Assembly: GCF_018406645.1 (NCBI RefSeq)
Contig: NZ_AP024546.1
Location: 930,001-994,000 of the forward strand
Source: Lysobacter helvus
GTDB taxonomy: Bacteria; Pseudomonadota; Gammaproteobacteria; Xanthomonadales; Xanthomonadaceae
Direction of reading: 5' to 3'
DNA: 64,000 nt
Shown here: piece after piece, positions 1-64,000 of the stretch
Numbering within the stretch: the first letter of the stretch is position 1
Layout of the letters: the number at the start of each line of letters is the position of its first letter
Position numbers and translations under genes: made by a program
The notes under the pieces: generated by a model
The model's database searches: none
Told to the model about the DNA's origin: nothing
Seen by the model: the letters and a program-made list of their open reading frames with translations, nothing else

Positions 1-249
1 CGCAAGGCCGGCCGCCTGGCCTTCCTCGACGTCACCGACCGCATCGTGCGCACGCTGCACGACCTGGCCCGCGAGCCCGAGTCGATGAGCCACCCGCAGG
101 GCACGCAGTTGCGCGTCTCGCGCCAGGAGCTCGCGCGCCTGGTCGGCTGCTCCCGCGAGATGGCCGGCCGCGTGCTGAAGAAGCTGGAAACCGAGGGCAA
201 GCTGCACGCCCGCGGCAAGACCGTCGTGCTCTACGGGACGCGCGGCTGA
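1..249 (+). CDS. clp: C-terminal part of Clp/CRP-family transcription regulator (cut by window edge)
   Basis: The reading frame is open from base 1, so the N-terminal cyclic-nucleotide domain lies outside the window. The visible 82 residues are the winged-helix DNA-binding end: a helix-turn-helix around residues 38-60 of the fragment (VSRQELARLVGCSREMAGRV) followed by the wing and a short tail ending YGTRG. This matches the CRP-like protein Clp of xanthomonads, which in Xanthomonas is a c-di-GMP-responsive global activator of virulence and extracellular enzymes; that role is family knowledge and the ligand-binding part cannot be checked here. The trp genes follow it closely, as they do in Xanthomonas. 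Confidence 0.85.
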   Translation, partial: RKAGRLAFLDVTDRIVRTLHDLAREPESMSHPQGTQLRVSRQELARLVGCSREMAGRVLKKLETEGKLHARGKTVVLYGTRG

Positions 250-250
250 G

Positions 251-709
251 ATGGGCGGCGCCGACGCCTCCGGCGCCACGATCCGCGTGCGCGGCGTCGA
301 AGCCACCGACGCCGCGGCGGTCGGCACCCTGCTGGATGTCCTCGGGTATCCGTGCACGGAGGCCGAAGCCGTCGGGCGCATCGCGCACTACCGCACCGAC
401 GACCGCCAGTTCCTGCTGCTCGCCGAACGCGACGGCACGCCCTGCGGCCTGGCCGCGGTGAAGCTCAACTACTCGCTCACGCGCGGCGCCGACGTCGCGC
501 GCATCACCGCGCTCGTGGTCTCGCCGGATTGCCACGGCGAAGGCATCGGCCGCCGCCTGCTGCGCGAAGTGGAATCGCGTGCGCGCAAGGCGGGCGCGGT
601 GCGCCTTGAAATCACCAGCAACCCCTCGCGTACCGGTGCGCACGCCTTCTACCACGCGTGCGGCTACGCCGATGGATCGCGGCACTTCGTGAAGCTGCTA
701 GGCGACTGA
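251..709 (+). CDS. GNAT family N-acetyltransferase
   Basis: A 152-residue single-domain GCN5-type acetyltransferase that would move an acetyl group from acetyl-CoA to an unknown amine. The acetyl-CoA motif is visible near residues 86-105 (VVSPDCHGEGIGRRLLREVE), and the C-terminal FYHACGY segment is the usual motif B end. It starts one base after the clp stop, so it is probably transcribed with clp. Its last 12 bases overlap the end of the convergent HAD gene. The substrate cannot be deduced. Confidence 0.85.
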   Translation: MGGADASGATIRVRGVEATDAAAVGTLLDVLGYPCTEAEAVGRIAHYRTDDRQFLLLAERDGTPCGLAAVKLNYSLTRGADVARITALVVSPDCHGEGIGRRLLREVESRARKAGAVRLEITSNPSRTGAHAFYHACGYADGSRHFVKLLGD

Positions 710-1423
710 CGCCTTCGGCGCGTCGCCCCCGCGGCTCGCGCACCCCCAGTTGAGGATCGGCGTCCCGGGCGGCAGCGCGGCGCGGAAAGCATCGATGCGA
801 CCGGGCTTCGGGTTCACCACCACCGGGCGCTTCGCCGCCTGCAGCAACGGCAAATCCGCCCAGCTGTCCGTATACGCCACTGCGATCGGGCCATAACCGG
901 CGTCGCGCACCATGCGCATCTTGTTCGCGTGGTGGCAGTGTTCGCGCGTCACGAGGCCGCCGAGGAACGGGCGCGACAGGCTCCCGATCACGGGCAAATC
1001 CTGGTGCGCGACGAAATCGAGGATGGCGCGCGCGAGTTCCGGCGGCGCGCCCGTGGCGACCAGCACGCGATCGCCGGCGTCGCGGTGCTTCTGCAGCACG
1101 GCGAGCGCGACGGGTAACAGGCGGCGCCGGATGTTGGGCGCATCGTGCGACACGTAGTCGTCGATCAGCGCATCCAGGTCGTTGCGCGCGTGCAGGCCGA
1201 GCGTGCCGATCCAGAGGAACCCGGAGATCCCGTAGCGCCGCGTGGGCAGGAACGCCACCAGCGGCAGCAACACCGGCAAGGCCAGCAACGCCGCGATGCG
1301 CCGCGGCCAGCTCCGCTTGAGCAGCCACAGCACCAGGTGTCCGCCGGAATCGCCGTCGTAGAGCGTGTGGTCGAAGTCGAACACCACCAGCGGCGCGCCC
1401 GGCATCGGCGTCATCGCGCTCAT
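698..1423 (-). CDS. HAD-IB family phosphatase with hydrophobic cap, SerB-like
   Basis: A 241-residue haloacid-dehalogenase superfamily hydrolase. Motif I is DFDHT with the nucleophile Asp near residue 15, motif II is the ATGAP stretch, the motif III lysine lies in ANKMR, and motif IV is [10 protein letters not shown], so the catalytic set is complete. Two hydrophobic stretches between motifs I and II suggest membrane association or an unusual cap. Subfamily IB includes phosphoserine phosphatase and various phospholipid or sugar phosphatases; the substrate is not predictable. Its ATG overlaps the trpC stop (ATGA), so it is the last gene of the trpGDC transcript. Confidence 0.8.
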
Positions 1424-2208
1424 GCGAACAGCTCGCGCAGCGCGGTGCCCGGATCGCGCGCGCGCATGAAGGCTTCGCCGACCAGGAACGAATGCACGCC
1501 GTGGTCGCGCATGCGCGCCACATCGTCGCGCGTCGCGATGCCGCTCTCGGTGACGAGGATGCGGTCGGCCGGCACGGCGTCGCGCATGGCGATGGTCGTG
1601 TCGAGGCTGACGTCGAACGTGCGCAGGTTGCGGTTGTTGATGCCCAGCATCGGCGCGGGCACCTGCAGCGCGCGTTCGAGTTCGTCGATGTCGTGCACCT
1701 CCACCAGCACGTCCATGTCCAGTTCCAGCGCGAGCACGGTGAGGTCGGCCAGGCGCACGTCGTCGAGCGCGGCGACGATCAGCAGGATGCAGTCGGCGCC
1801 AAGCGCGCGCGCCTCGTACACCTGGTAGGCATCGATGGTGAAATCCTTGCGCAGCACCGGCAGCGAACACGCCGCGCGCGCTTGCTGCAGGTACGCATCG
1901 CTGCCCTGGAAATGGTCGACGTCGGTAAGCACGGACAGGCACGCCGCGCCGCCGGCTTCGTAACTGCGCGCGATCGCGGCGGGATCGAAGTCCGCGCGGA
2001 TCAGGCCCTTCGACGGGCTGGCCTTCTTCACTTCGGCGATCACCGCCGGCAGGTCGAGCGCGCGCTTCGCCCGCAACGCCTTGACGAACCCGCGCGGCGG
2101 CGGTTGCGCGAGCGCCGCCTCACGCACCGCGTCGAGCGAGCGCAGGGCGCGGCGCTCGGCGACTTCTTCCGCCTTGCGTTCGAGGATGGTCTGCAGCACG
2201 TCGCGCAT
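1420..2208 (-). CDS. trpC: Indole-3-glycerol phosphate synthase
   Basis: A 262-residue TIM-barrel enzyme that decarboxylates and closes CdRP to indole-3-glycerol phosphate, the fourth step of tryptophan synthesis. Recognisable IGPS features are [11 protein letters not shown] (catalytic lysine near residue 58), [12 protein letters not shown], the [10 protein letters not shown] stretch and the VTESGI phosphate-binding loop. The ATG at 2208 gives normal family length; the open frame runs upstream but that part lies inside the preceding gene and has no homologous look. It follows the small monooxygenase gene by 14 bases. There is no PRAI (TrpF) fusion. Confidence 0.97.
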
Positions 2209-2222
2209 CGAATTGTGTCCTT

Positions 2223-2573
2223 TCACGCCACGGGCCGGGGGATCGGCTTGCCATACGCGCGCTCGACTTTCGCCACGCGCAGTTCGAAATGGTCGTACCA
2301 GTGCTTGCGGCCGTGCGCGCGGATGGCGGCGTGCTCGGCGTGGTGCTTCCACGCCAGGATGGCCGCTTCGCTGGCCCAGTAGCTCACGGTGATGCCGAAG
2401 CCGTCGGCGCCGCGCGTGCTTTCCGCGCCGAGGTAGCCGGGCTGCTGCGCGGCGAGTTCGAGCATGCGGTCGGCGGCGGCGCCGTAACCGGCGTCGTCTT
2501 CGGCGTTGCGTTGCGAGGAAAAGATCACCGCGTAGTACGGCGGCTCCGGGAGTTTCGCGAACGACGTGTTCAT
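2223..2573 (-). CDS. Antibiotic biosynthesis monooxygenase (ABM)-like protein inside the trp operon
   Basis: A 116-residue dimeric alpha-beta barrel-type protein. It shows the ABM pattern: an early beta strand [10 protein letters not shown], a helix with [17 protein letters not shown], then [19 protein letters not shown] and a basic C-terminus. ABM domains cover quinone-type monooxygenases, heme oxygenases and many proteins of unknown role; no cofactor residue is obvious. Its start overlaps the trpD stop as ATGA and trpC begins 14 bases after its stop, so it is translationally embedded between trpD and trpC. A role in tryptophan metabolism is only implied by position. Confidence 0.75.
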
Positions 2574-3610
2574 GCGGGCTTGCCTGCGAGCGCACGCGTG
2601 GCGGCGAGGAATTCGTCGAGCTTCGCGCGCGCCGCACCGGAGCGGATGGCCTTGCGCGCGAGCGTGATGCCTTCGGCGATCGACGGCGCGACGCCCGCGA
2701 CGTACAAGGCCGCGCCCGCGTTCAGCACGACGATCTCGCACGGCAGGCCCGGCGTGCCGTCGAGCGCGGCGAGCAGCAAGGTGCGCGATTCGTTCGCATC
2801 CACCACGCGCAGGTTGCGCGAGGCGGCCATCGCGATGCCGAAGTCTTCCGGGTGCACGTCGTACTCGCGCACCACGCCGTCGCGCAGTTCGCCGACCAGC
2901 GAGCCGGCGCCGAGCGACAACTCGTCCATGCCGTCGCGGCCCCACACCACCAGCGCGCGTTGCACGCCGAGTTCCTGCAGCACGCGCACCTGGATGCCGA
3001 CGAGGTCGGGATGGAACACGCCCATCAGCACGTTCGGCGCATCGGCCGGGTTCACCAGTGGGCCGAGGATGTTGAACATCGTGCGCACGCCCATCTCGCG
3101 GCGCACCGGCGCGACCACTTTCATCGCCGGATGGTGCACGGGCGCGAACATGAAGCCGATGCCGGTGCGTTCGATGCATTCGGCGACTTGTTCTGGCTCG
3201 AGTTCGATGCTGGCACCGAGCGCTTCCAGCACGTCGGCGCTGCCCGACTTCGACGACACGCTGCGCCCGCCGTGCTTGGCCACGCGTGCGCCGGCGGCCG
3301 CGGCGACGAACATGGACGCCGTGGAAATGTTGAACGTGCTCGCGCCGTCGCCGCCCGTGCCGACGATGTCGACGAGGTGCATGCGATCGCGCACCGGCAC
3401 CGGGCGCGCGAATTCGCGCATCACCGACGCCGCGCCGGCGATCTCGCCAACGGTTTCCTTCTTGACGCGCAGGCCGGTGAGGATGGCTGCGGTCATGGTG
3501 TCCGAGACTTCGCCGCGCATGATCGCGCGCATGAGATCGACCATCTCGTCGTGGAAGATCTCGCGGTGTTCGATGGTGCGCTGGAGCGCTTCCTGCGGCG
3601 TGATGGGCAT
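2570..3610 (-). CDS. trpD: Anthranilate phosphoribosyltransferase
   Basis: A 346-residue type III phosphoribosyltransferase joining anthranilate to PRPP, step two of tryptophan synthesis. The PRPP-binding [14 protein letters not shown] motif is near residues 85-98, followed by [21 protein letters not shown] and the [14 protein letters not shown] segment, all hallmarks of TrpD. Length is normal for the family. It lies 5 bases after trpG and overlaps the ABM gene by 4 bases. It is a free TrpD, not the TrpGD fusion of enteric bacteria. Confidence 0.98.
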
Positions 3611-3615
3611 GCGGG

Positions 3616-4194
3616 TCAGCCTTCCAGGAAATTCTTCAGCAGCGCGTGGCCGTGCTCGGTGAGGATCGATTCCGGGTGGAACTGCACGCCTTCCACCGGA
3701 TGCGCCTTGTGGCGCAGGCCCATGATCTCGTCGATCGAGCCGTCATCGTTTTCGGTCCACGCCGTCACTTCGAGGCAGTCGGGCAGCGTGTCCTGCGCGA
3801 CGACGAGCGAGTGGTAGCGCGTGGCCTCGTAGCCATCCGGCAAGCCGGCGAACACGCCCTTCCCCGCATGCCGGATGCGCGAGGTCTTGCCGTGCATGAT
3901 CGTCTTCGCGCGCACGACGTCACCGCCGTAGGCCTGCCCGAGGCTCTGGTGCCCCAGGCACACGCCGAACACCGGGATGCGCGGACCGAGTTCGCGGATG
4001 ACGTCCAGCGACACGCCCGCCTGGTCCGGCGTGCCCGGGCCGGGCGAAATCATGATTCGCTCCGGCGCCAGCGCCGCGATCTCCGCCACCGTCATCGCGT
4101 CGTTGCGCACCACGCGCACTTCCGCCCCCAACGTCTGCAGGTACTGCACGAGGTTGAAGGTGAAGCTGTCGTAGTTGTCGATCATCAACAGCAC
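3616..4194 (-). CDS. trpG: Anthranilate synthase component II, glutamine amidotransferase
   Basis: A 192-residue class I glutamine amidotransferase that supplies ammonia to TrpE; in many xanthomonads the same protein may serve folate synthesis (PabA role). The nucleophile Cys lies in VFGVCLGHQ, and the His and Glu of the triad in VQFHPESI. I place the start at GTG 4194 because it restores the N-terminus [11 protein letters not shown] aligned with TrpG/PabA proteins; ATG 4185 is the alternative. It heads trpG-trpD-ABM-trpC-HAD, about 5 kb from trpE on the same strand. Confidence 0.96.
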
Positions 4195-4252
4195 GGCGGG
4201 ACCTGGGCTGCACGGCGGGCCCCACAGGATACCCGCAGCAGCCCCGCGCGCC

Positions 4253-5251
<999 letters not shown>

Positions 5252-5376
5252 CGATACAGCGTACTCCGCCGTTTCTTCGCGCGATGTGCATGGCCTGCGA
5301 CGCGCACCGTGCGCGTTGGGTCACATCACAGGGGCCCGGGCGCGCGTGCGCCCTTTGTTTTCAAGGAGAAAACTGA

Positions 5377-6705
5377 ATGCACATCGCTTCCGCGAACTTG
5401 CGCCATCCGCGCATCGGCATGCTCGCAGCGACGCTGGCACTCGCAGGCATGGCTGCCCATCCCACGCCCGCGCGCGCCGCGAACATCCCCGTCACCAACT
5501 GCAACGACAGCGGTGGCGGCAGCCTCCGTGCGGCGGTGGCGATCGCGGCCAACGGCGACGTGATCGACATGCGCGGCCTGCGGTGCTGGCGCATCGTGCT
5601 GACCAGCGGCCACATCGCCGTGCCGCAAGCCAACCTTGCGTTCGCGGGGCCCGGTGCCGGCAAGCTGACCATCGATGGCGGACAACACTTCTCGATCTTC
5701 CGCCACACCGGCGCCGGCGGCATCGCCGTCAACGATCTCACGCTGCAGCGCGGGTTCTACCAGAGCAGCGTCGCGGCGTTCGGCGGCTGCATCCATTCCA
5801 CCGGCGCGGTGCACCTGAATCGCTCGCGCGTGCGCTGGTGCGCCGTGCGCGCGACGGGATTCGCGCGGGCGTTCGGCGCCGGCATCTATGCCGTCGACCG
5901 CGTCGAGCTGGACCACAGTGGAGTGACCGGCAACACCGGCTTCGACGTCGGCGCATTCGGGCAGCCGGAGGGCGGCGGGATCTACGTGCTGGGGCGGTTG
6001 AACGCGGTCCACAGCCGCATCAGCAGCAACCACGCAAGCCGTGCCGGCGGTGCGTGGGTCGGCAACGGGCTGATGACGCGCGACACGACCATCTCCGACA
6101 ACGACGGCGGCGCACTGGAAGCCAGCGGCGAGGCGGTGATCGCCACCACCACGATTTCCGGCAACAAGAACGCGTGGTGGATCGTGACCCTCGACGGCAT
6201 CTTCGACGACGTCCCGCTGGCGATCCTCGAAAGCACCATCTCCGGCAACCGCAGCGTCTACGACACCGTCAACCTCTCGCGCGGGGTGCGCACCATCTTC
6301 AACTCCACCGTCGCCTACAACCGGCATGCTGGCGGATGCCTCAACTCCACCGTGTTCACCGGCAGCGGCGAGACGGAGATCGAGTCGAGCATCTTCGCGA
6401 AGAACACCTGCGCCGGCGCGCCCTACCGCGACATCGGCGGCTTCGGTGATCCGGGCGACCGCTTGATCGGTGCGCACAACCTGATCATGTCGACCAACCT
6501 GCCTGCGCCGCTCGACACGCTGACGGCGGATCCGCTGCTGGCACCGCTCACCGACAACGGCGGTCCCACGTGGACGCAGGCGCTGCGCAGCGGCAGTCCC
6601 GCGATCTCCGCGGGCGCCAATCCCGGCGGGTTCACCTACGACCAGCGGGGCCCGGGGTTCCCGCGCACGGTCGGTGCGACGGACATCGGCGCGTTCGAAC
6701 GCTGA
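5377..6705 (+). CDS. Secreted right-handed beta-helix protein with choice-of-anchor-type C-terminus
   Basis: A 442-residue exported protein. A signal peptide covers about residues 1-35 (hydrophobic LAATLALAGMAAH, cleavage near ARAAN). The body carries repeating short strands (SRISSNHAS, TTISDNDGG, TTISGNKNA, STISGNRSV, STVAYNRHAG) as in parallel beta-helix or CSLREA-type proteins. The end, from ADPLLAPLTDNGGPTWTQAL to DIGAFER, matches the choice-of-anchor Q pattern. An AAGGAG Shine-Dalgarno sits 8 bases before the ATG. Polysaccharide binding or surface display is plausible but not shown; no lyase active site was recognised. Confidence 0.8.
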   Translation: MHIASANLRHPRIGMLAATLALAGMAAHPTPARAANIPVTNCNDSGGGSLRAAVAIAANGDVIDMRGLRCWRIVLTSGHIAVPQANLAFAGPGAGKLTIDGGQHFSIFRHTGAGGIAVNDLTLQRGFYQSSVAAFGGCIHSTGAVHLNRSRVRWCAVRATGFARAFGAGIYAVDRVELDHSGVTGNTGFDVGAFGQPEGGGIYVLGRLNAVHSRISSNHASRAGGAWVGNGLMTRDTTISDNDGGALEASGEAVIATTTISGNKNAWWIVTLDGIFDDVPLAILESTISGNRSVYDTVNLSRGVRTIFNSTVAYNRHAGGCLNSTVFTGSGETEIESSIFAKNTCAGAPYRDIGGFGDPGDRLIGAHNLIMSTNLPAPLDTLTADPLLAPLTDNGGPTWTQALRSGSPAISAGANPGGFTYDQRGPGFPRTVGATDIGAFER

Positions 6706-6711
6706 CCGCGA

Positions 6712-7374
6712 CTACCAGGGCAGCGACGTGCCGTTCGCGTGCTGGAAGGTCCCCGTCTGCGCGGGGACCAACGCATCGATCCGCGCGATCAGTTGCGTCG
6801 CTGCCTGCTCCGGCGTGACATCGCCGCTCCCGCCGACCATCTCGGTGGCGACGTAGCCCGGGTGCAGCAGCACGACGGAAATCCCGCGCGGCGCCAGGTC
6901 GACGGAGAGCGATTTCCCGATCGCGTTCAACGCGGCCTTCGACGCGCGGTAGCCGTAGTAGCCGCCCGACGTGTTGTCTTCCATCGAGCCCATGCGGCTG
7001 GTGATCAGCGCGACCTTGCCGCCGTCGGCGAGGCGATCGCGCAACGCGTGCACGACCAGCAGCGGGCCGAGCGTGTTGACTTCGATCTGGCGGCGGAACG
7101 CGTCGACCGCGAGGGTCGACAGTGAATCGCGTTCGAGGATGCCGGCGTTGAGGACGAGCAGGTCCAGGCGCACGTCACGCAACTTGGTTGCGAGTGCAGC
7201 CACGGCCGCTTCGTCGGTGACATCGATGCCGGCTTCCACGCGCGCGCCCGTTGCATCGAGGGCATCGCTCGACGTGCGGCACACCGCGATCACGTCGTCG
7301 CCGCGCGCGGTGAACTGCCGTGCCAATGCGAGGCCGATGCCGCGGTTCGCGCCGGTGATGAGGGTGGTGGCCAT
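6712..7374 (-). CDS. SDR family NAD(P)-dependent oxidoreductase
   Basis: A 220-residue short-chain dehydrogenase/reductase. The cofactor motif TGANRGIG is at residues 7-14, NAG is near residue 96, the catalytic Ser lies in LITSRMGS, and the Tyr/Lys pair in YGYRASK near residues 148-154. The RTSS stretch after the second strand could favour NADP, but this is weak. The substrate is unknown; the protein resembles the small csgA/sniffer-like SDR group. It ends 6 bases from the convergent beta-helix gene and follows the receiver gene by 25 bases. Confidence 0.9.
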   Translation of the reverse strand: MATTLITGANRGIGLALARQFTARGDDVIAVCRTSSDALDATGARVEAGIDVTDEAAVAALATKLRDVRLDLLVLNAGILERDSLSTLAVDAFRRQIEVNTLGPLLVVHALRDRLADGGKVALITSRMGSMEDNTSGGYYGYRASKAALNAIGKSLSVDLAPRGISVVLLHPGYVATEMVGGSGDVTPEQAATQLIARIDALVPAQTGTFQHANGTSLPW

Positions 7375-7399
7375 GGCGCGCAGCGTCCTCCCGCGATCG

Positions 7400-8038
7400 T
7401 CAACGCGTTGTCAGGGCGTCGCCGTCCCGGCGCGCCGGGCGCGCGGGATCGACGAGGTCTTCGAGGCTTTGTTCCAGGGCATCGAGCTGGCGCGACATGC
7501 CTTCCACCGCCTCGGGATCCACCCGGTGAAGCGCGGCGTCGCGCTGGAGGACCTGCAACACCCCTCGCGTCGCGGCGAGGGCATCACGGAACGCCTGCGC
7601 GATCACCCGCAGCGTCGGCGCGGCGCGCGGTTCGCGCGCGCCCGAAAGCCGCGAGACCAGGCCGACCAGCGCTTCGTGCTGCAAGGGCTTGGTGACATGC
7701 GCATCGAATCCCGCCTGCAGCGAGCGCGCGCGATCGTCGTCCTGCCCGTAACCGGTGATGGCGATGATCGCGGGCGCGTCGCCCTGCAGCACCCGCACGC
7801 GGCGACAGACTTCCCAGCCATCCATCCCCGGCATGCCGATATCCAGGAACAGCAGGTCAGGGCTGAGCCGCTTCGCAATGGCGAGCGCCTCCAGGCCATC
7901 GGACGCGCAATGCACCTCGAACCCCATCGACGCCAGCAGCACGGACAGCGTGAGCGTGATATCGCTGTTGTCGTCGGCCACGAGCACGCGCCGCGCACGG
8001 GGCGCAGCGCTGGCGGGGATATCGTCGGGAAGGCGCAT
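7400..8038 (-). CDS. Response regulator receiver protein with a novel C-terminal helical region
   Basis: A 212-residue protein with a CheY-like receiver at about residues 18-135: acidic pair ADDN, phospho-acceptor Asp in LLFLDIGMPGMDG, the Thr in AITGYG and the Lys in VTKPL. It is closest to receivers found in hybrid histidine kinases. The last 75 residues lack a DNA-binding or enzymatic signature and look helical (AFRDALAATRGVLQVL, MSRQLDALEQSLEDL), perhaps a coiled coil. There is no partner kinase next to it; it follows the flavodiiron-like gene by 46 bases. Confidence 0.85.
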   Translation of the reverse strand: MRLPDDIPASAAPRARRVLVADDNSDITLTLSVLLASMGFEVHCASDGLEALAIAKRLSPDLLFLDIGMPGMDGWEVCRRVRVLQGDAPAIIAITGYGQDDDRARSLQAGFDAHVTKPLQHEALVGLVSRLSGAREPRAAPTLRVIAQAFRDALAATRGVLQVLQRDAALHRVDPEAVEGMSRQLDALEQSLEDLVDPARPARRDGDALTTR

Positions 8039-8084
8039 TCGGCAACCTCTGCGGGGCGCGTGGCGCCGGTCTCGTTCGAATCGA

Positions 8085-8816
8085 TCAGCTGGCCAGTTCG
8101 CCAGCCAGTGCGCGCAACAACGCAGCCCCATCCCCGCGCCACGCGCTGCCGTGCATGCAGGCGAGCGTCGTCGGATTGGTGCGGGCGAGTTTTTCCAGCA
8201 GCGCGCCGGCGTCGCGGCTGTGCGCGTAGTAGTCCATCACGTGGCGGAACGCTTCGCTCGGACCGAGGATGTCGGCTTCGGTGAGCGGTGTCGTGCCGGG
8301 GCCCGGTTGCGTGAACAAGTCGCCGCACAACAAGGTGCCGGTGCGCTCTTCCATCATGAACCCGCACTCCCAGCCGTGCGGGAGGTGCGGCGCGTCGAAC
8401 CAGCGCATCGTGTGCGTGCCGAGCGAAATGGTTTCGCCGTCGGCGAGCGCACGCGGTGCGCGATCGGCCAGGTCGCCGATCGACACCATCGCCGCAACGG
8501 TCCCGCACAACGGCGCCGCCTGCGGTGCCGCTTCGAGCCAATGGTTGAGCGCGCCGCATTCGTCGGCTTCCACGTGCGAGAACGCGATGTGGCGCAGCCG
8601 CGTCACCGGCATCACGGTCGCGACGGCGTCGCGTACGAGCGGGAACAACTGGCGCAGCCCGGCGTGGAAGAGCAGCGGTTCGTCGTCGTCGATGAGGTAC
8701 TGGTTGAACGAGAACGCCCCCGCATCACCCGGCAAGGTCACGGGCGTGTTGATGCGATAGATGCGGTCGGCGATTTCGTGGATGTTGGTGCCGGAATCGG
8801 TGTTGGTGATGGGCAT
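8085..8816 (-). CDS. Stand-alone flavodiiron-type metallo-beta-lactamase domain protein (ODP-like)
   Basis: A 243-residue MBL-fold protein. It carries the flavodiiron ligand signature HVEAD (H-x-E-x-D) near residue 89 in place of the zinc HxHxDH of ordinary hydrolases. Later ligand candidates are His in APHLPHGW, Asp in LLCGDLF and His in CMHGSAW, so a full non-heme diiron set can be proposed. No flavodoxin domain follows. Such proteins (oxygen-binding diiron proteins) can bind O2 or sense redox state; this is family knowledge. It lies between the VOC gene downstream of trpE and a receiver-domain gene. Confidence 0.82.
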   Translation of the reverse strand: MPITNTDSGTNIHEIADRIYRINTPVTLPGDAGAFSFNQYLIDDDEPLLFHAGLRQLFPLVRDAVATVMPVTRLRHIAFSHVEADECGALNHWLEAAPQAAPLCGTVAAMVSIGDLADRAPRALADGETISLGTHTMRWFDAPHLPHGWECGFMMEERTGTLLCGDLFTQPGPGTTPLTEADILGPSEAFRHVMDYYAHSRDAGALLEKLARTNPTTLACMHGSAWRGDGAALLRALAGELAS

Positions 8817-8911
8817 GGGAGGTCCCGGGCAGGGATGACGGCAGGCGCGCGCCGCGCCTGTCCATGCATACGCGGTCGCGGCGCCGGAGCGGCCGACGCC
8901 GTCCGCAATCC

Positions 8912-9301
8912 TCACGCGGGCTGGATCAGGTCCCAACGATTCCCGTACAGGTCCTCGAACACCGCGACCTTGCCGTACGGTTCGACGCGCGGCTCGCCCA
9001 GGAAACGCACGCCACGGGCACGGTAGCCGTCGAAGTCGCGCTGGAAGTCGTCGGTGTGCAGGAACAGGAACACGCGGCCGCCGGTCTGGTCGCCGACACG
9101 CGTGCGCTGCGCATCGTTGGCGGCCCGTGCGAGCAACAGATGCGCGCCATCCTGTCCCGGCGCCACCACCACCCAGCGTTTGTGCTCCGCCGGCATGTCG
9201 CGATCCTCGACCAGCGTGAAGCCAAGCACGCGCGTGTAGTAATCGATCGCTTCGTCGTAATCGCGGACCACCAGCGCGACGGTGACGAGCGCCCGCCGCA
9301 T
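8912..9301 (-). CDS. VOC family (glyoxalase/bleomycin-resistance fold) protein
   Basis: A 129-residue two-module vicinal-oxygen-chelate protein. The modules are visible as VALVVRDYDEAIDYYTRVLGF at the start and FLFLHTDDFQRDFDGYRARG with FEDLYGNRWDLIQP at the end; the late Glu in VFEDLYG is the usual metal ligand. Proteins of this kind include small lyases, resistance proteins and dioxygenase-like enzymes; this one is unassigned. Its ATG shares one base with the trpE stop (TGATG), so it is translationally coupled to trpE. Confidence 0.88.
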   Translation of the reverse strand: MRRALVTVALVVRDYDEAIDYYTRVLGFTLVEDRDMPAEHKRWVVVAPGQDGAHLLLARAANDAQRTRVGDQTGGRVFLFLHTDDFQRDFDGYRARGVRFLGEPRVEPYGKVAVFEDLYGNRWDLIQPA

Positions 9302-10791
9302 CACAACCCCTTCGCCGCTTCCGCCACCGCGCGGAACAACGCGCGACCCTTGTTCATCGTCTCGTCCCATTCCTTCGCCGGATCGGAGTCGTAGACGATG
9401 CCGGCACCGGCCTGCACGTGCAGGCGGCCGTCCTGGATGACGGCGGTGCGGATGGCGATGGCGGTGTCGGCGTCGCCGTTCCAGCCGATGTAGCCCACGG
9501 CGCCGGAATACACGTTGCGCTTGACGGGTTCGAGGTCGCGGATCACTTCCAGCGCACGCACTTTCGGCGCGCCGCTCACGGTGCCGGCGGGGAACGTCGC
9601 GCGCAGGACGTCGGCGTAACTCAGTCCGTCCTGCAGCGTGCCGGTGACTTCGCTGACGATGTGCATGACGTGGCTGTAGCGTTCGATGATGAAACGCTCG
9701 CCCACTTCGACCGTGCCGGGTTGCGCGACACGACCGACGTCGTTGCGGCCGAGGTCGATCAGCATCAGATGTTCGGCGCGTTCCTTCGGATCGGCGAGCA
9801 GTTCGGCCTCGAGCGCGAGGTCTTCTTCGTGCGTCTTGCCGCGCGGCCGCGTGCCGGCGATCGGGCGCACGGTGATCTGCCCGCCCTGCTGGCGCACCAG
9901 GATCTCCGGCGACGAACCCACCACCTGCGTGCCGCCGACGTCGAGGAAATACATGTAGGGCGACGGATTCAGCGCGCGCAACGCGCGATACACGTCGACG
10001 GGCCGCGCCTGGAACGGCACGGACAAGCGCTGCGACAACACGACCTGGAAGATGTCGCCCGCGCGGATCAATTCCTTGCACTGCTCCACCGCATCGATGA
10101 AGCCTTCGCGCGTGAAGCCGGACACGAAGTGGCTTTCGTCGAGCGCGGCCGGCACCAGCGTTTCCGGATAACCGGCGCCGGCGTGGCGCAGGCGATGCGC
10201 CAATGCATCGAGGCGACGCTGCGCGCGCGCCCATGCCTGCGGTTCGCGCGGGTCGGCGTGCACGATCAGGTACAGGCGGCCTTTGAGGTTATCGAAGACC
10301 GCCACCTCTTCGCTCAACATCAGCAGGATGTCGGGCGTGCCGAGTTCATCGGGCTTGCCGGAACTCGCGGCAAGCTTCGGTTCGATGTACTGCACGCACT
10401 CGAACCCGAACCAGCCGACGAGCCCGCCGGTGAACCCGGGCAGCCCTTCGACGACGGGCACGCGATGCTCCGACCGCAGGCGTTCGACTTCCGCGAAGGG
10501 ATCCTCGACCTCGCGGATCTCCGCGAGCTCCCCGTGCTCGGTGACGTACAACGTGCGCCCCGCGAACGCATACACGCGCCGCGCGGGCAAGCCGATGATC
10601 GAGTAGCGGCCGAAGCGTTCGCCGCCTTCCACCGATTCGAACAGGTAGGTATGCGGCCCGTCGGCGAGCTTGAGGTACACCGACAGCGGCGTGTCGAGGT
10701 CGGACAACACCTCGCGCACCACGGGGATGCGGGTGTACCCGGCTTCGGCATAGGCCTGGAATTGTTCGAGGGTGATCGTGTCGTGCGGCAT
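9301..10791 (-). CDS. trpE: Anthranilate synthase component I
   Basis: A 496-residue chorismate-using enzyme that makes anthranilate with TrpG, the first committed step to tryptophan. The C-terminal chorismate-binding domain shows GSSPEILVRQQGG, IAGTRPRGKTHEED, LIDLGRNDVGRV and PAGTVSGAPKVRALE. In the N-terminal part the LFES-x10-S arrangement (LFESVEGGERFGRYS) fits the tryptophan feedback site, so the enzyme is probably feedback-inhibited. I chose ATG 10791, which starts in normal family context; an upstream GTG would only add 12 unconserved residues. No leader peptide with Trp codons was found before it. Confidence 0.97.
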   Translation of the reverse strand: MPHDTITLEQFQAYAEAGYTRIPVVREVLSDLDTPLSVYLKLADGPHTYLFESVEGGERFGRYSIIGLPARRVYAFAGRTLYVTEHGELAEIREVEDPFAEVERLRSEHRVPVVEGLPGFTGGLVGWFGFECVQYIEPKLAASSGKPDELGTPDILLMLSEEVAVFDNLKGRLYLIVHADPREPQAWARAQRRLDALAHRLRHAGAGYPETLVPAALDESHFVSGFTREGFIDAVEQCKELIRAGDIFQVVLSQRLSVPFQARPVDVYRALRALNPSPYMYFLDVGGTQVVGSSPEILVRQQGGQITVRPIAGTRPRGKTHEEDLALEAELLADPKERAEHLMLIDLGRNDVGRVAQPGTVEVGERFIIERYSHVMHIVSEVTGTLQDGLSYADVLRATFPAGTVSGAPKVRALEVIRDLEPVKRNVYSGAVGYIGWNGDADTAIAIRTAVIQDGRLHVQAGAGIVYDSDPAKEWDETMNKGRALFRAVAEAAKGL

Positions 10792-10880
10792 GGGGCCAGT
10801 GTGCTGCGCTGCGGCAGCGATTGTCACGCAGGCGTCACCGTTGCCCCGGAAAATCGAAGGCCATCGCAGGGAAGACGGAC

Positions 10881-10898
10881 GGAAGCGGGATTGCTTCC
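10881..10898. other. Short inverted repeat upstream of trpE
   Basis: GGAAGC and GCTTCC arms of 6 bases with a 6-base spacer lie directly beside the rpe terminator and about 90 bases before trpE. It could be a regulator half-site pair or simply an extension of the terminator structure. No known motif is recognised. Confidence 0.3.
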
Positions 10899-10930
10899 AA
10901 AAAGGCCGGCATCGAAAGGTGTCGGCCTTT
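10899..10930 (-). terminator. Intrinsic terminator after rpe
   Basis: On the minus strand, arms AAAGGCCGACA and TGCCGGCCTTT (one mismatch) enclose a short loop and are followed by a run of five T residues, 12 bases past the rpe stop. It separates the rpe transcript from trpE. Confidence 0.85.
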
Positions 10931-10942
10931 GCTTTTGCGGCG

Positions 10943-11614
10943 TCAGCGGACCGCGGCCACCGCGTCCTTCATGCGGCGCACCACGTCGGCGTAGTCCGGC
11001 TGGCTGAAGATGGCCGAGCCCGCGACGAAGGTATCGGCGCCGGCCGAGGCGATCTCGGCGATGTTCTCCGGCTTCACGCCCCCGTCGATTTCCAGGCGGA
11101 TCGCCTTGCCCGAGCGGTCGATGCGCTCGCGCACGCGGCGCAGCTTGTCGAGCGCCGAGGGAATGAAGGCCTGCCCGCCGAAGCCCGGGTTGACCGACAT
11201 CAGCAGCACCATGTCGAGGTCGTCGAGCACGTAGTCGAGCACTTCGATCGGCGTGGCCGGGTTGAGCACCAGGCCGGCCTGGCAGCCGTTGGCCTTGATC
11301 AGCTGCACGGTGCGGTGCACGTGGCGACTGGCTTCGGGATGGAAGGAGATCATCGTGGCGCCGGCCTTCGCGAAGTCGGGCACCAGGCGATCGACCGGTT
11401 CCACCATCAGGTGCACGTCGATCGGCGCGGTCACGCCGTGCTTGCGCAGGGCTTCGCACACCAGCGGGCCGATCGTGAGGTTGGGCACGTAGTGGTTGTC
11501 CATCACGTCGAAGTGCACCCAGTCGGCGCCGGCCTTCAGCACGTTGTCCACTTCCTCGCCGAGGCGGGCGAAGTTGGCCGAGAGGATCGAAGGGGCGATG
11601 ACGGTGGGCTGCAT
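10943..11614 (-). CDS. rpe: Ribulose-phosphate 3-epimerase
   Basis: A 223-residue TIM-barrel metalloenzyme interconverting ribulose 5-phosphate and xylulose 5-phosphate in the pentose phosphate pathway. Motifs are [15 protein letters not shown] at the N-terminus, [17 protein letters not shown] with metal-binding His and Asp, [10 protein letters not shown], the [12 protein letters not shown] loop and the IDGGVKPEN phosphate and metal site. The set is complete and the length normal. It follows the DnaJ-domain gene by 18 bases and ends at a clear terminator. Confidence 0.98.
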
Positions 11615-11632
11615 GGACGGGATCCTGGTGGG

Positions 11633-11965
11633 TCAGCGGCGCTTGCGCAGCGCCTGGATGCGGTCGTAGGCGCCGTTGATCTCGCGCGCACGGGCCTCGG
11701 CCTGGCGCTGCAGTTCGGTGGCGGCGCCGGCGAGGCGGTCGGGGTGGTACTGCGAGATCAGGCGGCGGTAGGCGAGGTCGATTTCCGCATCCGTGGCCTC
11801 GTCGGTCAGGCCGAGCACGCGGTAGGGGTTGTCCCTCGGGCTCTTGAACCAGTCCTGGTCCAGCGCATGCCCGAGCAGCAGCCCGATCATCAGCCCGAGC
11901 AGCGGGTTGCCGCGCATCAGGGCGGCGCCGGCGAAGGCGCCCAGCAATTTTCCGTACCAGCGCAT
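11633..11965 (-). CDS. Small membrane-anchored J-domain protein (DjlA-like)
   Basis: A 110-residue co-chaperone-type protein. An N-terminal glycine-rich hydrophobic stretch at about residues 8-34 ([22 protein letters not shown]) is a likely membrane anchor or glycine zipper. A J domain fills residues 45-110, starting NPYRVLGLT and including the essential HPD tripeptide in SQYHPDRL. It would stimulate a DnaK ATPase at the membrane. It is shorter than DjlA (about 270 residues). It precedes rpe in the same direction. Confidence 0.85.
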
Positions 11966-12060
11966 GGCGCGCAGTCTACTGGTTCGTGCCCGGCGCCGGC
12001 CGCCGCGCGGGCGGGCCGGCGTACACTACGGCGCCCTGCGTCCCCGGTGGCTGCGTGGCG

Positions 12061-12972
12061 ATGTCCGGCGAATCGACTCGACCCTCTCTGCTCCAGGCCG
12101 ACCTGCCCGGCCTCGTGCTGCGGCACCGCGGCAAGGTCCGCGATGTCTTCGACCTGCCCGGCGACCGCCTGCTCATCGTCGCGACCGACCGGCTTTCCGC
12201 GTTCGACGTGGTGCTGCCCGATCCGATTCCCGGCAAGGGCGAGATGCTCTGCCAGATCAGCAACTTCTGGTTCGACCGCACGCGCGCGCTGATGCCGAAT
12301 CATTTGACGGGCGTCGACGTCGCGAGCGTATTGCCCGAAGGCGTGGATGCATCGTTGTATGCCAAACGCGCGGTGGTGACGAAGAAGCTCAAGCCCGTGC
12401 CGGTCGAAGCGATCGCGCGCGGTTACCTGATCGGCAGCGGCTGGAAGGATTACCAGCGCACCGGACGCGTCAGCGGCATCACGCTGCCGCACGGCCTGCA
12501 GCAGGCCGAGCAACTGCCGCAGCCGATCTTCACGCCGTCGACCAAGGCGGCCGTCGGCGACCACGACGAGAACATCGACTTCGACACGATGGTGAAGACC
12601 GTCGGCGCCGATCTCGCCGAACAGGTGCGCGACGCAACGCTGCGCCTGTATGCGCATGCGCGCGAATACGCGGCGCAGCGCGGCATCATCCTCGCCGACA
12701 CCAAGTTCGAATTCGGCACCGACGCCGACGGACGCCTGTACGTGATGGACGAGATGCTCACGCCCGACTCGTCGCGTTACTGGCCCGCCGACGAATACCG
12801 CGTGGGCATCAGCCCGCCGAGCTACGACAAGCAGTTCGTGCGCGATTACCTGGAGCAGGTGGGCTGGGACAAGACGCCGCCCGGCCCCAAGCTGCCGGCC
12901 GAAGTGATCGAACGCACGCGCGCCAAATACGCCGAGGCGCTGCAGCGCCTTGCCGGTCTTTCGGTCGACTGA
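12061..12972 (+). CDS. purC: Phosphoribosylaminoimidazolesuccinocarboxamide synthase (SAICAR synthetase)
   Basis: A 303-residue ATP-dependent ligase joining CAIR and aspartate in purine synthesis. Seen motifs are [29 protein letters not shown], the [18 protein letters not shown] stretch, GDHDENIDF and the LADTKFEFG and [14 protein letters not shown] segments. The long form of about 300 residues is the yeast-type PurC, in contrast to the 237-residue E. coli form, and is usual in xanthomonads. The ATG at 12061 is preferred; an upstream GTG would add 25 low-complexity residues. TACACT at 12022-12027 could be a -10 element. Confidence 0.97.
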
Positions 12973-12982
12973 AGGAATCGCG

Positions 12983-13480
12983 ATGGATACGCCCGCCAAC
13001 GCGCACGGCACCACCCGCGACATCGATCGCTGGTTCGCCAGCTATTCCGACGACCACCGCAATCCGGTCAACCAGCGCATCCACGTGATCGCGGTGCCGG
13101 CGATCCTGTGGAGCGTGATCGCGTTGCTGTGGTGCGTGCCGGTGCCGGAAAACGGCTGGTTCAAGCCGGGGATCGTCGCGGCGTTCGCGATGTTCGGGGC
13201 GTTGAGCTATTACCTGCGCGCGTCGCGGCGCCTGGCGCTCGGGATGTTCGTCGTGTTCGCGGCGATGGGCTGGCTCACGCATTGGCTGTATTCCACGATC
13301 GGGGCGCGCGCGTTGCTGGGCCTGGCGATCGCCGTGTTCGTGGTGGCGTGGATCGCGCAGTTCATCGGGCACAAGATCGAAGGCCGCAAGCCGAGTTTCC
13401 TCACCGACCTGACCTACCTGCTGATCGGTCCGGCATGGGTGGTGGCGAAGGGCTACCGCAAGCTCGGACTGACGTGGTGA
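12983..13480 (+). CDS. Mpo1-like / DUF962 membrane protein
   Basis: A 165-residue membrane protein with about four transmembrane helices. The N-terminal signature WFASYSDDHRNPVNQRIHVIAVP is that of the Mpo1/DUF962 family; the yeast member is an Fe(II)-dependent dioxygenase of 2-hydroxy fatty acids. Conserved His residues are present in HRN, RIHV, LTHW and IGHK. Bacterial members have no proven role, so the dioxygenase activity is only an inference. It starts 10 bases after purC and overlaps the transporter gene by 4 bases (GTGA). Confidence 0.85.
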   Translation: MDTPANAHGTTRDIDRWFASYSDDHRNPVNQRIHVIAVPAILWSVIALLWCVPVPENGWFKPGIVAAFAMFGALSYYLRASRRLALGMFVVFAAMGWLTHWLYSTIGARALLGLAIAVFVVAWIAQFIGHKIEGRKPSFLTDLTYLLIGPAWVVAKGYRKLGLTW

Positions 13481-14391
13481 CACCCGCCACGCGCGGCGGC
13501 GGATTGCGCGGTCGCGACCTGCTCCTCGTCCTCGTCATCAACCTGGCGTGGGCCGGCAACTTCCTGACCTCCGCCTTCGCGCTGCGCGAGATCCCGCCGT
13601 TCCTGTTCGTCGCCGTGCGGCTGACGATCCTGCTGAGCGCGCTCGCGTGGTTCGTGCGCAAGCCCGCGCCCGGGCAGTGGCCGTTGCTGATCGCGGTGGC
13701 GCTGTTCAACGGCGTGCTGCATTTCGGATTGAGTTTCTGGGCGCTGCACCTGGCAGGCGACCTGTCGTCGCCCGCGATCCTGATGCAGAGCTACGTGCCG
13801 ATGGCGGCGTTGCTGGCGTGGTGGTGGCTGGGCGAACGCTTCGGCTGGCGCACGGGGCTGGCGATCGCGGTGAGTTTCGCCGGCGTGCTGGTGCTGGGGT
13901 TCGATCCGATCGTGCTGGACCAACCGATGTCGCTGGTGCTGATGCTGGTGTCGGCCTTGTTCCTCGCGATCGGCACCGTGCTGATGCGGCAGCTCACCGG
14001 CCTGAACATGGTGAGCCAGCAAGGCTGGACCGCGATCATCGGCGTGCTGCCGTTGCTGGCGTTGAGCGCGATCTTCGAGCCCGGCAGCTTCCAGGCGTTG
14101 CGCGAGGCGAGCTGGATCGGCTGGAGCGGCGCGTTGTATTCCGCCGTGTTCGCATCGTTGTTCGGGCACGGCTTGTACTACGTGCTCGTGCAGCGGCATC
14201 CCGTGGCGCAGGTGACGCCGTGGTTGTTGCTCACGCCGGTGCTGGCCGTCGTGCTGGGGTTGCTGTTCTGGGGCGACCGGCCCGGGCCGCGCCTGTGGAT
14301 CGGCGGCGCGATGGTGCTGGGCGGCGTGTTGCTGATCGCGCTGCGTGCGATGGCCAAGCTGCGGCCGCTGCCGACCGCGGAAGAATGCTGA
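13477..14391 (+). CDS. EamA-family (DMT superfamily) exporter
   Basis: A 304-residue inner-membrane protein with about ten predicted helices arranged as two EamA repeats. It begins with the typical DLLLVLVINLAWAGNFLTSAFALREIPPFLFVAVRL, and each half ends near a WWWLGE or LFWGDR motif, the conserved E/G helix ends of this family. The start is GTG at 13477, overlapping the DUF962 stop. The family exports amino acids, pyruvate, riboflavin or drugs; the cargo is not predictable. It ends 4 bases from the convergent DUF5329 gene. Confidence 0.9.
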   Translation: MTPATRGGGLRGRDLLLVLVINLAWAGNFLTSAFALREIPPFLFVAVRLTILLSALAWFVRKPAPGQWPLLIAVALFNGVLHFGLSFWALHLAGDLSSPAILMQSYVPMAALLAWWWLGERFGWRTGLAIAVSFAGVLVLGFDPIVLDQPMSLVLMLVSALFLAIGTVLMRQLTGLNMVSQQGWTAIIGVLPLLALSAIFEPGSFQALREASWIGWSGALYSAVFASLFGHGLYYVLVQRHPVAQVTPWLLLTPVLAVVLGLLFWGDRPGPRLWIGGAMVLGGVLLIALRAMAKLRPLPTAEEC

Positions 14392-14395
14392 GGCG

Positions 14396-14764
14396 CTAGC
14401 GGCCTGCGCGAAGGTCGCGCAACAAGCCCTTGAGCCAAACCGCGCTATCCATCTCGCGTCCATCGGCCAGGCGCACGCGATAAACCTTGCCGGACATCGA
14501 CGACTTGGTGCCGAGCTCCGCGATGAACTGCTCCGGCGTCGTGATCTTCCCGTTCGCCGCGCCGAGCTTGCGACGCAGGTGCTTGGCCGCGTCCTGCGCG
14601 GTGTATTCGCTGCCGTTGCGGATGAAGGCGACGCCGCGCGCGGCGGCGACGCGCTGGATCAGGGCGTCGATTTCCTGCGCGGGCGTGCGCGCCGGTGCGG
14701 CGAACGCAACGGTCGTGGCAAGGGCGAGGAAGGCGGCGACGAAACGACGGCGGACAAGGTTCAT
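14396..14764 (-). CDS. Exported DUF5329-type protein
   Basis: A 122-residue protein with a Sec signal (residues 1-23, RRRFVAAFLALATTVAFAAP). The mature part EIDALIQRVAAARGVAFIRNGSEYTAQDAAKHLRRKLGAA then KITTPEQFIAELGTKSSMSGKVYRV matches DUF5329, small periplasmic proteins of unknown function common in Proteobacteria. The start overlaps the epimerase stop (ATGA), so it is the last gene of the nhaA-epimerase unit. Confidence 0.8.
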   Translation of the reverse strand: MNLVRRRFVAAFLALATTVAFAAPARTPAQEIDALIQRVAAARGVAFIRNGSEYTAQDAAKHLRRKLGAANGKITTPEQFIAELGTKSSMSGKVYRVRLADGREMDSAVWLKGLLRDLRAGR

Positions 14765-15639
14765 GCGTCGAAGTCTGCCCCATGCGCCCTGAACATGGCA
14801 GCCGTCGGCCGGAAGCGACGCGGGGCATACCCGAAGTCCTTTGCCGCGGGCGCCGGATCGAACACGAGATCGGTGCGCATCCGCGCGACCGCCGCGTCAC
14901 CGAATCCACCGACCTTCCCGAGCGCGCGTGCGCCCAGCAATGCGGCCGTGAACACGAGGCCAGGCACTTCGTACAAGCGCGGTGGCGGATGCAGCGTCAT
15001 CAGCACGCGCTCCACCATGTCGCGATACGCGATGCGTTCACCGCCGGGCAGCGCGTAGGCCTTGCCGAAACTGGCGGGCGCATCGCAGCAATCGAACGCC
15101 GCGTCGGCCAGGTCGCACACGTGCACGGGCTGGCGCAGGCCGTTCGCGTTGCGCGGGAGCACGAAGCGCCGCCAGCGATGCGCGAGCGTGGCGATGCGGG
15201 TGAGCGTGTGGTCGCGGCCGGCGCCGTAGACCAGCGTGGGGCGCAGCAACGTGGCATTCGCGCCCACGGCGGCCGCGCGTTCGAAGACCTGGGTCTCGCC
15301 CTTGCGCAAGCGTTCGGCCACCGCGCGTTCGGCGGGATCGGCGGAGCCGCGCTTCACGTCGACGCTGGTGGACCCGAACGCGACCACGCGCGGGCAGTCG
15401 ATGTTCGCCTGCGCATACCACTGCGCGAACAGGTCCAGCGGCCCGCAACTGAAGATCGCGTCCACGTCGCGTGGTGCATCAGCCAGCGTAGGCAATTCGC
15501 CTTGCAGCCATTGGATGCCGGGACGATCGAGCACGTTGCCCCGCGTGACCGCCGTGATGCGCCAGCCGGCCTCGTGCAGGCGATCCAGCAACGGCGCGCC
15601 GATTTGCCCCGTGCCGCCGAAGACGAGGGCGTGGCGCAT
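14761..15639 (-). CDS. NAD-dependent epimerase/dehydratase-like protein
   Basis: A 292-residue Rossmann-fold extended-SDR-like protein. The nucleotide motif is GGTGQIG at residues 8-14. The middle has FGSTSVDVKRG and RPTLVYGAG, which fit the extended SDR plan, but the usual YxxxK pair is not evident, so it may be a non-catalytic or atypical member (NmrA/YeeZ-like). It shares one base with the nhaA stop (TGATG). The substrate is unknown. Confidence 0.82.
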   Translation of the reverse strand: MRHALVFGGTGQIGAPLLDRLHEAGWRITAVTRGNVLDRPGIQWLQGELPTLADAPRDVDAIFSCGPLDLFAQWYAQANIDCPRVVAFGSTSVDVKRGSADPAERAVAERLRKGETQVFERAAAVGANATLLRPTLVYGAGRDHTLTRIATLAHRWRRFVLPRNANGLRQPVHVCDLADAAFDCCDAPASFGKAYALPGGERIAYRDMVERVLMTLHPPPRLYEVPGLVFTAALLGARALGKVGGFGDAAVARMRTDLVFDPAPAAKDFGYAPRRFRPTAAMFRAHGADFDA

Positions 15640-16823
15640 CAGCCTGCGTTCCGCGCCGGCAGCACGATGCGCAGCCAGGCCAGGCCCGCAAGCGCCGACA
15701 GCACCGAGGCGACGAAGATGCCGAGCACCGCTTCGTCGTAACGCACCGCGTCGTGGTACGCGAGCGACGCGATGAACAGGCTCATCGTGAAGCCGATGCC
15801 GCACAACATGCCGAGGCCGAGCATCGCGCGCGCATCCACGCCCTGCGGGAAGCGCGCCCAGCCCAGCGCGCGCATCAGGAACGCCGCGCCGAGGATGCCG
15901 ATCGGCTTGCCGACCACCAGGCCGAGCGCGATGCCCAGCGGCAACGCAGCGAACGCATGCGCCGGCGCCATGCCACCCAGCGGCAGGCCCGCGTTGGCGA
16001 AGGCGAACAACGGCACGATCGCGAACGCGACCCACGGGTGCAGCGCGTGTTCCAGCGTTTCGAGCGGCGAGTGTTCCACCTCGTCGTCGATCGCGTTCCG
16101 CTTGTCGACGTGCGGGATCATCAGCCCGGTCGCGACGCCGGCGAGCGTGGCATGCACGCCCGACTTCAGCACGCACACCCACAGCACCAGGCCGAGCAGC
16201 AGGTACGGCGCCAGGTGCTTCACGCCGCGGCGGTTGAGCATCCACATCGCGAACAAGGCGACGGCCGCGGCGCCGAGCGCATGCAACGACAGGCCCTGCG
16301 AATAGAAGAGCGCGATGATCAGGATCGCGATGAGGTCATCGACCACCGCGATCGTCGACAGCAGCAGCTTCATCCCCACCGGCACGCGCGAGCCGAGCAG
16401 CGCGAGCACGCCGAGCGCGAACGCGATGTCCGTCGCGGTCGGCACCGCCCAGCCGCGCATCGCCGACGCATCGTCGTGGTTGAGCGCGGTGAACAGCAGC
16501 GCCGGCACCAGCACGCCCGCGGCGGCGCACACCAGCGGCAGCACGAGTTGTTCGCGGCCGGCGAGTTGCCCGCTCAAGGCTTCGCGCTTGATCTCCAGCG
16601 CGACCAGCAGGAAGAACACCGCCATCAGGCCGTCGTTGATCCAGTGGTGCACGGGATCGACGACCGCGTGGTACAGCCCTTCGAGCGGCGAGTTGACGAG
16701 GACCAGCGCCAGCACCGCGGCCAGGATCAGCACGATCCCGCCGGCCGCTTCCAGCCGGAAGAATTCGACGAGGGCGCGTTGCGCGCGCGTCAGGACTCCG
16801 GGCGCTTTCGAGGGCGTGGGCAT
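15639..16823 (-). CDS. nhaA: Na+/H+ antiporter NhaA
   Basis: A 394-residue inner-membrane antiporter that expels Na+ in exchange for protons and controls internal pH and salt. The ion-binding aspartates are in TIAVVDDLIAI (D163/D164 equivalents) and the unwound helix IV has PTATDIAFALG. The signature LVALEIKREALSGQL and the C-terminal LCGIGFTMSLFIASLA are typical. Length is normal. It heads a three-gene overlapping unit with the epimerase-like and DUF5329 genes. Confidence 0.97.
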   Translation of the reverse strand: MPTPSKAPGVLTRAQRALVEFFRLEAAGGIVLILAAVLALVLVNSPLEGLYHAVVDPVHHWINDGLMAVFFLLVALEIKREALSGQLAGREQLVLPLVCAAAGVLVPALLFTALNHDDASAMRGWAVPTATDIAFALGVLALLGSRVPVGMKLLLSTIAVVDDLIAILIIALFYSQGLSLHALGAAAVALFAMWMLNRRGVKHLAPYLLLGLVLWVCVLKSGVHATLAGVATGLMIPHVDKRNAIDDEVEHSPLETLEHALHPWVAFAIVPLFAFANAGLPLGGMAPAHAFAALPLGIALGLVVGKPIGILGAAFLMRALGWARFPQGVDARAMLGLGMLCGIGFTMSLFIASLAYHDAVRYDEAVLGIFVASVLSALAGLAWLRIVLPARNAG

Positions 16824-16864
16824 GCGCGGAGTCTAGCGGCCGTCGCGGGCGCGCGTGGTGCCCG

Positions 16865-17821
16865 TCAGTGCGCGCCGGAGACGAGCACGAACACCAGCCA
16901 CGCGAGGTACGCGACGACGAGGATCGCGCCTTCGCCCTTGCCGATGCGCAGGTCGCCGCGCAGCATCGGATACAGCGCCACCGCGAACGCGATCGCCGCC
17001 GGCACTTCGAAGTGCACGAACGACGACGGCAGCGGCAATGCGCGGAAGCTCGCCATGCCGCCCAGCACCAGCGTGAGGTTGAGCAGGCTAGAGCCGATGA
17101 CATGGCCCACGACCACGTCGCCCTGCCCGCGTCGCGCGGCCAGCACGGCCGCCGCGATTTCCGGCAACGCGGTGCCGATGGCGACGGGCACGAGACCCGT
17201 CAGCATCGGTCCCATGCCGAGCGTGGCGCCGACTTGCGGCGCGGCATGCACGATCCACTTCGCGCCGAAGAACAACACGATGGAGGCAATGACGAATCGC
17301 GCGATGTTGAGGCCCAGTCCGCCGCGCGTCGTCGCGTATTCGCTCAGCACGGTGCGCACTTCTTCCTGCGCCACGCGCGAACGCGCGAGTGCGAACGCGA
17401 ACACCGCGATGAAGGCCGCGACCAGCACGAGGCCATCGATGCGCGAGAGCACGCCATCCCAGCCCAGTCCGACCACCGCGATGCCGAGCACGATGAAGCA
17501 CACCAGCAGCGGCGACAGCGCGCGCCAGCGCACGACCAGCGGCGCGGCGAGCGCGGCCAGGCCGAGGGTCAGTCCGAAATTCACGAGGTTGCTGCCCACC
17601 GCGTTGCCGAGGGCGAGCGACTGGCTGCCGACCCACGCGGCGCGCGCGTTGACGACGAGTTCGGGCACCGAGGTGGCGAAGGCAACGAGCACCAGGCCCG
17701 TGACGAACGGCGAAAGCTTGTAGTGCGCCGCGAGGCCCGACGCGCCCTTGATGACGGAATCGCCACCGAGCATCAGGAACACCAGGCCGAGCAGGAACAT
17801 TCCCCAGACTTCGAACAGCAT
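16865..17821 (-). CDS. Calcium/sodium antiporter, CaCA family (YrbG-like)
   Basis: A 318-residue membrane protein with the two inverted alpha-repeats of cation/Ca2+ exchangers. Repeat 1 shows VAFATSVPELVVNA then NAVGSNLVN; repeat 2 shows VAIGTALPEIAAAV then HVIGSSLLNLTLVLG, each with the conserved Pro-Glu. About ten helices are expected. YrbG-type proteins are proposed to exchange Na+ for Ca2+. It lies 41 bases downstream of where nhaA begins, on the same strand, so ion homeostasis genes are adjacent. Confidence 0.92.
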   Translation of the reverse strand: MLFEVWGMFLLGLVFLMLGGDSVIKGASGLAAHYKLSPFVTGLVLVAFATSVPELVVNARAAWVGSQSLALGNAVGSNLVNFGLTLGLAALAAPLVVRWRALSPLLVCFIVLGIAVVGLGWDGVLSRIDGLVLVAAFIAVFAFALARSRVAQEEVRTVLSEYATTRGGLGLNIARFVIASIVLFFGAKWIVHAAPQVGATLGMGPMLTGLVPVAIGTALPEIAAAVLAARRGQGDVVVGHVIGSSLLNLTLVLGGMASFRALPLPSSFVHFEVPAAIAFAVALYPMLRGDLRIGKGEGAILVVAYLAWLVFVLVSGAH

Positions 17822-17914
17822 GGCCGCTCCTCCGTTCGCGTGCGCCGGCCGGAGTCTAACCCGGCCGGCGCGCGCGCCCTCCCCGCATCGGGGCGGCTGG
17901 AGCGGTTCAACCGA

Positions 17915-18595
17915 TCAGGAGCAACCTTCCACGTAGTCCACCTGCGGCGGCACGCCGAGGCGCCACGCGGTGACCTTGCCGGTGGCATCGGTCTCGAACA
18001 CCGCGATGCCGGGGCCGCCGTCGGGATCCGTCGCGCGCAGGTTCATCGCGCCCTCGACGTACTTGTGCTTCTGCTCGGCGACGCCCTTGTACAGATCGTG
18101 GATCTGCGCGGTGGTCATGCCGACGCGACCGCCGCCCGGCGCGGTGATGTCGGGCACGCGCACGTCCAGGCGCGAGAAGTGGCCGCCTTCGACCATGAAG
18201 GCGAACCGGAAGCCGCCTTCGCTGCGCGGCGTCGGGAAGAGGTAGTAGCAGCCGTTCGGTTCCGACGGTGCGCCGTCGAGGTCCTTGCCCCAGGCCTGGC
18301 GCACCTGCTCTTCGCTCGCGCCCCAATGCGCGGGGCCGAAGCCGGCGAAGGTGATCGCGCCTTCGGCCGGACGCGGGCCGGTGTCGGTCATCGTGGTGGT
18401 TGCCGGTGCGGGCATCGCGGTCGTCGACGGTGCAGGCGCGACGGTCGCGGCCGGCGGCATCGCCATCGTGGCGGGCGCGGCGACGGTGGCGGGCGACGGG
18501 GTGGTGTCGGCGGGCGTTGCATCGCGGCCCGTGCAGGCGGTGGCGGCGATCGTGATCGCGAAAGCCAGGGCGGTCGGGCGCAGGTAGGCGCGCAT
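17915..18595 (-). CDS. Ala/Pro/Thr-rich lipoprotein of unknown function
   Basis: A 226-residue protein with a lipoprotein signal (lipobox IAATAC, Cys near residue 21). A linker rich in Ala, Thr, Pro and Met (residues 25-75) leads to a compact domain from GAITFAGFGPAHWGASEEQVRQAWG to the end CS, with two or three cysteines and a pattern of WGxSEExVRxxWG. That domain type recurs in xanthomonad lipoproteins but I know no function for it. It stands alone between the antiporter and hmgA. Confidence 0.7.
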   Translation of the reverse strand: MRAYLRPTALAFAITIAATACTGRDATPADTTPSPATVAAPATMAMPPAATVAPAPSTTAMPAPATTTMTDTGPRPAEGAITFAGFGPAHWGASEEQVRQAWGKDLDGAPSEPNGCYYLFPTPRSEGGFRFAFMVEGGHFSRLDVRVPDITAPGGGRVGMTTAQIHDLYKGVAEQKHKYVEGAMNLRATDPDGGPGIAVFETDATGKVTAWRLGVPPQVDYVEGCS

Positions 18596-18663
18596 GCAGT
18601 GTCCTCTCGTGATGGTGCGCGCAGCCTAGACCACGCGCGTCAACGCAATGACAACGCCCTGCT

Positions 18664-19959
18664 TCAGGGCGCCTTGAACTGCTTCTTCAATCCCGCCCAG
18701 CAATCCTGGTAGTTGCGCTGGCGATGCGCGGCGTCCATCGCCTGCGCGGTCGGCCGGATCACCGCGCGCGTTTCGAACATGAAAGCCATCGTGTCCTTGA
18801 TGACGTCGGGCTTGGCGAGGTCGGCGGCGGACGCTTTCTCGAACGTCGCCGCGTCGGGCCCATGCCCGCTCATGCAGTTGTGCAGCGATGCGCCGCCGGG
18901 CGCGAAGCCTTCGGCCTTCGCGTCGTACACGCCGTGCACCAGTCCCATGAATTCGCTCGCCACGTTGCGGTGGAACCACGGCGGGCGGAACGTGTCCTGC
19001 GCGACGAGCCAGCGCGGCGGGAACACGACGAAGTCGAGGTTCGCGGTGCCGGGCGTGTCGCTGGGCGAGGTGAGCACGGTGAAGATCGACGGATCGGGAT
19101 GGTCGAAGCTGATGGAACCGATCGCGTTGAAGCGGCGCAGGTCGTACTTCACCGGCGCGTAGTTGCCGTGCCAGGCGACGACGTCGAGCGGCGAATGGCC
19201 GATCGCTGCGCGCCACAGGTGGCCTTGGAATTTCGCGATGAGCTCGAAATCGCCTTCGCGCTCCTCGAACGCCGCGTTGGGCGCGAGGAAATCGCGCGCG
19301 TTCGCCAGGCCGTTGCTGCCGATGGGGCCGAGGTCGGGCAGGCGCAGCAGCGCGCCGAAGTTCTCGCAGACGTAGCCGCGCGACGCGCCATCGGGCAATG
19401 CGACGCGGAAGCGGATGCCGCGCGGGACGATCGCGACTTCCTGCGGTTCGACTTCCAGCACGCCGAGTTCGGTTTCGATGCGCAGCCGGCCCTGTTGCGG
19501 GACGAACAACATCTCCGCGTCGGCGTCGTAGAAGAAACGGTCCTGCATGTCGCGGTTGGCGGCGTACAGGTGGATGCCGACGCCGTGCTGCGCGGCGGGC
19601 GAACCATTGCCCGCCATCGTGAAGAGGCCCTCGATGAAATCGGTGGGCGCTTCGGGAATCGGCAGCGGACTCCAGCGCAGCTGGTCCGGCGTGACCGGGC
19701 CGTTGTCGAATTCGTTGTGCAAATGCGGCTGGTCGAAGCGCGCGAACGTGCCGTGCATCGCCGCGGGGCGGATGCGATACAGCCAGCTGCGACGGTTCTC
19801 GCGGCGCGGCGCGGTGAACGCGGTGCCGCTGATCTGCTCCGCGTAGAGGCCGTGGGCGACGCGTTGGGGAGAATTGCGGCCGACGGGAAGCGCGCCTGCG
19901 ACGGCTTCGGTGGCGTATTCGTTGGCGAAGCCGGATTGGTAGCCGGTGGATGTGATCAA
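18664..19959 (-). CDS. hmgA: Homogentisate 1,2-dioxygenase
   Basis: A 431-residue iron dioxygenase that opens homogentisate to maleylacetoacetate in tyrosine and phenylalanine breakdown. Diagnostic segments are [38 protein letters not shown], and the iron-site region [35 protein letters not shown] with Glu and two His. The best start is TTG 19959: a GGGAGGGGAAG Shine-Dalgarno places GGAGG 8 bases before it and the N-terminus matches the family. It is downstream of hppD in the same direction. Confidence 0.97.
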
Positions 19960-19962
19960 AAG

Positions 19963-19973
19963 CTTCCCCTCCC
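19963..19973 (-). promoter_or_regulatory. Strong Shine-Dalgarno deciding the hmgA TTG start
   Basis: The minus strand reads GGGAGGGGAAG just before TTG 19959. It lies on the hmgA side of a hairpin repeat whose 5' arm is also C-rich, so it could pair with that arm in an alternative fold. Confidence 0.6.
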
Positions 19974-19976
19974 TGG

Positions 19977-19999
19977 CCCTCCCCACTGCGTGGGGAGGG
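19977..19999. repeat. GC-rich hairpin repeat between hppD and hmgA
   Basis: Perfect arms CCCTCCCCAC and GTGGGGAGGG enclose a TGC loop; CCCCTCCCTGG just outside repeats the theme. Pur/pyr hairpins of this kind are dispersed between and sometimes within genes in xanthomonads. Lying inside an operon and lacking a T-run, it is more likely a REP-like element affecting mRNA stability than a terminator. Confidence 0.7.
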
Positions 20000-20018
20000 G
20001 ATTCTTGGAATTCGTCGC

Positions 20019-21110
20019 TTACAGGACGCCGCGACGCATCTGGTCGCGTTCGATGCTCTCGAACAGCGCCTGGAAGTTGCCTTCGCCGAAGCCTTCGTTG
20101 CCCTTGCGCTGGATGATCTCGAAGAAGATCGGGCCGATCGCGTTCTGGGTGAAGATCTGCAGCAGCTTGCGCTGCTTGGTCTCGGCGTCGGCGTCGATCA
20201 GGATCTTGTTGCGCGCCAGGCGCGCGACGTCTTCGCCGTGGTTCGGCACGCGCTGGTCGATCACGTCGAAATACGTGTCCGGCGTGTCGAGGAACTCGAT
20301 GCCTTCGGCGCGCATCGCTTCCACCGTCGAATAGATGTCGTCGGTGAAGCACGCGATGTGCTGGATGCCCTCGCCCTTGTAGGCGTCGAGGTATTCGTTG
20401 ATCTGCGACTTCGGATCGCTGGATTCGTTGAGCGGAATGCGCACGATGCCGTCCGGCGCGGTCATCGCCTTCGACACCAGGCCCGTCTTGCTGCCCTTGA
20501 TGTCGAAGTAGCGGATCTCGCGGAAGTTGAACAGGCGCTCGTAGTAATCCGACCACTTCTGCATGTTGCCGAAGTAGAGATTGTGCGTGAGGTGGTCGAT
20601 GAACGTCAGGCCGAAGCCCTTCGGATTTTGATCCGCGCCCTGCACCGGCAGGAAGTCGTCGTACATGCTGCCCTTGTCGCCGTACTTGTCGACCAGGTAC
20701 AGCATGCAATCGCCGATGCCCTTGACCACGGGCGCGTCGACCGCCTTCGTGTCCGGCTTGTGCGAGATCGCTTCGCCGCCGTTGCCGAGGACGGTCTTGC
20801 AGACTTCATCGGCCGGCTTGCGGAAGCGGATCGCGAACCCGCAGGCGCTCGGGCCGTGCGCGGCGGCGAAGTCGGCGGCGAAGGAATCGGGCTCTTCGTT
20901 GACCAGGAAATTGACGCCGCCCTGGCGATACACGGTCAGCGCGCGCGTCTTGTGGCGCAGCACGGCGGTGAAGCCCATGCGGCGGAAATAGTCGTGCAGC
21001 AGGTCGCCCTGGCCTTGCGGGGCCGCGAATTCGACGAACTCGAAGCCATCGATCCCCATCGGGTTCTCGAAGGTGGTGACCTGCATGCCGAGGTTGGGTT
21101 GGGCGCTCAT
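20019..21110 (-). CDS. hppD: 4-hydroxyphenylpyruvate dioxygenase
   Basis: A 363-residue VOC-fold iron enzyme turning 4-hydroxyphenylpyruvate into homogentisate, the substrate of the next gene. Iron ligands can be placed: His in [12 protein letters not shown], His in [11 protein letters not shown] and Glu in [10 protein letters not shown] near the C-terminus, followed by the gating [15 protein letters not shown] helix. The N-terminus [16 protein letters not shown] is typical. It is the first gene of the hppD-hmgA unit and is transcribed away from the MarR gene. Confidence 0.97.
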
Positions 21111-21145
21111 GGCATTCTTCCGGGGGACAAGGGGGCAGGAGGCGC

Positions 21146-21174
21146 ATCCTACACCTCCATAGTTTCAGCTGAAA
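21146..21174 (-). promoter_or_regulatory. Predicted hppD promoter
   Basis: On the minus strand TTTCAG (21174-21169) and TAGGAT (21151-21146) are separated by exactly 17 bases, with the hppD ATG 36 bases past the -10. The -35 lies inside the palindrome, so a bound regulator would block polymerase. It is a sequence match only. Confidence 0.5.
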
Positions 21175-21178
21175 CCAT
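21159..21178. promoter_or_regulatory. Palindromic operator between hppD and the MarR gene
   Basis: A perfect 14-base palindrome GTTTCAGCTGAAAC (21162-21175) extends with a single mismatched pair to 20 bases. Size and symmetry fit a dimeric MarR-family site. It covers the predicted hppD -35 and lies 11 bases before the MarR ATG, so it could serve both the catabolic operon and autoregulation. Confidence 0.65.
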
Positions 21179-21188
21179 ACCCCGGGGG

Positions 21189-21674
21189 ATGTTCGTGAAT
21201 ACGCCCGACCCGCACGCCGACCACGACCACGCGGAGCTCGACCTGGACCGCTTCCTGCCCTACCGGCTGAGCGTGCTGTCCAACCGCATCAGCCAGGCGA
21301 TCGCGCGGCTGTACCAGGCGCGCTTCGGGTTCGGCATCACCGAGTGGCGCGTGATCGCGGTGCTGGGGCGGTATCCCGCGTTGTCGGCGAACACCGTCGC
21401 CGAGCGCACCGCGATGGACAAGGTGGCCGTGAGCCGCGCGGTCGCGCATTTGCTGGAACGCGGATTGCTGACGCGCGAGATGCATGGCGACGATCGCCGG
21501 CGTTCGGTGCTCACGTTGTCGGAAGCCGGCTACCAGATCTACGACGAGATCGTGCCGCTGGCGCTGGGGCGCGAACGCAAGTTGCTTGCGACGCTGGATG
21601 CGGACGAACGCGCGCAACTGGAGCGCATCCTCGACAAGCTCGCCAACACCGGATTGCCCGCGATGCTGGAATGA
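21189..21674 (+). CDS. MarR family transcriptional regulator, probable repressor of hppD-hmgA
   Basis: A 161-residue winged-helix regulator. The MarR core is seen as LSNRISQAIARLYQARFGFGITEWRVIAVLGRYPALSANTVAERTAMDKVAVSRAVAHLLERGLL followed by the wing REMHGDDRRRSVLTLSEAG. The start is ATG 21189 or GTG 21195; GTG has better Shine-Dalgarno spacing. Divergence from hppD over a 78-base region holding a palindrome makes it the likely local regulator of tyrosine breakdown, with an aromatic intermediate as inducer; this is inference. It ends at a strong terminator. Confidence 0.88.
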   Translation: MFVNTPDPHADHDHAELDLDRFLPYRLSVLSNRISQAIARLYQARFGFGITEWRVIAVLGRYPALSANTVAERTAMDKVAVSRAVAHLLERGLLTREMHGDDRRRSVLTLSEAGYQIYDEIVPLALGRERKLLATLDADERAQLERILDKLANTGLPAMLE

Positions 21675-21704
21675 AAAAAGGCGGCCCGGAGGCCGCCTTT
21701 TTTT
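21675..21704. terminator. Bidirectional intrinsic terminator between MarR and the POT transporter
   Basis: Arms AAAAAGGCGGCC and GGCCGCCTTTTT enclose a CGGA loop, with seven T residues on the plus strand and five on the minus strand. It starts at the base after the MarR stop and serves the convergent transporter as well. Confidence 0.92.
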
Positions 21705-21706
21705 GG

Positions 21707-21726
21707 ATCCCCGCCTACGCGGGGAT
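21707..21726. repeat. REP-like ATCCCCGC hairpin
   Basis: ATCCCCGC and GCGGGGAT arms around CTAC, followed by GACG. This 'GGATCCCCGCCTACGCGGGGATGACG' type is a well-known dispersed intergenic repeat in Xanthomonas, Stenotrophomonas and relatives, often found beside terminators. Confidence 0.75.
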
Positions 21727-21764
21727 GACGCAGTGGCTAGCCGCGCTTTGCGCGGGCCACTGCG

Positions 21765-23273
21765 TCACTTCACGCCGTGCATCAGCTTCTGGATCAACGG
21801 CGCGATCAGGAACAGGCCCACGCCGCCGACCATCAGGATGATGAAGCCCTGCGTGTAACCCGAGTACGCCGAGGCCACGGTCATGCCGGTCTCGCCGCTG
21901 ACGTGGCTGGCGAAGATGCCCGACAGGTTGTTGCCGATGCCCGTCGACAGGAACCATCCGCCCATCGCGAAGCCCACGAGCTTCAGCGGCGCCAGCTTGG
22001 TGGTCATCGACAGGCCGATCGGCGACAGGCACAGCTCGCCGATGGACTGGATCACGTAGACCATGAAGAGCGTCCAGAACGGGATCTTGCCGGCCGCATC
22101 CACCATGCCCGACAGCGCGCCCATCAGCAGCAGGAACGCCAGGCCATTGAAGATGATGCCCAGGCCGAACTTGCGCGGGATCGACGGATTGCGCGTGCCC
22201 ATCTTCACCCACGTCCACGCCAGGATCGGCGCGAACACGATGATCGCCAGCGAGTTGACCGACTGGAACCAGCCCACCGGGAACACGTGGCCGAACATGT
22301 CGCGGTCCACGATCTTCTCGGCGAGGAAGTTGAACGAGCTGCCCGCCTGTTCGAAGAAGCACCAGAACAGCACGTTGAACAGGAAGATCAGCAGCATCGC
22401 GATCGCGCGGTCGCGTTGCACCGGGCCTTCGCGCACGCCTTCGATCAGGATCATCACGCACAGCACGACGAACATCGCGCTGAGCACGTACTGCAGCGTG
22501 CCGGCGTCGATGCTGAGCAGGAAGAAGATCACCGGGATCGCGACGATCGCCGCGGCCAGCACGTAGAGCACCTTGCGCTTGCCGGCGGCGCCTTCTTCCG
22601 GCGGGCGGCCGATGCCTTCGAGCTGGCGGCGGCCGAACCAGAACCACACCAGGCTGATCAGCATGCCGACGCCCGACACCATGAAGACGATCTTGTAGGT
22701 CGGCATCGTGGGCGTGCCGCCCATCATGTGCTCGGCCATCCAGCCCGTCAGCAGCGGCGCGACCATCGCGCCCAGGTTGATGCCCATGTAGAAGAGCGTG
22801 AACCCGGAATCGCGGCGCTGGTCGGTCGGCGTGTACAGCTTGCCCACCATCGTCGAGATGTTCGGCTTGAACAGGCCGTTGCCCGCGATCACCGTCGCCA
22901 GGCCCAGGCGGAAGACCGTCTCGTCGGGGTAGGCGATCATGAACAGGCCCGCCGCCATCACCACCGCGCCGAGCAGGATGGATCGCTGGTACCCGAGGAT
23001 CTTGTCGGCGACGTAGCCGCCGAAGATCGCCGCGGCGTACACCAGCGCCAGGTACGCACCGTAGATGCGGCTGGCGGGCGCTTCGCCCTCGCCGCCGCCG
23101 GCGTAGAAGGCCTGCACGATGTACAGCGTCAGCGCCCAGCGGATGCCGTAGAACGCGAAGCGCTCCCAGAACTCCGTCATGAAGAGCATCCACAACGGCC
23201 GGGGATGCCCCATGACCTGTCGGAATTCCGGAATGGACGCGCTCGCGCCCTCTGTCGTCGCCGCTGTATTCAT
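21765..23273 (-). CDS. Proton-dependent oligopeptide transporter (POT/PTR2 family)
   Basis: A 502-residue major-facilitator-type importer with 12-14 helices that takes up di- and tripeptides with protons. The POT signatures are visible: FWERFAFYGIRWALTLYIV at the first helix (E-x-x-E-R-related motif region), GGYVADKILGYQRSILLGAVVMAAG and the PTR2 motif FTLFYMGINLGAMVAPLLTGW. The last part SIGELCLSPIGLSMTTKLAP also matches. It is downstream of kynA by 134 bases on the same strand, with no terminator recognised between. Confidence 0.93.
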   Translation of the reverse strand: MNTAATTEGASASIPEFRQVMGHPRPLWMLFMTEFWERFAFYGIRWALTLYIVQAFYAGGGEGEAPASRIYGAYLALVYAAAIFGGYVADKILGYQRSILLGAVVMAAGLFMIAYPDETVFRLGLATVIAGNGLFKPNISTMVGKLYTPTDQRRDSGFTLFYMGINLGAMVAPLLTGWMAEHMMGGTPTMPTYKIVFMVSGVGMLISLVWFWFGRRQLEGIGRPPEEGAAGKRKVLYVLAAAIVAIPVIFFLLSIDAGTLQYVLSAMFVVLCVMILIEGVREGPVQRDRAIAMLLIFLFNVLFWCFFEQAGSSFNFLAEKIVDRDMFGHVFPVGWFQSVNSLAIIVFAPILAWTWVKMGTRNPSIPRKFGLGIIFNGLAFLLLMGALSGMVDAAGKIPFWTLFMVYVIQSIGELCLSPIGLSMTTKLAPLKLVGFAMGGWFLSTGIGNNLSGIFASHVSGETGMTVASAYSGYTQGFIILMVGGVGLFLIAPLIQKLMHGVK

Positions 23274-23407
23274 GCGGTGGCCCCTGTTTGGTTCGAAGGT
23301 AGTGCGTGCCGGGATGGCAGGCGATCCGGCCGAGCATCACCGGCCGGCGCGTGCGCCGTCAAACCCCCATCCGTGATGGTGCAGCGCAGCAGTTTCCTTA
23401 ATACGGC

Positions 23408-24298
23408 TCACCTTCGATCGGAAGGTTGCCCGTAGCCATCCCCGGGGACGCCGATGACCGTGCGGACCTCGAACAGCTCCGGGAAGAAGGTGAGCTCCAG
23501 CGCCTGGCGCAGGAACCCGACCCCGCTCGAGCCACCCGTGCCCTTCTTGAACCCGATGATCCGCATCACCGTGCGCATGTGGCGGAAGCGCCACAGCTGG
23601 AACTGGGTTTCCAGGTCCACCAGGTCTTCGCACAGGTGGTACGCGGCCCAGTGCGACTTCGTGTCTTCGTAGACGTGTTCGAACACCGGCACCAGGTCCG
23701 GCGAGAACGCGTGCGGCTTCGACCAGTCGCGCTCCAGGTGGTGCGCGGGCACGGCATGCCCGTGGCGCGCGAGGTAGCGCAGCGCTTCGTCGTACAGGCT
23801 GGGCGCTTCGAGCACGGCGCGCAGCTTCGCCTGGCCCGCTTCGTCGTGCGCGAACACGCGCAGCATCGCCGCGTTCTTGTTGCCCAGCAGGAATTCGATG
23901 GTGCGGTACTGCAGCGACTGGAAGCCCGACGACGGGCCCAGGATCTCGCGGAATTCCATGTATTCCGACGGCGTGAGCGTTTCGAGCACCGACCACATTT
24001 CGGTCAGCTGGCGCAGCACCTGCTTGCAGCGCGCGAAGATCTTCTGGCACGCGTCCAGGCGGTCTTCGCGCAGGTGCACGATCGCCGACGACAACTCGTG
24101 GATCAGCAGCTTCATCCACAGCTCCGAGACCTGGTGCTGGACGATGAAGAGCAGTTCGTCGTGGTGCGGGGGCACCGACAGTGGTTCCTGCGCACCGAGC
24201 AGGCGTTCCAGCTGCAGGTACCCGCCGTAGGTCATCCGGCCGGACAGGTCCGTATGGATGCCGGCTTCGAGCGGACGTTCGTTGTCTTCGATGGTCAT
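23408..24298 (-). CDS. kynA: Tryptophan 2,3-dioxygenase
   Basis: A 296-residue heme dioxygenase opening the indole ring of L-tryptophan to N-formylkynurenine, the first step of the kynurenine route. Diagnostic segments are [34 protein letters not shown], the [21 protein letters not shown] stretch and the heme-ligand region [22 protein letters not shown]. Length is normal. No kynB or kynU is visible beside it. It diverges from the large secreted nuclease gene over 163 bases. Confidence 0.97.
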
Positions 24299-24461
24299 GT
24301 GCGTCTTTGCCGCATTGCAGCGGGCAAGGGTAGCGCAGCTTGGCTAGAGTAAGACGCGTGTCACACCGGGTGGGGACCATGCCGGGGCGGCACGCCAACA
24401 AGAAGAACCAAGAAACCAGCGCGCCTTCGGGCCCGCACTCCAACTTCAGGGGACATCGTCG

Positions 24462-27400
24462 ATGAAATTGCACGTGCGCCAGCTGGCGCTCGCGGTAGGA
24501 CTGTGTTGCGGCGGGATGGGCGCAGCCCATGCGCAGGTGGTGATCAGCCAGGTGTACGGGTCGGGCGGCAACAGTGGCGCCACGCTCAAGAGCGACTTCA
24601 TCGAGTTGCGCAACAACGGCGCGACGGCCGTTGATCTCTCCACCTGGTCGGTGCAGTACGCCTCGTCCGTGGGGACCACGTGGCAGCGGACCAATCTCAC
24701 CGGCTCGATCGCGGCGGGCGGCTATTACCTGGTGAAGGAAGCCGATGGCGCAGGTGGGAGCACCGCGCTGCCGACACCCGATGCCACCGGCACGATCGCC
24801 ATGTCCGGGACGGCCGGCAAGGTGGCGCTGGTCGCCAACCAGGTGACGCTGTCGGGCGCATGCCCGTTGGCCTCGGCGGTCGACTTCGTCGGTTATGGCA
24901 GCGCGAATTGCTTCGAAGGCACGGCGCCGGCCCCGAGCGTGGCGGCATTCGGATCCGACCAACGCAAGAACAACGGCACCACCGACACCAACAACAACGC
25001 CGCAGACTTCCAGGGCCTGGCTGCCGACCCGCACAACAGCGGCAGCGCACCTCCGCCGCCGCCGGATCCGGCCACGCCGATGTCGATCCACGACGTGCAG
25101 GGCAACGGCCTGCAGTCGCCGGTCGCCAACCAGCGCGTCGAAGTGCAGGGCGTGGTCACCGCGAAGAAGTTCAACAACGGCTTCTTCCTGCAGGTGGAAG
25201 ACGCGAACGTCGACGCCGATCCCGCCACGTCCGAAGGCGTGTTCGTGTTCACCAGCACCGCGCCCACCGTCAACGTGGGCGACCGCGTCAAGGTGACGGC
25301 GAAGGTGCAGGAATACACGCCGTCGACCAACCTCAACCAGCTCAGCATCACCGAAATGATCGAGCCCACGGTCGAAGTGCTGACGACGGGCAACGCGATC
25401 CCGGCGCCGGTCGTGCTTGATTCCGCGCTGCTCAACGCCAGCGCCCTGCCCGGCACGCTCGAACGCCTCGAAGGCATGCGCGTGTCGATGGCGCAGGCCG
25501 TGGTCGTCGGCGCGTCCGACGGCAGCATCAACGAAGCGAACGCGACCTCGACCACCGACGGCGTGTTCTACGTCACCGCACCGGACGTCGCCACGCCGTT
25601 CCGCGAACCGGGCATCGGCGTGCTGGACACCATCGCGATCCCCGCCGGCAAGACGCCGCCGCGCTTCGACACCAACCAGGAACGCCTGATGGTGCGCAGC
25701 CGTGGCCAGGTCGGCGCGTTGCCGATCGCGGTGGACGACGAAGCCACCATCGGCAACCTCGAAGGCGTGCTCGATTACTTCGACGGCACCTGGGCGCTGC
25801 TGCCCGATGCGAACAAGGTGCCCGTCGTCGCCGGCGGCAAGGTGCCCACCGCGGTCGACGATGCGCGCTACGAGGAAGCCACCATCGGCGGCTTCAACCT
25901 GCTGCGCTTCTTCGACGAAGTGCCGGACGGCAACGGCGCGCCGACGCTCACGCCCGCCGCGCTCGACATGCGACTGGGCAAGACCGCATGGGCGATCTGC
26001 GACTACCTGAAGACGCCGGACATCCTGGGCGTGGTGGAAGTGGAGAACCTGCGCATCCTGCAACTGCTGTCGGCGCGCATCGATGCCACGTGCCCCTCGC
26101 ACGCGCCGCATTACGTGCCGTACCTGGTGCCGGGCAACGACGTGGGCGGCATCAACGTCGGCGTGCTCGCCAGCACGCGCGACAACGGTGCGGGCGTCCC
26201 GCGCGTCGAAGTGGCGTCGGTCACGCAGTTCGGCAAGGACGCGACCTTCGCCAACCCGAACGGCACCACCAGCCTGCTCAACGACCGCCCGCCGCTGGTG
26301 ATGCGCGCGATCGTGCACCAGGACAACGGCGCCACCTGGCCGGTGAGCGTGGTCGTCAACCACCTGCGTTCGCTCAACGGCGTGGACGACAGCGCCTCGG
26401 GCAGCAGCGGCTGGGCGACCGAAGGCGCGCGCGTGCGCGGCAAGCGCGCGGCGCAGGCGGCCTACACCGCGGGCTTGATCGAATCGATGCAGTCCTCCAA
26501 CCCGGGCGAACGCATCGTGCTGGTCGGCGACTTCAATGCGTTCGAGTTCAACGACGGCTACGTGGACGTGCTCGGCGTGGTGAAGGGGTCGCCCGCACCG
26601 GATGCCGAAGTGCTGACCGCCGTGCCCTCGCCGCTCACGACGCCGCTGGTCGATGGCTCGGAATTCGTGCCCCAGCCGCGCGAGCGTTACTCGTACGTGT
26701 TCGAAGGCAACGCGCAGAGCCTGGACCACGTGCTGCTCAACCAGGCGCTGATCGCCGATGCGATGCATGTCGAAGTCGACCATCCGCGCATCAACGCGGA
26801 CTTCGGCGTCGACAACTTCGGCGATGCGTCCACGCCCGTGCGCGTGTCGGACCACGACCCGGTGCGCGTGCGCGTGTCGCTGGCGTCGTTCCGCAGCGCC
26901 GATGTGCGGATGGCGATGACCGCGCCGGCGACGGTGCTGCCGGGCAACACCGCGCACTTCGATGCGCAGGTGGACAACGCGGGCCCGAATGCCGCGTTGA
27001 ACGCCTCGGTCGCCTTCGTGCTGGATGGCGCGTGGTCGCCGACGATGACCGTGCCGGCCGGCTGGACGTGCGATGCGCCGCTGGTGGATGCGACGACGAC
27101 GACCGTGCTCTGCCGCAACGCCGACTTCGCGTCGGCCGCCTCGGCGAGCTTCGGGATGGACGTCGCTGTGCCGGTGACGATGGTGGCCGGATCAGTGCAC
27201 GTGGCCGCGAGCGTCGCCTCGTCGATCACCGATCCGGCCAACGCCAACAACGGCGCGTCGGCGACGGTGGCCATCGATGGCCGCGCCGACCTGCGGGCCA
27301 CGGTGTCCGGCCCGGTGCTCGGCGCGAAGCCGAACGTGGTGGCGCACTACCCGGCGCGCATCATCAACGCCGGCCCGGCCGCGGCATGGCAGCCCGTCCT

Positions 27401-27674
27401 GCACGCGAGCGGCGATGTCGCCCCGAACGCGGTGGTGGTGAATGCGCCCGCAGGCTGGACCTGCGCGAAGTCGGCGGCGCCCGTCGGCTTCCAGGTCACC
27501 TGCACGCTGGACGGGGCGATGGGCAGCAACGGCGTCTGGACGGTGGATCTCGCCATCACCTCGCCGCAGCGGCCCGCCAACGACCTGCTCGACCTGTCGG
27601 TCGACGTGACGTCGGCGTCGCCCGATCCGGTGACCGGCAACAACACGGCCACGAGCAGCACGCGCATCCGCTGA
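24462..27674 (+). CDS. Large secreted ExeM/NucH-type endonuclease with lamin-tail and DUF11-like domains
   Basis: A 1070-residue exported protein. The signal peptide ends near residue 24 (AHAQVV). A lamin-tail (LTD) domain follows to about residue 140 (VVISQVYGSGGNSGATLKSDFIELRN is the family hallmark), then an OB-like region (about 205-300) and an endonuclease/exonuclease/phosphatase domain (about 485-805) with catalytic VVEVEN, VGDFNAFE and SDHDPV motifs. Two DUF11/CARDB-like Ig domains (about 815-940 and 945-1070) end the protein. Relatives degrade extracellular DNA for nutrients or biofilm turnover. No GlyGly-CTERM anchor is present. Confidence 0.92.
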   Translation: MKLHVRQLALAVGLCCGGMGAAHAQVVISQVYGSGGNSGATLKSDFIELRNNGATAVDLSTWSVQYASSVGTTWQRTNLTGSIAAGGYYLVKEADGAGGSTALPTPDATGTIAMSGTAGKVALVANQVTLSGACPLASAVDFVGYGSANCFEGTAPAPSVAAFGSDQRKNNGTTDTNNNAADFQGLAADPHNSGSAPPPPPDPATPMSIHDVQGNGLQSPVANQRVEVQGVVTAKKFNNGFFLQVEDANVDADPATSEGVFVFTSTAPTVNVGDRVKVTAKVQEYTPSTNLNQLSITEMIEPTVEVLTTGNAIPAPVVLDSALLNASALPGTLERLEGMRVSMAQAVVVGASDGSINEANATSTTDGVFYVTAPDVATPFREPGIGVLDTIAIPAGKTPPRFDTNQERLMVRSRGQVGALPIAVDDEATIGNLEGVLDYFDGTWALLPDANKVPVVAGGKVPTAVDDARYEEATIGGFNLLRFFDEVPDGNGAPTLTPAALDMRLGKTAWAICDYLKTPDILGVVEVENLRILQLLSARIDATCPSHAPHYVPYLVPGNDVGGINVGVLASTRDNGAGVPRVEVASVTQFGKDATFANPNGTTSLLNDRPPLVMRAIVHQDNGATWPVSVVVNHLRSLNGVDDSASGSSGWATEGARVRGKRAAQAAYTAGLIESMQSSNPGERIVLVGDFNAFEFNDGYVDVLGVVKGSPAPDAEVLTAVPSPLTTPLVDGSEFVPQPRERYSYVFEGNAQSLDHVLLNQALIADAMHVEVDHPRINADFGVDNFGDASTPVRVSDHDPVRVRVSLASFRSADVRMAMTAPATVLPGNTAHFDAQVDNAGPNAALNASVAFVLDGAWSPTMTVPAGWTCDAPLVDATTTTVLCRNADFASAASASFGMDVAVPVTMVAGSVHVAASVASSITDPANANNGASATVAIDGRADLRATVSGPVLGAKPNVVAHYPARIINAGPAAAWQPVLHASGDVAPNAVVVNAPAGWTCAKSAAPVGFQVTCTLDGAMGSNGVWTVDLAITSPQRPANDLLDLSVDVTSASPDPVTGNNTATSSTRIR

Positions 27675-27697
27675 TCCCGGCACGATGCAGCACCACG

Positions 27698-27726
27698 GCG
27701 CGGCCCTCCGGGGCCGCGCTTTTTTT
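27698..27726 (+). terminator. Intrinsic terminator after the secreted nuclease
   Basis: Perfect 9-base arms GCGCGGCCC and GGGCCGCGC around TCCG are followed by seven T residues, 23 bases past the stop codon. Confidence 0.92.
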
Positions 27727-27819
27727 CGGCCGGCCGGCGGCGCCCCCGGCCGACGGCACGCGGCCTGAACACGCGCAGCGGTTATGATCCCGGGCTCCTG
27801 TCGCCGGGACGACGTCCGC

Positions 27820-28899
27820 ATGACCCTCGCCGCACAGTTCCAGATCGAATACCTGCAGTACCTCGGGCCGGACGGCAAAGCCGTCGCGGAACTCCCGCAG
27901 GCCTTCCGCGATGCGTCCGCGCTCGTGCCGCTGTTCAAGCAGATGCTGTACGTGCGCACCTTCGATGCGAAGGCCATCGCGCTGCAACGCACCGGCAAGC
28001 TCGGCACGTATGCCGCGTGCCTCGGGCACGAGGCCACGCACGTGGGCATCGGCGCCTCGATGCTGCCCGAAGACGTCTTCGCCCCCAGCTACCGCGAATA
28101 CGGCGCGCAGTTCATGCGCGGCGTGAAGCCGCGCGAAGTCCTGATGTACTGGGGCGGCGACGAACGCGGCAACGATTTCTCCGGCCCGAAGCACGACTAT
28201 CCGTGGTGCGTGCCGATCGCCACGCAGTGCCTGCATGCCGCGGGCGCGGCGCTCGCGTTCAAGCTGCGCGGCGAGAAGCGCGTGGCCGTGACGTGCTGCG
28301 GCGACGGTGGCAGTTCGAAGACGGATACGTACGCGGCGATCAACTCCGCCGGTGCGTACACGCTGCCGTTCATCCAATGCATCATCAACAACGGCTGGGC
28401 GATCTCGGTGCCGCGCAAGTCGCAGACCGGCGCGCAGACGCTCGCGCAGAAGGGCATCGCCGGCGGGCTGTTCTGCCTGCAGGTGGACGGCAACGACCTC
28501 ATCGCCGTGCTCGAAGGCATGCGTCGCGCGATCACCCGCGCGCGCAACGGCGAAGGCGGCAGCTGCATCGAGTTCATGACCTATCGCCTGCACGACCACA
28601 CCACCGCCGACGACGCGCGCCGCTACCGCGGCGAAGACGAAGTCAAGGCGGCCTGGGCGCGCGAACCGCACGTGCGCCTGCGCAACTACCTCACCGCCGC
28701 CGGCGCGTGGACCGAAGCGCAGGAAACGGCGTGGATCGAGGAGTGCGGCAAGCTGGTGGACATCGAAATCAACGCGTACCTGGAAAGCAAGGTGCAGCCG
28801 GTGGCGGCGATGTTCGATTTCCTCTATGGGGATCCGCCGCCGGACCTGCTCGCGCAGCGCGAACAGGCCATTGCGTGGGAGGGTCGCGGTCATGGCTGA
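27820..28899 (+). CDS. 2-oxoacid dehydrogenase E1 component, alpha subunit (PDH/BCKDH-like)
   Basis: A 359-residue thiamine-diphosphate enzyme subunit. The ThDP motif GDG...NN is visible as CGDGGSSKTD to CIINNGW, and the E1-alpha pattern RTGKLGTYAACLGHEATHVGIG precedes it. Together with E1-beta it decarboxylates a 2-oxoacid and passes the acyl group to E2. Sequence alone does not separate pyruvate from branched-chain substrates; the gene is often named pdhA or bkdA. ATG 27820 is preferred; TATGAT at 27783-27788 may be the -10. It overlaps the E1-beta gene by 8 bases. Confidence 0.92.
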   Translation: MTLAAQFQIEYLQYLGPDGKAVAELPQAFRDASALVPLFKQMLYVRTFDAKAIALQRTGKLGTYAACLGHEATHVGIGASMLPEDVFAPSYREYGAQFMRGVKPREVLMYWGGDERGNDFSGPKHDYPWCVPIATQCLHAAGAALAFKLRGEKRVAVTCCGDGGSSKTDTYAAINSAGAYTLPFIQCIINNGWAISVPRKSQTGAQTLAQKGIAGGLFCLQVDGNDLIAVLEGMRRAITRARNGEGGSCIEFMTYRLHDHTTADDARRYRGEDEVKAAWAREPHVRLRNYLTAAGAWTEAQETAWIEECGKLVDIEINAYLESKVQPVAAMFDFLYGDPPPDLLAQREQAIAWEGRGHG

Positions 28900-29899
28900 G
28901 GCAGCAACCGAGAAGCAGGCTCCCGCGATCACCCTGATCGAAGCGATCACCCAGGCGCTCGCGTACGAGATGCGCAACGACGAGACCGTCGTGGTGCTGG
29001 GCGAAGACGTCGGCGTCAACGGCGGCGTGTTCCGCGCCACCGCCGGCCTGCAGGCCACGTTCGGATCCGAGCGCGTGCTCGACACGCCGCTGGACGAAAC
29101 CACGATCGCCGGCCTCACGGTCGGCCTCGCATCGCAGGGCATGAAGCCCGTCGCCGAAGCGCAGTTCGACGGCTTCGTGTATCCGATGGTCGACCACATC
29201 ATCTGCCACGCCGCGCGCTTCCGTTACCGCACGCGCGGGCGGCTGACGTGCCCGATGGTCCTGCGCGTGCCGTGGGGCGGTGGCATCCGCGCGCCGGAAC
29301 ACCATTCCGAAGCGAACGAATCCATCTTCACCAACGTGCCCGGGTTGCGCGTCGTGCTGCCGTCTTCGCCAGCGCGTGCGTACGGCCTGTTGCTCGCTGC
29401 GATCCGCGATCCGGATCCGGTGATCTTCATGGAACCCAAGCGCATCTATCGCCAGTACAAGGAACTCGTGCCCGACGACGGCGAAGCGCTGCCGCTGGAC
29501 GTGTGCTACGTGCTGCGCGACGGTACCGACGTCACCTTGGTCACGTGGGGCGCGCAGGTGAAGGAATGCCTGGAAGCCGCCGAGGCGCTCGAGAAGGACG
29601 GCATCAGCGCCGAAGTGATCGACGTCGCCACGCTGCGTCCGCTGGACTTCGTGACCATCGCCGAATCGGTGAGCAAGACCGGCCGCTGCGTGATCGTGCA
29701 CGAGGCCCCGAAGACCGCGGGCTTCGGCGCGGAGATCGCCGCGCGCCTGGCCGAGGAGTCGATGTTCGACCTCGTCGCGCCGGTCGAACGCGTCACCGGT
29801 TACGACACGCACATCCCGCTGTTCCGCCTGGAGATGAAGTACCTGCCGAGCGTGGACAAGATCGTGGCCGCCGCCAAGCGCGCGGTTTCGCACAGCTAA
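28892..29899 (+). CDS. 2-oxoacid dehydrogenase E1 component, beta subunit
   Basis: A 335-residue partner of the alpha subunit. Seen features are TLIEAITQALAYEMRNDETVVVLGEDVG at the start, RVLDTPLDETTIAGLTVGLA, and the MVLRVPWGGGIRAPEHHSEANES region, plus the transketolase C-terminal domain (VTWGAQVKECLEAAEAL, DVATLRPLDFVTIAESV). These match the Xanthomonas-type E1-beta of a two-subunit E1 complex. It starts inside the end of the alpha gene and E2 begins 10 bases after it, forming a tight operon. Confidence 0.93.
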   Translation: MAEAATEKQAPAITLIEAITQALAYEMRNDETVVVLGEDVGVNGGVFRATAGLQATFGSERVLDTPLDETTIAGLTVGLASQGMKPVAEAQFDGFVYPMVDHIICHAARFRYRTRGRLTCPMVLRVPWGGGIRAPEHHSEANESIFTNVPGLRVVLPSSPARAYGLLLAAIRDPDPVIFMEPKRIYRQYKELVPDDGEALPLDVCYVLRDGTDVTLVTWGAQVKECLEAAEALEKDGISAEVIDVATLRPLDFVTIAESVSKTGRCVIVHEAPKTAGFGAEIAARLAEESMFDLVAPVERVTGYDTHIPLFRLEMKYLPSVDKIVAAAKRAVSHS

Positions 29900-29909
29900 G
29901 GACATCCGC

Positions 29910-31322
29910 ATGGCGACGAAACAATTCCTGCTGCCCGACCTCGGCGAAGGCCTGCCCGACGCGACCGTCGTGGAGTGGTACGTCAAGGTCGGCGACACGA
30001 TCAAGCTCGACGACAACCTGGTGTCGATGGAAACGGCGAAGGCCGTGGTCGACGTGCCCTCGCCCGTGTCGGGCAAGGTGCTGAAGGTCGGCGGCGGCGC
30101 GGGCGATGTCATCGTCACCGGCACGCTGCTCGCCGAGTTCGAGATCGATCCGTCGATGCCGCAGCGCGCCGAAGGCCAGGACACCGGCCACCACCACGGG
30201 CCGCCGAAGGGCGCCGGTGCGCACGTGGATGGCGGCGACAAGGTCGTGGCCTCGGACGAAGGCGGCGTGATCAGCGAAGGCGGCACGGCGGAAGCGCCGA
30301 AGACCGAGAAGGCCGAAGCGCGCCAGGACAGCGGCACGGTGGTCGGCGCGATGCAGTCGTCCGATGCTGTGCGCAGCGAATCCGCGGTCGCGGTCGGTGG
30401 CGTCAAGGCGTTGCCGGCGGTGCGTGCGCTGGCGCGCAAGCTCGGCGTGGATATCGCGCGCGTGCGGGCGACCGGGCCGGATGGCGTGGTGACGAATGCA
30501 GACGTGAAGAATGCGGCGGCGGATCCGTCGACGTTGCAGCAAGCCGCGAGTGCGGCGGGCGTGCGTCGCGACGTTGCCCCCTCCGGCGCTGTCGCGCCGA
30601 CTCCCCCCGCCGGGGGGAGTGTTCGCAGCACCGTGTCCATGGCCGGCAAGCCCATGCGCACGCAACCGCCGGGCGTGCAGGCCACGGGCCAGCCGGAACA
30701 ACTCAAGGGCGTGCGCCGCAACATGGCGCGCGTGATGGCCGACGCGCATGCGAAGGTCGTGCCGACCACGCTCAGCGACGACGCCGACATCCACGCCTGG
30801 GTGCCGGGCAACGACATCACCGGGCGCCTCGTGCGCGCGATCGTCGCCGGCGCGAAGGCCGTGCCCGCGCTCAACGCGTGGTTCGATGGCGAGAATTTGA
30901 CCCGCACGCTGCACCCGCACGTGGACATCGGCATCGCGGTCGACACCGACGACGGCTTGTTCGTGCCCGCGCTGCGCAACGCCGACATGCTCGATGCGCG
31001 CGGCGTGCGCGAAGCCGTCAATCGATTGCGCACGCAGGTCGAGGATCGTTCGATCCCGATGTCGGAGCTCAGCGGCTACACGATCTCGCTGTCGAACTTC
31101 GGCATGTTCGCCGGCCGCTACGCGACGCCGGTGATCGTGCCGCCGTGCGTGGCGATCGTCGCCGCCGGCAAGGGCCGCCACCAGATGACGCCGGTGATGG
31201 GCGGGTTCGAATCGCATCGCGTCATCCCGCTGTCGGTCACCTTCGACCACCGCGCCTGCACGGGCGGCGAAGCGGCGCGCTTCCTCAAGGCGATGCTCGA
31301 CGACCTGGCGAAGTCGCACTGA
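29910..31322 (+). CDS. Dihydrolipoamide acyltransferase E2 component
   Basis: A 470-residue E2 enzyme. One lipoyl domain covers residues 1-80 with the lipoyl-lysine in VSMETAKAVVDVP. An acidic, His-containing linker follows, then the E3/E1-binding domain at about 165-205 (ALPAVRALARKLGVDIARVRATGPDGVVTNADV), a second linker with a translated repeat element, and the CAT-like catalytic domain (about 265-470). The usual H-x-x-x-D-G is HRACTG here, with Thr in place of Asp. No E3 (lpd) gene follows, so a shared E3 is assumed. Confidence 0.92.
   Translation: MATKQFLLPDLGEGLPDATVVEWYVKVGDTIKLDDNLVSMETAKAVVDVPSPVSGKVLKVGGGAGDVIVTGTLLAEFEIDPSMPQRAEGQDTGHHHGPPKGAGAHVDGGDKVVASDEGGVISEGGTAEAPKTEKAEARQDSGTVVGAMQSSDAVRSESAVAVGGVKALPAVRALARKLGVDIARVRATGPDGVVTNADVKNAAADPSTLQQAASAAGVRRDVAPSGAVAPTPPAGGSVRSTVSMAGKPMRTQPPGVQATGQPEQLKGVRRNMARVMADAHAKVVPTTLSDDADIHAWVPGNDITGRLVRAIVAGAKAVPALNAWFDGENLTRTLHPHVDIGIAVDTDDGLFVPALRNADMLDARGVREAVNRLRTQVEDRSIPMSELSGYTISLSNFGMFAGRYATPVIVPPCVAIVAAGKGRHQMTPVMGGFESHRVIPLSVTFDHRACTGGEAARFLKAMLDDLAKSH
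30576..30619. repeat. REP-like double hairpin inside the E2 coding region
   Basis: Two inverted repeats lie side by side: GGCGC-TGTC-GCGCC (30585-30598 region) and CTCCCCCC-GCC-GGGGGGAG (30601-30619). The style (CCCCCTCCGGCGC then CTCCCCCCGCCGGGGGGAG) is that of dispersed xanthomonad repeats normally found between genes. It stays in frame and encodes the proline-rich linker piece APSGAVAPTPPAGGS. Confidence 0.6.
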
Positions 31323-31342
31323 CCTGACGCAAGGAGTTGGCG

Positions 31343-31723
31343 ATGGCGCACCGCAGCCGGTTGGCGGGTTTCATCATCGATTGCCAGGTGGACGACCTCG
31401 GGGTCGCCACCGACTTCTGGAGCAAGGCCCTCGGCCTGCACGTCGGCGAGCACTACGTCGACGGCGCGGCCGAGTACGCCGCGTTCACCGGCACGCCGGC
31501 CGACCTGCACGTCGAAGTGCAGAAAGTCGAACACCCCTCGCGCGTGCACCTGGACATCGAAGCGGACGACCAGGACGCCGAAGCCGCGCGCCTGGAAGCA
31601 CTCGGCGCAAAGCGCATCGGCTGGGTGAAGCGCTGGTGGGTGATGGAAGCGCCGACGGGGCAGCGGTTCTGCGTGGTGAAGATGCGCGAACCCGGGAAAG
31701 GCGTTAAGCCCAACGACTGGTGA
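31343..31723 (+). CDS. VOC / glyoxalase-like domain protein
   Basis: A 126-residue protein of the glyoxalase-like VOC type. The first strand-helix module AGFIIDCQVDDLGVATDFWSKALGL and the later VHLDIEADDQDAEAARLEALGA and GQRFCVVKM segments are characteristic. AAGGAG sits 6 bases before ATG 31343, which decides the start. It follows E2 by 20 bases and may be read through from the operon. The substrate is unknown. Its stop is one base from the convergent diguanylate cyclase gene. Confidence 0.85.
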   Translation: MAHRSRLAGFIIDCQVDDLGVATDFWSKALGLHVGEHYVDGAAEYAAFTGTPADLHVEVQKVEHPSRVHLDIEADDQDAEAARLEALGAKRIGWVKRWWVMEAPTGQRFCVVKMREPGKGVKPNDW

Positions 31724-31724
31724 A

Positions 31725-32816
31725 TTAGCGCGGCGTGTCGTCTGCGACGACGCGATTGCGACCCATCGCCTTCGCGCGATACAGCGCCTGGTCGGCACGT
31801 TCGAACACCGCTTCGGGCGTTTCGCCACCGGGCCCGCCATCGGCGATGCCCACCGACACCGTGATCATCGCGCCGATCTCCAGGGCTTCGACTTGCCGGC
31901 GGATGCGTTCGGCGATTTCCGCGCCGCCGTCCAGGCGCGTGTCGGGCAGCACGATGAGGAATTCTTCGCCGCCGTAGCGCACCGCGATGTCGGTGCCGCG
32001 GATCGCACGCGTGATCGCATCGGCCACCGCGCACAGCGCGCGATCGCCGAACAGGTGGCCCTGGCGATCGTTGATCTGCTTGAAGTGGTCGATGTCCAGC
32101 AACGCGAGCACGTATCGCGTGGTGTCCAGCGCACCGCGCGCCTTCGCCTGCGCGCGCAGCCGCGTCATGCCGGCGCGGTTGAGCAGGCCGGTGAGCGCAT
32201 CGTGCGTAGCGGTGTATTCGAGGTCGTCGTGGCGGCGCTGCAGGGCGTCGCGCGCGTGTTCGGCATCGCGCGCTTCGGCGTCGCGCGCGGACAGCAGGCG
32301 GCCCTGTTCGAGGAGATAGCGGCGCAGTTCGAGCAGGTGCTGCGTCTGGCGCGTGAGCAGGCGCAGCCCTTCGAGCTGCGCGGGCGTGAGCGTGCGCGGT
32401 TCGACATCGCCCACGCTCACCACGCCGAGTGCGTGGCCTTCGGGGCTGAGCAGCGGCACGCCGGCATAGAAGCGCGGGCGCTGGCCACCGAGGCGGCGGC
32501 GCTGCGCGTAACCCGGATGCAGCGCGAGGTCGTGCACGACCAGGGTTTCGTCCGGTGCATCGATCGCATGCCCGCACAACGAGCGCGAACGCACGAGCTG
32601 CGGCTGGTCGATGCCCAGGCGCGCCTTGAACCACAGGCGGTCGTGGTCGATCAGCGAGATCGCCGCGGCGGGCGTGTTGCACAACGTGGCCGCGAGCCGC
32701 GCGATGTCGTCGAACGCCTGTTCGGGCGCGGTGTCGACAATCGCATAGCGATCCAGCGCGGCCTGGCGCTCGGCTTCGCGCGCATCGAACAGCAATGACG
32801 AAGGGACAGCGGACAT
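31725..32816 (-). CDS. GAF-GGDEF diguanylate cyclase
   Basis: A 363-residue soluble c-di-GMP synthase. A GAF domain covers about residues 25-165 (ISLIDHDRLWFKARLGIDQPQLVRSRSLCGHAI, then FYAGVPLLSPEGHALG), a coiled linker follows (about 170-205), and the GGDEF domain fills 205-363. The active site is GGEEF near residue 280, and an inhibitory I-site RGTD stands exactly five residues before it, so product inhibition is expected. The GAF ligand is unknown. It is a single gene with a roughly 95-base leader before the next gene. Confidence 0.93.
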   Translation of the reverse strand: MSAVPSSLLFDAREAERQAALDRYAIVDTAPEQAFDDIARLAATLCNTPAAAISLIDHDRLWFKARLGIDQPQLVRSRSLCGHAIDAPDETLVVHDLALHPGYAQRRRLGGQRPRFYAGVPLLSPEGHALGVVSVGDVEPRTLTPAQLEGLRLLTRQTQHLLELRRYLLEQGRLLSARDAEARDAEHARDALQRRHDDLEYTATHDALTGLLNRAGMTRLRAQAKARGALDTTRYVLALLDIDHFKQINDRQGHLFGDRALCAVADAITRAIRGTDIAVRYGGEEFLIVLPDTRLDGGAEIAERIRRQVEALEIGAMITVSVGIADGGPGGETPEAVFERADQALYRAKAMGRNRVVADDTPR

Positions 32817-32910
32817 GGGGTGCGGCGGGGGCCGCGCTCGGGCTCGATGGATGCAGGGGGACGGGGCCGGCATCCTGCCGAGGCGGGGCGAATGCCCGCG
32901 GACGGCGATT

Positions 32911-33258
32911 CTACCGTCGGGGCCCGTGACGAACGCCCATGCGCGGGTCCCGTTGACCCGCCAGCAAACGATGGCGCACCCAGACTGCGATGCCCAGCAC
33001 ACTCAGGAAGGCCCCGTAGGAGACCGAGGTGCCGACGATCTGCTGCCACATGCGGCCATAGCCGCGGTCGGCCCAGCCCTGCCCCCAGTGCAGGACCAGC
33101 ACGAACACGACGACGGCGAGCACGAGCGCGCCGATGTCGAAGCCGCGACGCCACGACGGACGCGGCTGGCGCGGATAGAGCCAGTACAGCACGCCGAGGA
33201 TGAGAAACCACGGGGCGAACAGAAGCGCCGCCAGGTTTCCTTCGACGAACGGCGACAT
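32911..33258 (-). CDS. Small inner-membrane protein of unknown function
   Basis: A 115-residue protein with three predicted membrane helices (about residues 8-28, 42-62 and 82-102) and an Arg-rich C-terminus. I do not recognise a family. Its ATG shares one base with the trpS stop (TGATG), so translation is coupled to trpS. Nothing suggests a direct link with tRNA charging. Confidence 0.7.
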   Translation of the reverse strand: MSPFVEGNLAALLFAPWFLILGVLYWLYPRQPRPSWRRGFDIGALVLAVVVFVLVLHWGQGWADRGYGRMWQQIVGTSVSYGAFLSVLGIAVWVRHRLLAGQRDPRMGVRHGPRR

Positions 33259-34589
33259 CACGCGTCCTGCGGGGCGAACGCGGCCATCGCTTCGATGAGG
33301 TCCGCCGGCACGACGCCTTCCGCCACGTGGCCGAGCACGCGCTCGCCGAGGTGGACCTGCCCGCCGTCGAAACGCAGCGACGCACCGGCATCCTGTTTCG
33401 CGGCGGCGACGAGTTGTCCCGCGTCGCGCGCGGAGGCGTGGCCGTCGCTTTTCAGGAGCACGCGATCGCCGGACACGAGCTTGAAGAAGAACTGTCCGTC
33501 CGCTTCGCGATATTGCTTGAACGTCGGTGCCACGCGCTTCTCGACGGTGCTGGCTGCTGCCTCGGCGCGCTTGGACAGATCGCGCAGGCCCACGGCTTCG
33601 CGCAACTGCGCCAGCAACGGCGTCGCATGCGCCGCGCGCAGGCGTTGCGCGCCGTCGCGCAGCAGCGCCTCGATGTGCGCCGGGTTGGCCATCAGGCCGT
33701 CGTAGCGTTCGCGCATCGGCGCGACTTCCTGGTCGATGCGTTCGAACACCATCGCCTTCGCATCGCCCCACGCGATGCCGTCGGCGTAGGCCTGGCGCAT
33801 CGCGTCCACTTCGCTCGCCGAGGCGAACGCCTGGTACAACTGGAACAACGCCGACTCCTGCGTGTCCTTCTTTTCGCCCGGCGCGCGCGAGTCGGTCTTG
33901 ATCGCGAAGATCAGTTTCTTCAGCTGCTCGCGCGGCGCGAACAACGGGATGGTGTTGTCGTAGCTCTTGCTCATCTTGCGGCCGTCGAGGCCGGGCAACG
34001 TGGCCACGTGCTCCTCGACCGCCGCTTCGGGCAGCGTGAAGTGCTCGCCGTACAGATGGTTGAAGCGCTGGCCGAAATCGCGCGCCATCTCGATGTGCTG
34101 CACCTGGTCGCGGCCCACCGGCACGCGGTGCGCGTTGAACAGCAGGATGTCGGCCGCCATCAGCACGGGATACATGAAGAGGCCGGCGGTGATGCCGGCA
34201 TCGTCGTCGAGTTGTTCGACGCGATTGCGATCCACCGCCGCCTTGTACGCATGCGCGCGGTTGAGCAGGCCCTTGCCCGCCACGCACGTGAGCAGCCAGG
34301 TGAGCTCGGGGATCTCGGGGATGTCGCTCTGGCGGTAGAACCAGACCTTGTCCGGCTCCAGCCCGCACGCGAGCCACGCCGCGGCGATTTCCAGCGTGGA
34401 GCGCTGCACGCGCGCCGGTTCCTGCACCTTGATCAGCGCGTGGTAGTCGGCGAGGAAGAAGAAGCTCTCCACGTCGTCGACGCGGCTGGCCTCCACCGCT
34501 GGGCGGATGGCGCCGACGTAGTTGCCGAGGTGCGGCGTGCCGGACGTGGTGATGCCGGTCAGGACGCGGACGCGGGTCTTGGGGCTCAT
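33258..34589 (-). CDS. trpS: Tryptophanyl-tRNA synthetase with C-terminal extension
   Basis: A 443-residue class Ic aminoacyl-tRNA synthetase charging tRNA-Trp. The HIGH-like motif is TPHLGNY near residue 20, KMSKS is present in GLDGRKMSKSYDNT near residue 205, and the Trp pocket region around FMYPVLMAADIL is intact. The typical bacterial TrpS is 330-350 residues; here about 90 extra residues follow (from about 355), with FKQYREADGQFFFKLVSGDRVLLKSDGHASARDAG resembling a YegP/DUF1508-type small beta domain. Long TrpS is usual in xanthomonads. The start is ATG 34589. Confidence 0.95.
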   Translation of the reverse strand: MSPKTRVRVLTGITTSGTPHLGNYVGAIRPAVEASRVDDVESFFFLADYHALIKVQEPARVQRSTLEIAAAWLACGLEPDKVWFYRQSDIPEIPELTWLLTCVAGKGLLNRAHAYKAAVDRNRVEQLDDDAGITAGLFMYPVLMAADILLFNAHRVPVGRDQVQHIEMARDFGQRFNHLYGEHFTLPEAAVEEHVATLPGLDGRKMSKSYDNTIPLFAPREQLKKLIFAIKTDSRAPGEKKDTQESALFQLYQAFASASEVDAMRQAYADGIAWGDAKAMVFERIDQEVAPMRERYDGLMANPAHIEALLRDGAQRLRAAHATPLLAQLREAVGLRDLSKRAEAAASTVEKRVAPTFKQYREADGQFFFKLVSGDRVLLKSDGHASARDAGQLVAAAKQDAGASLRFDGGQVHLGERVLGHVAEGVVPADLIEAMAAFAPQDA

Positions 34590-34696
34590 TCGCGGGAGGC
34601 GTGGAAACAGGCGGGCCAGTGTACCCGCGACGCGCGGCAACCCCGCGCGCGGGGCCCGGGCGTTGCACGTCTGCCCACCCACATCGGAGCCCGACC

Positions 34697-35527
34697 ATGC
34701 TGCGCCACGCCCTGCTGCTCACTGCCCTGCTCGCTTCCACCGGATGCCCCTCGGCCTGGGGGCGGACGATGGTGGACATCGACCTGGTCGATCGCGATTC
34801 CGGCCAGTGGCTCTCCGAAACCCCGTACCGCGGCGATATCTGGGTGCCCGGCATTCCCGGCCATCGCTACGCGGTGCGCCTGACCAACCAGTCGGCCGAA
34901 CGCGTGCTGGTCGTGTTGTCCGTCGATGGCGTGAACGCGGTGACCGGCCAGACCGCCGATCCCTCGCAGGCCGGTTACGTGCTCGAACCCTGGCAGAGCA
35001 CCGAGATCGCCGGCTGGCGCAAGTCGATGGACGATGTTGCGCAATTCGTGTTCACCGACTTGCCCGATTCGTACGCCGCGCGCACGGGGCGGCCGCAGAA
35101 CGTGGGCGTGGTGGGGATCGCGGTGTATCGCGAAGCGCGGCCGGTGGCGTATGCGCCGCCGCCTTACATCCCTTCTCCTTCGGTGCCGCCGTACGAGCGC
35201 GCCGAATCCCGCGACCAGGCCGCGGCGAAGGCCGCCTCGCCGCGCGCGCAGGGCAACGCGTCCGCCGGTGCCGCTGCCGAATCCGCCGCACCCAGCGCGA
35301 TGCCGCAACAACTCGGCACCGGCCACGGCGCACGCGAATGGTCGCCGGTGGGACAGACGCAGTTCGTGCGCGCGAGCCGCTCGCCCACGCAGGTCACGCA
35401 GTTGCGCTACGACGACGAGAACGCATTGCTCGCGATGGGCGTCCTGCGTCGTCCGCCAGCGTACGGCTGGCGCGAAGGGCCGCAGGCGTTCCCGGCGGGG
35501 TTCGTGCCGGATCCGCCGCGTTATTGA
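34697..35527 (+). CDS. Lipoprotein or secreted protein of unknown function
   Basis: A 276-residue exported protein with a signal peptide and possible lipobox LASTGC (Cys near residue 17). The mature N-terminal domain (about 25-150) is beta-rich (VDIDLVDRDSGQWLSETPYRGDIWVPG, HRYAVRLTNQSAERVLVVLSVDGVNAVTG) and may be an Ig-like or adhesin-type fold. A Pro/Ala/Ser-rich linker (about 155-205) leads to a conserved-looking C-terminal piece (THGAREWSPV to DENALLAMGVLRRPP). I cannot name a family. It ends at a good terminator. Confidence 0.7.
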   Translation: MLRHALLLTALLASTGCPSAWGRTMVDIDLVDRDSGQWLSETPYRGDIWVPGIPGHRYAVRLTNQSAERVLVVLSVDGVNAVTGQTADPSQAGYVLEPWQSTEIAGWRKSMDDVAQFVFTDLPDSYAARTGRPQNVGVVGIAVYREARPVAYAPPPYIPSPSVPPYERAESRDQAAAKAASPRAQGNASAGAAAESAAPSAMPQQLGTGHGAREWSPVGQTQFVRASRSPTQVTQLRYDDENALLAMGVLRRPPAYGWREGPQAFPAGFVPDPPRY

Positions 35528-35537
35528 ATCGCGGACA

Positions 35538-35569
35538 GACAAACGGGCCGGAGGACCGGCCCGTTTGTC
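35538..35569. terminator. Intrinsic terminator after the secreted protein gene
   Basis: Perfect 14-base arms, GACAAACGGGCCGG and CCGGCCCGTTTGTC, around AGGA. The short T-tract (TTTG) in the arm makes it weaker than a textbook site, and it can act for the convergent entericidin gene too. Confidence 0.75.
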
Positions 35570-35623
35570 GTTGCATCCCTGCCACGGCGCGCAGGCGCGC
35601 CGCTCACTCCTCCGTGCAGCGGA

Positions 35624-35791
35624 TCAGCAATGGCTGTCCTTGCAATCCTCGGCCTTGGTCTCGACCTTCTCGCCCGCCTTCTGGACGTCCTTGCCGGCGC
35701 CGGCAACGGTGTTGCAAGCGGCAAGCATGTTCATCGAGAACAGCGCGAGGAGCATCAGGGCGAACGTGCGCTTCATGGCCGACTGCTTCAT
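35624..35791 (-). CDS. Entericidin A/B family lipoprotein
   Basis: A 55-residue small lipoprotein. The N-terminus MKQSAMKRTFALMLLALFSMNMLAACNTVAGAGKDVQKAG is a typical entericidin, with lipobox LAAC and mature protein from CNTVAG. The ATG 35791 is chosen because AGGAGA lies 6 bases before it; MKRTF at 35776 is an alternative. Entericidins of E. coli act as a toxin/antidote pair with bacteriolytic activity, but single copies in other bacteria may only affect membrane stress. Only one copy is present here. Two extra Cys residues end the protein (DCKDSHC). Confidence 0.85.
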   Translation of the reverse strand: MKQSAMKRTFALMLLALFSMNMLAACNTVAGAGKDVQKAGEKVETKAEDCKDSHC

Positions 35792-35933
35792 GGAAATCTC
35801 CTGGGTGACGATTCGAGGACGACATGTGTCGTCCGGTGGGCGCATCAGACCCATCCGGCCGTGAAGCCCACGTCGAATTGCCGCTTGCGCGGTGTGTTCC
35901 GTTCAGCCGGAAATGCAGTTCGTGGGCGGCGCG

Positions 35934-36857
35934 TCAATCGCGCATCAGCGTGGACTTGCCGAACAGGCTTTCCACGAGGTCGACGGCGAGCTTCGCGGTG
36001 GCGTTCTGCGCATCGAGCAACGGGTTGAGCTCCACGATGTCGAGCGAACCCATGCGGCCACTGTCGGCGATCATTTCCATCACCAGCTGCGCTTCGCGGT
36101 AGTTGGGGCCGCCGGGCACGGTGGTGCCCACGCCCGGCGCGATGCTGGGGTCGAGGAAATCCACGTCGAAGCTCACGTGCACGTGCGTGTTGTCGTCCAC
36201 ACCGTCGAGGGCTTCTTCCATCGCGCGCTTCATGCCGACTTCGTCGATGTAACGCATGTCGTAGACGTCGAGGCCGTGTTCCTTCACCAGGCGCTTCTCG
36301 CCTTCGTCGACGGACCGGATGCCGATCTGGCGGATGTCGCCCGCCGACATCGCGGGGGCATCGCCACCGAGGTGCGTGAGTTCGCGCGGGCCCAGGCCGC
36401 ACAGGCAGGCGACGGGCATGCCGTGGATGTTCCCCGACGGCGTGACGTTGTGCGTGTTGAAGTCGGCGTGCGCATCGAGCCACAGCACGCGCAGCTTCTT
36501 GCCGGTCTTGCGGCAGTGGCGCGCGACCGCCGTGATGGACCCGACGCCGAGGCAGTGGTCGCCGCCGAGGAGGATGGGCATGCGGCCCGCGTCGAGTTCG
36601 GCTTCCACCGCGTGCATGACCATGCGGTTCCAGTCCGTCACTTCCTTCAGGTGCCGGTAGCCGTCGTCCGGCGGCGTCCACGGATTGCGCGGACCGTCGA
36701 TGTTGCCGCGATCGATGAGGTCGATGCCGCGCGCGACGAGGGCTTCGGGCAGCCCCGCGATGCGCAGCGCTTCGGGCCCGAGGCCCGCACCGCGATGACC
36801 GGCGCCGACGTCGGTCGGCGCACCCAGGAGCGAAACGGGGGGGAATGTGCGGCTCAT
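35934..36857 (-). CDS. rocF: Arginase
   Basis: A 307-residue ureohydrolase that cleaves L-arginine to ornithine and urea. The binuclear manganese motifs are complete: ILLGGDHCLG, LWLDAHADFNTH and SFDVDFLDPS. The substrate segment NTHNVTPSGNIHGMP supports arginase over agmatinase. The start is taken as ATG 36857 (MSRTFPPVSLLGAP), since the upstream nine residues are not conserved in type. The next gene upstream is a DUF2007 protein 38 bases away on the same strand. Confidence 0.96.
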   Translation of the reverse strand: MSRTFPPVSLLGAPTDVGAGHRGAGLGPEALRIAGLPEALVARGIDLIDRGNIDGPRNPWTPPDDGYRHLKEVTDWNRMVMHAVEAELDAGRMPILLGGDHCLGVGSITAVARHCRKTGKKLRVLWLDAHADFNTHNVTPSGNIHGMPVACLCGLGPRELTHLGGDAPAMSAGDIRQIGIRSVDEGEKRLVKEHGLDVYDMRYIDEVGMKRAMEEALDGVDDNTHVHVSFDVDFLDPSIAPGVGTTVPGGPNYREAQLVMEMIADSGRMGSLDIVELNPLLDAQNATAKLAVDLVESLFGKSTLMRD

Positions 36858-36894
36858 GGGCCCGATGGTACTCGCAGGCATGCGTGCGCGTGCG

Positions 36895-37305
36895 TCACGC
36901 AGGCCGCGTCTTCCCGCAGGTGGCGCACAGGCCGCCGACGGTGCGCGTCGGGAACGTCGCGCCGCCCAGCACGAACAATGCGATCACCAGCGCGCGTTCG
37001 CCCCACGGGATGACGGGGCCTTGCGGAGGGCACGTGCACGCGGGTTCGGGGTGGGCGTCGTCGTTCGCTGAATCGTGTTCGACATCGAGTTCGCCGCGGC
37101 GATACGCGTCGAAGATCGCGCGCGCTTCGGCGATGTCCTCGGCCTTCACCTGCAACTGCGTGCCACCGAGCGCGTAGGCCATCGGCCAGTCGACGATCGC
37201 CATCCGGTCGTTGGCCACTTCCGCGAACAGGCCATCGGCGCGCAAGCGTGCGCACACCACGTGCGCTTCCCACGGATCGAGGAACCGGGCGAGCGTGACG
37301 AGCAC
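36895..37305 (-). CDS. DUF2007 signal-transducing-type protein with C-terminal helix and cysteines
   Basis: A 136-residue protein. Residues 1-70 form a DUF2007 domain (LARFLDPWEAHVVCARLRADGLFAEVAND then GTQLQVKAEDIAEARAIFDAYRRGE), a small alpha/beta fold found in PII-like or unknown proteins. The tail has a Cys pair CTCPP, a membrane helix (ALVIALFVLGGATFP) and a C-x-x-C (GLCATCGKTR), suggesting a metal or redox site at the membrane. The start is GTG 37305, with GGAGG 6 bases before it. The role is unknown. Confidence 0.8.
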   Translation of the reverse strand: MLVTLARFLDPWEAHVVCARLRADGLFAEVANDRMAIVDWPMAYALGGTQLQVKAEDIAEARAIFDAYRRGELDVEHDSANDDAHPEPACTCPPQGPVIPWGERALVIALFVLGGATFPTRTVGGLCATCGKTRPA

Positions 37306-37334
37306 GGGCGACCTCCTTCGCTGCATGGGCGATG

Positions 37335-37410
37335 TGGTGCCGGCAGTCAGAATCGAACTGACGACCTACCGCTTACAAGGCGGTTGCTCTACCAACTGAG
37401 CTATGCCGGC
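37335..37410 (-). tRNA. tRNA-Thr (anticodon TGT)
   Basis: A full cloverleaf: acceptor arms GCCGGCA and TGCCGGC, D-arm GCTCAGTTGGTAGAGC, anticodon arm ACCGC-CTTGTAA-GCGGT giving TGT (codon ACA), variable AGGTC, and T-arm GTCAGTTCGATTCTGAC. The discriminator is A and the 3' CCA is encoded (37335-37337). It sits just downstream of the SPOR gene on the same strand and upstream of the DUF2007 gene. Confidence 0.97.
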
Positions 37411-37425
37411 GAACGCGCGGGCATC

Positions 37426-38097
37426 TTAGCGCAGCGCTGCTTGTTGGAAAGTCGCGCAATCCAGCGGGCGCGCCTGGGCGGCGGCGATGTCCTGCGCGGC
37501 GCGCGCCGGATCGAACGCGGCGGAGGCGCCGGCATCGATCCAGCCTTCCGTGGCGACATCCCCGAGCGGGGCGACCTGCGCCGTGAAGCCGGCGGCCTCC
37601 AGCTGCGCGAGGCGACGGCGCGCGGCGTCTTCGTTGCCGAAGCGGCCCAGCGCGATGCCGTTCCGGTCGGGGCCGGACGGCATGACGAACAGGTCGTCCA
37701 GGCCCGCGGCCAGGATGCGGTCGGCCATTGCCTGCGCGGCTTCCTTCGTCGCCAGCGCCGGGATGTAGACGCGCCATCCGGTGGGCTTGCCGAGCGGCAC
37801 TTCGCGCACGCGCGCGATCACGACGCGCGGCACGAGGAGTTCGTGCGCGCGACGCAGCGCAGCGGGATTGGCGAAGGGACCGAACGACACGCATTGCGTC
37901 GGCGCGACGGGCACCTTTGCCACTGCGGTGGCCTTCGGGCGCCGCGCGGCCGGCACTTCTTCCAGCAACTGCAGGCGCGGCACGTCGGCCGGCATGTCGA
38001 TCGGTGTTTCCTGCGCGGGCGGTTTGCGCGTCGCCCACCACGCGACGACGCCGACGTTGATCGCCACCAGCAACACGAGCAGCGCGCGATACATCAT
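37426..38097 (-). CDS. SPOR-domain membrane protein
   Basis: A 223-residue protein with an N-terminal membrane anchor (MMYRALLVLLVAINVGVVAWWA), a Pro-rich linker, and a C-terminal SPOR-like peptidoglycan-binding fold (DDLFVMPSGPDRNGIALGRFGNEDAARRRLAQLEAAGFTAQVAPLG). SPOR domains bind denuded glycans at the division site. The start overlaps the coaX stop (ATGA), so it is the last of birA-coaX-SPOR, a gene order seen in xanthomonads. Two Cys are present (TQCVSFGPF, DCATF). Confidence 0.87.
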   Translation of the reverse strand: MMYRALLVLLVAINVGVVAWWATRKPPAQETPIDMPADVPRLQLLEEVPAARRPKATAVAKVPVAPTQCVSFGPFANPAALRRAHELLVPRVVIARVREVPLGKPTGWRVYIPALATKEAAQAMADRILAAGLDDLFVMPSGPDRNGIALGRFGNEDAARRRLAQLEAAGFTAQVAPLGDVATEGWIDAGASAAFDPARAAQDIAAAQARPLDCATFQQAALR

Positions 38098-38804
38098 GCG
38101 GCGGTCTCCAGCGCGGCCCAGCGCGCGAGGCCTTCCAGCACCAGCGCGGGGCGCGATTCGACGCCGGCCAGGTGCGCGCGCATCGCATCGGCGCCACCGC
38201 CATGCAGCAACACGCGCGGGGCGCGGCCGAGGGCTTGCGTGGCGACGGCGAGGCTGCGTTCGACGAGCGCGATGGCGGCGCCTTCGCAACCGGACGCGAG
38301 CGCATCTTCGGTGTCGGCGGCGAATTCGGTGTACACACCGCCTTCGACCGGCAACTGCGCCACGCGCGCATGCAAGGTTTCGCGCATCAGCGTCGGCGAC
38401 GGCGCGATGCGGCCGCCGAGGTGCCGGCCGTGTTCGTCGACGAGGTCGATGGTGAGCGCGGTGCCGACGCCGACGACCAGCGCGGGCGCCGATTCGCACG
38501 CGGCGACCATCGCGAGGAAGCGGTCGACGCCCAGCTTCTGCGGATCGGCGTACGCGATGCGCAAGGGACCGAAACGCGCGGACGTGCGCGCGATCGCGAT
38601 GCGGCGGAAGCGTTGCGTCAGCGCGTCGATCAACGCAACGCGATGCGCTTCGGGCGCGACGGACGACAGGTACGCGACGTCGCCGTACGGCAACGCGGTC
38701 ATGTCGCCGGGCGCGAACGCGCGCACGTCGCCGACGGCGCCCGCCGCGAACGGCGCGCCCTTCAGTCGCGTGTTGCCGAAATCGAACAACCAGTGCTGCG
38801 TCAT
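38094..38804 (-). CDS. coaX: Type III pantothenate kinase
   Basis: A 236-residue ASKHA-type kinase phosphorylating pantothenate in the first step of coenzyme A synthesis. The phosphate-1 loop is DFGNTRLK near residues 8-15, the catalytic Asp lies in DRFLAM, and the GTALTIDLV and GGRIAPSPTLM motifs are present. The type III enzyme is not feedback-inhibited by CoA, by family knowledge. It overlaps birA by 4 bases and the SPOR gene by 4 bases. Confidence 0.95.
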   Translation of the reverse strand: MTQHWLFDFGNTRLKGAPFAAGAVGDVRAFAPGDMTALPYGDVAYLSSVAPEAHRVALIDALTQRFRRIAIARTSARFGPLRIAYADPQKLGVDRFLAMVAACESAPALVVGVGTALTIDLVDEHGRHLGGRIAPSPTLMRETLHARVAQLPVEGGVYTEFAADTEDALASGCEGAAIALVERSLAVATQALGRAPRVLLHGGGADAMRAHLAGVESRPALVLEGLARWAALETAA

Positions 38805-39784
38805 GCTCCCTGCATCCGGACGCTGACTTCGCCGGAGTGGACCACACGCACCGCGCCGTCGTCGAGGCGCACGCGCAATGCGCCGTCGGGCGCGAGGCCC
38901 TCGCTCGTGGCGTGGCGGATGCCATCGTGCAGGTGCAGGTCGATCGCGCGGCCGGCGAGTGCGTCGAGCGCGGCGTAGCGCGGGAGGAACGGATCGAGGC
39001 CCTCGCGATCGAAGGCTTCGAGCGCGGGCAGCAGGTGCGAGAGGACGTCCGCGGCGATCGCGTTGCGCGCGCGGGTTTCACCCAGCGTGGCCAGGTCGAT
39101 CCAGGGTTGCCCGATGTCGCGGGCAAACACGTCGGGCATGTGCACGTTGAGGCCCAGGCCCAGCACCGCGCGCACGGGGCCGGCGTGTTCGCCACCGCCT
39201 TCGACGAGCAGGCCGCCCAGCTTCCGCAGCGTGGCGCCCTCGGGCACGACGATGTCGTTCGGCCATTTCAGTCGCACCGAAGCGTGGCCCATCGCATGCA
39301 GCGCTTCGACCACGGCGATGCCGGCGACGAGGCTCAAACCGCCGAGACGACCGAGGCCGCCGCTGAAGGACCGCGCGAGCGAGAGGTAGAGGTGCGCGGC
39401 CAGCGGCGAGGCCCAGGTGCGACCGCGACGGCCGCGGCCGCCGGTCTGGCGTTCGGCCAGCAACACGTCGGCGCCGCGCACGGGCGTTGTGCGGCGCAGC
39501 AGTTCGGTACTCGTCGAGTCGATGGACCAGGCCACTTCGAGGAGGGCCAATCCCTCACGAGCGCCCGGGGCGATGGCGTCGCGCAGGGCCTGCGCGTCCA
39601 GGAAATCGAGCGGCCGGTCGAGCGCGTAGCCGACGCCGGGGCGGGCCGAAATCCCCACGCCGGCGGCCCGCAGGGCCTGGATCCGCTTCCAGACCGCGGC
39701 GCGGCCGAGCCCGGCCTCGCGGGCGAGCACGTCGCCGCTGGCGGGGCCCGCGGCGAGGCGGGTCAGGAGGGCGCGGTCATCCAT
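38801..39784 (-). CDS. birA: Bifunctional biotin ligase / biotin operon repressor
   Basis: A 327-residue BirA with an N-terminal winged helix (LLTRLAAGPASGDVLAREAGLGRAAVWKRIQALRAAGV) and the biotin-protein ligase domain (GRGRRGRTWASPLAAHLYLSLA biotin loop, VRLKWPNDIVV substrate motif, GLGLNVHMP). It charges biotin to acetyl-CoA carboxylase and, with the HTH intact, may repress biotin genes. The ATG 39784 gives normal length; the open frame reads on upstream only as a shadow. It is the first gene of the birA-coaX-SPOR operon. Confidence 0.95.
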   Translation of the reverse strand: MDDRALLTRLAAGPASGDVLAREAGLGRAAVWKRIQALRAAGVGISARPGVGYALDRPLDFLDAQALRDAIAPGAREGLALLEVAWSIDSTSTELLRRTTPVRGADVLLAERQTGGRGRRGRTWASPLAAHLYLSLARSFSGGLGRLGGLSLVAGIAVVEALHAMGHASVRLKWPNDIVVPEGATLRKLGGLLVEGGGEHAGPVRAVLGLGLNVHMPDVFARDIGQPWIDLATLGETRARNAIAADVLSHLLPALEAFDREGLDPFLPRYAALDALAGRAIDLHLHDGIRHATSEGLAPDGALRVRLDDGAVRVVHSGEVSVRMQGA

Positions 39785-39883
39785 CGGTGAGGTTGTGGCC
39801 TGGAGGCCCGGATTATGGCCGAGGCCGTTCGTCGCCGGCGCCGTTCCGGGATGCAACCTTCGGCGAGCCCGCGGCATCCACGG

Positions 39884-39889
39884 TATAGT
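39884..39889 (+). promoter_or_regulatory. Possible -10 element before the small secreted gene
   Basis: TATAGT lies 52 bases before ATG 39942. No convincing -35 was found at 16-18 bases; TTCGGC is 19 bases away. Listed as a weak candidate only. Confidence 0.25.
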
Positions 39890-39941
39890 CCGCGGCGCCG
39901 AATCCCTGGCCGTGCACCTACCCCGCACCAGGACTTTCCCC

Positions 39942-40244
39942 ATGTCACGTTCCATCCTCTTCCTGTTGCTGCTTTGCGCGAGCGCGTCCGTCGCTGCGCA
40001 CGAGGCACGCATGGATGGCCCGACTGGCGATGGCGGCCATTGCCCCGACACCAGCAACACGATCGTCGAGGCCGATTCCACGCCGCAGCCGGCCAAGCCC
40101 GCGCGCGCCATCCACACCGCAGCCAAGCCGTCCAAGCCCGTGAAGCCCACGCCCGCCGTGCGCAGCACCGGCGACAGCGATGGCAGCGGCACGCGCATCC
40201 AGCCGCCGCGCTGGCACAGCTTCCTGCCGGGCATGTTCCGCTAA
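39942..40244 (+). CDS. Small exported protein of unknown function
   Basis: A 100-residue protein with a Sec signal (SILFLLLLCASASVAAHEA, cleavage near AAH). The mature part is a short acidic start followed by a Pro/Ala/Lys/Thr-rich chain (TAAKPSKPVKPTPAVRST) and a C-terminal IQPPRWHSFLPGMFR that looks conserved. No domain is recognised. The mtfA start lies 4 bases after its stop, hinting at co-transcription. Confidence 0.65.
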   Translation: MSRSILFLLLLCASASVAAHEARMDGPTGDGGHCPDTSNTIVEADSTPQPAKPARAIHTAAKPSKPVKPTPAVRSTGDSDGSGTRIQPPRWHSFLPGMFR

Positions 40245-40248
40245 GCCA

Positions 40249-41025
40249 TTGCGGAACTGGTTCCGGCGCTTCCTGCGCCCTGCGTCCCTCGATCCCGACT
40301 CGTGGCTCCGCGCCTGCGCGGGCGTTCCCTTCGTCAGTGCACTGGATGCAACGCGCAAGGCGCGACTGCAAGCGCTGGTCACGCGCTTTTTGCACGACAA
40401 GACCATCACCCCGATCGGCGACCTCGCGCTCGACGACGTGCAACGCATGCAACTCGCCGCGTTGTGCTGCCTGCCGCTGATCGAATTCGGCGAAGAAGGC
40501 CTGCACGGGTGGTCGCAACTGCTCGTGTATCCCGGCGCGTTCCGCGTGCACCGCGCGCACACCGATGCCGCCGATGCGATGGCGGAATGGGACGGCGTGA
40601 TGCAACCCGCGCACGAAGGCTACGAAGACCTGATCGGCGAAGCATGGGAAGCCGGGCCCGTGGTGCTGTCGATGGAGGACGTGCTGGCCGACCTGGCCGC
40701 GCCGCGCGATGGCTGCTGCGTGGCGGTGCACGAGATCGCGCACAAGCTCGATGCGCTCGACGGCGCGATGGACGGCACGCCGCCGTTGCCGCGCGCGTGG
40801 CAGAAAGAATGGGCGCGCGATTTCCAGCAGGCCTTCGACCACATGGGCAAGCAGGTCGACGCGAACCGCCGCACGAAGCTCGATCCCTACGCCGCCGAAG
40901 CGCCCGAGGAATTCTTCGCGGTGTGCACCGAATACCACTTCAGCGCGCCGGCGTTGCTGCGCGAGGCGTATCCGAAAGTCGCGGCGCACCTGGCGAAGTT
41001 CTACGGCGCCTCGCCGATGGCGTGA
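40249..41025 (+). CDS. mtfA: MtfA-family zinc peptidase
   Basis: A 258-residue zinc metallopeptidase. The HExxH motif is HEIAH in VAVHEIAHKLDALDG near residue 165, and the third ligand Glu lies in EEFFAVCTEYHFS downstream, as in MtfA/YeeI. In E. coli MtfA binds the Mlc repressor and regulates glucose PTS; its own role here is unknown. I propose TTG 40249 (LRNWFRRFLRPAS) as the start because ATG 40180 would overlap the previous gene by 65 bases; the N-terminus remains uncertain. Confidence 0.88.
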   Translation: MRNWFRRFLRPASLDPDSWLRACAGVPFVSALDATRKARLQALVTRFLHDKTITPIGDLALDDVQRMQLAALCCLPLIEFGEEGLHGWSQLLVYPGAFRVHRAHTDAADAMAEWDGVMQPAHEGYEDLIGEAWEAGPVVLSMEDVLADLAAPRDGCCVAVHEIAHKLDALDGAMDGTPPLPRAWQKEWARDFQQAFDHMGKQVDANRRTKLDPYAAEAPEEFFAVCTEYHFSAPALLREAYPKVAAHLAKFYGASPMA

Positions 41026-41026
41026 G

Positions 41027-42469
41027 TCACAGGCCGGGCGGCAACCGCACTTCGAAACGCGCGCCGCCGAGTTCTTCCGAGCGCCCCACTTCCAGCTCGC
41101 CGCGATAGCCGCGCACGATGTCCTGCACGATCGCAAGGCCGATGCCGTGGCCCTGCACGCGTTCGTCGCCGCGCACGCCGCGTTGCAGGAGCTGCGTCAC
41201 GCGATCGGGTTCGATGCCGGGGCCGTCGTCGTCCACCGCCAGCAACAAGCCGTCGCGACGCCCGGGCGAGGTGTCGCCCACGCGCACGGTGAGCAGCACG
41301 CGCGAACGCGCCCACTTGAACGCGTTCTCGAGCAGGTTGCCCAGCAGTTCCTGCAAGTCGCCGGGTTCGCCGTGGAAGCGCGCGTTGGGATCGAAATCGA
41401 ATTCGCACAGCACGCCGCGGCCGGCGTAGACCTTTTCCAGGCCGCGCACGATCTGCTCGGCGTGCGTTTCCACTTCGATGGGCGCGGAGAACAGGGCGTG
41501 GCCGCTCGAGGCGGCGCGCGCGAGCTGGTAGCCCACCATGTCGTTCATGCGCCGCAACTGCGTGGCGACTTCCTCGCGCAGCTCCGCTTCCGGCGTCGGC
41601 GTGTCCAGGCGCGAACGCAGCACGGCGAGCGGCGTCTTGAGGCTGTGCGCGAGGTCGGCCAGCGTGTTGCGCTGGCGGTCGAGGTTTTCGCGCTCGCTCT
41701 GGATGAAGGCGTTGATGCTTTCGGTGAGCGGTTCGAGTTCGCGCGGATGGCGCGCGCTCATGCGCGCGATCTGGCCGCGGTGCACGCGCTTGAGTTCGGC
41801 GACCACCTGGCGCAAGGGACGCAGGCTCCAGCGCAACACGAGCATCTGCAGCAGCAACAGCACGAGGCCCGCGCCGCCGAGGTAGCCCCACAACGCGCGG
41901 CGGAACACGCGCACCTGCTGCGACAGCGCGCTGGTGTCTTCGGAGATGTAGACGGTGTACGGGAACTCGGCTTCCGGTCCGCCCTCGGCCCACACCAGGC
42001 CCTTGCCGAGGCGGTAGATCTCGCCGGGCTTGCCGTCGCTGCGCGTGATGGGGAGCGGGCCTTCGAAGCGTTCGGCGGCGGGCGCGAGCATCGGGCCGAG
42101 CGGGAGGTCGGGGCCGCGCGCCGACGCGGAATCCCAGTGGCCGTTCGGCAGCACTACTTCCGCGTACAGGCCGCTGCCGGGGCGTTCGAAGCGCGCTTCG
42201 GGCGGGATGTCGGGGACGTAGAGGGTGCCGTCGCGCAGGAATTCGATGCCGCGCGCGTAGGCCAGCGCGTAGCTTTCCAGGCGCGTGCGCAGGTTGCTGC
42301 GGGCGGTTTCGAGGAACGCGCGATCCAGCGCGTAGCCGGCCAGGGCGAGGAAGGCGACGAGGCCGAGGCTGGCCGCGAGCAGTTGCCGCGACTGCAGCGA
42401 GCGCGGGCGCCAGCGATCGTCGAACAGTGCGCCGCGCGTGCGCGCGTCGGGGGGCTGCTCAGACGCCAT
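41027..42469 (-). CDS. phoQ: Sensor histidine kinase PhoQ-like
   Basis: A 480-residue membrane kinase. Two membrane helices (about 30-50 and 190-212) flank a periplasmic sensor domain with an acidic patch (EGGPEAEF, ISEDTSALS). A HAMP region (RWSLRPLRQVVAELKRV) is followed by the H-box LADLAHSLKTPLAVL, N-box LGNLLENAFKWA and G-boxes DDDGPGIEPD and GHGIGLAIV. In xanthomonads this is the PhoQ partner of PhoP, linked to Mg2+/pH response and virulence; that is inference from the family. It is downstream of phoP by 71 bases. Confidence 0.9.
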   Translation of the reverse strand: MASEQPPDARTRGALFDDRWRPRSLQSRQLLAASLGLVAFLALAGYALDRAFLETARSNLRTRLESYALAYARGIEFLRDGTLYVPDIPPEARFERPGSGLYAEVVLPNGHWDSASARGPDLPLGPMLAPAAERFEGPLPITRSDGKPGEIYRLGKGLVWAEGGPEAEFPYTVYISEDTSALSQQVRVFRRALWGYLGGAGLVLLLLQMLVLRWSLRPLRQVVAELKRVHRGQIARMSARHPRELEPLTESINAFIQSERENLDRQRNTLADLAHSLKTPLAVLRSRLDTPTPEAELREEVATQLRRMNDMVGYQLARAASSGHALFSAPIEVETHAEQIVRGLEKVYAGRGVLCEFDFDPNARFHGEPGDLQELLGNLLENAFKWARSRVLLTVRVGDTSPGRRDGLLLAVDDDGPGIEPDRVTQLLQRGVRGDERVQGHGIGLAIVQDIVRGYRGELEVGRSEELGGARFEVRLPPGL

Positions 42470-42540
42470 GCATCGGTCCTCGCTTCAACGGGGATGGAAC
42501 GCGACCCGCGCGTCGCGGGTCGCATGCATCCTACGTCGGC

Positions 42541-43224
42541 TCACTCCCCGCTGCGCGGGATGGCGAAGCGATAGCCGCGGCCGCGCACGGTCTCGATCGG
42601 CTTGAGTTCGCCGTCCGGGTCCAGTTTCTTGCGCAGGCGGCCGATGAAGACTTCGAGCACGTTGGAGTCGCGGTCGAAATCCTGCTGGTAGATGTGCTCG
42701 GTGAGGTCGGCCTTCGAGACCAGCTCGCCCGCATGCATCATCAGGTACTCGAGCACCTTGTACTCGTAGCTGGTGAGGTCGACGTTGGAACCGTTGACCG
42801 TGACCGTCTGCGCGGCGAGGTCCAGGACCACCGGGCCGCATTCCAGCGTGGGCTTGCTCCAGCCCGCGGCGCGGCGCACCAGCGCGTTGATGCGCGCCAG
42901 CAGCTCTTCGACGTGGAAGGGCTTGACCAGGTAGTCGTCGGCGCCCTGCTTCAGGCCCTCGACCTTGTCCTGCCAGCTCGAACGCGCGGTGAGGATGAGC
43001 ACCGGGAATTTCTTGCCCTCGTCGCGGAGCGCCTTGATCAGCTCCATGCCCGACATCTTGGGCAGGCCCAGGTCGATGATGCCGAGGTCGAACGGGACTT
43101 CGCGGCCCATGTAGAGGCCTTCCTCGCCGTCCTGGGCGGAATCGACGGCGAAGCCTTCCCGCTTCAGGCGTGCAGAGAGTGTTTCTCGAAGCGGTGCTTC
43201 GTCTTCGACGAGCAGGATGCGCAT
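42541..43224 (-). CDS. phoP: Response regulator PhoP-like (OmpR family)
   Basis: A 227-residue DNA-binding response regulator. The receiver has acidic pair VEDE, phospho-acceptor in LGIIDLGLPKMSG, the Thr in LILTARSS and Lys in LVKPFH. The C-terminal winged helix reads YEYKVLEYLMMHAGELVSKADLTEHIYQQDFDRDSNVLEVFIGRLRKKL. It pairs with the downstream PhoQ. The PepSY gene starts 37 bases upstream of the region in the same direction, suggesting PepSY-phoP-phoQ is one unit. Confidence 0.93.
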   Translation of the reverse strand: MRILLVEDEAPLRETLSARLKREGFAVDSAQDGEEGLYMGREVPFDLGIIDLGLPKMSGMELIKALRDEGKKFPVLILTARSSWQDKVEGLKQGADDYLVKPFHVEELLARINALVRRAAGWSKPTLECGPVVLDLAAQTVTVNGSNVDLTSYEYKVLEYLMMHAGELVSKADLTEHIYQQDFDRDSNVLEVFIGRLRKKLDPDGELKPIETVRGRGYRFAIPRSGE

Positions 43225-43261
43225 GGTGACTCCGTGTCAGGCTGGGCCGGCGGCCGTAGGC

Positions 43262-43660
43262 TCAGAGGGTGGGGTCGCCGTCGTCGTCGTCGTGTGTACG
43301 GCCGCCCTTGGGGGGCTTGGCACGACGCTGCTGCGGATTCGGCGGGGTTTGCTGCCTGGCCGCCGGATCGTCCCAGTACACGCGCACGCGACCCTTGTCG
43401 TCGACGATCTTGACACGATTCACGTCGCGGCCGTCGTACTGCACCTGCTCGGCGCTGAGCACCTGGCCGTTGCGTTCGGCGCGCCGCACGGAGTCGGCGA
43501 GGCCCTGCTGGTCGCCGTCGGAATGGTTCTGGCGATCGGCCGACGGGGCGTGCCGCGGCGGCGGGGCCGGCTGCGGTTGCGCCTGCGCCCACGCCATGGT
43601 GCTGGCACCCGTCAGGACGACGAGCAGCGACAGCGGGCGAAGGAGGCGCAGCAGGGGCAT
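43262..43660 (-). CDS. Exported PepSY-domain-like protein with Asp-rich tail
   Basis: A 132-residue exported protein. The signal peptide (LLRPLSLLVVLTGASTMAWAQ) precedes a Pro/Gln-rich segment and a short PepSY-like stretch (LADSVRRAERNGQVLSAEQVQYDGRDVNRVKIVDDKGRVRVYWDDP). The C-terminus is KPPKGGRTHDDDDGDPTL, an acidic, His-containing end that could bind metal. In other proteobacteria a PepSY protein near phoPQ modulates the sensor; here that is only inferred from position. The start is ATG 43660. Confidence 0.8.
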   Translation of the reverse strand: MPLLRLLRPLSLLVVLTGASTMAWAQAQPQPAPPPRHAPSADRQNHSDGDQQGLADSVRRAERNGQVLSAEQVQYDGRDVNRVKIVDDKGRVRVYWDDPAARQQTPPNPQQRRAKPPKGGRTHDDDDGDPTL

Positions 43661-43841
43661 CGGGTCGGCCTTGGAGAAGGGAGATGCGAAACCGCGACGT
43701 CGCGCTGGGCGATGCCGGGATCGGGGTTGCTGGAAACGGGCGCCATTCTTTGAATCAGGCAGTGAATCCGGTCTGAACTTTTCCTTCACGGATCCGCGCC
43801 GTTCATGGCCGGTCGCGGGCGAAACCCCGTTGCAGGGGCCG

Positions 43842-44753
43842 TCAGAAGACCTCCCCGACGCAGCATCGCAGGGATCCGCCGGCGGCTTCGATGGCCGCCA
43901 GGGGGACGCTCCGCACGTCGAAGCCCGCGTTTGCGAGGGCGGTGCGCGTCGCCGGGGCGAGCGCCGCGTCGGCCCTGGCGCTCATCCAGACCGTCTCCGG
44001 CGACAGGGCGATGGCGTTGCCGGCGAAAGCCGCATGCTCGGCATCCGACAGGACGATCGCGTGCGGGCCGTACACCTGCGCGAGCGCGTCGATCACCGCG
44101 GCGTCCGCGAACCCGCGCGGGCAGGCGAGCGCGGCGCGCCCCGCCAGGACGGCCAGCACGACGTTGGTGTGGTATTCGCCGGGCGCGAGGTCGAACAGGA
44201 GCGTCGCGCGCAGGCCGAAGGCCTCGTGCATCAGGTGCGCGCCCTCTTCGTCGCAGCGTTCGGACAGGCCGCACCAGCCCAGGCCGCGCGCGCGATCGAT
44301 CACCAGCGCGCCGGTGAGTTCGCAGGGATGCCCCTGTTCGGAGAGGTCGATCTCCGCGTAGTCGAGCACGCCGCCGAAGAAGCCGCGGATATCGGCGCGC
44401 GTGGCTTCGCGCTGGCGCACGGGATGGCGCATGCGCCCGACGATGCAGCGGCCTGCGGCGGTGGCGAAGACGTTGTTCGGGAAGACGCCATCGGGCGCTT
44501 CGGGATCGCCCGGGAAACACACCGTCGGCAGCGCCTGCGACAACGCACGATGCAGCCCGCGATGTTCGTCCAGCGCGCGGCGGGCATCGAACGCATCGGC
44601 GTCGGCCATGTAGCGGTTGTCGCGCGCGGAGTCGGTGGCGAGGCGGAAATCGTCCGGCGCGACGAGGAACGCCGCGCGCGCGGTGGGCGCGCCGAAGTCC
44701 GTCGACAGCGTGCGCGCGTGCGCCACGAACGCGTCGATGTCGCGCGTGATCAT
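43842..44753 (-). CDS. CtlX-type arginine deiminase-related hydrolase
   Basis: A 303-residue guanidino-modifying enzyme fold protein. The region PEAPDGVFPNNVFATAAG, the metal/substrate His in APGEYHTNVVLAVLAGRAALA and the catalytic Cys near the C-terminus in GGSLRCCVGEVF match the citrulline-utilization hydrolase / ADI-related family. Substrate could be citrulline or another N-carbamoyl or amidino compound; the arginase gene elsewhere in the window is only circumstantial support. Its ATG overlaps the dusA stop by 4 bases. Confidence 0.85.
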   Translation of the reverse strand: MITRDIDAFVAHARTLSTDFGAPTARAAFLVAPDDFRLATDSARDNRYMADADAFDARRALDEHRGLHRALSQALPTVCFPGDPEAPDGVFPNNVFATAAGRCIVGRMRHPVRQREATRADIRGFFGGVLDYAEIDLSEQGHPCELTGALVIDRARGLGWCGLSERCDEEGAHLMHEAFGLRATLLFDLAPGEYHTNVVLAVLAGRAALACPRGFADAAVIDALAQVYGPHAIVLSDAEHAAFAGNAIALSPETVWMSARADAALAPATRTALANAGFDVRSVPLAAIEAAGGSLRCCVGEVF

Positions 44754-45754
44754 GCGGCGTACACCGTCGACTCGGTGCACGCGAGCGCGCGCTCGACGAG
44801 CGACCAATCGGCGCCGGGCCGATGCGCGCCTTCGCTCAGCACCTGGCGGAACGCGCGGCCGCCGCGCTCGCCGGAGAACAGGCCAAGCAGGTGGCGCGTG
44901 ATGTGCTTGAGGTACACGCCGCGCGCGAGTTCGCCTTCGACGTACGGCTGCAGCGCGCGCAGCAATGCGCCGCGCGTGCGCAGTTCGCCGCCGAACCACG
45001 CCGCGTCGAGGCGATGCAGCAGGTATGGATCGTGGTACGCCGCACGCCCGAGCATCGCGCCGTCGACGTGCGCCAGGTGCGCGGCCGCTTCATCGAAATC
45101 GGCGATGCCGCCGTTGACGATCACCTGCAGGTCCGGACGTTCCTGCTTCAACCGGTACGCCCAGTCGTAGCGCAGCGGCGGCACTTCGCGGTTTTCCTTC
45201 GGCGACAAACCCTTCAGCCACGCGTTGCGCGCATGCACGACGAACATCCCGCAGCCCGCGGCGGCGACGGCGTCGATGAAGGCGAGGAAGCGATCGAAGT
45301 CGTGGTCGTCGTCGACCCCCAGGCGGCACTTCACGGTCACCGGGACGCCGCAGGCCTCGCGCATCGCGGCGACGCTTTCGGCGACGAGCACCGGTTCGCG
45401 CATCAGGCACGCACCGAAACGGCCGGCCTGCACGCGATCGGAAGGACAGCCGCAATTGAGGTTGATCTCGTCGAAGCCGTGCGCTTCACCGATGCGCGCG
45501 GCTTGCGCGAGCAGTGCGGGTTCGCTGCCACCCAGCTGCAGCGCGACGGGATGCTCGACGGGATCCATCGCGAGCAACCGCGTGCGATCGCCCAGCACCA
45601 CGGCGTTGGCATGCACCATCTCGGTGTACAGGCGCGCGTGCGGCGCGAGCAGGCGATGGAACACGCGGCAATGCGTGTCCGTCCAATCCATCATCGGCGC
45701 GACGGAGAGGCGCAGTTGCGCGGCGGGAATCGTGCTGGCGGGCGTGTCGGCCAT
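44750..45754 (-). CDS. dusA: tRNA-dihydrouridine(20/20a) synthase
   Basis: A 334-residue FMN enzyme that reduces uridines 20 and 20a in tRNA D-loops. Motifs include APMMDWTDTHCRVFHRLL, TEMVHANAVVLGD, QLGGSEP, NLNCGCPSDRVQAGRFGACLM with catalytic Cys, VTVKCRLGVDD, HARNAWLKGLSPKENREVPPL and the VNGGIADF motif. The DusA subgroup signatures (KGLSPKENREVPPL) are clear. It leads into the CtlX-like gene. Confidence 0.96.
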   Translation of the reverse strand: MADTPASTIPAAQLRLSVAPMMDWTDTHCRVFHRLLAPHARLYTEMVHANAVVLGDRTRLLAMDPVEHPVALQLGGSEPALLAQAARIGEAHGFDEINLNCGCPSDRVQAGRFGACLMREPVLVAESVAAMREACGVPVTVKCRLGVDDDHDFDRFLAFIDAVAAAGCGMFVVHARNAWLKGLSPKENREVPPLRYDWAYRLKQERPDLQVIVNGGIADFDEAAAHLAHVDGAMLGRAAYHDPYLLHRLDAAWFGGELRTRGALLRALQPYVEGELARGVYLKHITRHLLGLFSGERGGRAFRQVLSEGAHRPGADWSLVERALACTESTVYAA

Positions 45755-45877
45755 TGGCCGCGCATTCTACGGCCTCGCCCGCGTCCCTGCCCTGCAGGGC
45801 AAGTGCCCGCCCGGCCAATTGCTGCGTTGCACGGCCAATGTTCCGCTGCGGACACCCGCCACACAGACCACGACGCC

Positions 45878-46192
45878 ATGGCCCTGGACATCGAATATTT
45901 CGAACGCCGCGTACGCAGCCTCGAGAACGCGCTCGACCGCCTGCAGCACGACATCGGCGACACGCACCGCATCGCCAACGATATCGTCCGCGAATACCAG
46001 CAATGGGCACGCGAGGAACATCCCGGCAAGGAATGGTTCTTCCGGCGCATCGACGAACTCGTGCAACGCGGCAGCCCGCGTTGCGTGTACGCCAAGACAC
46101 TGGTGCTGGAATACGGCGTGTCGCGCTCGAAGGCTTACCAGCTCGTGCGCGAATACCTGGACAACGCGGCGGCGAAACTCGCCACCGCGTGA
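45878..46192 (+). CDS. Hypothetical coiled-coil / helix-turn-helix-like protein
   Basis: A 104-residue soluble protein. The N-terminal half (MALDIEYFERRVRSLENALDRLQHDIGDTHRIANDIVREY) is a charged heptad-type helix, and the C-terminal half ends SRSKAYQLVREYLDNAAAKLATA, which could be a helix-turn-helix. No family is recognised. It is convergent with the next gene, 7 bases apart, and divergent from dusA. Confidence 0.65.
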   Translation: MALDIEYFERRVRSLENALDRLQHDIGDTHRIANDIVREYQQWAREEHPGKEWFFRRIDELVQRGSPRCVYAKTLVLEYGVSRSKAYQLVREYLDNAAAKLATA

Positions 46193-46199
46193 GCGCGCA

Positions 46200-46454
46200 T
46201 CAGGTCAACGCCGCCGGGATGCGCGTGCGTTCCAGCGCGTGCCAGCCGGCATCGGTGATTTCCCAACCACCGTAGACGCGACGCACCAGGCCTTGTTCGC
46301 CCAGGCGCGCCATGATGTGTTCGTCCACCGGATGGCGGACGACGAGGGATTCGGTGAGCTTCCGCAATTCTTCGCGGTCGCCCGGGAGCAGGGTGACAAG
46401 CACGGCGTTGACCTTCTTCTTCGGCGAACAAAAATGACCCGGGAGCTGGGTCAT
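46200..46454 (-). CDS. Hypothetical winged-helix-like protein
   Basis: An 84-residue protein in a small fold that resembles a winged helix (DREELRKLTESLVVRHPVDEHIMARLGEQGLVRRVYGGWEITDAGWHALERT). Such short domains occur in phage and toxin-antitoxin regulators, but no partner is seen. The start is uncertain: ATG 46454 (MTQLPGH) is preferred, with TTG 46511 possible, and no strong Shine-Dalgarno was found. Confidence 0.55.
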   Translation of the reverse strand: MTQLPGHFCSPKKKVNAVLVTLLPGDREELRKLTESLVVRHPVDEHIMARLGEQGLVRRVYGGWEITDAGWHALERTRIPAALT

Positions 46455-46547
46455 GACCGAACCAACGCCGGCGGGTTCGCGCGCAGGCCAGTGCACGCGG
46501 GCGCGAGTCAAACAGGATTCAGTTGCGTGATGGCGCCGCAGGCGCAG

Positions 46548-47015
46548 TCAGCTTCGCTCGAACACCATGTAGACGTCGGCGCGCGCGTAGTGCGAGCCCG
46601 GCCGCGGCGCGGGGCGGTGATGGAATCCGTGGCGTTCGTAGAGGCGCAGCGCGGTGTCGAGCTTGCTGCTGGATTCCAGGAACAACTCACTGCCCTGCAT
46701 CGCATCGAACGCCGCGATCGCACCGACCAGCAGTTGCGCACCGATGCCGCGGCCTTGCGACGCAGGATCCACGGCCATCTTCGTGAGTTCGTACACACCG
46801 TCGCCTTCGTGCTTCAGCGCAACGGTGCCGACGACGCGCGCCTGCCCATCCACCGCGAACAGCACGCGCCCGCCCGCCGCGAGGATGTGCGATTCCGGAT
46901 CCGACAACACGGTGCGGTCGATCGGCTCGACGACGAAGTAGCGTTCGAGCCAATCGATGTTGAGGCGTGCAAACTCCGCGCGCCAGCGCGGATCGAAATC
47001 GACGATGCGGATCAT
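46548..47015 (-). CDS. GNAT family N-acetyltransferase
   Basis: A 155-residue acetyltransferase. The acetyl-CoA motif QGRGIGAQLLVGAIAAF is near residues 88-105 and the C-terminal RLYERHGFHHRPAPRPGSHYARAD is typical. The substrate is unknown. Its start overlaps the GFA gene stop by 4 bases, so the two are coupled. Confidence 0.88.
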   Translation of the reverse strand: MIRIVDFDPRWRAEFARLNIDWLERYFVVEPIDRTVLSDPESHILAAGGRVLFAVDGQARVVGTVALKHEGDGVYELTKMAVDPASQGRGIGAQLLVGAIAAFDAMQGSELFLESSSKLDTALRLYERHGFHHRPAPRPGSHYARADVYMVFERS

Positions 47016-47422
47016 TGGTGCGTGAGGTGCGCCAGCGCGGCGGTGGCCGCTTCGCGGTCATTGTCGTCGAACGGCACGATCGTGAGCGAGGCCACGGTGC
47101 CGTCGTCCAGGCAGCGCACGTTGACGTCCACGCCATCTGGATGGCTGCGCGGGATGTAGAACGCCTTGACGCCGCACGTGCTGCAGAAGCGATGCTTCGC
47201 GGCGCCCGTGTTGAACGTGTATTCGGTGAGCGCATCATTGCCCGCGACCAGGCGGAAGCGCGACGCCGGCACGATCAGGTGCAGGAAGCCGGTCATGCGG
47301 CAGATGGAGCAATTGCAGTCGAGCGCCTCGACGTCCGCCGGCGCTTCAACTTCGAACTGCACGCGGCGGCAATGACAGCCGCCGCGATGCGTCACCAGCG
47401 CGGGCGTCGCGGCGTGGCTCAT
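47012..47422 (-). CDS. GFA (glutathione-dependent formaldehyde-activating) family protein
   Basis: A 136-residue Mss4-like fold protein. Zinc ligands are visible in CHCRRVQFE, NCSICRMTG and FCSTCGVKAFY. Family members bind glutathione or act as small zinc proteins; enzymatic activation of formaldehyde is proven only for some. It lies between the secreted GN-rich protein and the GNAT, overlapping both by 4 bases, so the three form one translational unit. Confidence 0.88.
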   Translation of the reverse strand: MSHAATPALVTHRGGCHCRRVQFEVEAPADVEALDCNCSICRMTGFLHLIVPASRFRLVAGNDALTEYTFNTGAAKHRFCSTCGVKAFYIPRSHPDGVDVNVRCLDDGTVASLTIVPFDDNDREAATAALAHLTHQ

Positions 47423-48063
47423 CCCTTGCCCTTGCCGTGGCCGCCGCCCTTGTTGCCGTTGCCGTGCCCGTTCCCGTTCCCGTTCCCGTGGCCGCTGTTG
47501 CCGTGTTCGCCCGACTTGCCGCTGTTGCCGTGGTTGCCGTTGCCATTGCCGTGGTCGGACTTGCCCTTGCCATTCCCGTGGTTGGGATAGGCGCGCTGCA
47601 GGTCGCTGTCGAGCACGATCGGGCGCGACCAGCGATCGTAGGTCGGCACGAAACCGTTCTTGAGGCGATGGAATTCCGGCGAACCCGGCTTGATGCCCAT
47701 GCGCTTGGCGATGTTGCCCCAACCCTGGCCCGGGTCGCGCTCGTATTCGTCGACGACGTAGCGGCACGGGCGGCCGATGATCGACGCGATGCTGCAGGCC
47801 ATGTACACGTCGCCCGGGGCCCAGCGGCGATTGCCGAGCAGGTCGGACACCAGGTCGCGCGGCGCGCCGTGGTAGCGGACCATTTCGTCGACGAAGGGAT
47901 CGCGGTAGCGCGTGCCGTAGCGATTCATGTCGCCCAGCGTCGTGTCGATCCAGACATCGCCGGTGCGCGGGTGGAATCCGACGGTGAAGTCCTGCGCGCT
48001 GGCGGTGCCGCCGATCGCGGCGAGCGCGGCCGTGAGCGCGACGATCTTGAAGGTGCGATGCAT
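47419..48063 (-). CDS. Exported protein with Gly/Asn/His/Lys-rich C-terminal tail
   Basis: A 214-residue exported protein with a Sec signal (MHRTFKIVALTAALAAIGGTASAQDF, cleavage near AQD). The folded part (residues 26-165) includes FHPRTGDVWIDTTLGDMNRYGTRYRDPFVDEMVRYHGAPRDLVSDLLGNRRWAPGDVYMACSIA, a pattern known only from hypothetical xanthomonad proteins. The last 50 residues are Gly, Asn, His and Lys (NHGNGKGKSDHGNGNGNHG). The tail may bind metal or cell wall. Its stop overlaps the GFA start. Confidence 0.7.
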   Translation of the reverse strand: MHRTFKIVALTAALAAIGGTASAQDFTVGFHPRTGDVWIDTTLGDMNRYGTRYRDPFVDEMVRYHGAPRDLVSDLLGNRRWAPGDVYMACSIASIIGRPCRYVVDEYERDPGQGWGNIAKRMGIKPGSPEFHRLKNGFVPTYDRWSRPIVLDSDLQRAYPNHGNGKGKSDHGNGNGNHGNSGKSGEHGNSGHGNGNGNGHGNGNKGGGHGKGKG

Positions 48064-48163
48064 GGGTGGACTCCGTTCGGTCATGCGGGGGAATGCGAGG
48101 CCGCCAGTGTCTGCCGTGCCCATGAATGCGTTCTGAAACTTCGTCACGTTTCGCGGACCGGCG

Positions 48164-48598
48164 TCACAACGCCGGCGGCGCGACCGGCGACAGCACGCGA
48201 CCCGCCCCCACCGCGTGTCCGCGACGATCGACGACGACCAGGTTGCCGGCCCCGTCGAACATGTAGAGGCGCTCGCCGCCCTGGCTCGGCTGCAGCCGCA
48301 GCAAGCGGCCATCGCGGCGCCAGCGACCGCTCTCCTGGAAGTACTCGGCACCCTGCCCGTCGCGGAAGGCCTCGACCAGCTGGTACTGCGCGACCACGCC
48401 ATTGCCGTGCTGCAGGCGCAGGCGCGTGTCGATGCCATCGCAGTCGGCGCAGGCCAGGATGCCTTGCCAGGCAAGTTCGGCGTCCGCGTCGCCCAGGCGA
48501 TCGTCGGCCTTCGGGGGCGGCCCTGGCGCGCGGCCGCACCCGGCCGCCAGCACGCAGGCGAGGGCGAGGATCCAGCGGCGGTGGCGGATCGGGCTCAC
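48164..48598 (-). CDS. NlpE-N-like lipoprotein
   Basis: A 144-residue lipoprotein. The lipobox is LAAGC, and the mature part WQGILACADCDGIDTRLRLQ then YQLVEAFRD and SGRWRRDGRLLRLQPSQGGERLYMFDG matches the NlpE N-terminal domain (the CxxC of the copper and surface-adhesion sensor). In E. coli NlpE activates Cpx signalling; no Cpx genes lie here. The start is GTG 48598 (VSPIRHRRWI), with positive charges before the hydrophobic core. Confidence 0.83.
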   Translation of the reverse strand: MSPIRHRRWILALACVLAAGCGRAPGPPPKADDRLGDADAELAWQGILACADCDGIDTRLRLQHGNGVVAQYQLVEAFRDGQGAEYFQESGRWRRDGRLLRLQPSQGGERLYMFDGAGNLVVVDRRGHAVGAGRVLSPVAPPAL

Positions 48599-48679
48599 GC
48601 GGCGATTGTGCCGCACGCGATCTGCACGCTGCCGTGACAATCGCGCGCCGAGCATGGCGCCGAACCCGGGGGCTTCGCC

Positions 48680-48850
48680 ATGCACATCCATTCTCCTTTC
48701 CACTTCATGCGCCGACACGCGCTGGGGATTTCAGTGCTGTGCGTCCTCATCGCGGGCTACTTCGCCGCGGTGGGCTACGTGGGCACGCGCCTGCGCGATG
48801 ACATGAGCCACACGCTGCAGGCCGTCCCGACGAGCGTCGACAAGCACTGA
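48680..48850 (+). CDS. Small single-pass membrane protein
   Basis: A 56-residue reading frame with one hydrophobic helix (ALGISVLCVLIAGYFAAVGYVG) flanked by a His/Arg N-terminus and a charged C-terminus. It starts at ATG 48680, a purine-rich GGGGG stretch 6-10 bases before it. It is divergent from the NlpE-like gene and ends 10 bases before the convergent next gene. No family is known; the length is below common gene-calling limits. Confidence 0.55.
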   Translation: MHIHSPFHFMRRHALGISVLCVLIAGYFAAVGYVGTRLRDDMSHTLQAVPTSVDKH

Positions 48851-48859
48851 CCGCGGGGC

Positions 48860-49306
48860 TCAGCGCCCCGAGATCGTGAACTTCCCGAACGCGATGCCCA
48901 GGTCCCAGCCCGCGCCCTTGCCCGCGAGCGCCAGCGACACCTCGCCCTTCGTCATCGCCTGCGCCTTCGCGGACTTGGACGCGCCGGCATGCGCTTCGGC
49001 GGACACGTAGGTGCCGACCACGTCCTTGATGTCATGGACGCCGGAGAACTCGCCGGTGCCGTCCTGGATGTTCGATTTGCCGAACGTCAGCCCGCCGCCC
49101 TTCGCATCGATGGCCACGCTCATGTGCTGGCCGTTGCTGCACGTCACCGTGCCCGTGCCGGACGCCGTCTTGTAGAACACGGACCAGCCCGCCATCGAGA
49201 AGTGCAGCTTGCACGTGATGGAGGGCCCGGCCTGGGCGGGCGCGGCGAATGCGAGCCCCGCGAGGATGGCGAGGGTGGCGAGGATCGGGGTTGCGGGATG
49301 GCGCAT
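48860..49306 (-). CDS. Exported protein of unknown function
   Basis: A 148-residue exported protein with signal LATLAILAGLAFAAPAQAGPS. The mature part has repeated Ser/Gly/Thr strands (GWSVFYKTASGTGTVTCSNGQHMSVAIDAKGGGLTFGKSNIQDG, VGTYVSAEAHAGASKSAKAQAMTKGEVSLALAGKGAGW) and two Cys. It looks like a beta-barrel-like or lipid-binding small fold, as in several Xanthomonas hypotheticals. No function is assignable. Confidence 0.65.
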   Translation of the reverse strand: MRHPATPILATLAILAGLAFAAPAQAGPSITCKLHFSMAGWSVFYKTASGTGTVTCSNGQHMSVAIDAKGGGLTFGKSNIQDGTGEFSGVHDIKDVVGTYVSAEAHAGASKSAKAQAMTKGEVSLALAGKGAGWDLGIAFGKFTISGR

Positions 49307-49385
49307 GGGGGAACGACTCCGGGGGTGCGTCGATGCGCGGAGGCTAGCACCGACCGGCCGCGTGGCACACGCGGGCCCGGAAACG

Positions 49386-49411
49386 ACGACGGCGCCTCGC
49401 GGCGCCGTCGT
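49386..49411 (-). terminator. Hairpin after the RY-rich secreted gene
   Basis: ACGACGGCGCC and GGCGCCGTCGT arms around TCGC lie just past the stop of the next gene on the minus strand. The T content on the minus strand is modest (TCGTCGTTT), so it is a moderate candidate. Confidence 0.5.
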
Positions 49412-49428
49412 TGCAAGCCATGGTGCGA

Positions 49429-49926
49429 TCAATCGTCGTCATCGTCATGCCCGCGATGCCCGCCGCGACCGTGGTGGGGGCGGTCGTAGCGCGCGCGCGT
49501 ATCGCGATGGTCATAACGCGGGTCGTAGTACTTCACCGTGCAGTTGCCGCTGCCGCTGCAGTTGACGCGCTGCGCGGTCTGCACGGGGTAACCCGTGTTG
49601 AACCGCGGGTCGTAGTACCCGGCGTTGTAGGCATTGCTGTTGTAGTAGCGGTTGCCGGAGTAGCCGTAGTTGGGGCGTGCCGGCACGACGCGGTAATAGA
49701 CGGGTCGGCCGTAGCGGTCGCGCTGCACGTACACGCGGTCGTTCGCACCGTAGCTGCCATAGCGGTAGTAAGGCTGGCCGCCCTGCAGCACGACGTCGGC
49801 GACGTCGACCAGAATGCGCGTCAGCGAATCCTGTGCCTGCGCAGGCGCGGGGACGAGTGCACCCAAACCCAGGCCCGCCGCGAGCACGGCAGGTGCCATC
49901 CAATGCTTCAGTTGCAGGGTCGCCAT
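49429..49926 (-). CDS. Exported Tyr/Arg/Asn-rich protein with Asp-rich end
   Basis: A 165-residue exported protein. The signal is LAAGLGLGALVPAPAQAQDS. The mature part is dominated by Tyr, Arg, Asn and Gly (YYRYGSYGANDRVYVQRDRYGRPVYYR, SGNRYYNSNAYNAGYYDPRFN) and ends HHGRGGHRGHDDDDD. Two Cys (NCSGSGNCTVKYYD) may form a disulfide. ATG 49926 is chosen because GAGGAG sits 7 bases away; ATG 49932 is the other option. The family is unknown. Confidence 0.65.
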   Translation of the reverse strand: MATLQLKHWMAPAVLAAGLGLGALVPAPAQAQDSLTRILVDVADVVLQGGQPYYRYGSYGANDRVYVQRDRYGRPVYYRVVPARPNYGYSGNRYYNSNAYNAGYYDPRFNTGYPVQTAQRVNCSGSGNCTVKYYDPRYDHRDTRARYDRPHHGRGGHRGHDDDDD

Positions 49927-50037
49927 CGTCATTCTCCTCGAGGCCCGCCCCATTGCGGGCTGTGGCGACGATGCGACCGGATCGGTGAACCAAGGTGCAA
50001 CCCGCCGGCCTTCAGCCGCCGCCGCGCAAGCGGGCAT

Positions 50038-50775
50038 TCATGCGCCGCGCGCGTGCCGGTGGATGTCTTCGACGGCGGCCGGCAATCCCGATGCATCGAC
50101 CACCTTGCGCAGGCGCGGTGCGTCGTCGGCGACCTCCGCTTCGGCTTCGTGCGCCCACGTCACGTGGTACGGCATGTACACGCCCCACCCGCCGAGTTCG
50201 AGCACGGGCGCGATGTCCGAACGCAACGAGTTGCCGATCATCACGAACTGCGACGGTGCCAGGCCGAATTCCTCGAGCAAACGCGCATACGTCGCCCCAT
50301 CCTTCTCGCTCACGATCTCGATGCGGCGGAACAGCTTGGCCAGGCCCGACTCGCGCACCTTCGCTTCCTGGTGGAACAGGTCGCCCTTGGTGATCAGCAC
50401 CACGTCGTGCCGCGCGCCGATCGCTTCCACCGCCTCGCGGATGTCGGGCAACAGTTCGACCGGATGTTGCAGCAATGACTTGCCGATCGCGACGATGCGA
50501 TGGAGATCCGTGGCGGAGATGCGCGCCTGCGTGATTTCCACCGCGGCTTCCACCATCGACAACACCATGCCTTTGACGCCGTAGCCGAACAGCGCGAGGT
50601 TGCGCTTCTCGACCGAATACAGGTGTTCCTGCGCGCGCGTGTCGTGCAGGTCGACGTATTGCGCCACGATGCGTTCGAAGTCTGCCTGGGCGCCGCGGTA
50701 GTAATCCTCGCTGCGCCACAGGGTGTCGTCTCCGTCGAATCCGACGAGGCGGATGCCGTCCGTTGCCATGGTCAT
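50038..50775 (-). CDS. HAD superfamily hydrolase
   Basis: A 245-residue HAD protein of the type with a mobile helical cap. Motif I is GFDGDDTLW, where the nucleophile Asp is in FDGDDT, motif II the VLITKGD threonine, motif III lysine in VSEKDG, and motif IV GNSLRSDI. It resembles a YjjG/pyrophosphatase-like nucleotidase or a 2-haloacid dehalogenase-like phosphatase. Substrate is unknown. It lies downstream of the divergent T-rich lipoprotein gene. Confidence 0.85.
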   Translation of the reverse strand: MTMATDGIRLVGFDGDDTLWRSEDYYRGAQADFERIVAQYVDLHDTRAQEHLYSVEKRNLALFGYGVKGMVLSMVEAAVEITQARISATDLHRIVAIGKSLLQHPVELLPDIREAVEAIGARHDVVLITKGDLFHQEAKVRESGLAKLFRRIEIVSEKDGATYARLLEEFGLAPSQFVMIGNSLRSDIAPVLELGGWGVYMPYHVTWAHEAEAEVADDAPRLRKVVDASGLPAAVEDIHRHARGA

Positions 50776-50825
50776 GGGGTCGCGTTGCGTGCGGCGCGAC
50801 AGTTTAAATGTGCAGGCGCGCGAAA

Positions 50826-50842
50826 GGCGGCCATCGGCCGCC
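50826..50842 (-). terminator. Hairpin downstream of the T-rich lipoprotein
   Basis: GGCGGCC and GGCCGCC arms around ATC, with TTT on the minus strand just after. It lies about 55 bases beyond the lipoprotein stop and before the HAD gene start. Confidence 0.45.
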
Positions 50843-50863
50843 CTTCGTCTGTCGCGCGTGCTG

Positions 50864-50889
50864 GCGGCCGGCCTCGCGAGGCCGGCCGC
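50864..50889. repeat. Perfect GC palindrome downstream of the T-rich lipoprotein
   Basis: Arms GCGGCCGGCC and GGCCGGCCGC join through TCGCGA, which is itself a palindrome, so the whole 26 bases read the same on both strands. There is no T-run. It begins 7 bases past the lipoprotein stop. Confidence 0.6.
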
Positions 50890-50895
50890 GCAGGA

Positions 50896-51117
50896 TTACA
50901 GCGTGCTCGGCGGATTGGCCGACGTGGTGGCTGCCGGCGGCATCGATTCCGTCGTGGTCGTCGTCGTCGAGGTGGTCGACGTGTCCGTGCCGGTGGTCGG
51001 CTCGGTCGACGTCGTCGTGGTCGACGACTCTTCCTTCGTGGTGTGCGTGCACGCCGCCAGGGACAGCGAGGCGACGACGAAAGCGGCGGCGGTGATGGTG
51101 CGAAGCGTGGCGTTCAT
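50896..51117 (-). CDS. Thr/Ser-rich small lipoprotein
   Basis: A 73-residue lipoprotein with signal ITAAAFVVASLSLAACT (lipobox SLAAC). The mature protein is almost entirely Thr, Ser, Glu and Pro (TTKEESSTTTTSTEPTTGTDTSTTSTTTTTTESM). It could be an O-glycosylated or extended surface chain, but no function is known. AGAGG lies 6-10 bases before the ATG. Confidence 0.65.
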   Translation of the reverse strand: MNATLRTITAAAFVVASLSLAACTHTTKEESSTTTTSTEPTTGTDTSTTSTTTTTTESMPPAATTSANPPSTL

Positions 51118-51226
51118 TGGAACCTCTGTTGTCCTTGGCGAGCCGGCCGGCCCCGAAGGGCCAGCCGGTGTTGCGCCTTGTTGCGGAGCGCGCGTGGGTG
51201 CGCGTTCCGGCCGGGGGCGGTGTTGC

Positions 51227-51706
51227 TTAGCCGCCCGAACCCGAGCGGGCCTTGGCCTTGCCGTTGGCGGCGAGGTAGGCCTTGTATTCGTCCTGCGTCA
51301 GCTGGCCGTCGGCGTTGGCGTCAGCCTTGGTGAACGCCTTCGTCAGGCTCTGCACCGGCGCGGCTTCCGACACGCTCAGCGAGCCGTTCTGGTCGACGTC
51401 GAGCTCCGACCAGTTCTTCTTCTGCGGCGTGGCAGGCGTGGCCGGCGTCGCGGGCGTCTGCGCCATCGCGTCGGTCGCGCTCTGCGGGGTGGCCGGGGTG
51501 GCGGGCGTCGCCGGGGTGGCGGCGTTGACGTTCGCGTTCGTGTTGGCCTGCGCATCCGTCGACTGCGTGGTCGTCGTGGATTCGGTGGTCGTCGTGGCCT
51601 GCGGGGTCGCCGACTGCGGCGTGGTCTGGGCCGACTGCGCGAAGGCGAGCGGCGCGGCGAGCGTCAGGGCCAGGGCGAAATAAAGCGGGCTGCGATTGGA
51701 CTTCAT
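51227..51706 (-). CDS. Exported EF-hand protein with Ala-Thr-Pro repeats
   Basis: A 159-residue exported protein. After a signal peptide (YFALALTLAAPLAFAQS) comes a long Ala/Thr/Pro region (PATPATPATPQSATDAMAQTPATPATPATPQKK). Two EF-hand-like loops follow: DVDQNGSLSVSE and DANADGQLTQDE, so the protein probably binds Ca2+ in the periplasm. GGAGAT precedes the ATG by 8 bases. A second EF-hand gene lies 700 bases away. Confidence 0.82.
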   Translation of the reverse strand: MKSNRSPLYFALALTLAAPLAFAQSAQTTPQSATPQATTTTESTTTTQSTDAQANTNANVNAATPATPATPATPQSATDAMAQTPATPATPATPQKKNWSELDVDQNGSLSVSEAAPVQSLTKAFTKADANADGQLTQDEYKAYLAANGKAKARSGSGG

Positions 51707-52110
51707 GCGTCGATCTCCATTGCGGGGGAACAGTGCGTTCGCGGTGGGGGCGACAGATGCCCTCGGAACGGCGAACACCTTGCACCGGCGCGTCTGAATC
51801 CAACCGACCGCGCGATCGGTGCCTCCACATCGTGTTAACCACTGCGCGCACGTTCTGCGTTAACGGCCGGCGCGCGATCGTGCGATGCGGCGATCGCGGG
51901 CGTTCGCGCGCGTTGCGCGCAGATAGCCCTTCGATGAATGGAGAGTGCAGCGGCCGATGTCATCGCCGCGCGAATGGCCGCTGCGGATTGCGTGAAGGGC
52001 GCCCGGGATTACGAAAACTTTACTTGCGCCATGCACGCCGCTTAATGCCCCGGCCCCCACGATGGATCGCGAAAACCCACGCCATCGCACACGCCTCCGA
52101 GGATTCCCCC
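51707..52110. other. 404-base intergenic region without a gene
   Basis: No coding frame with a plausible start was found here. Two GTTAAC hexamers (51834-51839 and 51859-51864) lie 19 bases apart, and TTTACTTGCG with TTAAT further on could form a weak promoter for the next gene. The region separates two divergent genes and probably holds both promoters, but no motif was identified with confidence. Confidence 0.5.
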
Positions 52111-52347
52111 ATGCCCACCCAGCGCCCGGCACCACGCAGCAAACCCCGCAACGACGGCACCCAATCCGCGGCGCAGCAGAGTGCTGCGCAAGCGCTGACG
52201 GCCACCAAGCGGCAGGTCGAAGAAACGGATCGCCAGCGCAACGCGTTGGAAAACCAGGGCGCGCAGGGGCGCGGCATCGGGGACCAGTGGACGCGCGAGA
52301 AACTGATGCGCGAGAACGACGACGACGAGACCGCGACCCGACATTGA
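52111..52347 (+). CDS. Small Gln/Arg-rich hypothetical protein
   Basis: A 78-residue soluble protein rich in Gln, Ala, Arg and Asp (AAQQSAAQALTATKRQVEETDRQRNALENQGAQGRGIGDQWTREKLMRENDDDE). It looks like a single charged helix or disordered chain. GAGGA lies 7-11 bases before ATG 52111. It ends at a strong bidirectional terminator. No family is recognised. Confidence 0.6.
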   Translation: MPTQRPAPRSKPRNDGTQSAAQQSAAQALTATKRQVEETDRQRNALENQGAQGRGIGDQWTREKLMRENDDDETATRH

Positions 52348-52367
52348 TGCCTGGCATCGTCGTGATG

Positions 52368-52395
52368 AAAAAAAGGGCGCCCGAGGGCGCCCTTT
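52368..52395. terminator. Bidirectional terminator between the Q/R-rich and EF-hand genes
   Basis: AAAGGGCGCCC and GGGCGCCCTTT arms around GA; a run of seven T residues follows on the minus strand, so it mainly ends the EF-hand transcript and also the convergent small gene. Confidence 0.88.
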
Positions 52396-52420
52396 GCATG
52401 TGCTCGCATCGCGCGTTGGC

Positions 52421-52756
52421 TCAGGGCGACTTCGGCTTCGACGTCGCCTTCGCCTTCGCATGGAACTCGTTGTCGGTGACGTAGCCATCGCCATCGGCGT
52501 CCATCGCCGCGAATCCCGAATCGAATGTCGGATCCGCACTGGCTTCGCTCGAACTCACGCGTCCGTCCTTGTCGGTATCCAGCCGCGCCATCGCCGTGTC
52601 GGGTGACGGCGTGGCCGCCTTCACCGCTTCCTGGTTGCCGCCGGTCTTCTTCGCCTGCGGCGTCGGCGTTTCCGGCGGAGACGCGGACTGCGCGACCGCC
52701 ACGCCGGCGATCGAGACACCCAGCGCAATGCCGAGCAGTGTTTTCGTGCCTGTCAT
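52421..52756 (-). CDS. Exported EF-hand protein
   Basis: A 111-residue exported protein with signal TLLGIALGVSIAGVAVAQSAS. After a Pro/Lys linker there are two EF-hand-like loops: DTDKDGRVSSSE and DADGDGYVTDNE, both with canonical acidic positions, so Ca2+ binding is likely. The C-terminus is basic (FHAKAKATSKPKSP). AGGAG sits 8 bases before ATG 52756. A 16-base inverted repeat CCCCGCAGGTCGCGGGG lies in its leader. Confidence 0.85.
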   Translation of the reverse strand: MTGTKTLLGIALGVSIAGVAVAQSASPPETPTPQAKKTGGNQEAVKAATPSPDTAMARLDTDKDGRVSSSEASADPTFDSGFAAMDADGDGYVTDNEFHAKAKATSKPKSP

Positions 52757-52856
52757 GTGCGCGCTCCTCTCGATGGATCCCCCGCAGGTCGCGGGGGTGT
52801 CCATGTAACGCAACACGCGTCAACACACTGCAACGCGCCATTGCAGAGCTAGCGGC

Positions 52857-53045
52857 TCAGGCGTCGTCCTCGGCCGAAGCGTGCACCACCGGATCGCCGT
52901 CGTCGTCGATCGACACATCCACCACGATCGGCCGGCAACACACGTGGCAATCCTCGATGTAACGCTGCGCGCCCGCCGAATCGTCGATCACCAGCGTGAT
53001 CGTCTCGCCGCAGTACGGACACGAGATGTCGGCGGTCGGCAGCAT
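52857..53045 (-). CDS. CPXCG-motif cysteine-rich protein
   Basis: A 62-residue protein starting ADISCPYCGETITLVIDDSAGAQRYIEDCHVCCRPIVVDV. The CPYCG and CHVCC pairs form a likely zinc ribbon of the CPXCG family, a conserved small protein of unknown function. It follows the DUF1993 gene by 4 bases on the same strand. Confidence 0.88.
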   Translation of the reverse strand: MLPTADISCPYCGETITLVIDDSAGAQRYIEDCHVCCRPIVVDVSIDDDGDPVVHASAEDDA

Positions 53046-53049
53046 CGGC

Positions 53050-53562
53050 TCAGCGCCCCGCGCCCGCGAGGTAGTCCGTCTTGCCCAGCGGCGCGCCGGC
53101 GACGCGCAGGATCGCGTAGGCGGTGGTGGCGTGGAAGAACAGGTTGGGCAGCGCATAGGTGCCGAGGTAATCGGCGCCGGTGAACTTCAGCTCGGCCGTG
53201 CGCGTCTTGAACGCCACTTCGCGCGATTCCGCGCCGTCGAACTGCTCCGGCTTGTACGCGCCGAGCACTTCGATGCAGCGATCCAGGCGCGCGTACAACT
53301 GCTCGAACGTGGTTTCGTCGTCGGTGAAGGACACCGGATCGGTCGCCGTCAACCGCGCGACCGCGAACTTGGACGTGTCGGTCGCGATCTGCACCTGCTT
53401 GATCAGCGGCAGCATGTCGGCGATGAGGCGCGACTGCAGCAGCACCTCGGGCGCGATGCCCTTGTCGTTCGCGAACTTCTCGCCGATCTGCAGGACGCTG
53501 CGCAGGTTGCGCAGGGCACGCACCATCACCGGCACCGTCGCGTGGTACATCGAGTACGCCAT
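53050..53562 (-). CDS. DUF1993 protein
   Basis: A 170-residue protein beginning MAYSMYHATVPVMVRALRNLRSVLQIGEKFANDKGIAPEVLLQSRLIADMLPLIKQVQIATD, which is the DUF1993 signature. The fold is a DinB-like helical bundle; its role is unknown. A GGGAG Shine-Dalgarno and ATG 53562 give the start. It is read with the CPXCG gene. Confidence 0.88.
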   Translation of the reverse strand: MAYSMYHATVPVMVRALRNLRSVLQIGEKFANDKGIAPEVLLQSRLIADMLPLIKQVQIATDTSKFAVARLTATDPVSFTDDETTFEQLYARLDRCIEVLGAYKPEQFDGAESREVAFKTRTAELKFTGADYLGTYALPNLFFHATTAYAILRVAGAPLGKTDYLAGAGR

Positions 53563-53649
53563 GGAACACTCCCGACGGGCCACCGTGGCCCGGAAGCCGC
53601 ACAGGGTACGCCCGCGGCCGTCATCCGCCAGTCGCGATCCCGGGTTTCA

Positions 53650-56562
53650 CTATCCCAGCCAGTGGCTGGCCGGCTGCGGCGCGGCGAAGCGATAGCCCTG
53701 GCCGTAGGTGCAGCCCATCCGCTTGAGCACGTCGTGCTGCGCGGCGGTCTCGATGCCCTCGGCCACGATCTCCACGCCCAGCGCATTGCCGAGCGCGAGG
53801 ATGGCTTCGATCACTGCAGAGCTGCGCGGCGATTCCCCGTTCGCGAACGGCGCGACGAAGCTCTGGTCGATCTTGATCATGCGCAACGGGAAACGATGCA
53901 CGTGGCCGAGCGAGGAGTAGCCCGTGCCGAAATCGTCGAGCGCGGCTTCCACGCCGGCTTCGCGCAGGCGATGCAGCGTGGCCACCATCGCCTCGGGATC
54001 GCCGAGCAGCGTGCCTTCGGTGACTTCCAGGCGCAGCGCCGCCGGATCGAAGCCGTTCTCGGCCACCAGGTCCAGCAGGCGGCGATCGAAATCGTTGTGC
54101 TGGAACAAGCGCGGCGACACGTTGAGCGTGATGTAGCGCTGCACGCCATCGCCGCGCGGCGCGACCAGCGCGCGGCCGGCCTGCAACGCGAGGCGGAACA
54201 TGCGCCAGTCGATCGGTTCGATCAGCCCGCTGTCTTCTGCGACCTTCATGAACTCGCCCGGCCGCAGCACGCCGCGCGACGCACTGCGCCAACGCAGCAA
54301 GGCTTCGTAGCCCACCACCGAATCATCGTCCAGGCGCACGATGGGCTGGAACCACGGTTCGAATTCGTCGCGCAGCAAGGCGTCGCGCAGCGCCTGCTCG
54401 AGGTCGAGCACGCCCATCGCGGTCTGGTGCATCGCATCGTCGAACAGCACGAAGCGATTGCGGCCCGCGGTCTTGGCGCGATAGAGCGCGGTGTCGGCGT
54501 CGTGCAGGATGCGGTCGGCGGACTCGCAGCCTGCGTCGGCGATCGCGATGCCGATGCTCGCCGAAAGCTGCAGGTCGCGCCCGGCCACCTGCAGCGTCGG
54601 CTGCAAGGCGCGCAACACGCGCTGCGCCACCTTGCAGGCGGTTTCGGGCTGCTGCACGTGTTCGAGCAGCATCACGAATTCGTCGCCCGCCATGCGCGCC
54701 ACCACGTCGGGCTCGCGCACGCACCCGGACAGGCGGCTGGCCACTTCCTTCAGCAGGGCGTCGCCGGCGCTGTGGCCGAGGCTGTCGTTGACCACCTTGA
54801 AGCGGTCCACGTCGATGTAGAGCAGGCCGAAGCCCCACTGCACATCGCGACGCAGCCCGCCGATCGCGCGCTCGATGCGATCGCGCAGGTAGATGCGGTT
54901 CGGCAGGCCCGTGAGCGCATCGTGCATTACCTGGTGCTGCAGCTGCGCTTCGATGTGCTGGCGCACCTGGATCTGTTCGCGCAGCTCGACCGTGCGCTCC
55001 TCGACGCGCGTCTCGAGTTCGGCGTTGGCCTGGCGCAGCAGTTCCGCCGCGCGCCGGCGCTGCAGCGAACTGCCGATCTGGTAGGACACGAACGTCAGCA
55101 GTTCCGCATCGCGCTCGTCGTAGGCGGTGCTGGATTCGTAGCTCTGCACCGCGACGACGCCGATCGCCCCCTCGGTGCTGAGCAGCGGCGCGCCGAGCCA
55201 GACCTGCGTGGGCGCGCCCATCATGGCGGGGTCCAGCAAGCCGGCGGTGATCATGTCCATCGCATCGGGGCGCTTCACCAATTGCGGGCGCCCGGTCTGC
55301 AGCACGAATTCGGTGAGGCCGCGGCCGAAGCTGCGCGCGCTCCAGTCGCGTTCGAATTCATCGGCCGCGTAGGGGAACGACACGACCATGCCGTCCTCCG
55401 ACAACAGGCCGATGTAGAAATTGCGCGCGTCGATCAGCTCGCCGACGATCGCGTGCACGTGGCGATAGAAGCCATCGCTGGTTTCGTCCAGGCTCGCCAG
55501 CGCGGCGATGCGGTACAGCGCGGCCTGCAGGCGTTCGCCGCGTTCGCGCTCGCCCACTTCGCGGCGCAGTTCGCTGTTGGCCACCTGCAGCTGCTGCGTG
55601 CGCTCGACGACGTGCTGTTCGAGTTCGGCGCGGCCACGCTTGCGTTCCAGCGCGGTGAGGATGTGCTCGGCCACGAAGGCCAGGAGCGACATCTCCGCCG
55701 TCGTGTAGCACCGATCGCCGGTGTAACTCTGCACGACCACCACGCCGTGGACCTCGCCTTCGCGCAACATGGGCACGCCCAGCCAGTCGCTGCTGTCCGC
55801 GCCGTGCAGGCGCAGCGGGCCGGAGACCTGCTTCTGCAGATCCTCGGTGGCGCCCATCAGCGGGCGCTTGTCGCGCACCAGGTACCACGTGAGGCCGCGC
55901 TCGAAGTGCGCCAGCGGCACCTCCTCGTCCGGCAGCAGCTTGTCCTGGTCGTCCACCACGTCCGCGAAATAGAGGAAGCGCAACGCATCGCGTTCGCGGT
56001 CGTACAGCGCGATGTAGAAGTTCTCCGCGTACATCAGGTCGGAGACGATGCGGTGCAGGCCGCGCAGCATGTCCGGCATGTCGAGGTCCGACCCCGCCAT
56101 GTCGGCGATCGCGTAGAGCGAGCGCTGCAGCTTTTCGGCCTGCTCCAGGCGCGCCACGCTTTCCTGCATCTGCTGCATGCCCAGCAACTCGGCCAGGCGC
56201 AGGCGCAGGGCAGGGTCCGCGTCCACGGGACCGGCCGGGCAATGCAGGACGGCGACGGCATCCTCGCCGTCGTCGTGCAGCACGCGGGGGTTGGCAGCGT
56301 CGTTCACGCCCGCGCGGCTGCGCGCGACGGCATCGATCGCCCGCGCCAGGACGCCGGGGTCCACGGGGCCTTCCGGCCAGGCGCGCACGTCGCGCGGCCA
56401 GTGCGTCGACCACAGCACGCAGGCGCCCATGGCCGGCAGGTGCGGGGCCTGCGCGAACCAGGCTGCGATGGCCTCCGCCGGCGCGCGCGCACCCAGCAGG
56501 GCCGCCGGCAACGGCGTCCCGTCTGTTGCTTGCGATGTCGTGCCGGCGCGTGGCGCGGTCAT
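53650..56562 (-). CDS. GAF-GAF-GGDEF-EAL c-di-GMP signalling protein
   Basis: A 970-residue protein. An N-terminal region of unknown type (1-140) precedes a GAF domain (about 155-310) and a second GAF (about 350-510), with helical spacers between. A GGDEF domain (about 535-700) follows, with the A-site MAGDEF in place of GGDEF near residue 622, and a C-terminal EAL domain (about 720-965). EAL shows YEALLRW, LNVSPRLF, LEVTEG, DDFGTGYSSL, IKIDQSFV and EGIET, so a phosphodiesterase seems intact; the cyclase may be weak or regulatory. The start is ATG 56562. Confidence 0.93.
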   Translation of the reverse strand: MTAPRAGTTSQATDGTPLPAALLGARAPAEAIAAWFAQAPHLPAMGACVLWSTHWPRDVRAWPEGPVDPGVLARAIDAVARSRAGVNDAANPRVLHDDGEDAVAVLHCPAGPVDADPALRLRLAELLGMQQMQESVARLEQAEKLQRSLYAIADMAGSDLDMPDMLRGLHRIVSDLMYAENFYIALYDRERDALRFLYFADVVDDQDKLLPDEEVPLAHFERGLTWYLVRDKRPLMGATEDLQKQVSGPLRLHGADSSDWLGVPMLREGEVHGVVVVQSYTGDRCYTTAEMSLLAFVAEHILTALERKRGRAELEQHVVERTQQLQVANSELRREVGERERGERLQAALYRIAALASLDETSDGFYRHVHAIVGELIDARNFYIGLLSEDGMVVSFPYAADEFERDWSARSFGRGLTEFVLQTGRPQLVKRPDAMDMITAGLLDPAMMGAPTQVWLGAPLLSTEGAIGVVAVQSYESSTAYDERDAELLTFVSYQIGSSLQRRRAAELLRQANAELETRVEERTVELREQIQVRQHIEAQLQHQVMHDALTGLPNRIYLRDRIERAIGGLRRDVQWGFGLLYIDVDRFKVVNDSLGHSAGDALLKEVASRLSGCVREPDVVARMAGDEFVMLLEHVQQPETACKVAQRVLRALQPTLQVAGRDLQLSASIGIAIADAGCESADRILHDADTALYRAKTAGRNRFVLFDDAMHQTAMGVLDLEQALRDALLRDEFEPWFQPIVRLDDDSVVGYEALLRWRSASRGVLRPGEFMKVAEDSGLIEPIDWRMFRLALQAGRALVAPRGDGVQRYITLNVSPRLFQHNDFDRRLLDLVAENGFDPAALRLEVTEGTLLGDPEAMVATLHRLREAGVEAALDDFGTGYSSLGHVHRFPLRMIKIDQSFVAPFANGESPRSSAVIEAILALGNALGVEIVAEGIETAAQHDVLKRMGCTYGQGYRFAAPQPASHWLG

Positions 56563-56795
56563 GGTGGTTCCCCGTGGCTCCCCGGGTGCCCTGCCCCGGC
56601 CTCGCGCGGCATGCCGCGGCGCGATCGGCGCACAGGGTAGAGAGCGCCCCTTGTCCGAACTGTGCGCATGGTCACCGGCACGATGCAACCCGGGTCGCAG
56701 CACTGAACCATTCACAGGTCCATCGTCACGGCGCATGCACGCGGTCCTCGCGAGCGTGCGACCACGCCGGCCCGGCCGGTGCACGGGGGACATCG

Positions 56796-57071
56796 ATGGA
56801 CAAGGAAGACCTGGGGCCCGAGCTCGAGGCCGAACTGGAAGCGCTCGACCGCGAGATGCCGCGCATGCAGTCGATGTCCGGGGGCATCTTCGCCCTGGCC
56901 ACCGCATGGGCCGAACGCCACGCCGCCATCCTCGAACGCACGCCGCCGTCGATGCGCGCCGCGATGGAATCGCGCCTGCATCGCATGGGCATCCGCTGGG
57001 GCGTCGTGAGCGGTTCGCGCATGACCGCGCAATTTCCGGCGATCGGCCTGCCGCGCAAACGCATCGCGTAG
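56796..57071 (+). CDS. Small hypothetical protein
   Basis: A 91-residue protein with an acidic helix (EDLGPELEAELEALDREMPRMQSM) and a basic C-terminus (RLHRMGIRWGVVSGSRMTAQFPAIGLPRKRIA). No motif is recognised. ATG 56796 with GGGGGA 6-11 bases before it is plausible. It lies alone between the divergent large GGDEF-EAL gene and the Q/N-rich gene. Confidence 0.55.
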   Translation: MDKEDLGPELEAELEALDREMPRMQSMSGGIFALATAWAERHAAILERTPPSMRAAMESRLHRMGIRWGVVSGSRMTAQFPAIGLPRKRIA

Positions 57072-57218
57072 ACGCAACGTGCAAGCGGCAGGCGTGCGTG
57101 TTCACGCCGATGAACTCCGTTAGTTGCGACTTCACCGCACGCGCCCCTCGCGCTAACGCGCTGCTGCGTAACGTGCGTCGCATCGGCCAAGCCGGCCGAA
57201 TTGCAAGGAGTCACGAAG

Positions 57219-57713
57219 ATGGCGGGTCAGAACACCACCGGCGGCATGGGCCAGGACAAGAACCAGAACCAGTCTTCCCAGAACCAGTCGTCGCAGAACA
57301 AGCCGGCACAGAACCAGGCTTCGCAGAACCAGGCTTCCAACCAGAACCAGTCCTCGCAGAACCAGTCCTCGCAGTCGCAGTACTGGAAGGGCCAGTTCCA
57401 GAACGAGCCCTATTACCAGCAGGGCCGCCAGTACGAAGAGTACGAGCAGGCCTACAACACAGGTGAGCAGGGACGTTCGCAGTACGGCACCAGCGGCCAG
57501 ACCTTCGAGCAGTCCGAGAAGAACCTGCGCGCGGACTACGAGAAAACCGCTTCCAGCAACAGCAAGGCGCTGAAGTGGGAAGACGGCGGCAAGCAGGCGG
57601 CGCAGGCCGCATGGGAACGCGCCGGCAGCGCGCAGTCCTCGCAGTCCAGCGACCGCGACATGCAGCAGGGCAAGCAGGGTTCGGACGCCAGTTCGAACAA
57701 GCGCACCAGCTAA
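57219..57713 (+). CDS. Gln/Asn/Ser-rich low-complexity protein
   Basis: A 164-residue protein. Residues 1-55 are a Gln/Asn/Ser repeat (NQSSQNQSSQNKPAQNQASQ) typical of prion-like or disordered chains. The second half has a more regular pattern: YWKGQFQNEPYYQQGRQYEEYEQAYNTGEQG, FEQSEKNLRADYEKTA, and LKWEDGGKQAAQAAWERAG, aromatic and acidic residues at regular spacing. AAGGAG sits 9 bases before the ATG. It has no signal peptide and no known family. Confidence 0.7.
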   Translation: MAGQNTTGGMGQDKNQNQSSQNQSSQNKPAQNQASQNQASNQNQSSQNQSSQSQYWKGQFQNEPYYQQGRQYEEYEQAYNTGEQGRSQYGTSGQTFEQSEKNLRADYEKTASSNSKALKWEDGGKQAAQAAWERAGSAQSSQSSDRDMQQGKQGSDASSNKRTS

Positions 57714-57731
57714 GCAACACCGTTGCACACG

Positions 57732-57764
57732 AATCGCCGACGCCTCGCGCGTCGGCGATTTTTT
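57732..57764 (+). terminator. Intrinsic terminator after the Q/N-rich gene
   Basis: AATCGCCGACGC and GCGTCGGCGATT arms around CTCGC are followed by a T-run (TTTTTT). It lies 18 bases past the stop and just before the convergent hybrid kinase gene. Confidence 0.9.
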
Positions 57765-57769
57765 GTGCG

Positions 57770-60127
57770 TCAGGCTTCGCGCCGCTGGATGCGCAGCAAT
57801 GAATCCACCAGCGTCACCAGCGCCGCCGGATCCACCGGCTTGACCAGGTGCGCGTCGAATCCCGCCTCCGCGCTGCGCTGTCGATCCGACGCCTGCCCGC
57901 GCCCCGTGATCGCCACGATCACCAGCGCCTCGCCGCCCGCAGCGCGCATGCGCCGGCACACTTCGAGGCCATCGACGCCGGGCAGCCCGAGGTCCAGCAA
58001 CACCGCATCGGGCGAGAACGTGCCCTGCCATACCAGCGCGGACGCTGCGTCGTAGGCGGTGCGCACCGTGTGCCCTGTCATGCGCAGGTAGAGCGCCAGC
58101 GAATCGGTGTGTTCGCGGTTGTCGTCCACCACGAGCAAGCGCAAGCGCTGGTGCGCGGCTCCCATGGGGCCGCCGGACACCTCGTCGTCGCTGAAATCCA
58201 CCGCGTCGCCATCGTGCAGCGGCAAGCGCACTTCGAACTCGCTGCCCTGCCCCAGGCCGCCGCTGCGCGCGAGCACGGTGCCGCCGTGCAGTTCGACGAG
58301 GCTGCGCACGAGCGTCAGCCCGATGCCGAGGCCGCCCGCCGCGTGTCCGATGGAATGCTCGGCCTGGTTGAACAGGTCGAACACGCGGTCGAGTTCATCC
58401 GGCTCGATGCCCAGCCCGTTGTCGCGCACGCGCAGCACCACGTCCGCGTCCTGGCGCGTCGCCGACAGCACGATGTGGCCGCCGGGGTTGGTGTACTTGG
58501 CGGCGTTGTTCAACAGGTTCGACAGCACTTGCGCGAGGCGCACGGGATCGGCGCGCAACGGCAGCGGCAGCGTGGGCATGTCGATGTCGAGCGTGTGGTG
58601 CGCGGCATCCAGCAACGGACGACTCGTCTCCACCGCGCGCTCCACGACGTCCTGGATCGTCACCGCCTGCAGGTGCAACGGCACCATGCCGCGCGTGATG
58701 CGCGAGACTTCCATCAGGTCGTCGACCAGGCGCACGAGTTGCGCGACCTGGCGTTCCATCACCGCGTGCAGGCGCTCGCTGTCCACCGCGGCGCCATCGC
58801 CCTCGTCCGCCATGCGCAGGATGTGCAGGCAGTTGCGCAGCGGCGCGAGCGGATTGCGCAGTTCGTGCGCGAGCGTGGCGAGGAATTCGTCCTTGCGGCG
58901 ATCGACGTCGCGCAGCGCCACTTCGGCCAGCTTGTGGTCGTGGATGTCGGTGGTCGAGCCGTACCACGCAGTGACCTGGCCGTCGTCGTCGCGCATCGCC
59001 TTGGCGCGCACGAGGAACCAGCGATACGCGCCGTCGCGGCGGCGCAGGCGCAGCTCGACATCGAAATCCGCACCGGCATGCGCGCGCGCCCAGGCTTCGG
59101 CGGCGAGGTGGCGATCGGCGGGATGGATCGCGCCGTTGCGCGAGTCGCGATCCACGCGTACGGGCAGGCCGGTGTATTCGAGCCAGCGATCGCTGAGCCA
59201 GGTCAGTTCGCCGTCGGCGCTGGCGCTCCACAGGATCGACGGCGTGGCGTTCGCCACGTAGCGGAAGCGTTCTTCGCTCACGCGCAGCGCGTGCTCCGTG
59301 CGCGTGCGCAGGGTGATGTCGTCGAACATCACCGCCACGCGGTTCGAGCCCGGCGCGCCGTACGGGAAGGCATGCACTTCGTACATGCGGTCGTCCAGCT
59401 CGCGCGCGGGCAGGACCTCGCGCACCGGCTGGCCCGTGCGCGCCACGCGGCCGTAGAGTTCGAACCAGTGCTCCTCGTGCGACGGGGCGAGTTCGCGCAT
59501 CCGCTTGCCCACCGCATCGCGCAGGCCGGTGTGGCGCTCGAAGGCGGCGTTGGTTTCCAGGAAGCGGTAGTCCACCGCGCGATCGCCGTCGAACAGCACT
59601 TCGATCACGCAGAAGCCCTGGTCGATCGTCGCGAACAACGAACGGCAACGTTCCTCGCTCGCGCGCAACGAGGCGATCGCCTGCTCGGTGTCGCCGCCGT
59701 GCACCAGCGGTGCGCGCTCGTCCAGTTCCAGCAACACCACCGTCGATGCGCGCAATACGCCGGCCGTGTCGCGCACCGGGCTCAGGCGCATCAGCATGCG
59801 CGCGGTCGCGCCCTGCACGCGCGCCAGGCGCACGTCGAGCGCGATGGGGCCGTGGCGCAGGCGCAGGTCGTGCAGCGCCGATGTCACCGCGGGGCGCGCG
59901 TCGTCCTCCACGAGGTGCGACAGGTCGACGCCGCGCAATGTTTCGATGCCACGCCCGAGCAGTCGCGCGGCAGCGGTGTTCACGTCGACGATGCGGCCGT
60001 GCGCATCGGTGCGCAGCAGGCCGATGTCCGCGCGATCGCCGATCTCCAGCCACCGCTCCGACGGCGCCGGCGTATCCGGCGTGCGGCCGTCGTCAGGCGC
60101 GGGCACGGGGGCGGACGGGAGTGTCAT
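57770..60127 (-). CDS. PAS-domain hybrid sensor histidine kinase with C-terminal receiver
   Basis: A 785-residue soluble hybrid kinase. Three PAS-like domains occupy about residues 25-135, 155-275 and 285-405 (the last with YTGLPV and HPADR and a PAC-type DGAYRWFLVRAKAMRDDDG). The HisKA domain has HELRNPLAPLRN near residue 430, and HATPase has LSNLLNNAAKYT, DNGLGIEPDEL and GGLGIGLTLVRSL. The receiver (about 665-780) has VVDDN, DAVLLDLGLPGVDG and LVKPVD. No membrane helix is seen, so it senses a cytoplasmic cue. It overlaps the thioredoxin gene by 4 bases. Confidence 0.93.
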   Translation of the reverse strand: MTLPSAPVPAPDDGRTPDTPAPSERWLEIGDRADIGLLRTDAHGRIVDVNTAAARLLGRGIETLRGVDLSHLVEDDARPAVTSALHDLRLRHGPIALDVRLARVQGATARMLMRLSPVRDTAGVLRASTVVLLELDERAPLVHGGDTEQAIASLRASEERCRSLFATIDQGFCVIEVLFDGDRAVDYRFLETNAAFERHTGLRDAVGKRMRELAPSHEEHWFELYGRVARTGQPVREVLPARELDDRMYEVHAFPYGAPGSNRVAVMFDDITLRTRTEHALRVSEERFRYVANATPSILWSASADGELTWLSDRWLEYTGLPVRVDRDSRNGAIHPADRHLAAEAWARAHAGADFDVELRLRRRDGAYRWFLVRAKAMRDDDGQVTAWYGSTTDIHDHKLAEVALRDVDRRKDEFLATLAHELRNPLAPLRNCLHILRMADEGDGAAVDSERLHAVMERQVAQLVRLVDDLMEVSRITRGMVPLHLQAVTIQDVVERAVETSRPLLDAAHHTLDIDMPTLPLPLRADPVRLAQVLSNLLNNAAKYTNPGGHIVLSATRQDADVVLRVRDNGLGIEPDELDRVFDLFNQAEHSIGHAAGGLGIGLTLVRSLVELHGGTVLARSGGLGQGSEFEVRLPLHDGDAVDFSDDEVSGGPMGAAHQRLRLLVVDDNREHTDSLALYLRMTGHTVRTAYDAASALVWQGTFSPDAVLLDLGLPGVDGLEVCRRMRAAGGEALVIVAITGRGQASDRQRSAEAGFDAHLVKPVDPAALVTLVDSLLRIQRREA

Positions 60128-60462
60128 GCATCCGCCGGCGGATCGATCGCGGCAAGGGCCTCGGCGACGGGCGCCGCGGTGAGCGGCCGCACGATGCGCG
60201 CCACCTCTTCGCCATCGCGCAGGAACACCAACGTAGGCCACAACTTGACGCGGTACGAGCGCCCGAGCGGTTGTCCACGTCCGTCTTCGACTTTCACGTG
60301 TCGCACGTCGTCGTGCGTGGCGAACGCGACTTCGATCGCCGGTTGCGCCGCGATGCAATGCCCGCACCACGGCGCGCCGAATTCGATCACGGCGGGGCCG
60401 GCACGCGCATCGACGTCGTGTCGTGCGGGCTCGGTGGATTCGTAGTTGCGCGCGAACGCCAT
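60124..60462 (-). CDS. Thioredoxin-family protein
   Basis: A 112-residue thioredoxin-fold protein. The active site is WCGHC in FGAPWCGHCIAAQPAIEVAF near residue 35; cis-Pro follows in KLWPTLVFLRDGEEV. WCGHC is a PDI-like or thioredoxin variant of the usual WCGPC. No signal peptide is seen. Its stop overlaps the hybrid kinase start (ATGA), so both are translated from one message, hinting at redox input to the kinase; that is inference. Confidence 0.87.
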   Translation of the reverse strand: MAFARNYESTEPARHDVDARAGPAVIEFGAPWCGHCIAAQPAIEVAFATHDDVRHVKVEDGRGQPLGRSYRVKLWPTLVFLRDGEEVARIVRPLTAAPVAEALAAIDPPADA

Positions 60463-60536
60463 GGCGCGGCCTGGGGGGATGGACAGCCCCGAATCTAGAA
60501 CCAACGCAGTGAGTGGCGCGTGGCGCGCGGTGTTGT

Positions 60537-61316
60537 TCAGCTACGGCGCGCGCGGCGCACGGGTTTCTGCAACGCGCTGCGGTAGCGCTCGACGAGGGCC
60601 TGGACCTTCTCGACGTAGGCCTCGGTTTCCGCGTACGGCGGCACGCCCCCGTAGCGTTCCACCGCGCCCACGCCGGCGTTGTAGGCGGCGGCCACCAGCA
60701 CCAGGTCGCCCTTGTAGCGGCGCATCAGGCTGCGGATGTGGCGCGCTGCACCATCGATGGATTGCGTCGAGGAGTACGGATCGGACACGCCGTATTCACG
60801 CGAGAGCGCAGGCATCAGCTGCATCAGGCCCTGCGCGCCCTTCGGCGACAGCGCGCGCGGATCGAAGCCGCTCTCGGCGTGCGCGATCGCGCGCAGCCAG
60901 GCGTCTTCGACACCGTTGCGCTTCGCGGCGGCGGTGAACTGCGCAGCGAAGACGTTCAACTGCGGCGCCCCGAATTCGCCCAGGCCTTCATGCGCCCACG
61001 AATCGCGCGGCGCGTGGATCTTCACCGGCTCGGCCACTTCCTTCCAGCCGGGGATCGCACGCGTGCTGTACACCACGCGTCCGTTCATGCGCGTCGTGTA
61101 GAGGTTGCCGCGCACGGGGCCCAGGTCGCCCCAGAAGTTCGGGACCTTCGCCTTGCGGTCGTTGACGCGCTTGGCCTTGCAGCGGGCGCCGGGCTCGGGT
61201 GCGGTCGACAAGCTCAGGCGTTCGTCGCGCAGGCATTCGTAGACGGTGCGCGCGTGCAGCCCGCTGCAGGGCAACAGGAGCAGCAGACCGAAAGCAAGGG
61301 CGGCCGTGCGCGTCAT
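60537..61316 (-). CDS. Lytic transglycosylase (SLT domain) with DUF4124-type N-terminal domain
   Basis: A 259-residue exported protein. The signal peptide (ALAFGLLLLLPCSGLHARTVYECL) leads to a short DUF4124-like segment with two Cys, a linker, and a GH23 SLT domain from about residue 115. Catalytic Glu lies in AIAHAESGFDPRALSPKGAQGLMQLMP and the C-terminal AAAYNAGVGAVERYGGVPPYAETEAYVEKV is typical. It cleaves peptidoglycan to anhydromuropeptides. A closely similar second copy follows upstream on the same strand. Confidence 0.9.
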   Translation of the reverse strand: MTRTAALAFGLLLLLPCSGLHARTVYECLRDERLSLSTAPEPGARCKAKRVNDRKAKVPNFWGDLGPVRGNLYTTRMNGRVVYSTRAIPGWKEVAEPVKIHAPRDSWAHEGLGEFGAPQLNVFAAQFTAAAKRNGVEDAWLRAIAHAESGFDPRALSPKGAQGLMQLMPALSREYGVSDPYSSTQSIDGAARHIRSLMRRYKGDLVLVAAAYNAGVGAVERYGGVPPYAETEAYVEKVQALVERYRSALQKPVRRARRS

Positions 61317-61387
61317 GGGGCGCACATCAGACCGGGGTGTCGTTCAGCGTGGCGTGAAGGCCGCGTGTGCGTTGCAGCAATGGCGCG

Positions 61388-62176
61388 TCAGCGGCGCCGC
61401 TTCGCCTTCGCGGGCGTCGCCTTCGCCAACGCCGTCTTGTAGCGCTCGTAGAGGGCCTGGACCTTCGCCACGTAGGCGACGGTTTCCTTGTACGGCGGCA
61501 CGCCCGAGTACTGCGCCACCGTGCCGATGCCCGCGTTGTAGGCCGCGGCCGCCAGTTCCAGGTCGCCCTTGTAGCGACGCAGCAGCGACTTGATGTGGCG
61601 TGCGCCGCCGTCGATGGATTGCGCGGGCGAAAACGGATCGTCCACCGAATACTCGCGCGCGACTTCCGGCATCAACTGCATCACGCCCTGCGCGCCCTTG
61701 CTGGAGATCGCCTTCGGATCGAAGCCGCTTTCGGCGTGCGCGAACGCGCGCAGCATCGCGTCTTCCACGCCGCTGCGCTTCGACGCCGCGCGGAATTCCG
61801 CAGGGAAACGATCCAGCCGCGGCGGCCCCAGTTGCCCGAGGCCTTCATGCGCCGGCGATCCCGGCGGTGTCTGCACGGTGAACGCGAGCACCGGCACCGA
61901 CCCCGGCAACTTGCGCGTGCCGTACACCGTCTTCCCATCCTGCTGGCGTTCGTACAACGTGCCCTTCACGACGCCGAGGTTGCCCCAGAGGTTGGGCACC
62001 TTCGCCGCGTCGTCGTCGAAATGTTGCGCGACGCACTTCGACCCGGGCTCGGGTGCCGTGGAGAGCGAAACGGTGCCGTCGCGCGTGCAGCGGTAGACGG
62101 TGCGGGCGTGGGCGGCCCCCGTGATGACCACGAGAGGCAGCAACAGCCACGCAAGGATGAGCCGGGGGGTTCGCAT
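61388..62176 (-). CDS. Lytic transglycosylase, paralogue of the neighbouring gene
   Basis: A 262-residue exported SLT protein, alike in plan to the next gene: signal (ILAWLLLPLVVITGAAHARTVYRC), DUF4124-like stretch with TVSLSTAPEPGSKC, a variable linker, and an SLT domain with AFAHAESGFDPKAISSKGAQGVMQLMP and AAAYNAGIGTVAQYSGVPPYKETVAYVAKV. The two copies share order, length and motifs, so they arose by tandem duplication. The C-terminus is basic (ATPAKAKRRR). The start is ATG 62176. Confidence 0.9.
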   Translation of the reverse strand: MRTPRLILAWLLLPLVVITGAAHARTVYRCTRDGTVSLSTAPEPGSKCVAQHFDDDAAKVPNLWGNLGVVKGTLYERQQDGKTVYGTRKLPGSVPVLAFTVQTPPGSPAHEGLGQLGPPRLDRFPAEFRAASKRSGVEDAMLRAFAHAESGFDPKAISSKGAQGVMQLMPEVAREYSVDDPFSPAQSIDGGARHIKSLLRRYKGDLELAAAAYNAGIGTVAQYSGVPPYKETVAYVAKVQALYERYKTALAKATPAKAKRRR

Positions 62177-62243
62177 CGGCGCGGAGCCTAGCGCAGTTGC
62201 CGGCATGGCGCTGCCTTCACGGCGCTCCGGGCAGAACACGTGC

Positions 62244-62771
62244 ATGCGACGACATCCGATGAACTTCCTGGCGATCTGTGCGTTCGGCCTGCTGCTCGCC
62301 GCGTGCGCGACCAAGCCGCGCGAGACCGCGAAGACCGAACCCGACACCGAGATCGTCATGCCGCCGCCCGCCGTGACGCGCGGCGAATTCCTGATCGAGG
62401 CCGACAAGAACGACACCTGGAACGCCGTCGGGCAGATCGCGGTGCGCACGCCCGGCGTGGAATACGCGGGGCGCTCGCAGATGATGGACATCTACTCGGT
62501 GCGCTATCGCGGCGAGGACTTCATGCTGCAGACGAAGGCGATGCTGCTGTCCGACACGATCAGGAAGACGACGACGCGCGTCACCGCCACCACGCAGGAC
62601 GGCAAGCCGATCGACAGCGACGCGGCCGCCGACCTGCTGGCGCGCATCCAGCAAGCGCTGCCGGCGGAAGTGGAGCGCGTCCATGCGCAGCTGCTCGCCG
62701 ATGCGAAGGCCAAGGCCGCGAAGGGCAAGAAGTCGAAGGGCAAGGCGAAGAAGAAGTCGAAGAAGACGTAA
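62244..62771 (+). CDS. Lipoprotein with Lys-rich C-terminus
   Basis: A 175-residue lipoprotein. The signal is RRHPMNFLAICAFGLLLAACA (lipobox LAAC), and the mature domain (PPPAVTRGEFLIEADKNDTWNAVGQIAVRTPGVEYAGRSQMMDIYSVRYRGEDFMLQ) is of unknown type. The last 30 residues are Ala/Lys-rich (KAKAAKGKKSKGKAKKKSKK), probably interacting with anionic wall polymers or nucleic acid. I start at ATG 62244, since the positive residues before the hydrophobic core improve the signal. Confidence 0.7.
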   Translation: MRRHPMNFLAICAFGLLLAACATKPRETAKTEPDTEIVMPPPAVTRGEFLIEADKNDTWNAVGQIAVRTPGVEYAGRSQMMDIYSVRYRGEDFMLQTKAMLLSDTIRKTTTRVTATTQDGKPIDSDAAADLLARIQQALPAEVERVHAQLLADAKAKAAKGKKSKGKAKKKSKKT

Positions 62772-62801
62772 CGTCCTGGCCCTCGGCGGCGTGGCAGGGA
62801 A

Positions 62802-63845
62802 TCAGTGCGTCGACGCGGTGCGCGCACCGGCATCGTCGACGCGATGCAGGAAGCGCAGCAGGCCGGCGAAGTACACCTGCTGGTCGTCGTAGTACGCCAT
62901 GTGGCTGCCGTTGGGGCAGTACAGGTATTCGCCCTTCGGCAGGCGCTTGCTCATCATCTCCATGAACTTCGGATCCATGGTGTCGTAGCGCGCACCGATG
63001 ACGAGCGTGGGCACGGGGATCTTCGCGAGGTCGCTGGTGCGATCCCAATTCACGAGCAGGCCGCTCGCGCCGAGTTCGCTCGGGCCCTGCATCGGGACGT
63101 AGACCTTCTTGTTGATGTGGCGCTGGAAGCCGCGCAGCACCGGTTCCGGCCACTCCGCCATCGGGCGGCGCAGGATGTGGTGTTCGTAATGCGGCTGCAG
63201 CAGCGCGTCGAATCGCGGGTTGGCGTAGTCCTTCGCCGCGTCCAGGCGCTTGAGTTCGGCGAGCGCGGCGGGGTCGAGCTCCGGCATCAGCACCTCGCTC
63301 GCGTACTTGTTGTACGCGGGAATGCTGGAGACCATGTTCGAGATCACCAGTCCCTTCAGGTGCTGCGGATACTTCAGCGCGTACTCCATCGCGAGCATGC
63401 CGCCCCACGAGTGGCCCAGCAGGTAGAAGTTGCTTTCGTCCAGGTGCAGGGCCTGGCGCACCTGCTCCACTTCGTCGACGAAGCGATCGATGGTGAGCAG
63501 GCGCGGATCGTCCGGCTGGTCGCTGTAGTACGAGCCGAGCTGGTCGTAGTAGTAGTACTCGACGCCGTCGGAGGGCAGGAAGCTGTCGAACACTTCGAAC
63601 GGCTCGTGCGTCGCACCGGGCCCGCCGTGCAGCAGCAACACCTTGATGCGCGGGTTGTTGCCGACACGCTTGGTCCACACGCGGAAGTCCCCCGCCGGCG
63701 TGTGGATCGGGATCATGCGCACGCCGCCCTGCCAGGCATCGGCGTGGCCGGTGGCGTCGAAGTACTGGTGGAGGGTGGGCGGATCCGCGGCCGAAGCCGT
63801 GGTGGCGAACAGGCCCAGCAACATCGAGAACAGGAACGTGCGCAT
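62802..63845 (-). CDS. Secreted proline iminopeptidase-like alpha/beta hydrolase
   Basis: A 347-residue exported peptidase of family S33. The signal peptide is TFLFSMLLGLFATTASAADPP. The oxyanion HGGPG motif is in LLLHGGPGATHE, the nucleophile Ser in GHSWGGMLAMEYALKYP, the Asp in ARYDTMDP and the His in GSHMAYYD, so the triad is complete. It would release N-terminal proline from peptides in the periplasm. AGGAG lies 7 bases before ATG 63845. Other alpha/beta hydrolase activity cannot be excluded. Confidence 0.9.
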   Translation of the reverse strand: MRTFLFSMLLGLFATTASAADPPTLHQYFDATGHADAWQGGVRMIPIHTPAGDFRVWTKRVGNNPRIKVLLLHGGPGATHEPFEVFDSFLPSDGVEYYYYDQLGSYYSDQPDDPRLLTIDRFVDEVEQVRQALHLDESNFYLLGHSWGGMLAMEYALKYPQHLKGLVISNMVSSIPAYNKYASEVLMPELDPAALAELKRLDAAKDYANPRFDALLQPHYEHHILRRPMAEWPEPVLRGFQRHINKKVYVPMQGPSELGASGLLVNWDRTSDLAKIPVPTLVIGARYDTMDPKFMEMMSKRLPKGEYLYCPNGSHMAYYDDQQVYFAGLLRFLHRVDDAGARTASTH

Positions 63846-64000
63846 GACGGTCTCCTGCGGCACCGGCGGCCGATGTGGGCGGGAGTGTAGCGCTGGAGCG
63901 GAACGGGCTGCCTGTCAGGCGGATCCGGGGGCCCTGCCGGGGTGAAACCCGCCAGATGCCCGGGGAATCGGCGCGTGTCATCCCGGCGGCGTTTTGGGCC

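Follow-up and report, generated by a model that had tools for sequence, protein, structure and literature searches.

P0001 of Lysobacter helvus is a small hydrophilic protein that joins a disordered, Q/N/S-rich N-terminus to a conserved helical domain belonging to a large, uncurated protein family. The N-terminus appears exchangeable among relatives and may decide where the common domain works. We propose, with confidence about evenly balanced for and against, that P0001 is a protein of desiccation or osmotic-stress protection; its expression, location, partner and protective effect are what we infer. The features of the locus are given below in coordinates of the window, the whole 64,000-nt stretch of DNA that was analysed.

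56796 to 57071, + strand: conserved 91-aa gene, a synteny marker with no Pfam or NCBIfam match.
57205 to 57210, + strand: Shine-Dalgarno sequence AAGGAG, 8 nt before the ATG.
57219 to 57713, + strand: coding sequence of P0001, 164 aa, supported by its ATG start, orthologues and dN/dS.
57219 to 57380, + strand: disordered Q/N/S-rich N-terminus, residues 1-54, from composition and predicted structure.
57264 to 57374, + strand: tandem repeats of 15 bp (30 bp), unit CAGAACCAGTCCTCG, encoding QNQSS.
57381 to 57629, + strand: conserved helical domain of an unnamed family, residues ~55-137, from homology and a model.
57630 to 57710, + strand: polar C-terminal tail, partly conserved (DRDMQ...RTS) in the orthologue alignment.
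57731 to 57764, + strand: intrinsic terminator hairpin with U-run, from its folding energy against shuffles.
57770 to 60370, − strand: convergent gene for a hybrid sensor kinase, identified by sequence inspection alone; its position is shared by three further species.

The P0001 ORF is a real gene. As the initial annotation had stated, it has a good Shine-Dalgarno sequence and a strong terminator: a 13-bp hairpin followed by a U-run, with a folding energy of −30.6 kcal/mol (z of −4.4 against 200 shuffles). The listing of a simple consensus scan did not contain this terminator. The gene was also said to be monocistronic. This is plausible because P0001 has its own terminator, but co-transcription may still occur because the same strand carries the 91-aa gene, whose end is only 147 bp upstream. 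Conserved blocks were observed upstream, at 57110-57185 of the window, comprising TAACG and TGCGTAAC in four of four species and CGTTAG in three. These blocks are a putative shared promoter or regulator site.

Orthologues of the same make-up occur in Lysobacter gilvus HX-5-24, L. lactosilyticus A6 and L. dokdonensis DS-58, such that four of the five genus members compared carry the gene. Its place is conserved: it is flanked on one side by a GGDEF/EAL protein and the 91-aa gene and on the other by the sensor kinase, a thioredoxin-like protein and a lytic transglycosylase, these names being our reading of the sequences. In the exception, G002, the lytic transglycosylase directly follows the 91-aa gene, and the 3.2 kb interval has no similarity to the P0001 gene or the kinase. 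The adjacency of gene and kinase in the window and the three other species, together with the joint absence of both from the G002 interval, would fit a role for P0001 as an accessory that serves or tunes the signalling of the hybrid kinase. However, the two genes are convergent rather than operonic and relatives elsewhere lie beside other genes, making this role very unlikely. More broadly, the neighbours of P0001 in the window are sensor kinases and GGDEF/EAL proteins, with no classic stress genes. A search of the plasmid collection with positions 56700-60000 yielded two short matches and no others, both falling within the kinase gene at 58.8 kb. Elsewhere in the window, two ORFs on the − strand, at 51227-51778 and 52421-52816, were seen by eye to end in EF-hand-like D-x-D-x-D-G repeats, and the middle of one of them is rich in Ala, Thr, Pro and Gln.

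The first 55 residues of P0001 had been described as almost only Gln, Asn and Ser. The wording is slightly too strong for a proportion of 69%, yet the P0001 frame ranks first among the 585 stop-to-stop ORFs of the window, its best 55-residue stretch containing 40 such residues versus 23 in the runner-up. Residues 11-49 had a pLDDT below 50 in the full-length model, consistent with disorder. The 54-residue tail contains no aromatic residue, no Ile, Leu or Val and three charges; those of the other three orthologues also lack aromatic residues and have at most one Ile, Leu or Val. Across the four Lysobacter species, the tail ranges from 29 to 54 residues, its dN/dS is 0.30-1.78 (five orthologue pairs, the sixth being saturated), and the part before the domain is 44-59% Q+N and 53-73% Q/N/S. 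The composition of the tail is thus kept while its sequence drifts freely.

Two other readings bear on this tail. In the first, it is a prion-like scaffold that self-associates into condensates or amyloid and brings in the helical domain to act as a regulatory switch. P0001 does possess a Q/N-rich region predicted to be disordered. Aromatic and Ile/Leu/Val residues usually drive assembly of the condensate or prion type. The tails have next to none of these residues, vary in length and, in P0001, are built of repeats; the aromatic residues of P0001 lie in the predicted folded domain. These features make the scaffold unlikely and weaken the phase separation or aggregation suggested by the initial annotation, even though, according to excerpts of PMC6400439, bacteria commonly have disordered proteins rich in Q/N, many of which are predicted to be prions. 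In the second reading, the tail is a neutral, repeat-grown linker and only the helical domain matters, in a housekeeping role. A dN/dS of up to 1.78, the 15-bp repeats and the short N-termini that many relatives have instead are as expected of such a linker. Against it, the composition is maintained in four species and Acinetobacter retains a whole separate gene for a Q/N-rich peptide, as described below. We consider the neutral linker possible but doubtful.

In contrast to the tail, which is free to drift, the domain of ~85 residues evolves under purifying selection (dN/dS of 0.22-0.42 over six orthologue pairs). An AlphaFold2 model of the domain, made from only four input sequences, was all-helical, with a pLDDT of 83.9 and a pTM of 0.74. 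It comprised five helices, four of them longer and one short, at positions 4-15, 19-22, 27-44, 51-66 and 79-95 of the model. The sequence pattern is roughly YW..F..EPYY..G..YEDYEPAY..G.E.R....G..F...E..L..DWE....S.L.W..A..A..AAW, and the Trp residues of P0001 are at 56, 120 and 132. The aromatic positions are kept across the four orthologues with the exception of one Tyr replaced by His. They are not, as had been claimed of the second half of the protein, regularly spaced: 15% of 20,000 random placements of the 13 aromatic residues within residues 55-137 were equally or more even, and even spacing was rejected as a feature. By sequence, no relative of solved structure was found (best E values of 0.49 and 0.69). 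Foldseek returned no structural relative for either the full-length or the domain model, an empty list that does not amount to a new fold. Finally, the homologues did not reveal a well-known enzymatic domain, in keeping with the initial annotation.

P0001 had no match in Pfam at an E value of 10 and none in NCBIfam, and no family in either library covers its domain. The earlier statement that no family is known therefore holds for curated libraries, but a large uncurated family exists. P0001 matched a profile of 23 rows with an E value of 2.6e-21; because this profile excluded the Q/N-tailed rows, the match is independent of them. The E values were 3.3e-18 for 12 rows from outside its own bacterial family and 3.5e-8 for three Acinetobacter rows. 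In control searches, none of 2000 domain-shuffled copies and none of the 533 other ORFs of the window matched the domain profile. The 8 invariant columns of a 19-row alignment and the 5 of a 27-row alignment are all kept in P0001. By a profile built without its own orthologues, P0001 is a member of the unnamed helical domain family. A profile comparison of alignments A3 and A2 was left out of the evidence, as the two have rows in common.

Within the same genome, two tandem paralogues carry the domain behind a glycine-zipper N-terminus, and there is a partial fourth match. The domain was detected in 183 of 247 sampled genomes of the bacterial family of Lysobacter (E value of 0.001), 31 of 60 genomes of a sample of relatives (E value of 0.1), 13 of 299 genomes of a phylum sample and, with an Acinetobacter protein as the query, 4 of 274 genomes of a class sample. 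A tblastn search of the plasmid collection with P0001 gave no match at an E value of 0.01, and one with a more central relative found 11 records. Plasmid-collection records with the domain come from Methylibium, Variovorax, Comamonadaceae, Eleftheria, Synechococcus, Pseudanabaena and Acinetobacter. Judged by these matches, the domain occurs in beta-proteobacteria, Acinetobacter and cyanobacteria. Among viral contigs, a protein search found no relative of the domain; one sequence pattern hit a single contig, in which no family-like ORF was seen by eye around the match, and a second pattern hit none. In the open-access literature, no paper on the domain was among the matches listed.

Known protein families were also considered. 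One curated candidate was the sll1863 family of stress proteins (NF052504), which shows weak local similarity to relatives of P0001 and not to P0001 itself. The best E values were 0.0021 for a domain row and 0.0042 and 0.021 for two proteins. Membership was rejected: two relatives scored 17.3 and 15 bits against a curated cut-off of 35, and the P0001 domain had no match at an E value of 1.

The part that precedes the domain differs among relatives. By simple composition labels, the N-termini of 89 domain rows were classified as glycine-zipper (51), short or other (31, including second copies within one protein), Q/N tail (4) and Acinetobacter stand-alone (3). Consistent with this classification, 7 of 19 aligned proteins matched the glycine-zipper family PF13488 at an E value of 0.1. 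The glycine-zipper proteins, found in the same bacterial family, in beta-proteobacteria and in cyanobacteria and annotated as 'hypothetical protein' or 'glycine zipper domain-containing protein', share the C-terminal domain with P0001 but have an N-terminus of the membrane type rather than a soluble, Q/N-rich tail; P0001 is not itself a glycine-zipper protein, lacking any Pfam match. In a protein from a Variovorax plasmid (L043:6001-6756), the domain is fused to a four-helix protein of the DUF2383/PA2169 type, which matches PF09537 whereas P0001 does not. The annotated start of that gene, 6088, excludes part of the domain. Four proteins (L028, L029, L089 and L018) contain two copies of the domain.

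Q/N-rich ORFs are seldom associated with the domain. A scan of 96 loci, mostly covering 1.5 kb on each side, found such ORFs only in the Lysobacter orthologues, in Acinetobacter pairs and in one further genome. In the last, a glycine-zipper domain gene is preceded at ~1.1-1.3 kb, and not directly, by a 48-aa Q/N-rich ORF (L097:6588-6731, + strand). The pairing of a Q/N-rich segment with the domain is thus rare.

In Acinetobacter, the same two parts occur side by side on the same strand, as two genes instead of the one in Lysobacter. In each of the 14 Acinetobacter records that a search of the plasmid collection detected, a gene for a stand-alone domain protein (98-105 aa) follows a gene for a Q/N-rich peptide (46-73 aa, 57-70% Q+N), with a gap of 65-107 bp. 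These records contain three distinct domain proteins and six distinct peptides; they represent two domain lineages rather than fourteen cases, because the domain protein is identical in eleven plasmids. The peptides could not be aligned with the Lysobacter tail. No Q/N-rich ORF adjoins the gene of a glycine-zipper member of the family from A. baumannii (L046). Two groups of records look to be mislabelled: L051 and L052 of 'Acinetobacter phage MD-2021a' (CAKLQH020000001.1) resemble bacterial chromosome contigs (katE, acidophilic-repeat gene and umuD region), and L112-L114, three A. baumannii 'plasmids' of 3.7-4.1 Mb that are among the 14 pair records, resemble chromosomes.

The wider region of the pair was viewed in one chromosomal contig and two plasmids, and 900 bp on each side in the other 12 of the 14 records. 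On the chromosomal contig, the pair adjoins cinA, a dtpC-like gene, katE and the acidophilic-repeat gene dtpA/absA. The dtpC-like gene is just upstream of katE and carries PF14518 (heme-oxygenase-like), and cited work, as far as excerpts of it go, likewise predicts DtpC to be heme-oxygenase-like. On the two plasmids, the pair is accompanied by a catalase, DUF2171 and an 'iron-containing redox enzyme', the one tested example of which carries PF14518. According to excerpts of PMC12742793, the locus ABUW_2433-2443 is relA-dependent and raised on semi-solid medium; judging by gene order, the pair would lie within this locus. Single deletions in the region did not lower drying survival in the two cases reported in excerpts of the respective papers: absA (dtpA) in ATCC 17961 (PMC6181384) and dtpC at 42% humidity (PMC13232832). 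Of the six cluster proteins translated, the 73-aa Q/N-rich peptide is the most hydrophilic, with a mean of −3.02 as compared to −2.45 for DtpA. The portions consulted of PMC10808703, PMC12075148, PMC12811014, PMC10325922 and PMC12604733 do not decide whether this peptide is DtpB.

Some other members of the family also lie near stress-type genes. From the 11 plasmid-collection matches, nine records were opened, and five had such genes within ~5 kb, three had no clear stress neighbour and one had no annotation; these are raw, uncontrolled counts over nine records. A gene for CsbD is ~4.5 kb from the Variovorax DUF2383 fusion. One of the other records has GlsB/YeaQ/YmgE with hemerythrin and BON nearby, another YtxH and Pmp3, another YmgE with ferritin-like and peroxiredoxin proteins, and another hemerythrin. 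Together with the Acinetobacter context, these neighbours provide indirect support for the desiccation or stress protection suggested by the initial annotation.

In a tree of the domain, the four Q/N-tailed proteins grouped into a single clade (100/94), surrounded by sequences from their own bacterial family. The stand-alone forms of Acinetobacter made up a separate clade (98/93), joining an Acinetobacter glycine-zipper relative (98/95). Because the two cases fall in separate clades, the tree, which had 85 columns for 89 rows and whose bootstrap had not settled, favours two origins of the pairing, which would thus have arisen at least twice. If so, the two parts would need each other physically or functionally. 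We therefore suggest, tentatively and with less confidence than for the protective role as such, that the domain and a Q/N-rich disordered peptide make up a recurrent two-part drying protectant, provided in cis in Lysobacter and in trans, by adjacent genes, in Acinetobacter.

P0001 resembles the hydrophilins and bacterial LEA-like proteins, as A. baumannii DtpA and DtpB have been called, in part only. Hydrophilins have a glycine content above 6% and a hydrophilicity index above 1. P0001 is likewise hydrophilic, with 9.1% Gly and a Kyte-Doolittle mean of −1.80, which place it within these thresholds; at 5.5% Gly, the 73-aa Acinetobacter peptide is just below the first. Hydrophilins are also rich in charged residues and mostly without Trp or Cys, according to excerpts of PMC3691520. 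By contrast, P0001 contains three Trp residues, a predicted folded domain and few charges in its tail, and has no acidophilic repeats.

In the mechanism that we propose for protection, the constant part is the aromatic-rich, all-helical domain of ~85 residues and the exchangeable part is the N-terminus. A glycine-zipper, which about half of the observed relatives have, would place the domain at or in the membrane, whereas the hydrophilic, disordered tail would keep the domain of P0001 soluble. The protein would be produced in stationary phase or during drying or osmotic stress, and its domain would bind or buttress a component of the cell. The Q/N-rich tail would act as a hydrophilic spacer or shield, keeping neighbouring molecules from aggregating as water is lost.

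Overall, these data offer a hypothesis open to experiment for an uncurated protein family, which is common in one bacterial family and extends to several other groups. They also point to a possible partner of the small Q/N-rich protein encoded in the katE-dtpC desiccation region of Acinetobacter. If the pairing is functional, a single protective domain could be combined with either a membrane anchor or, in its stead, a disordered, low-complexity segment.
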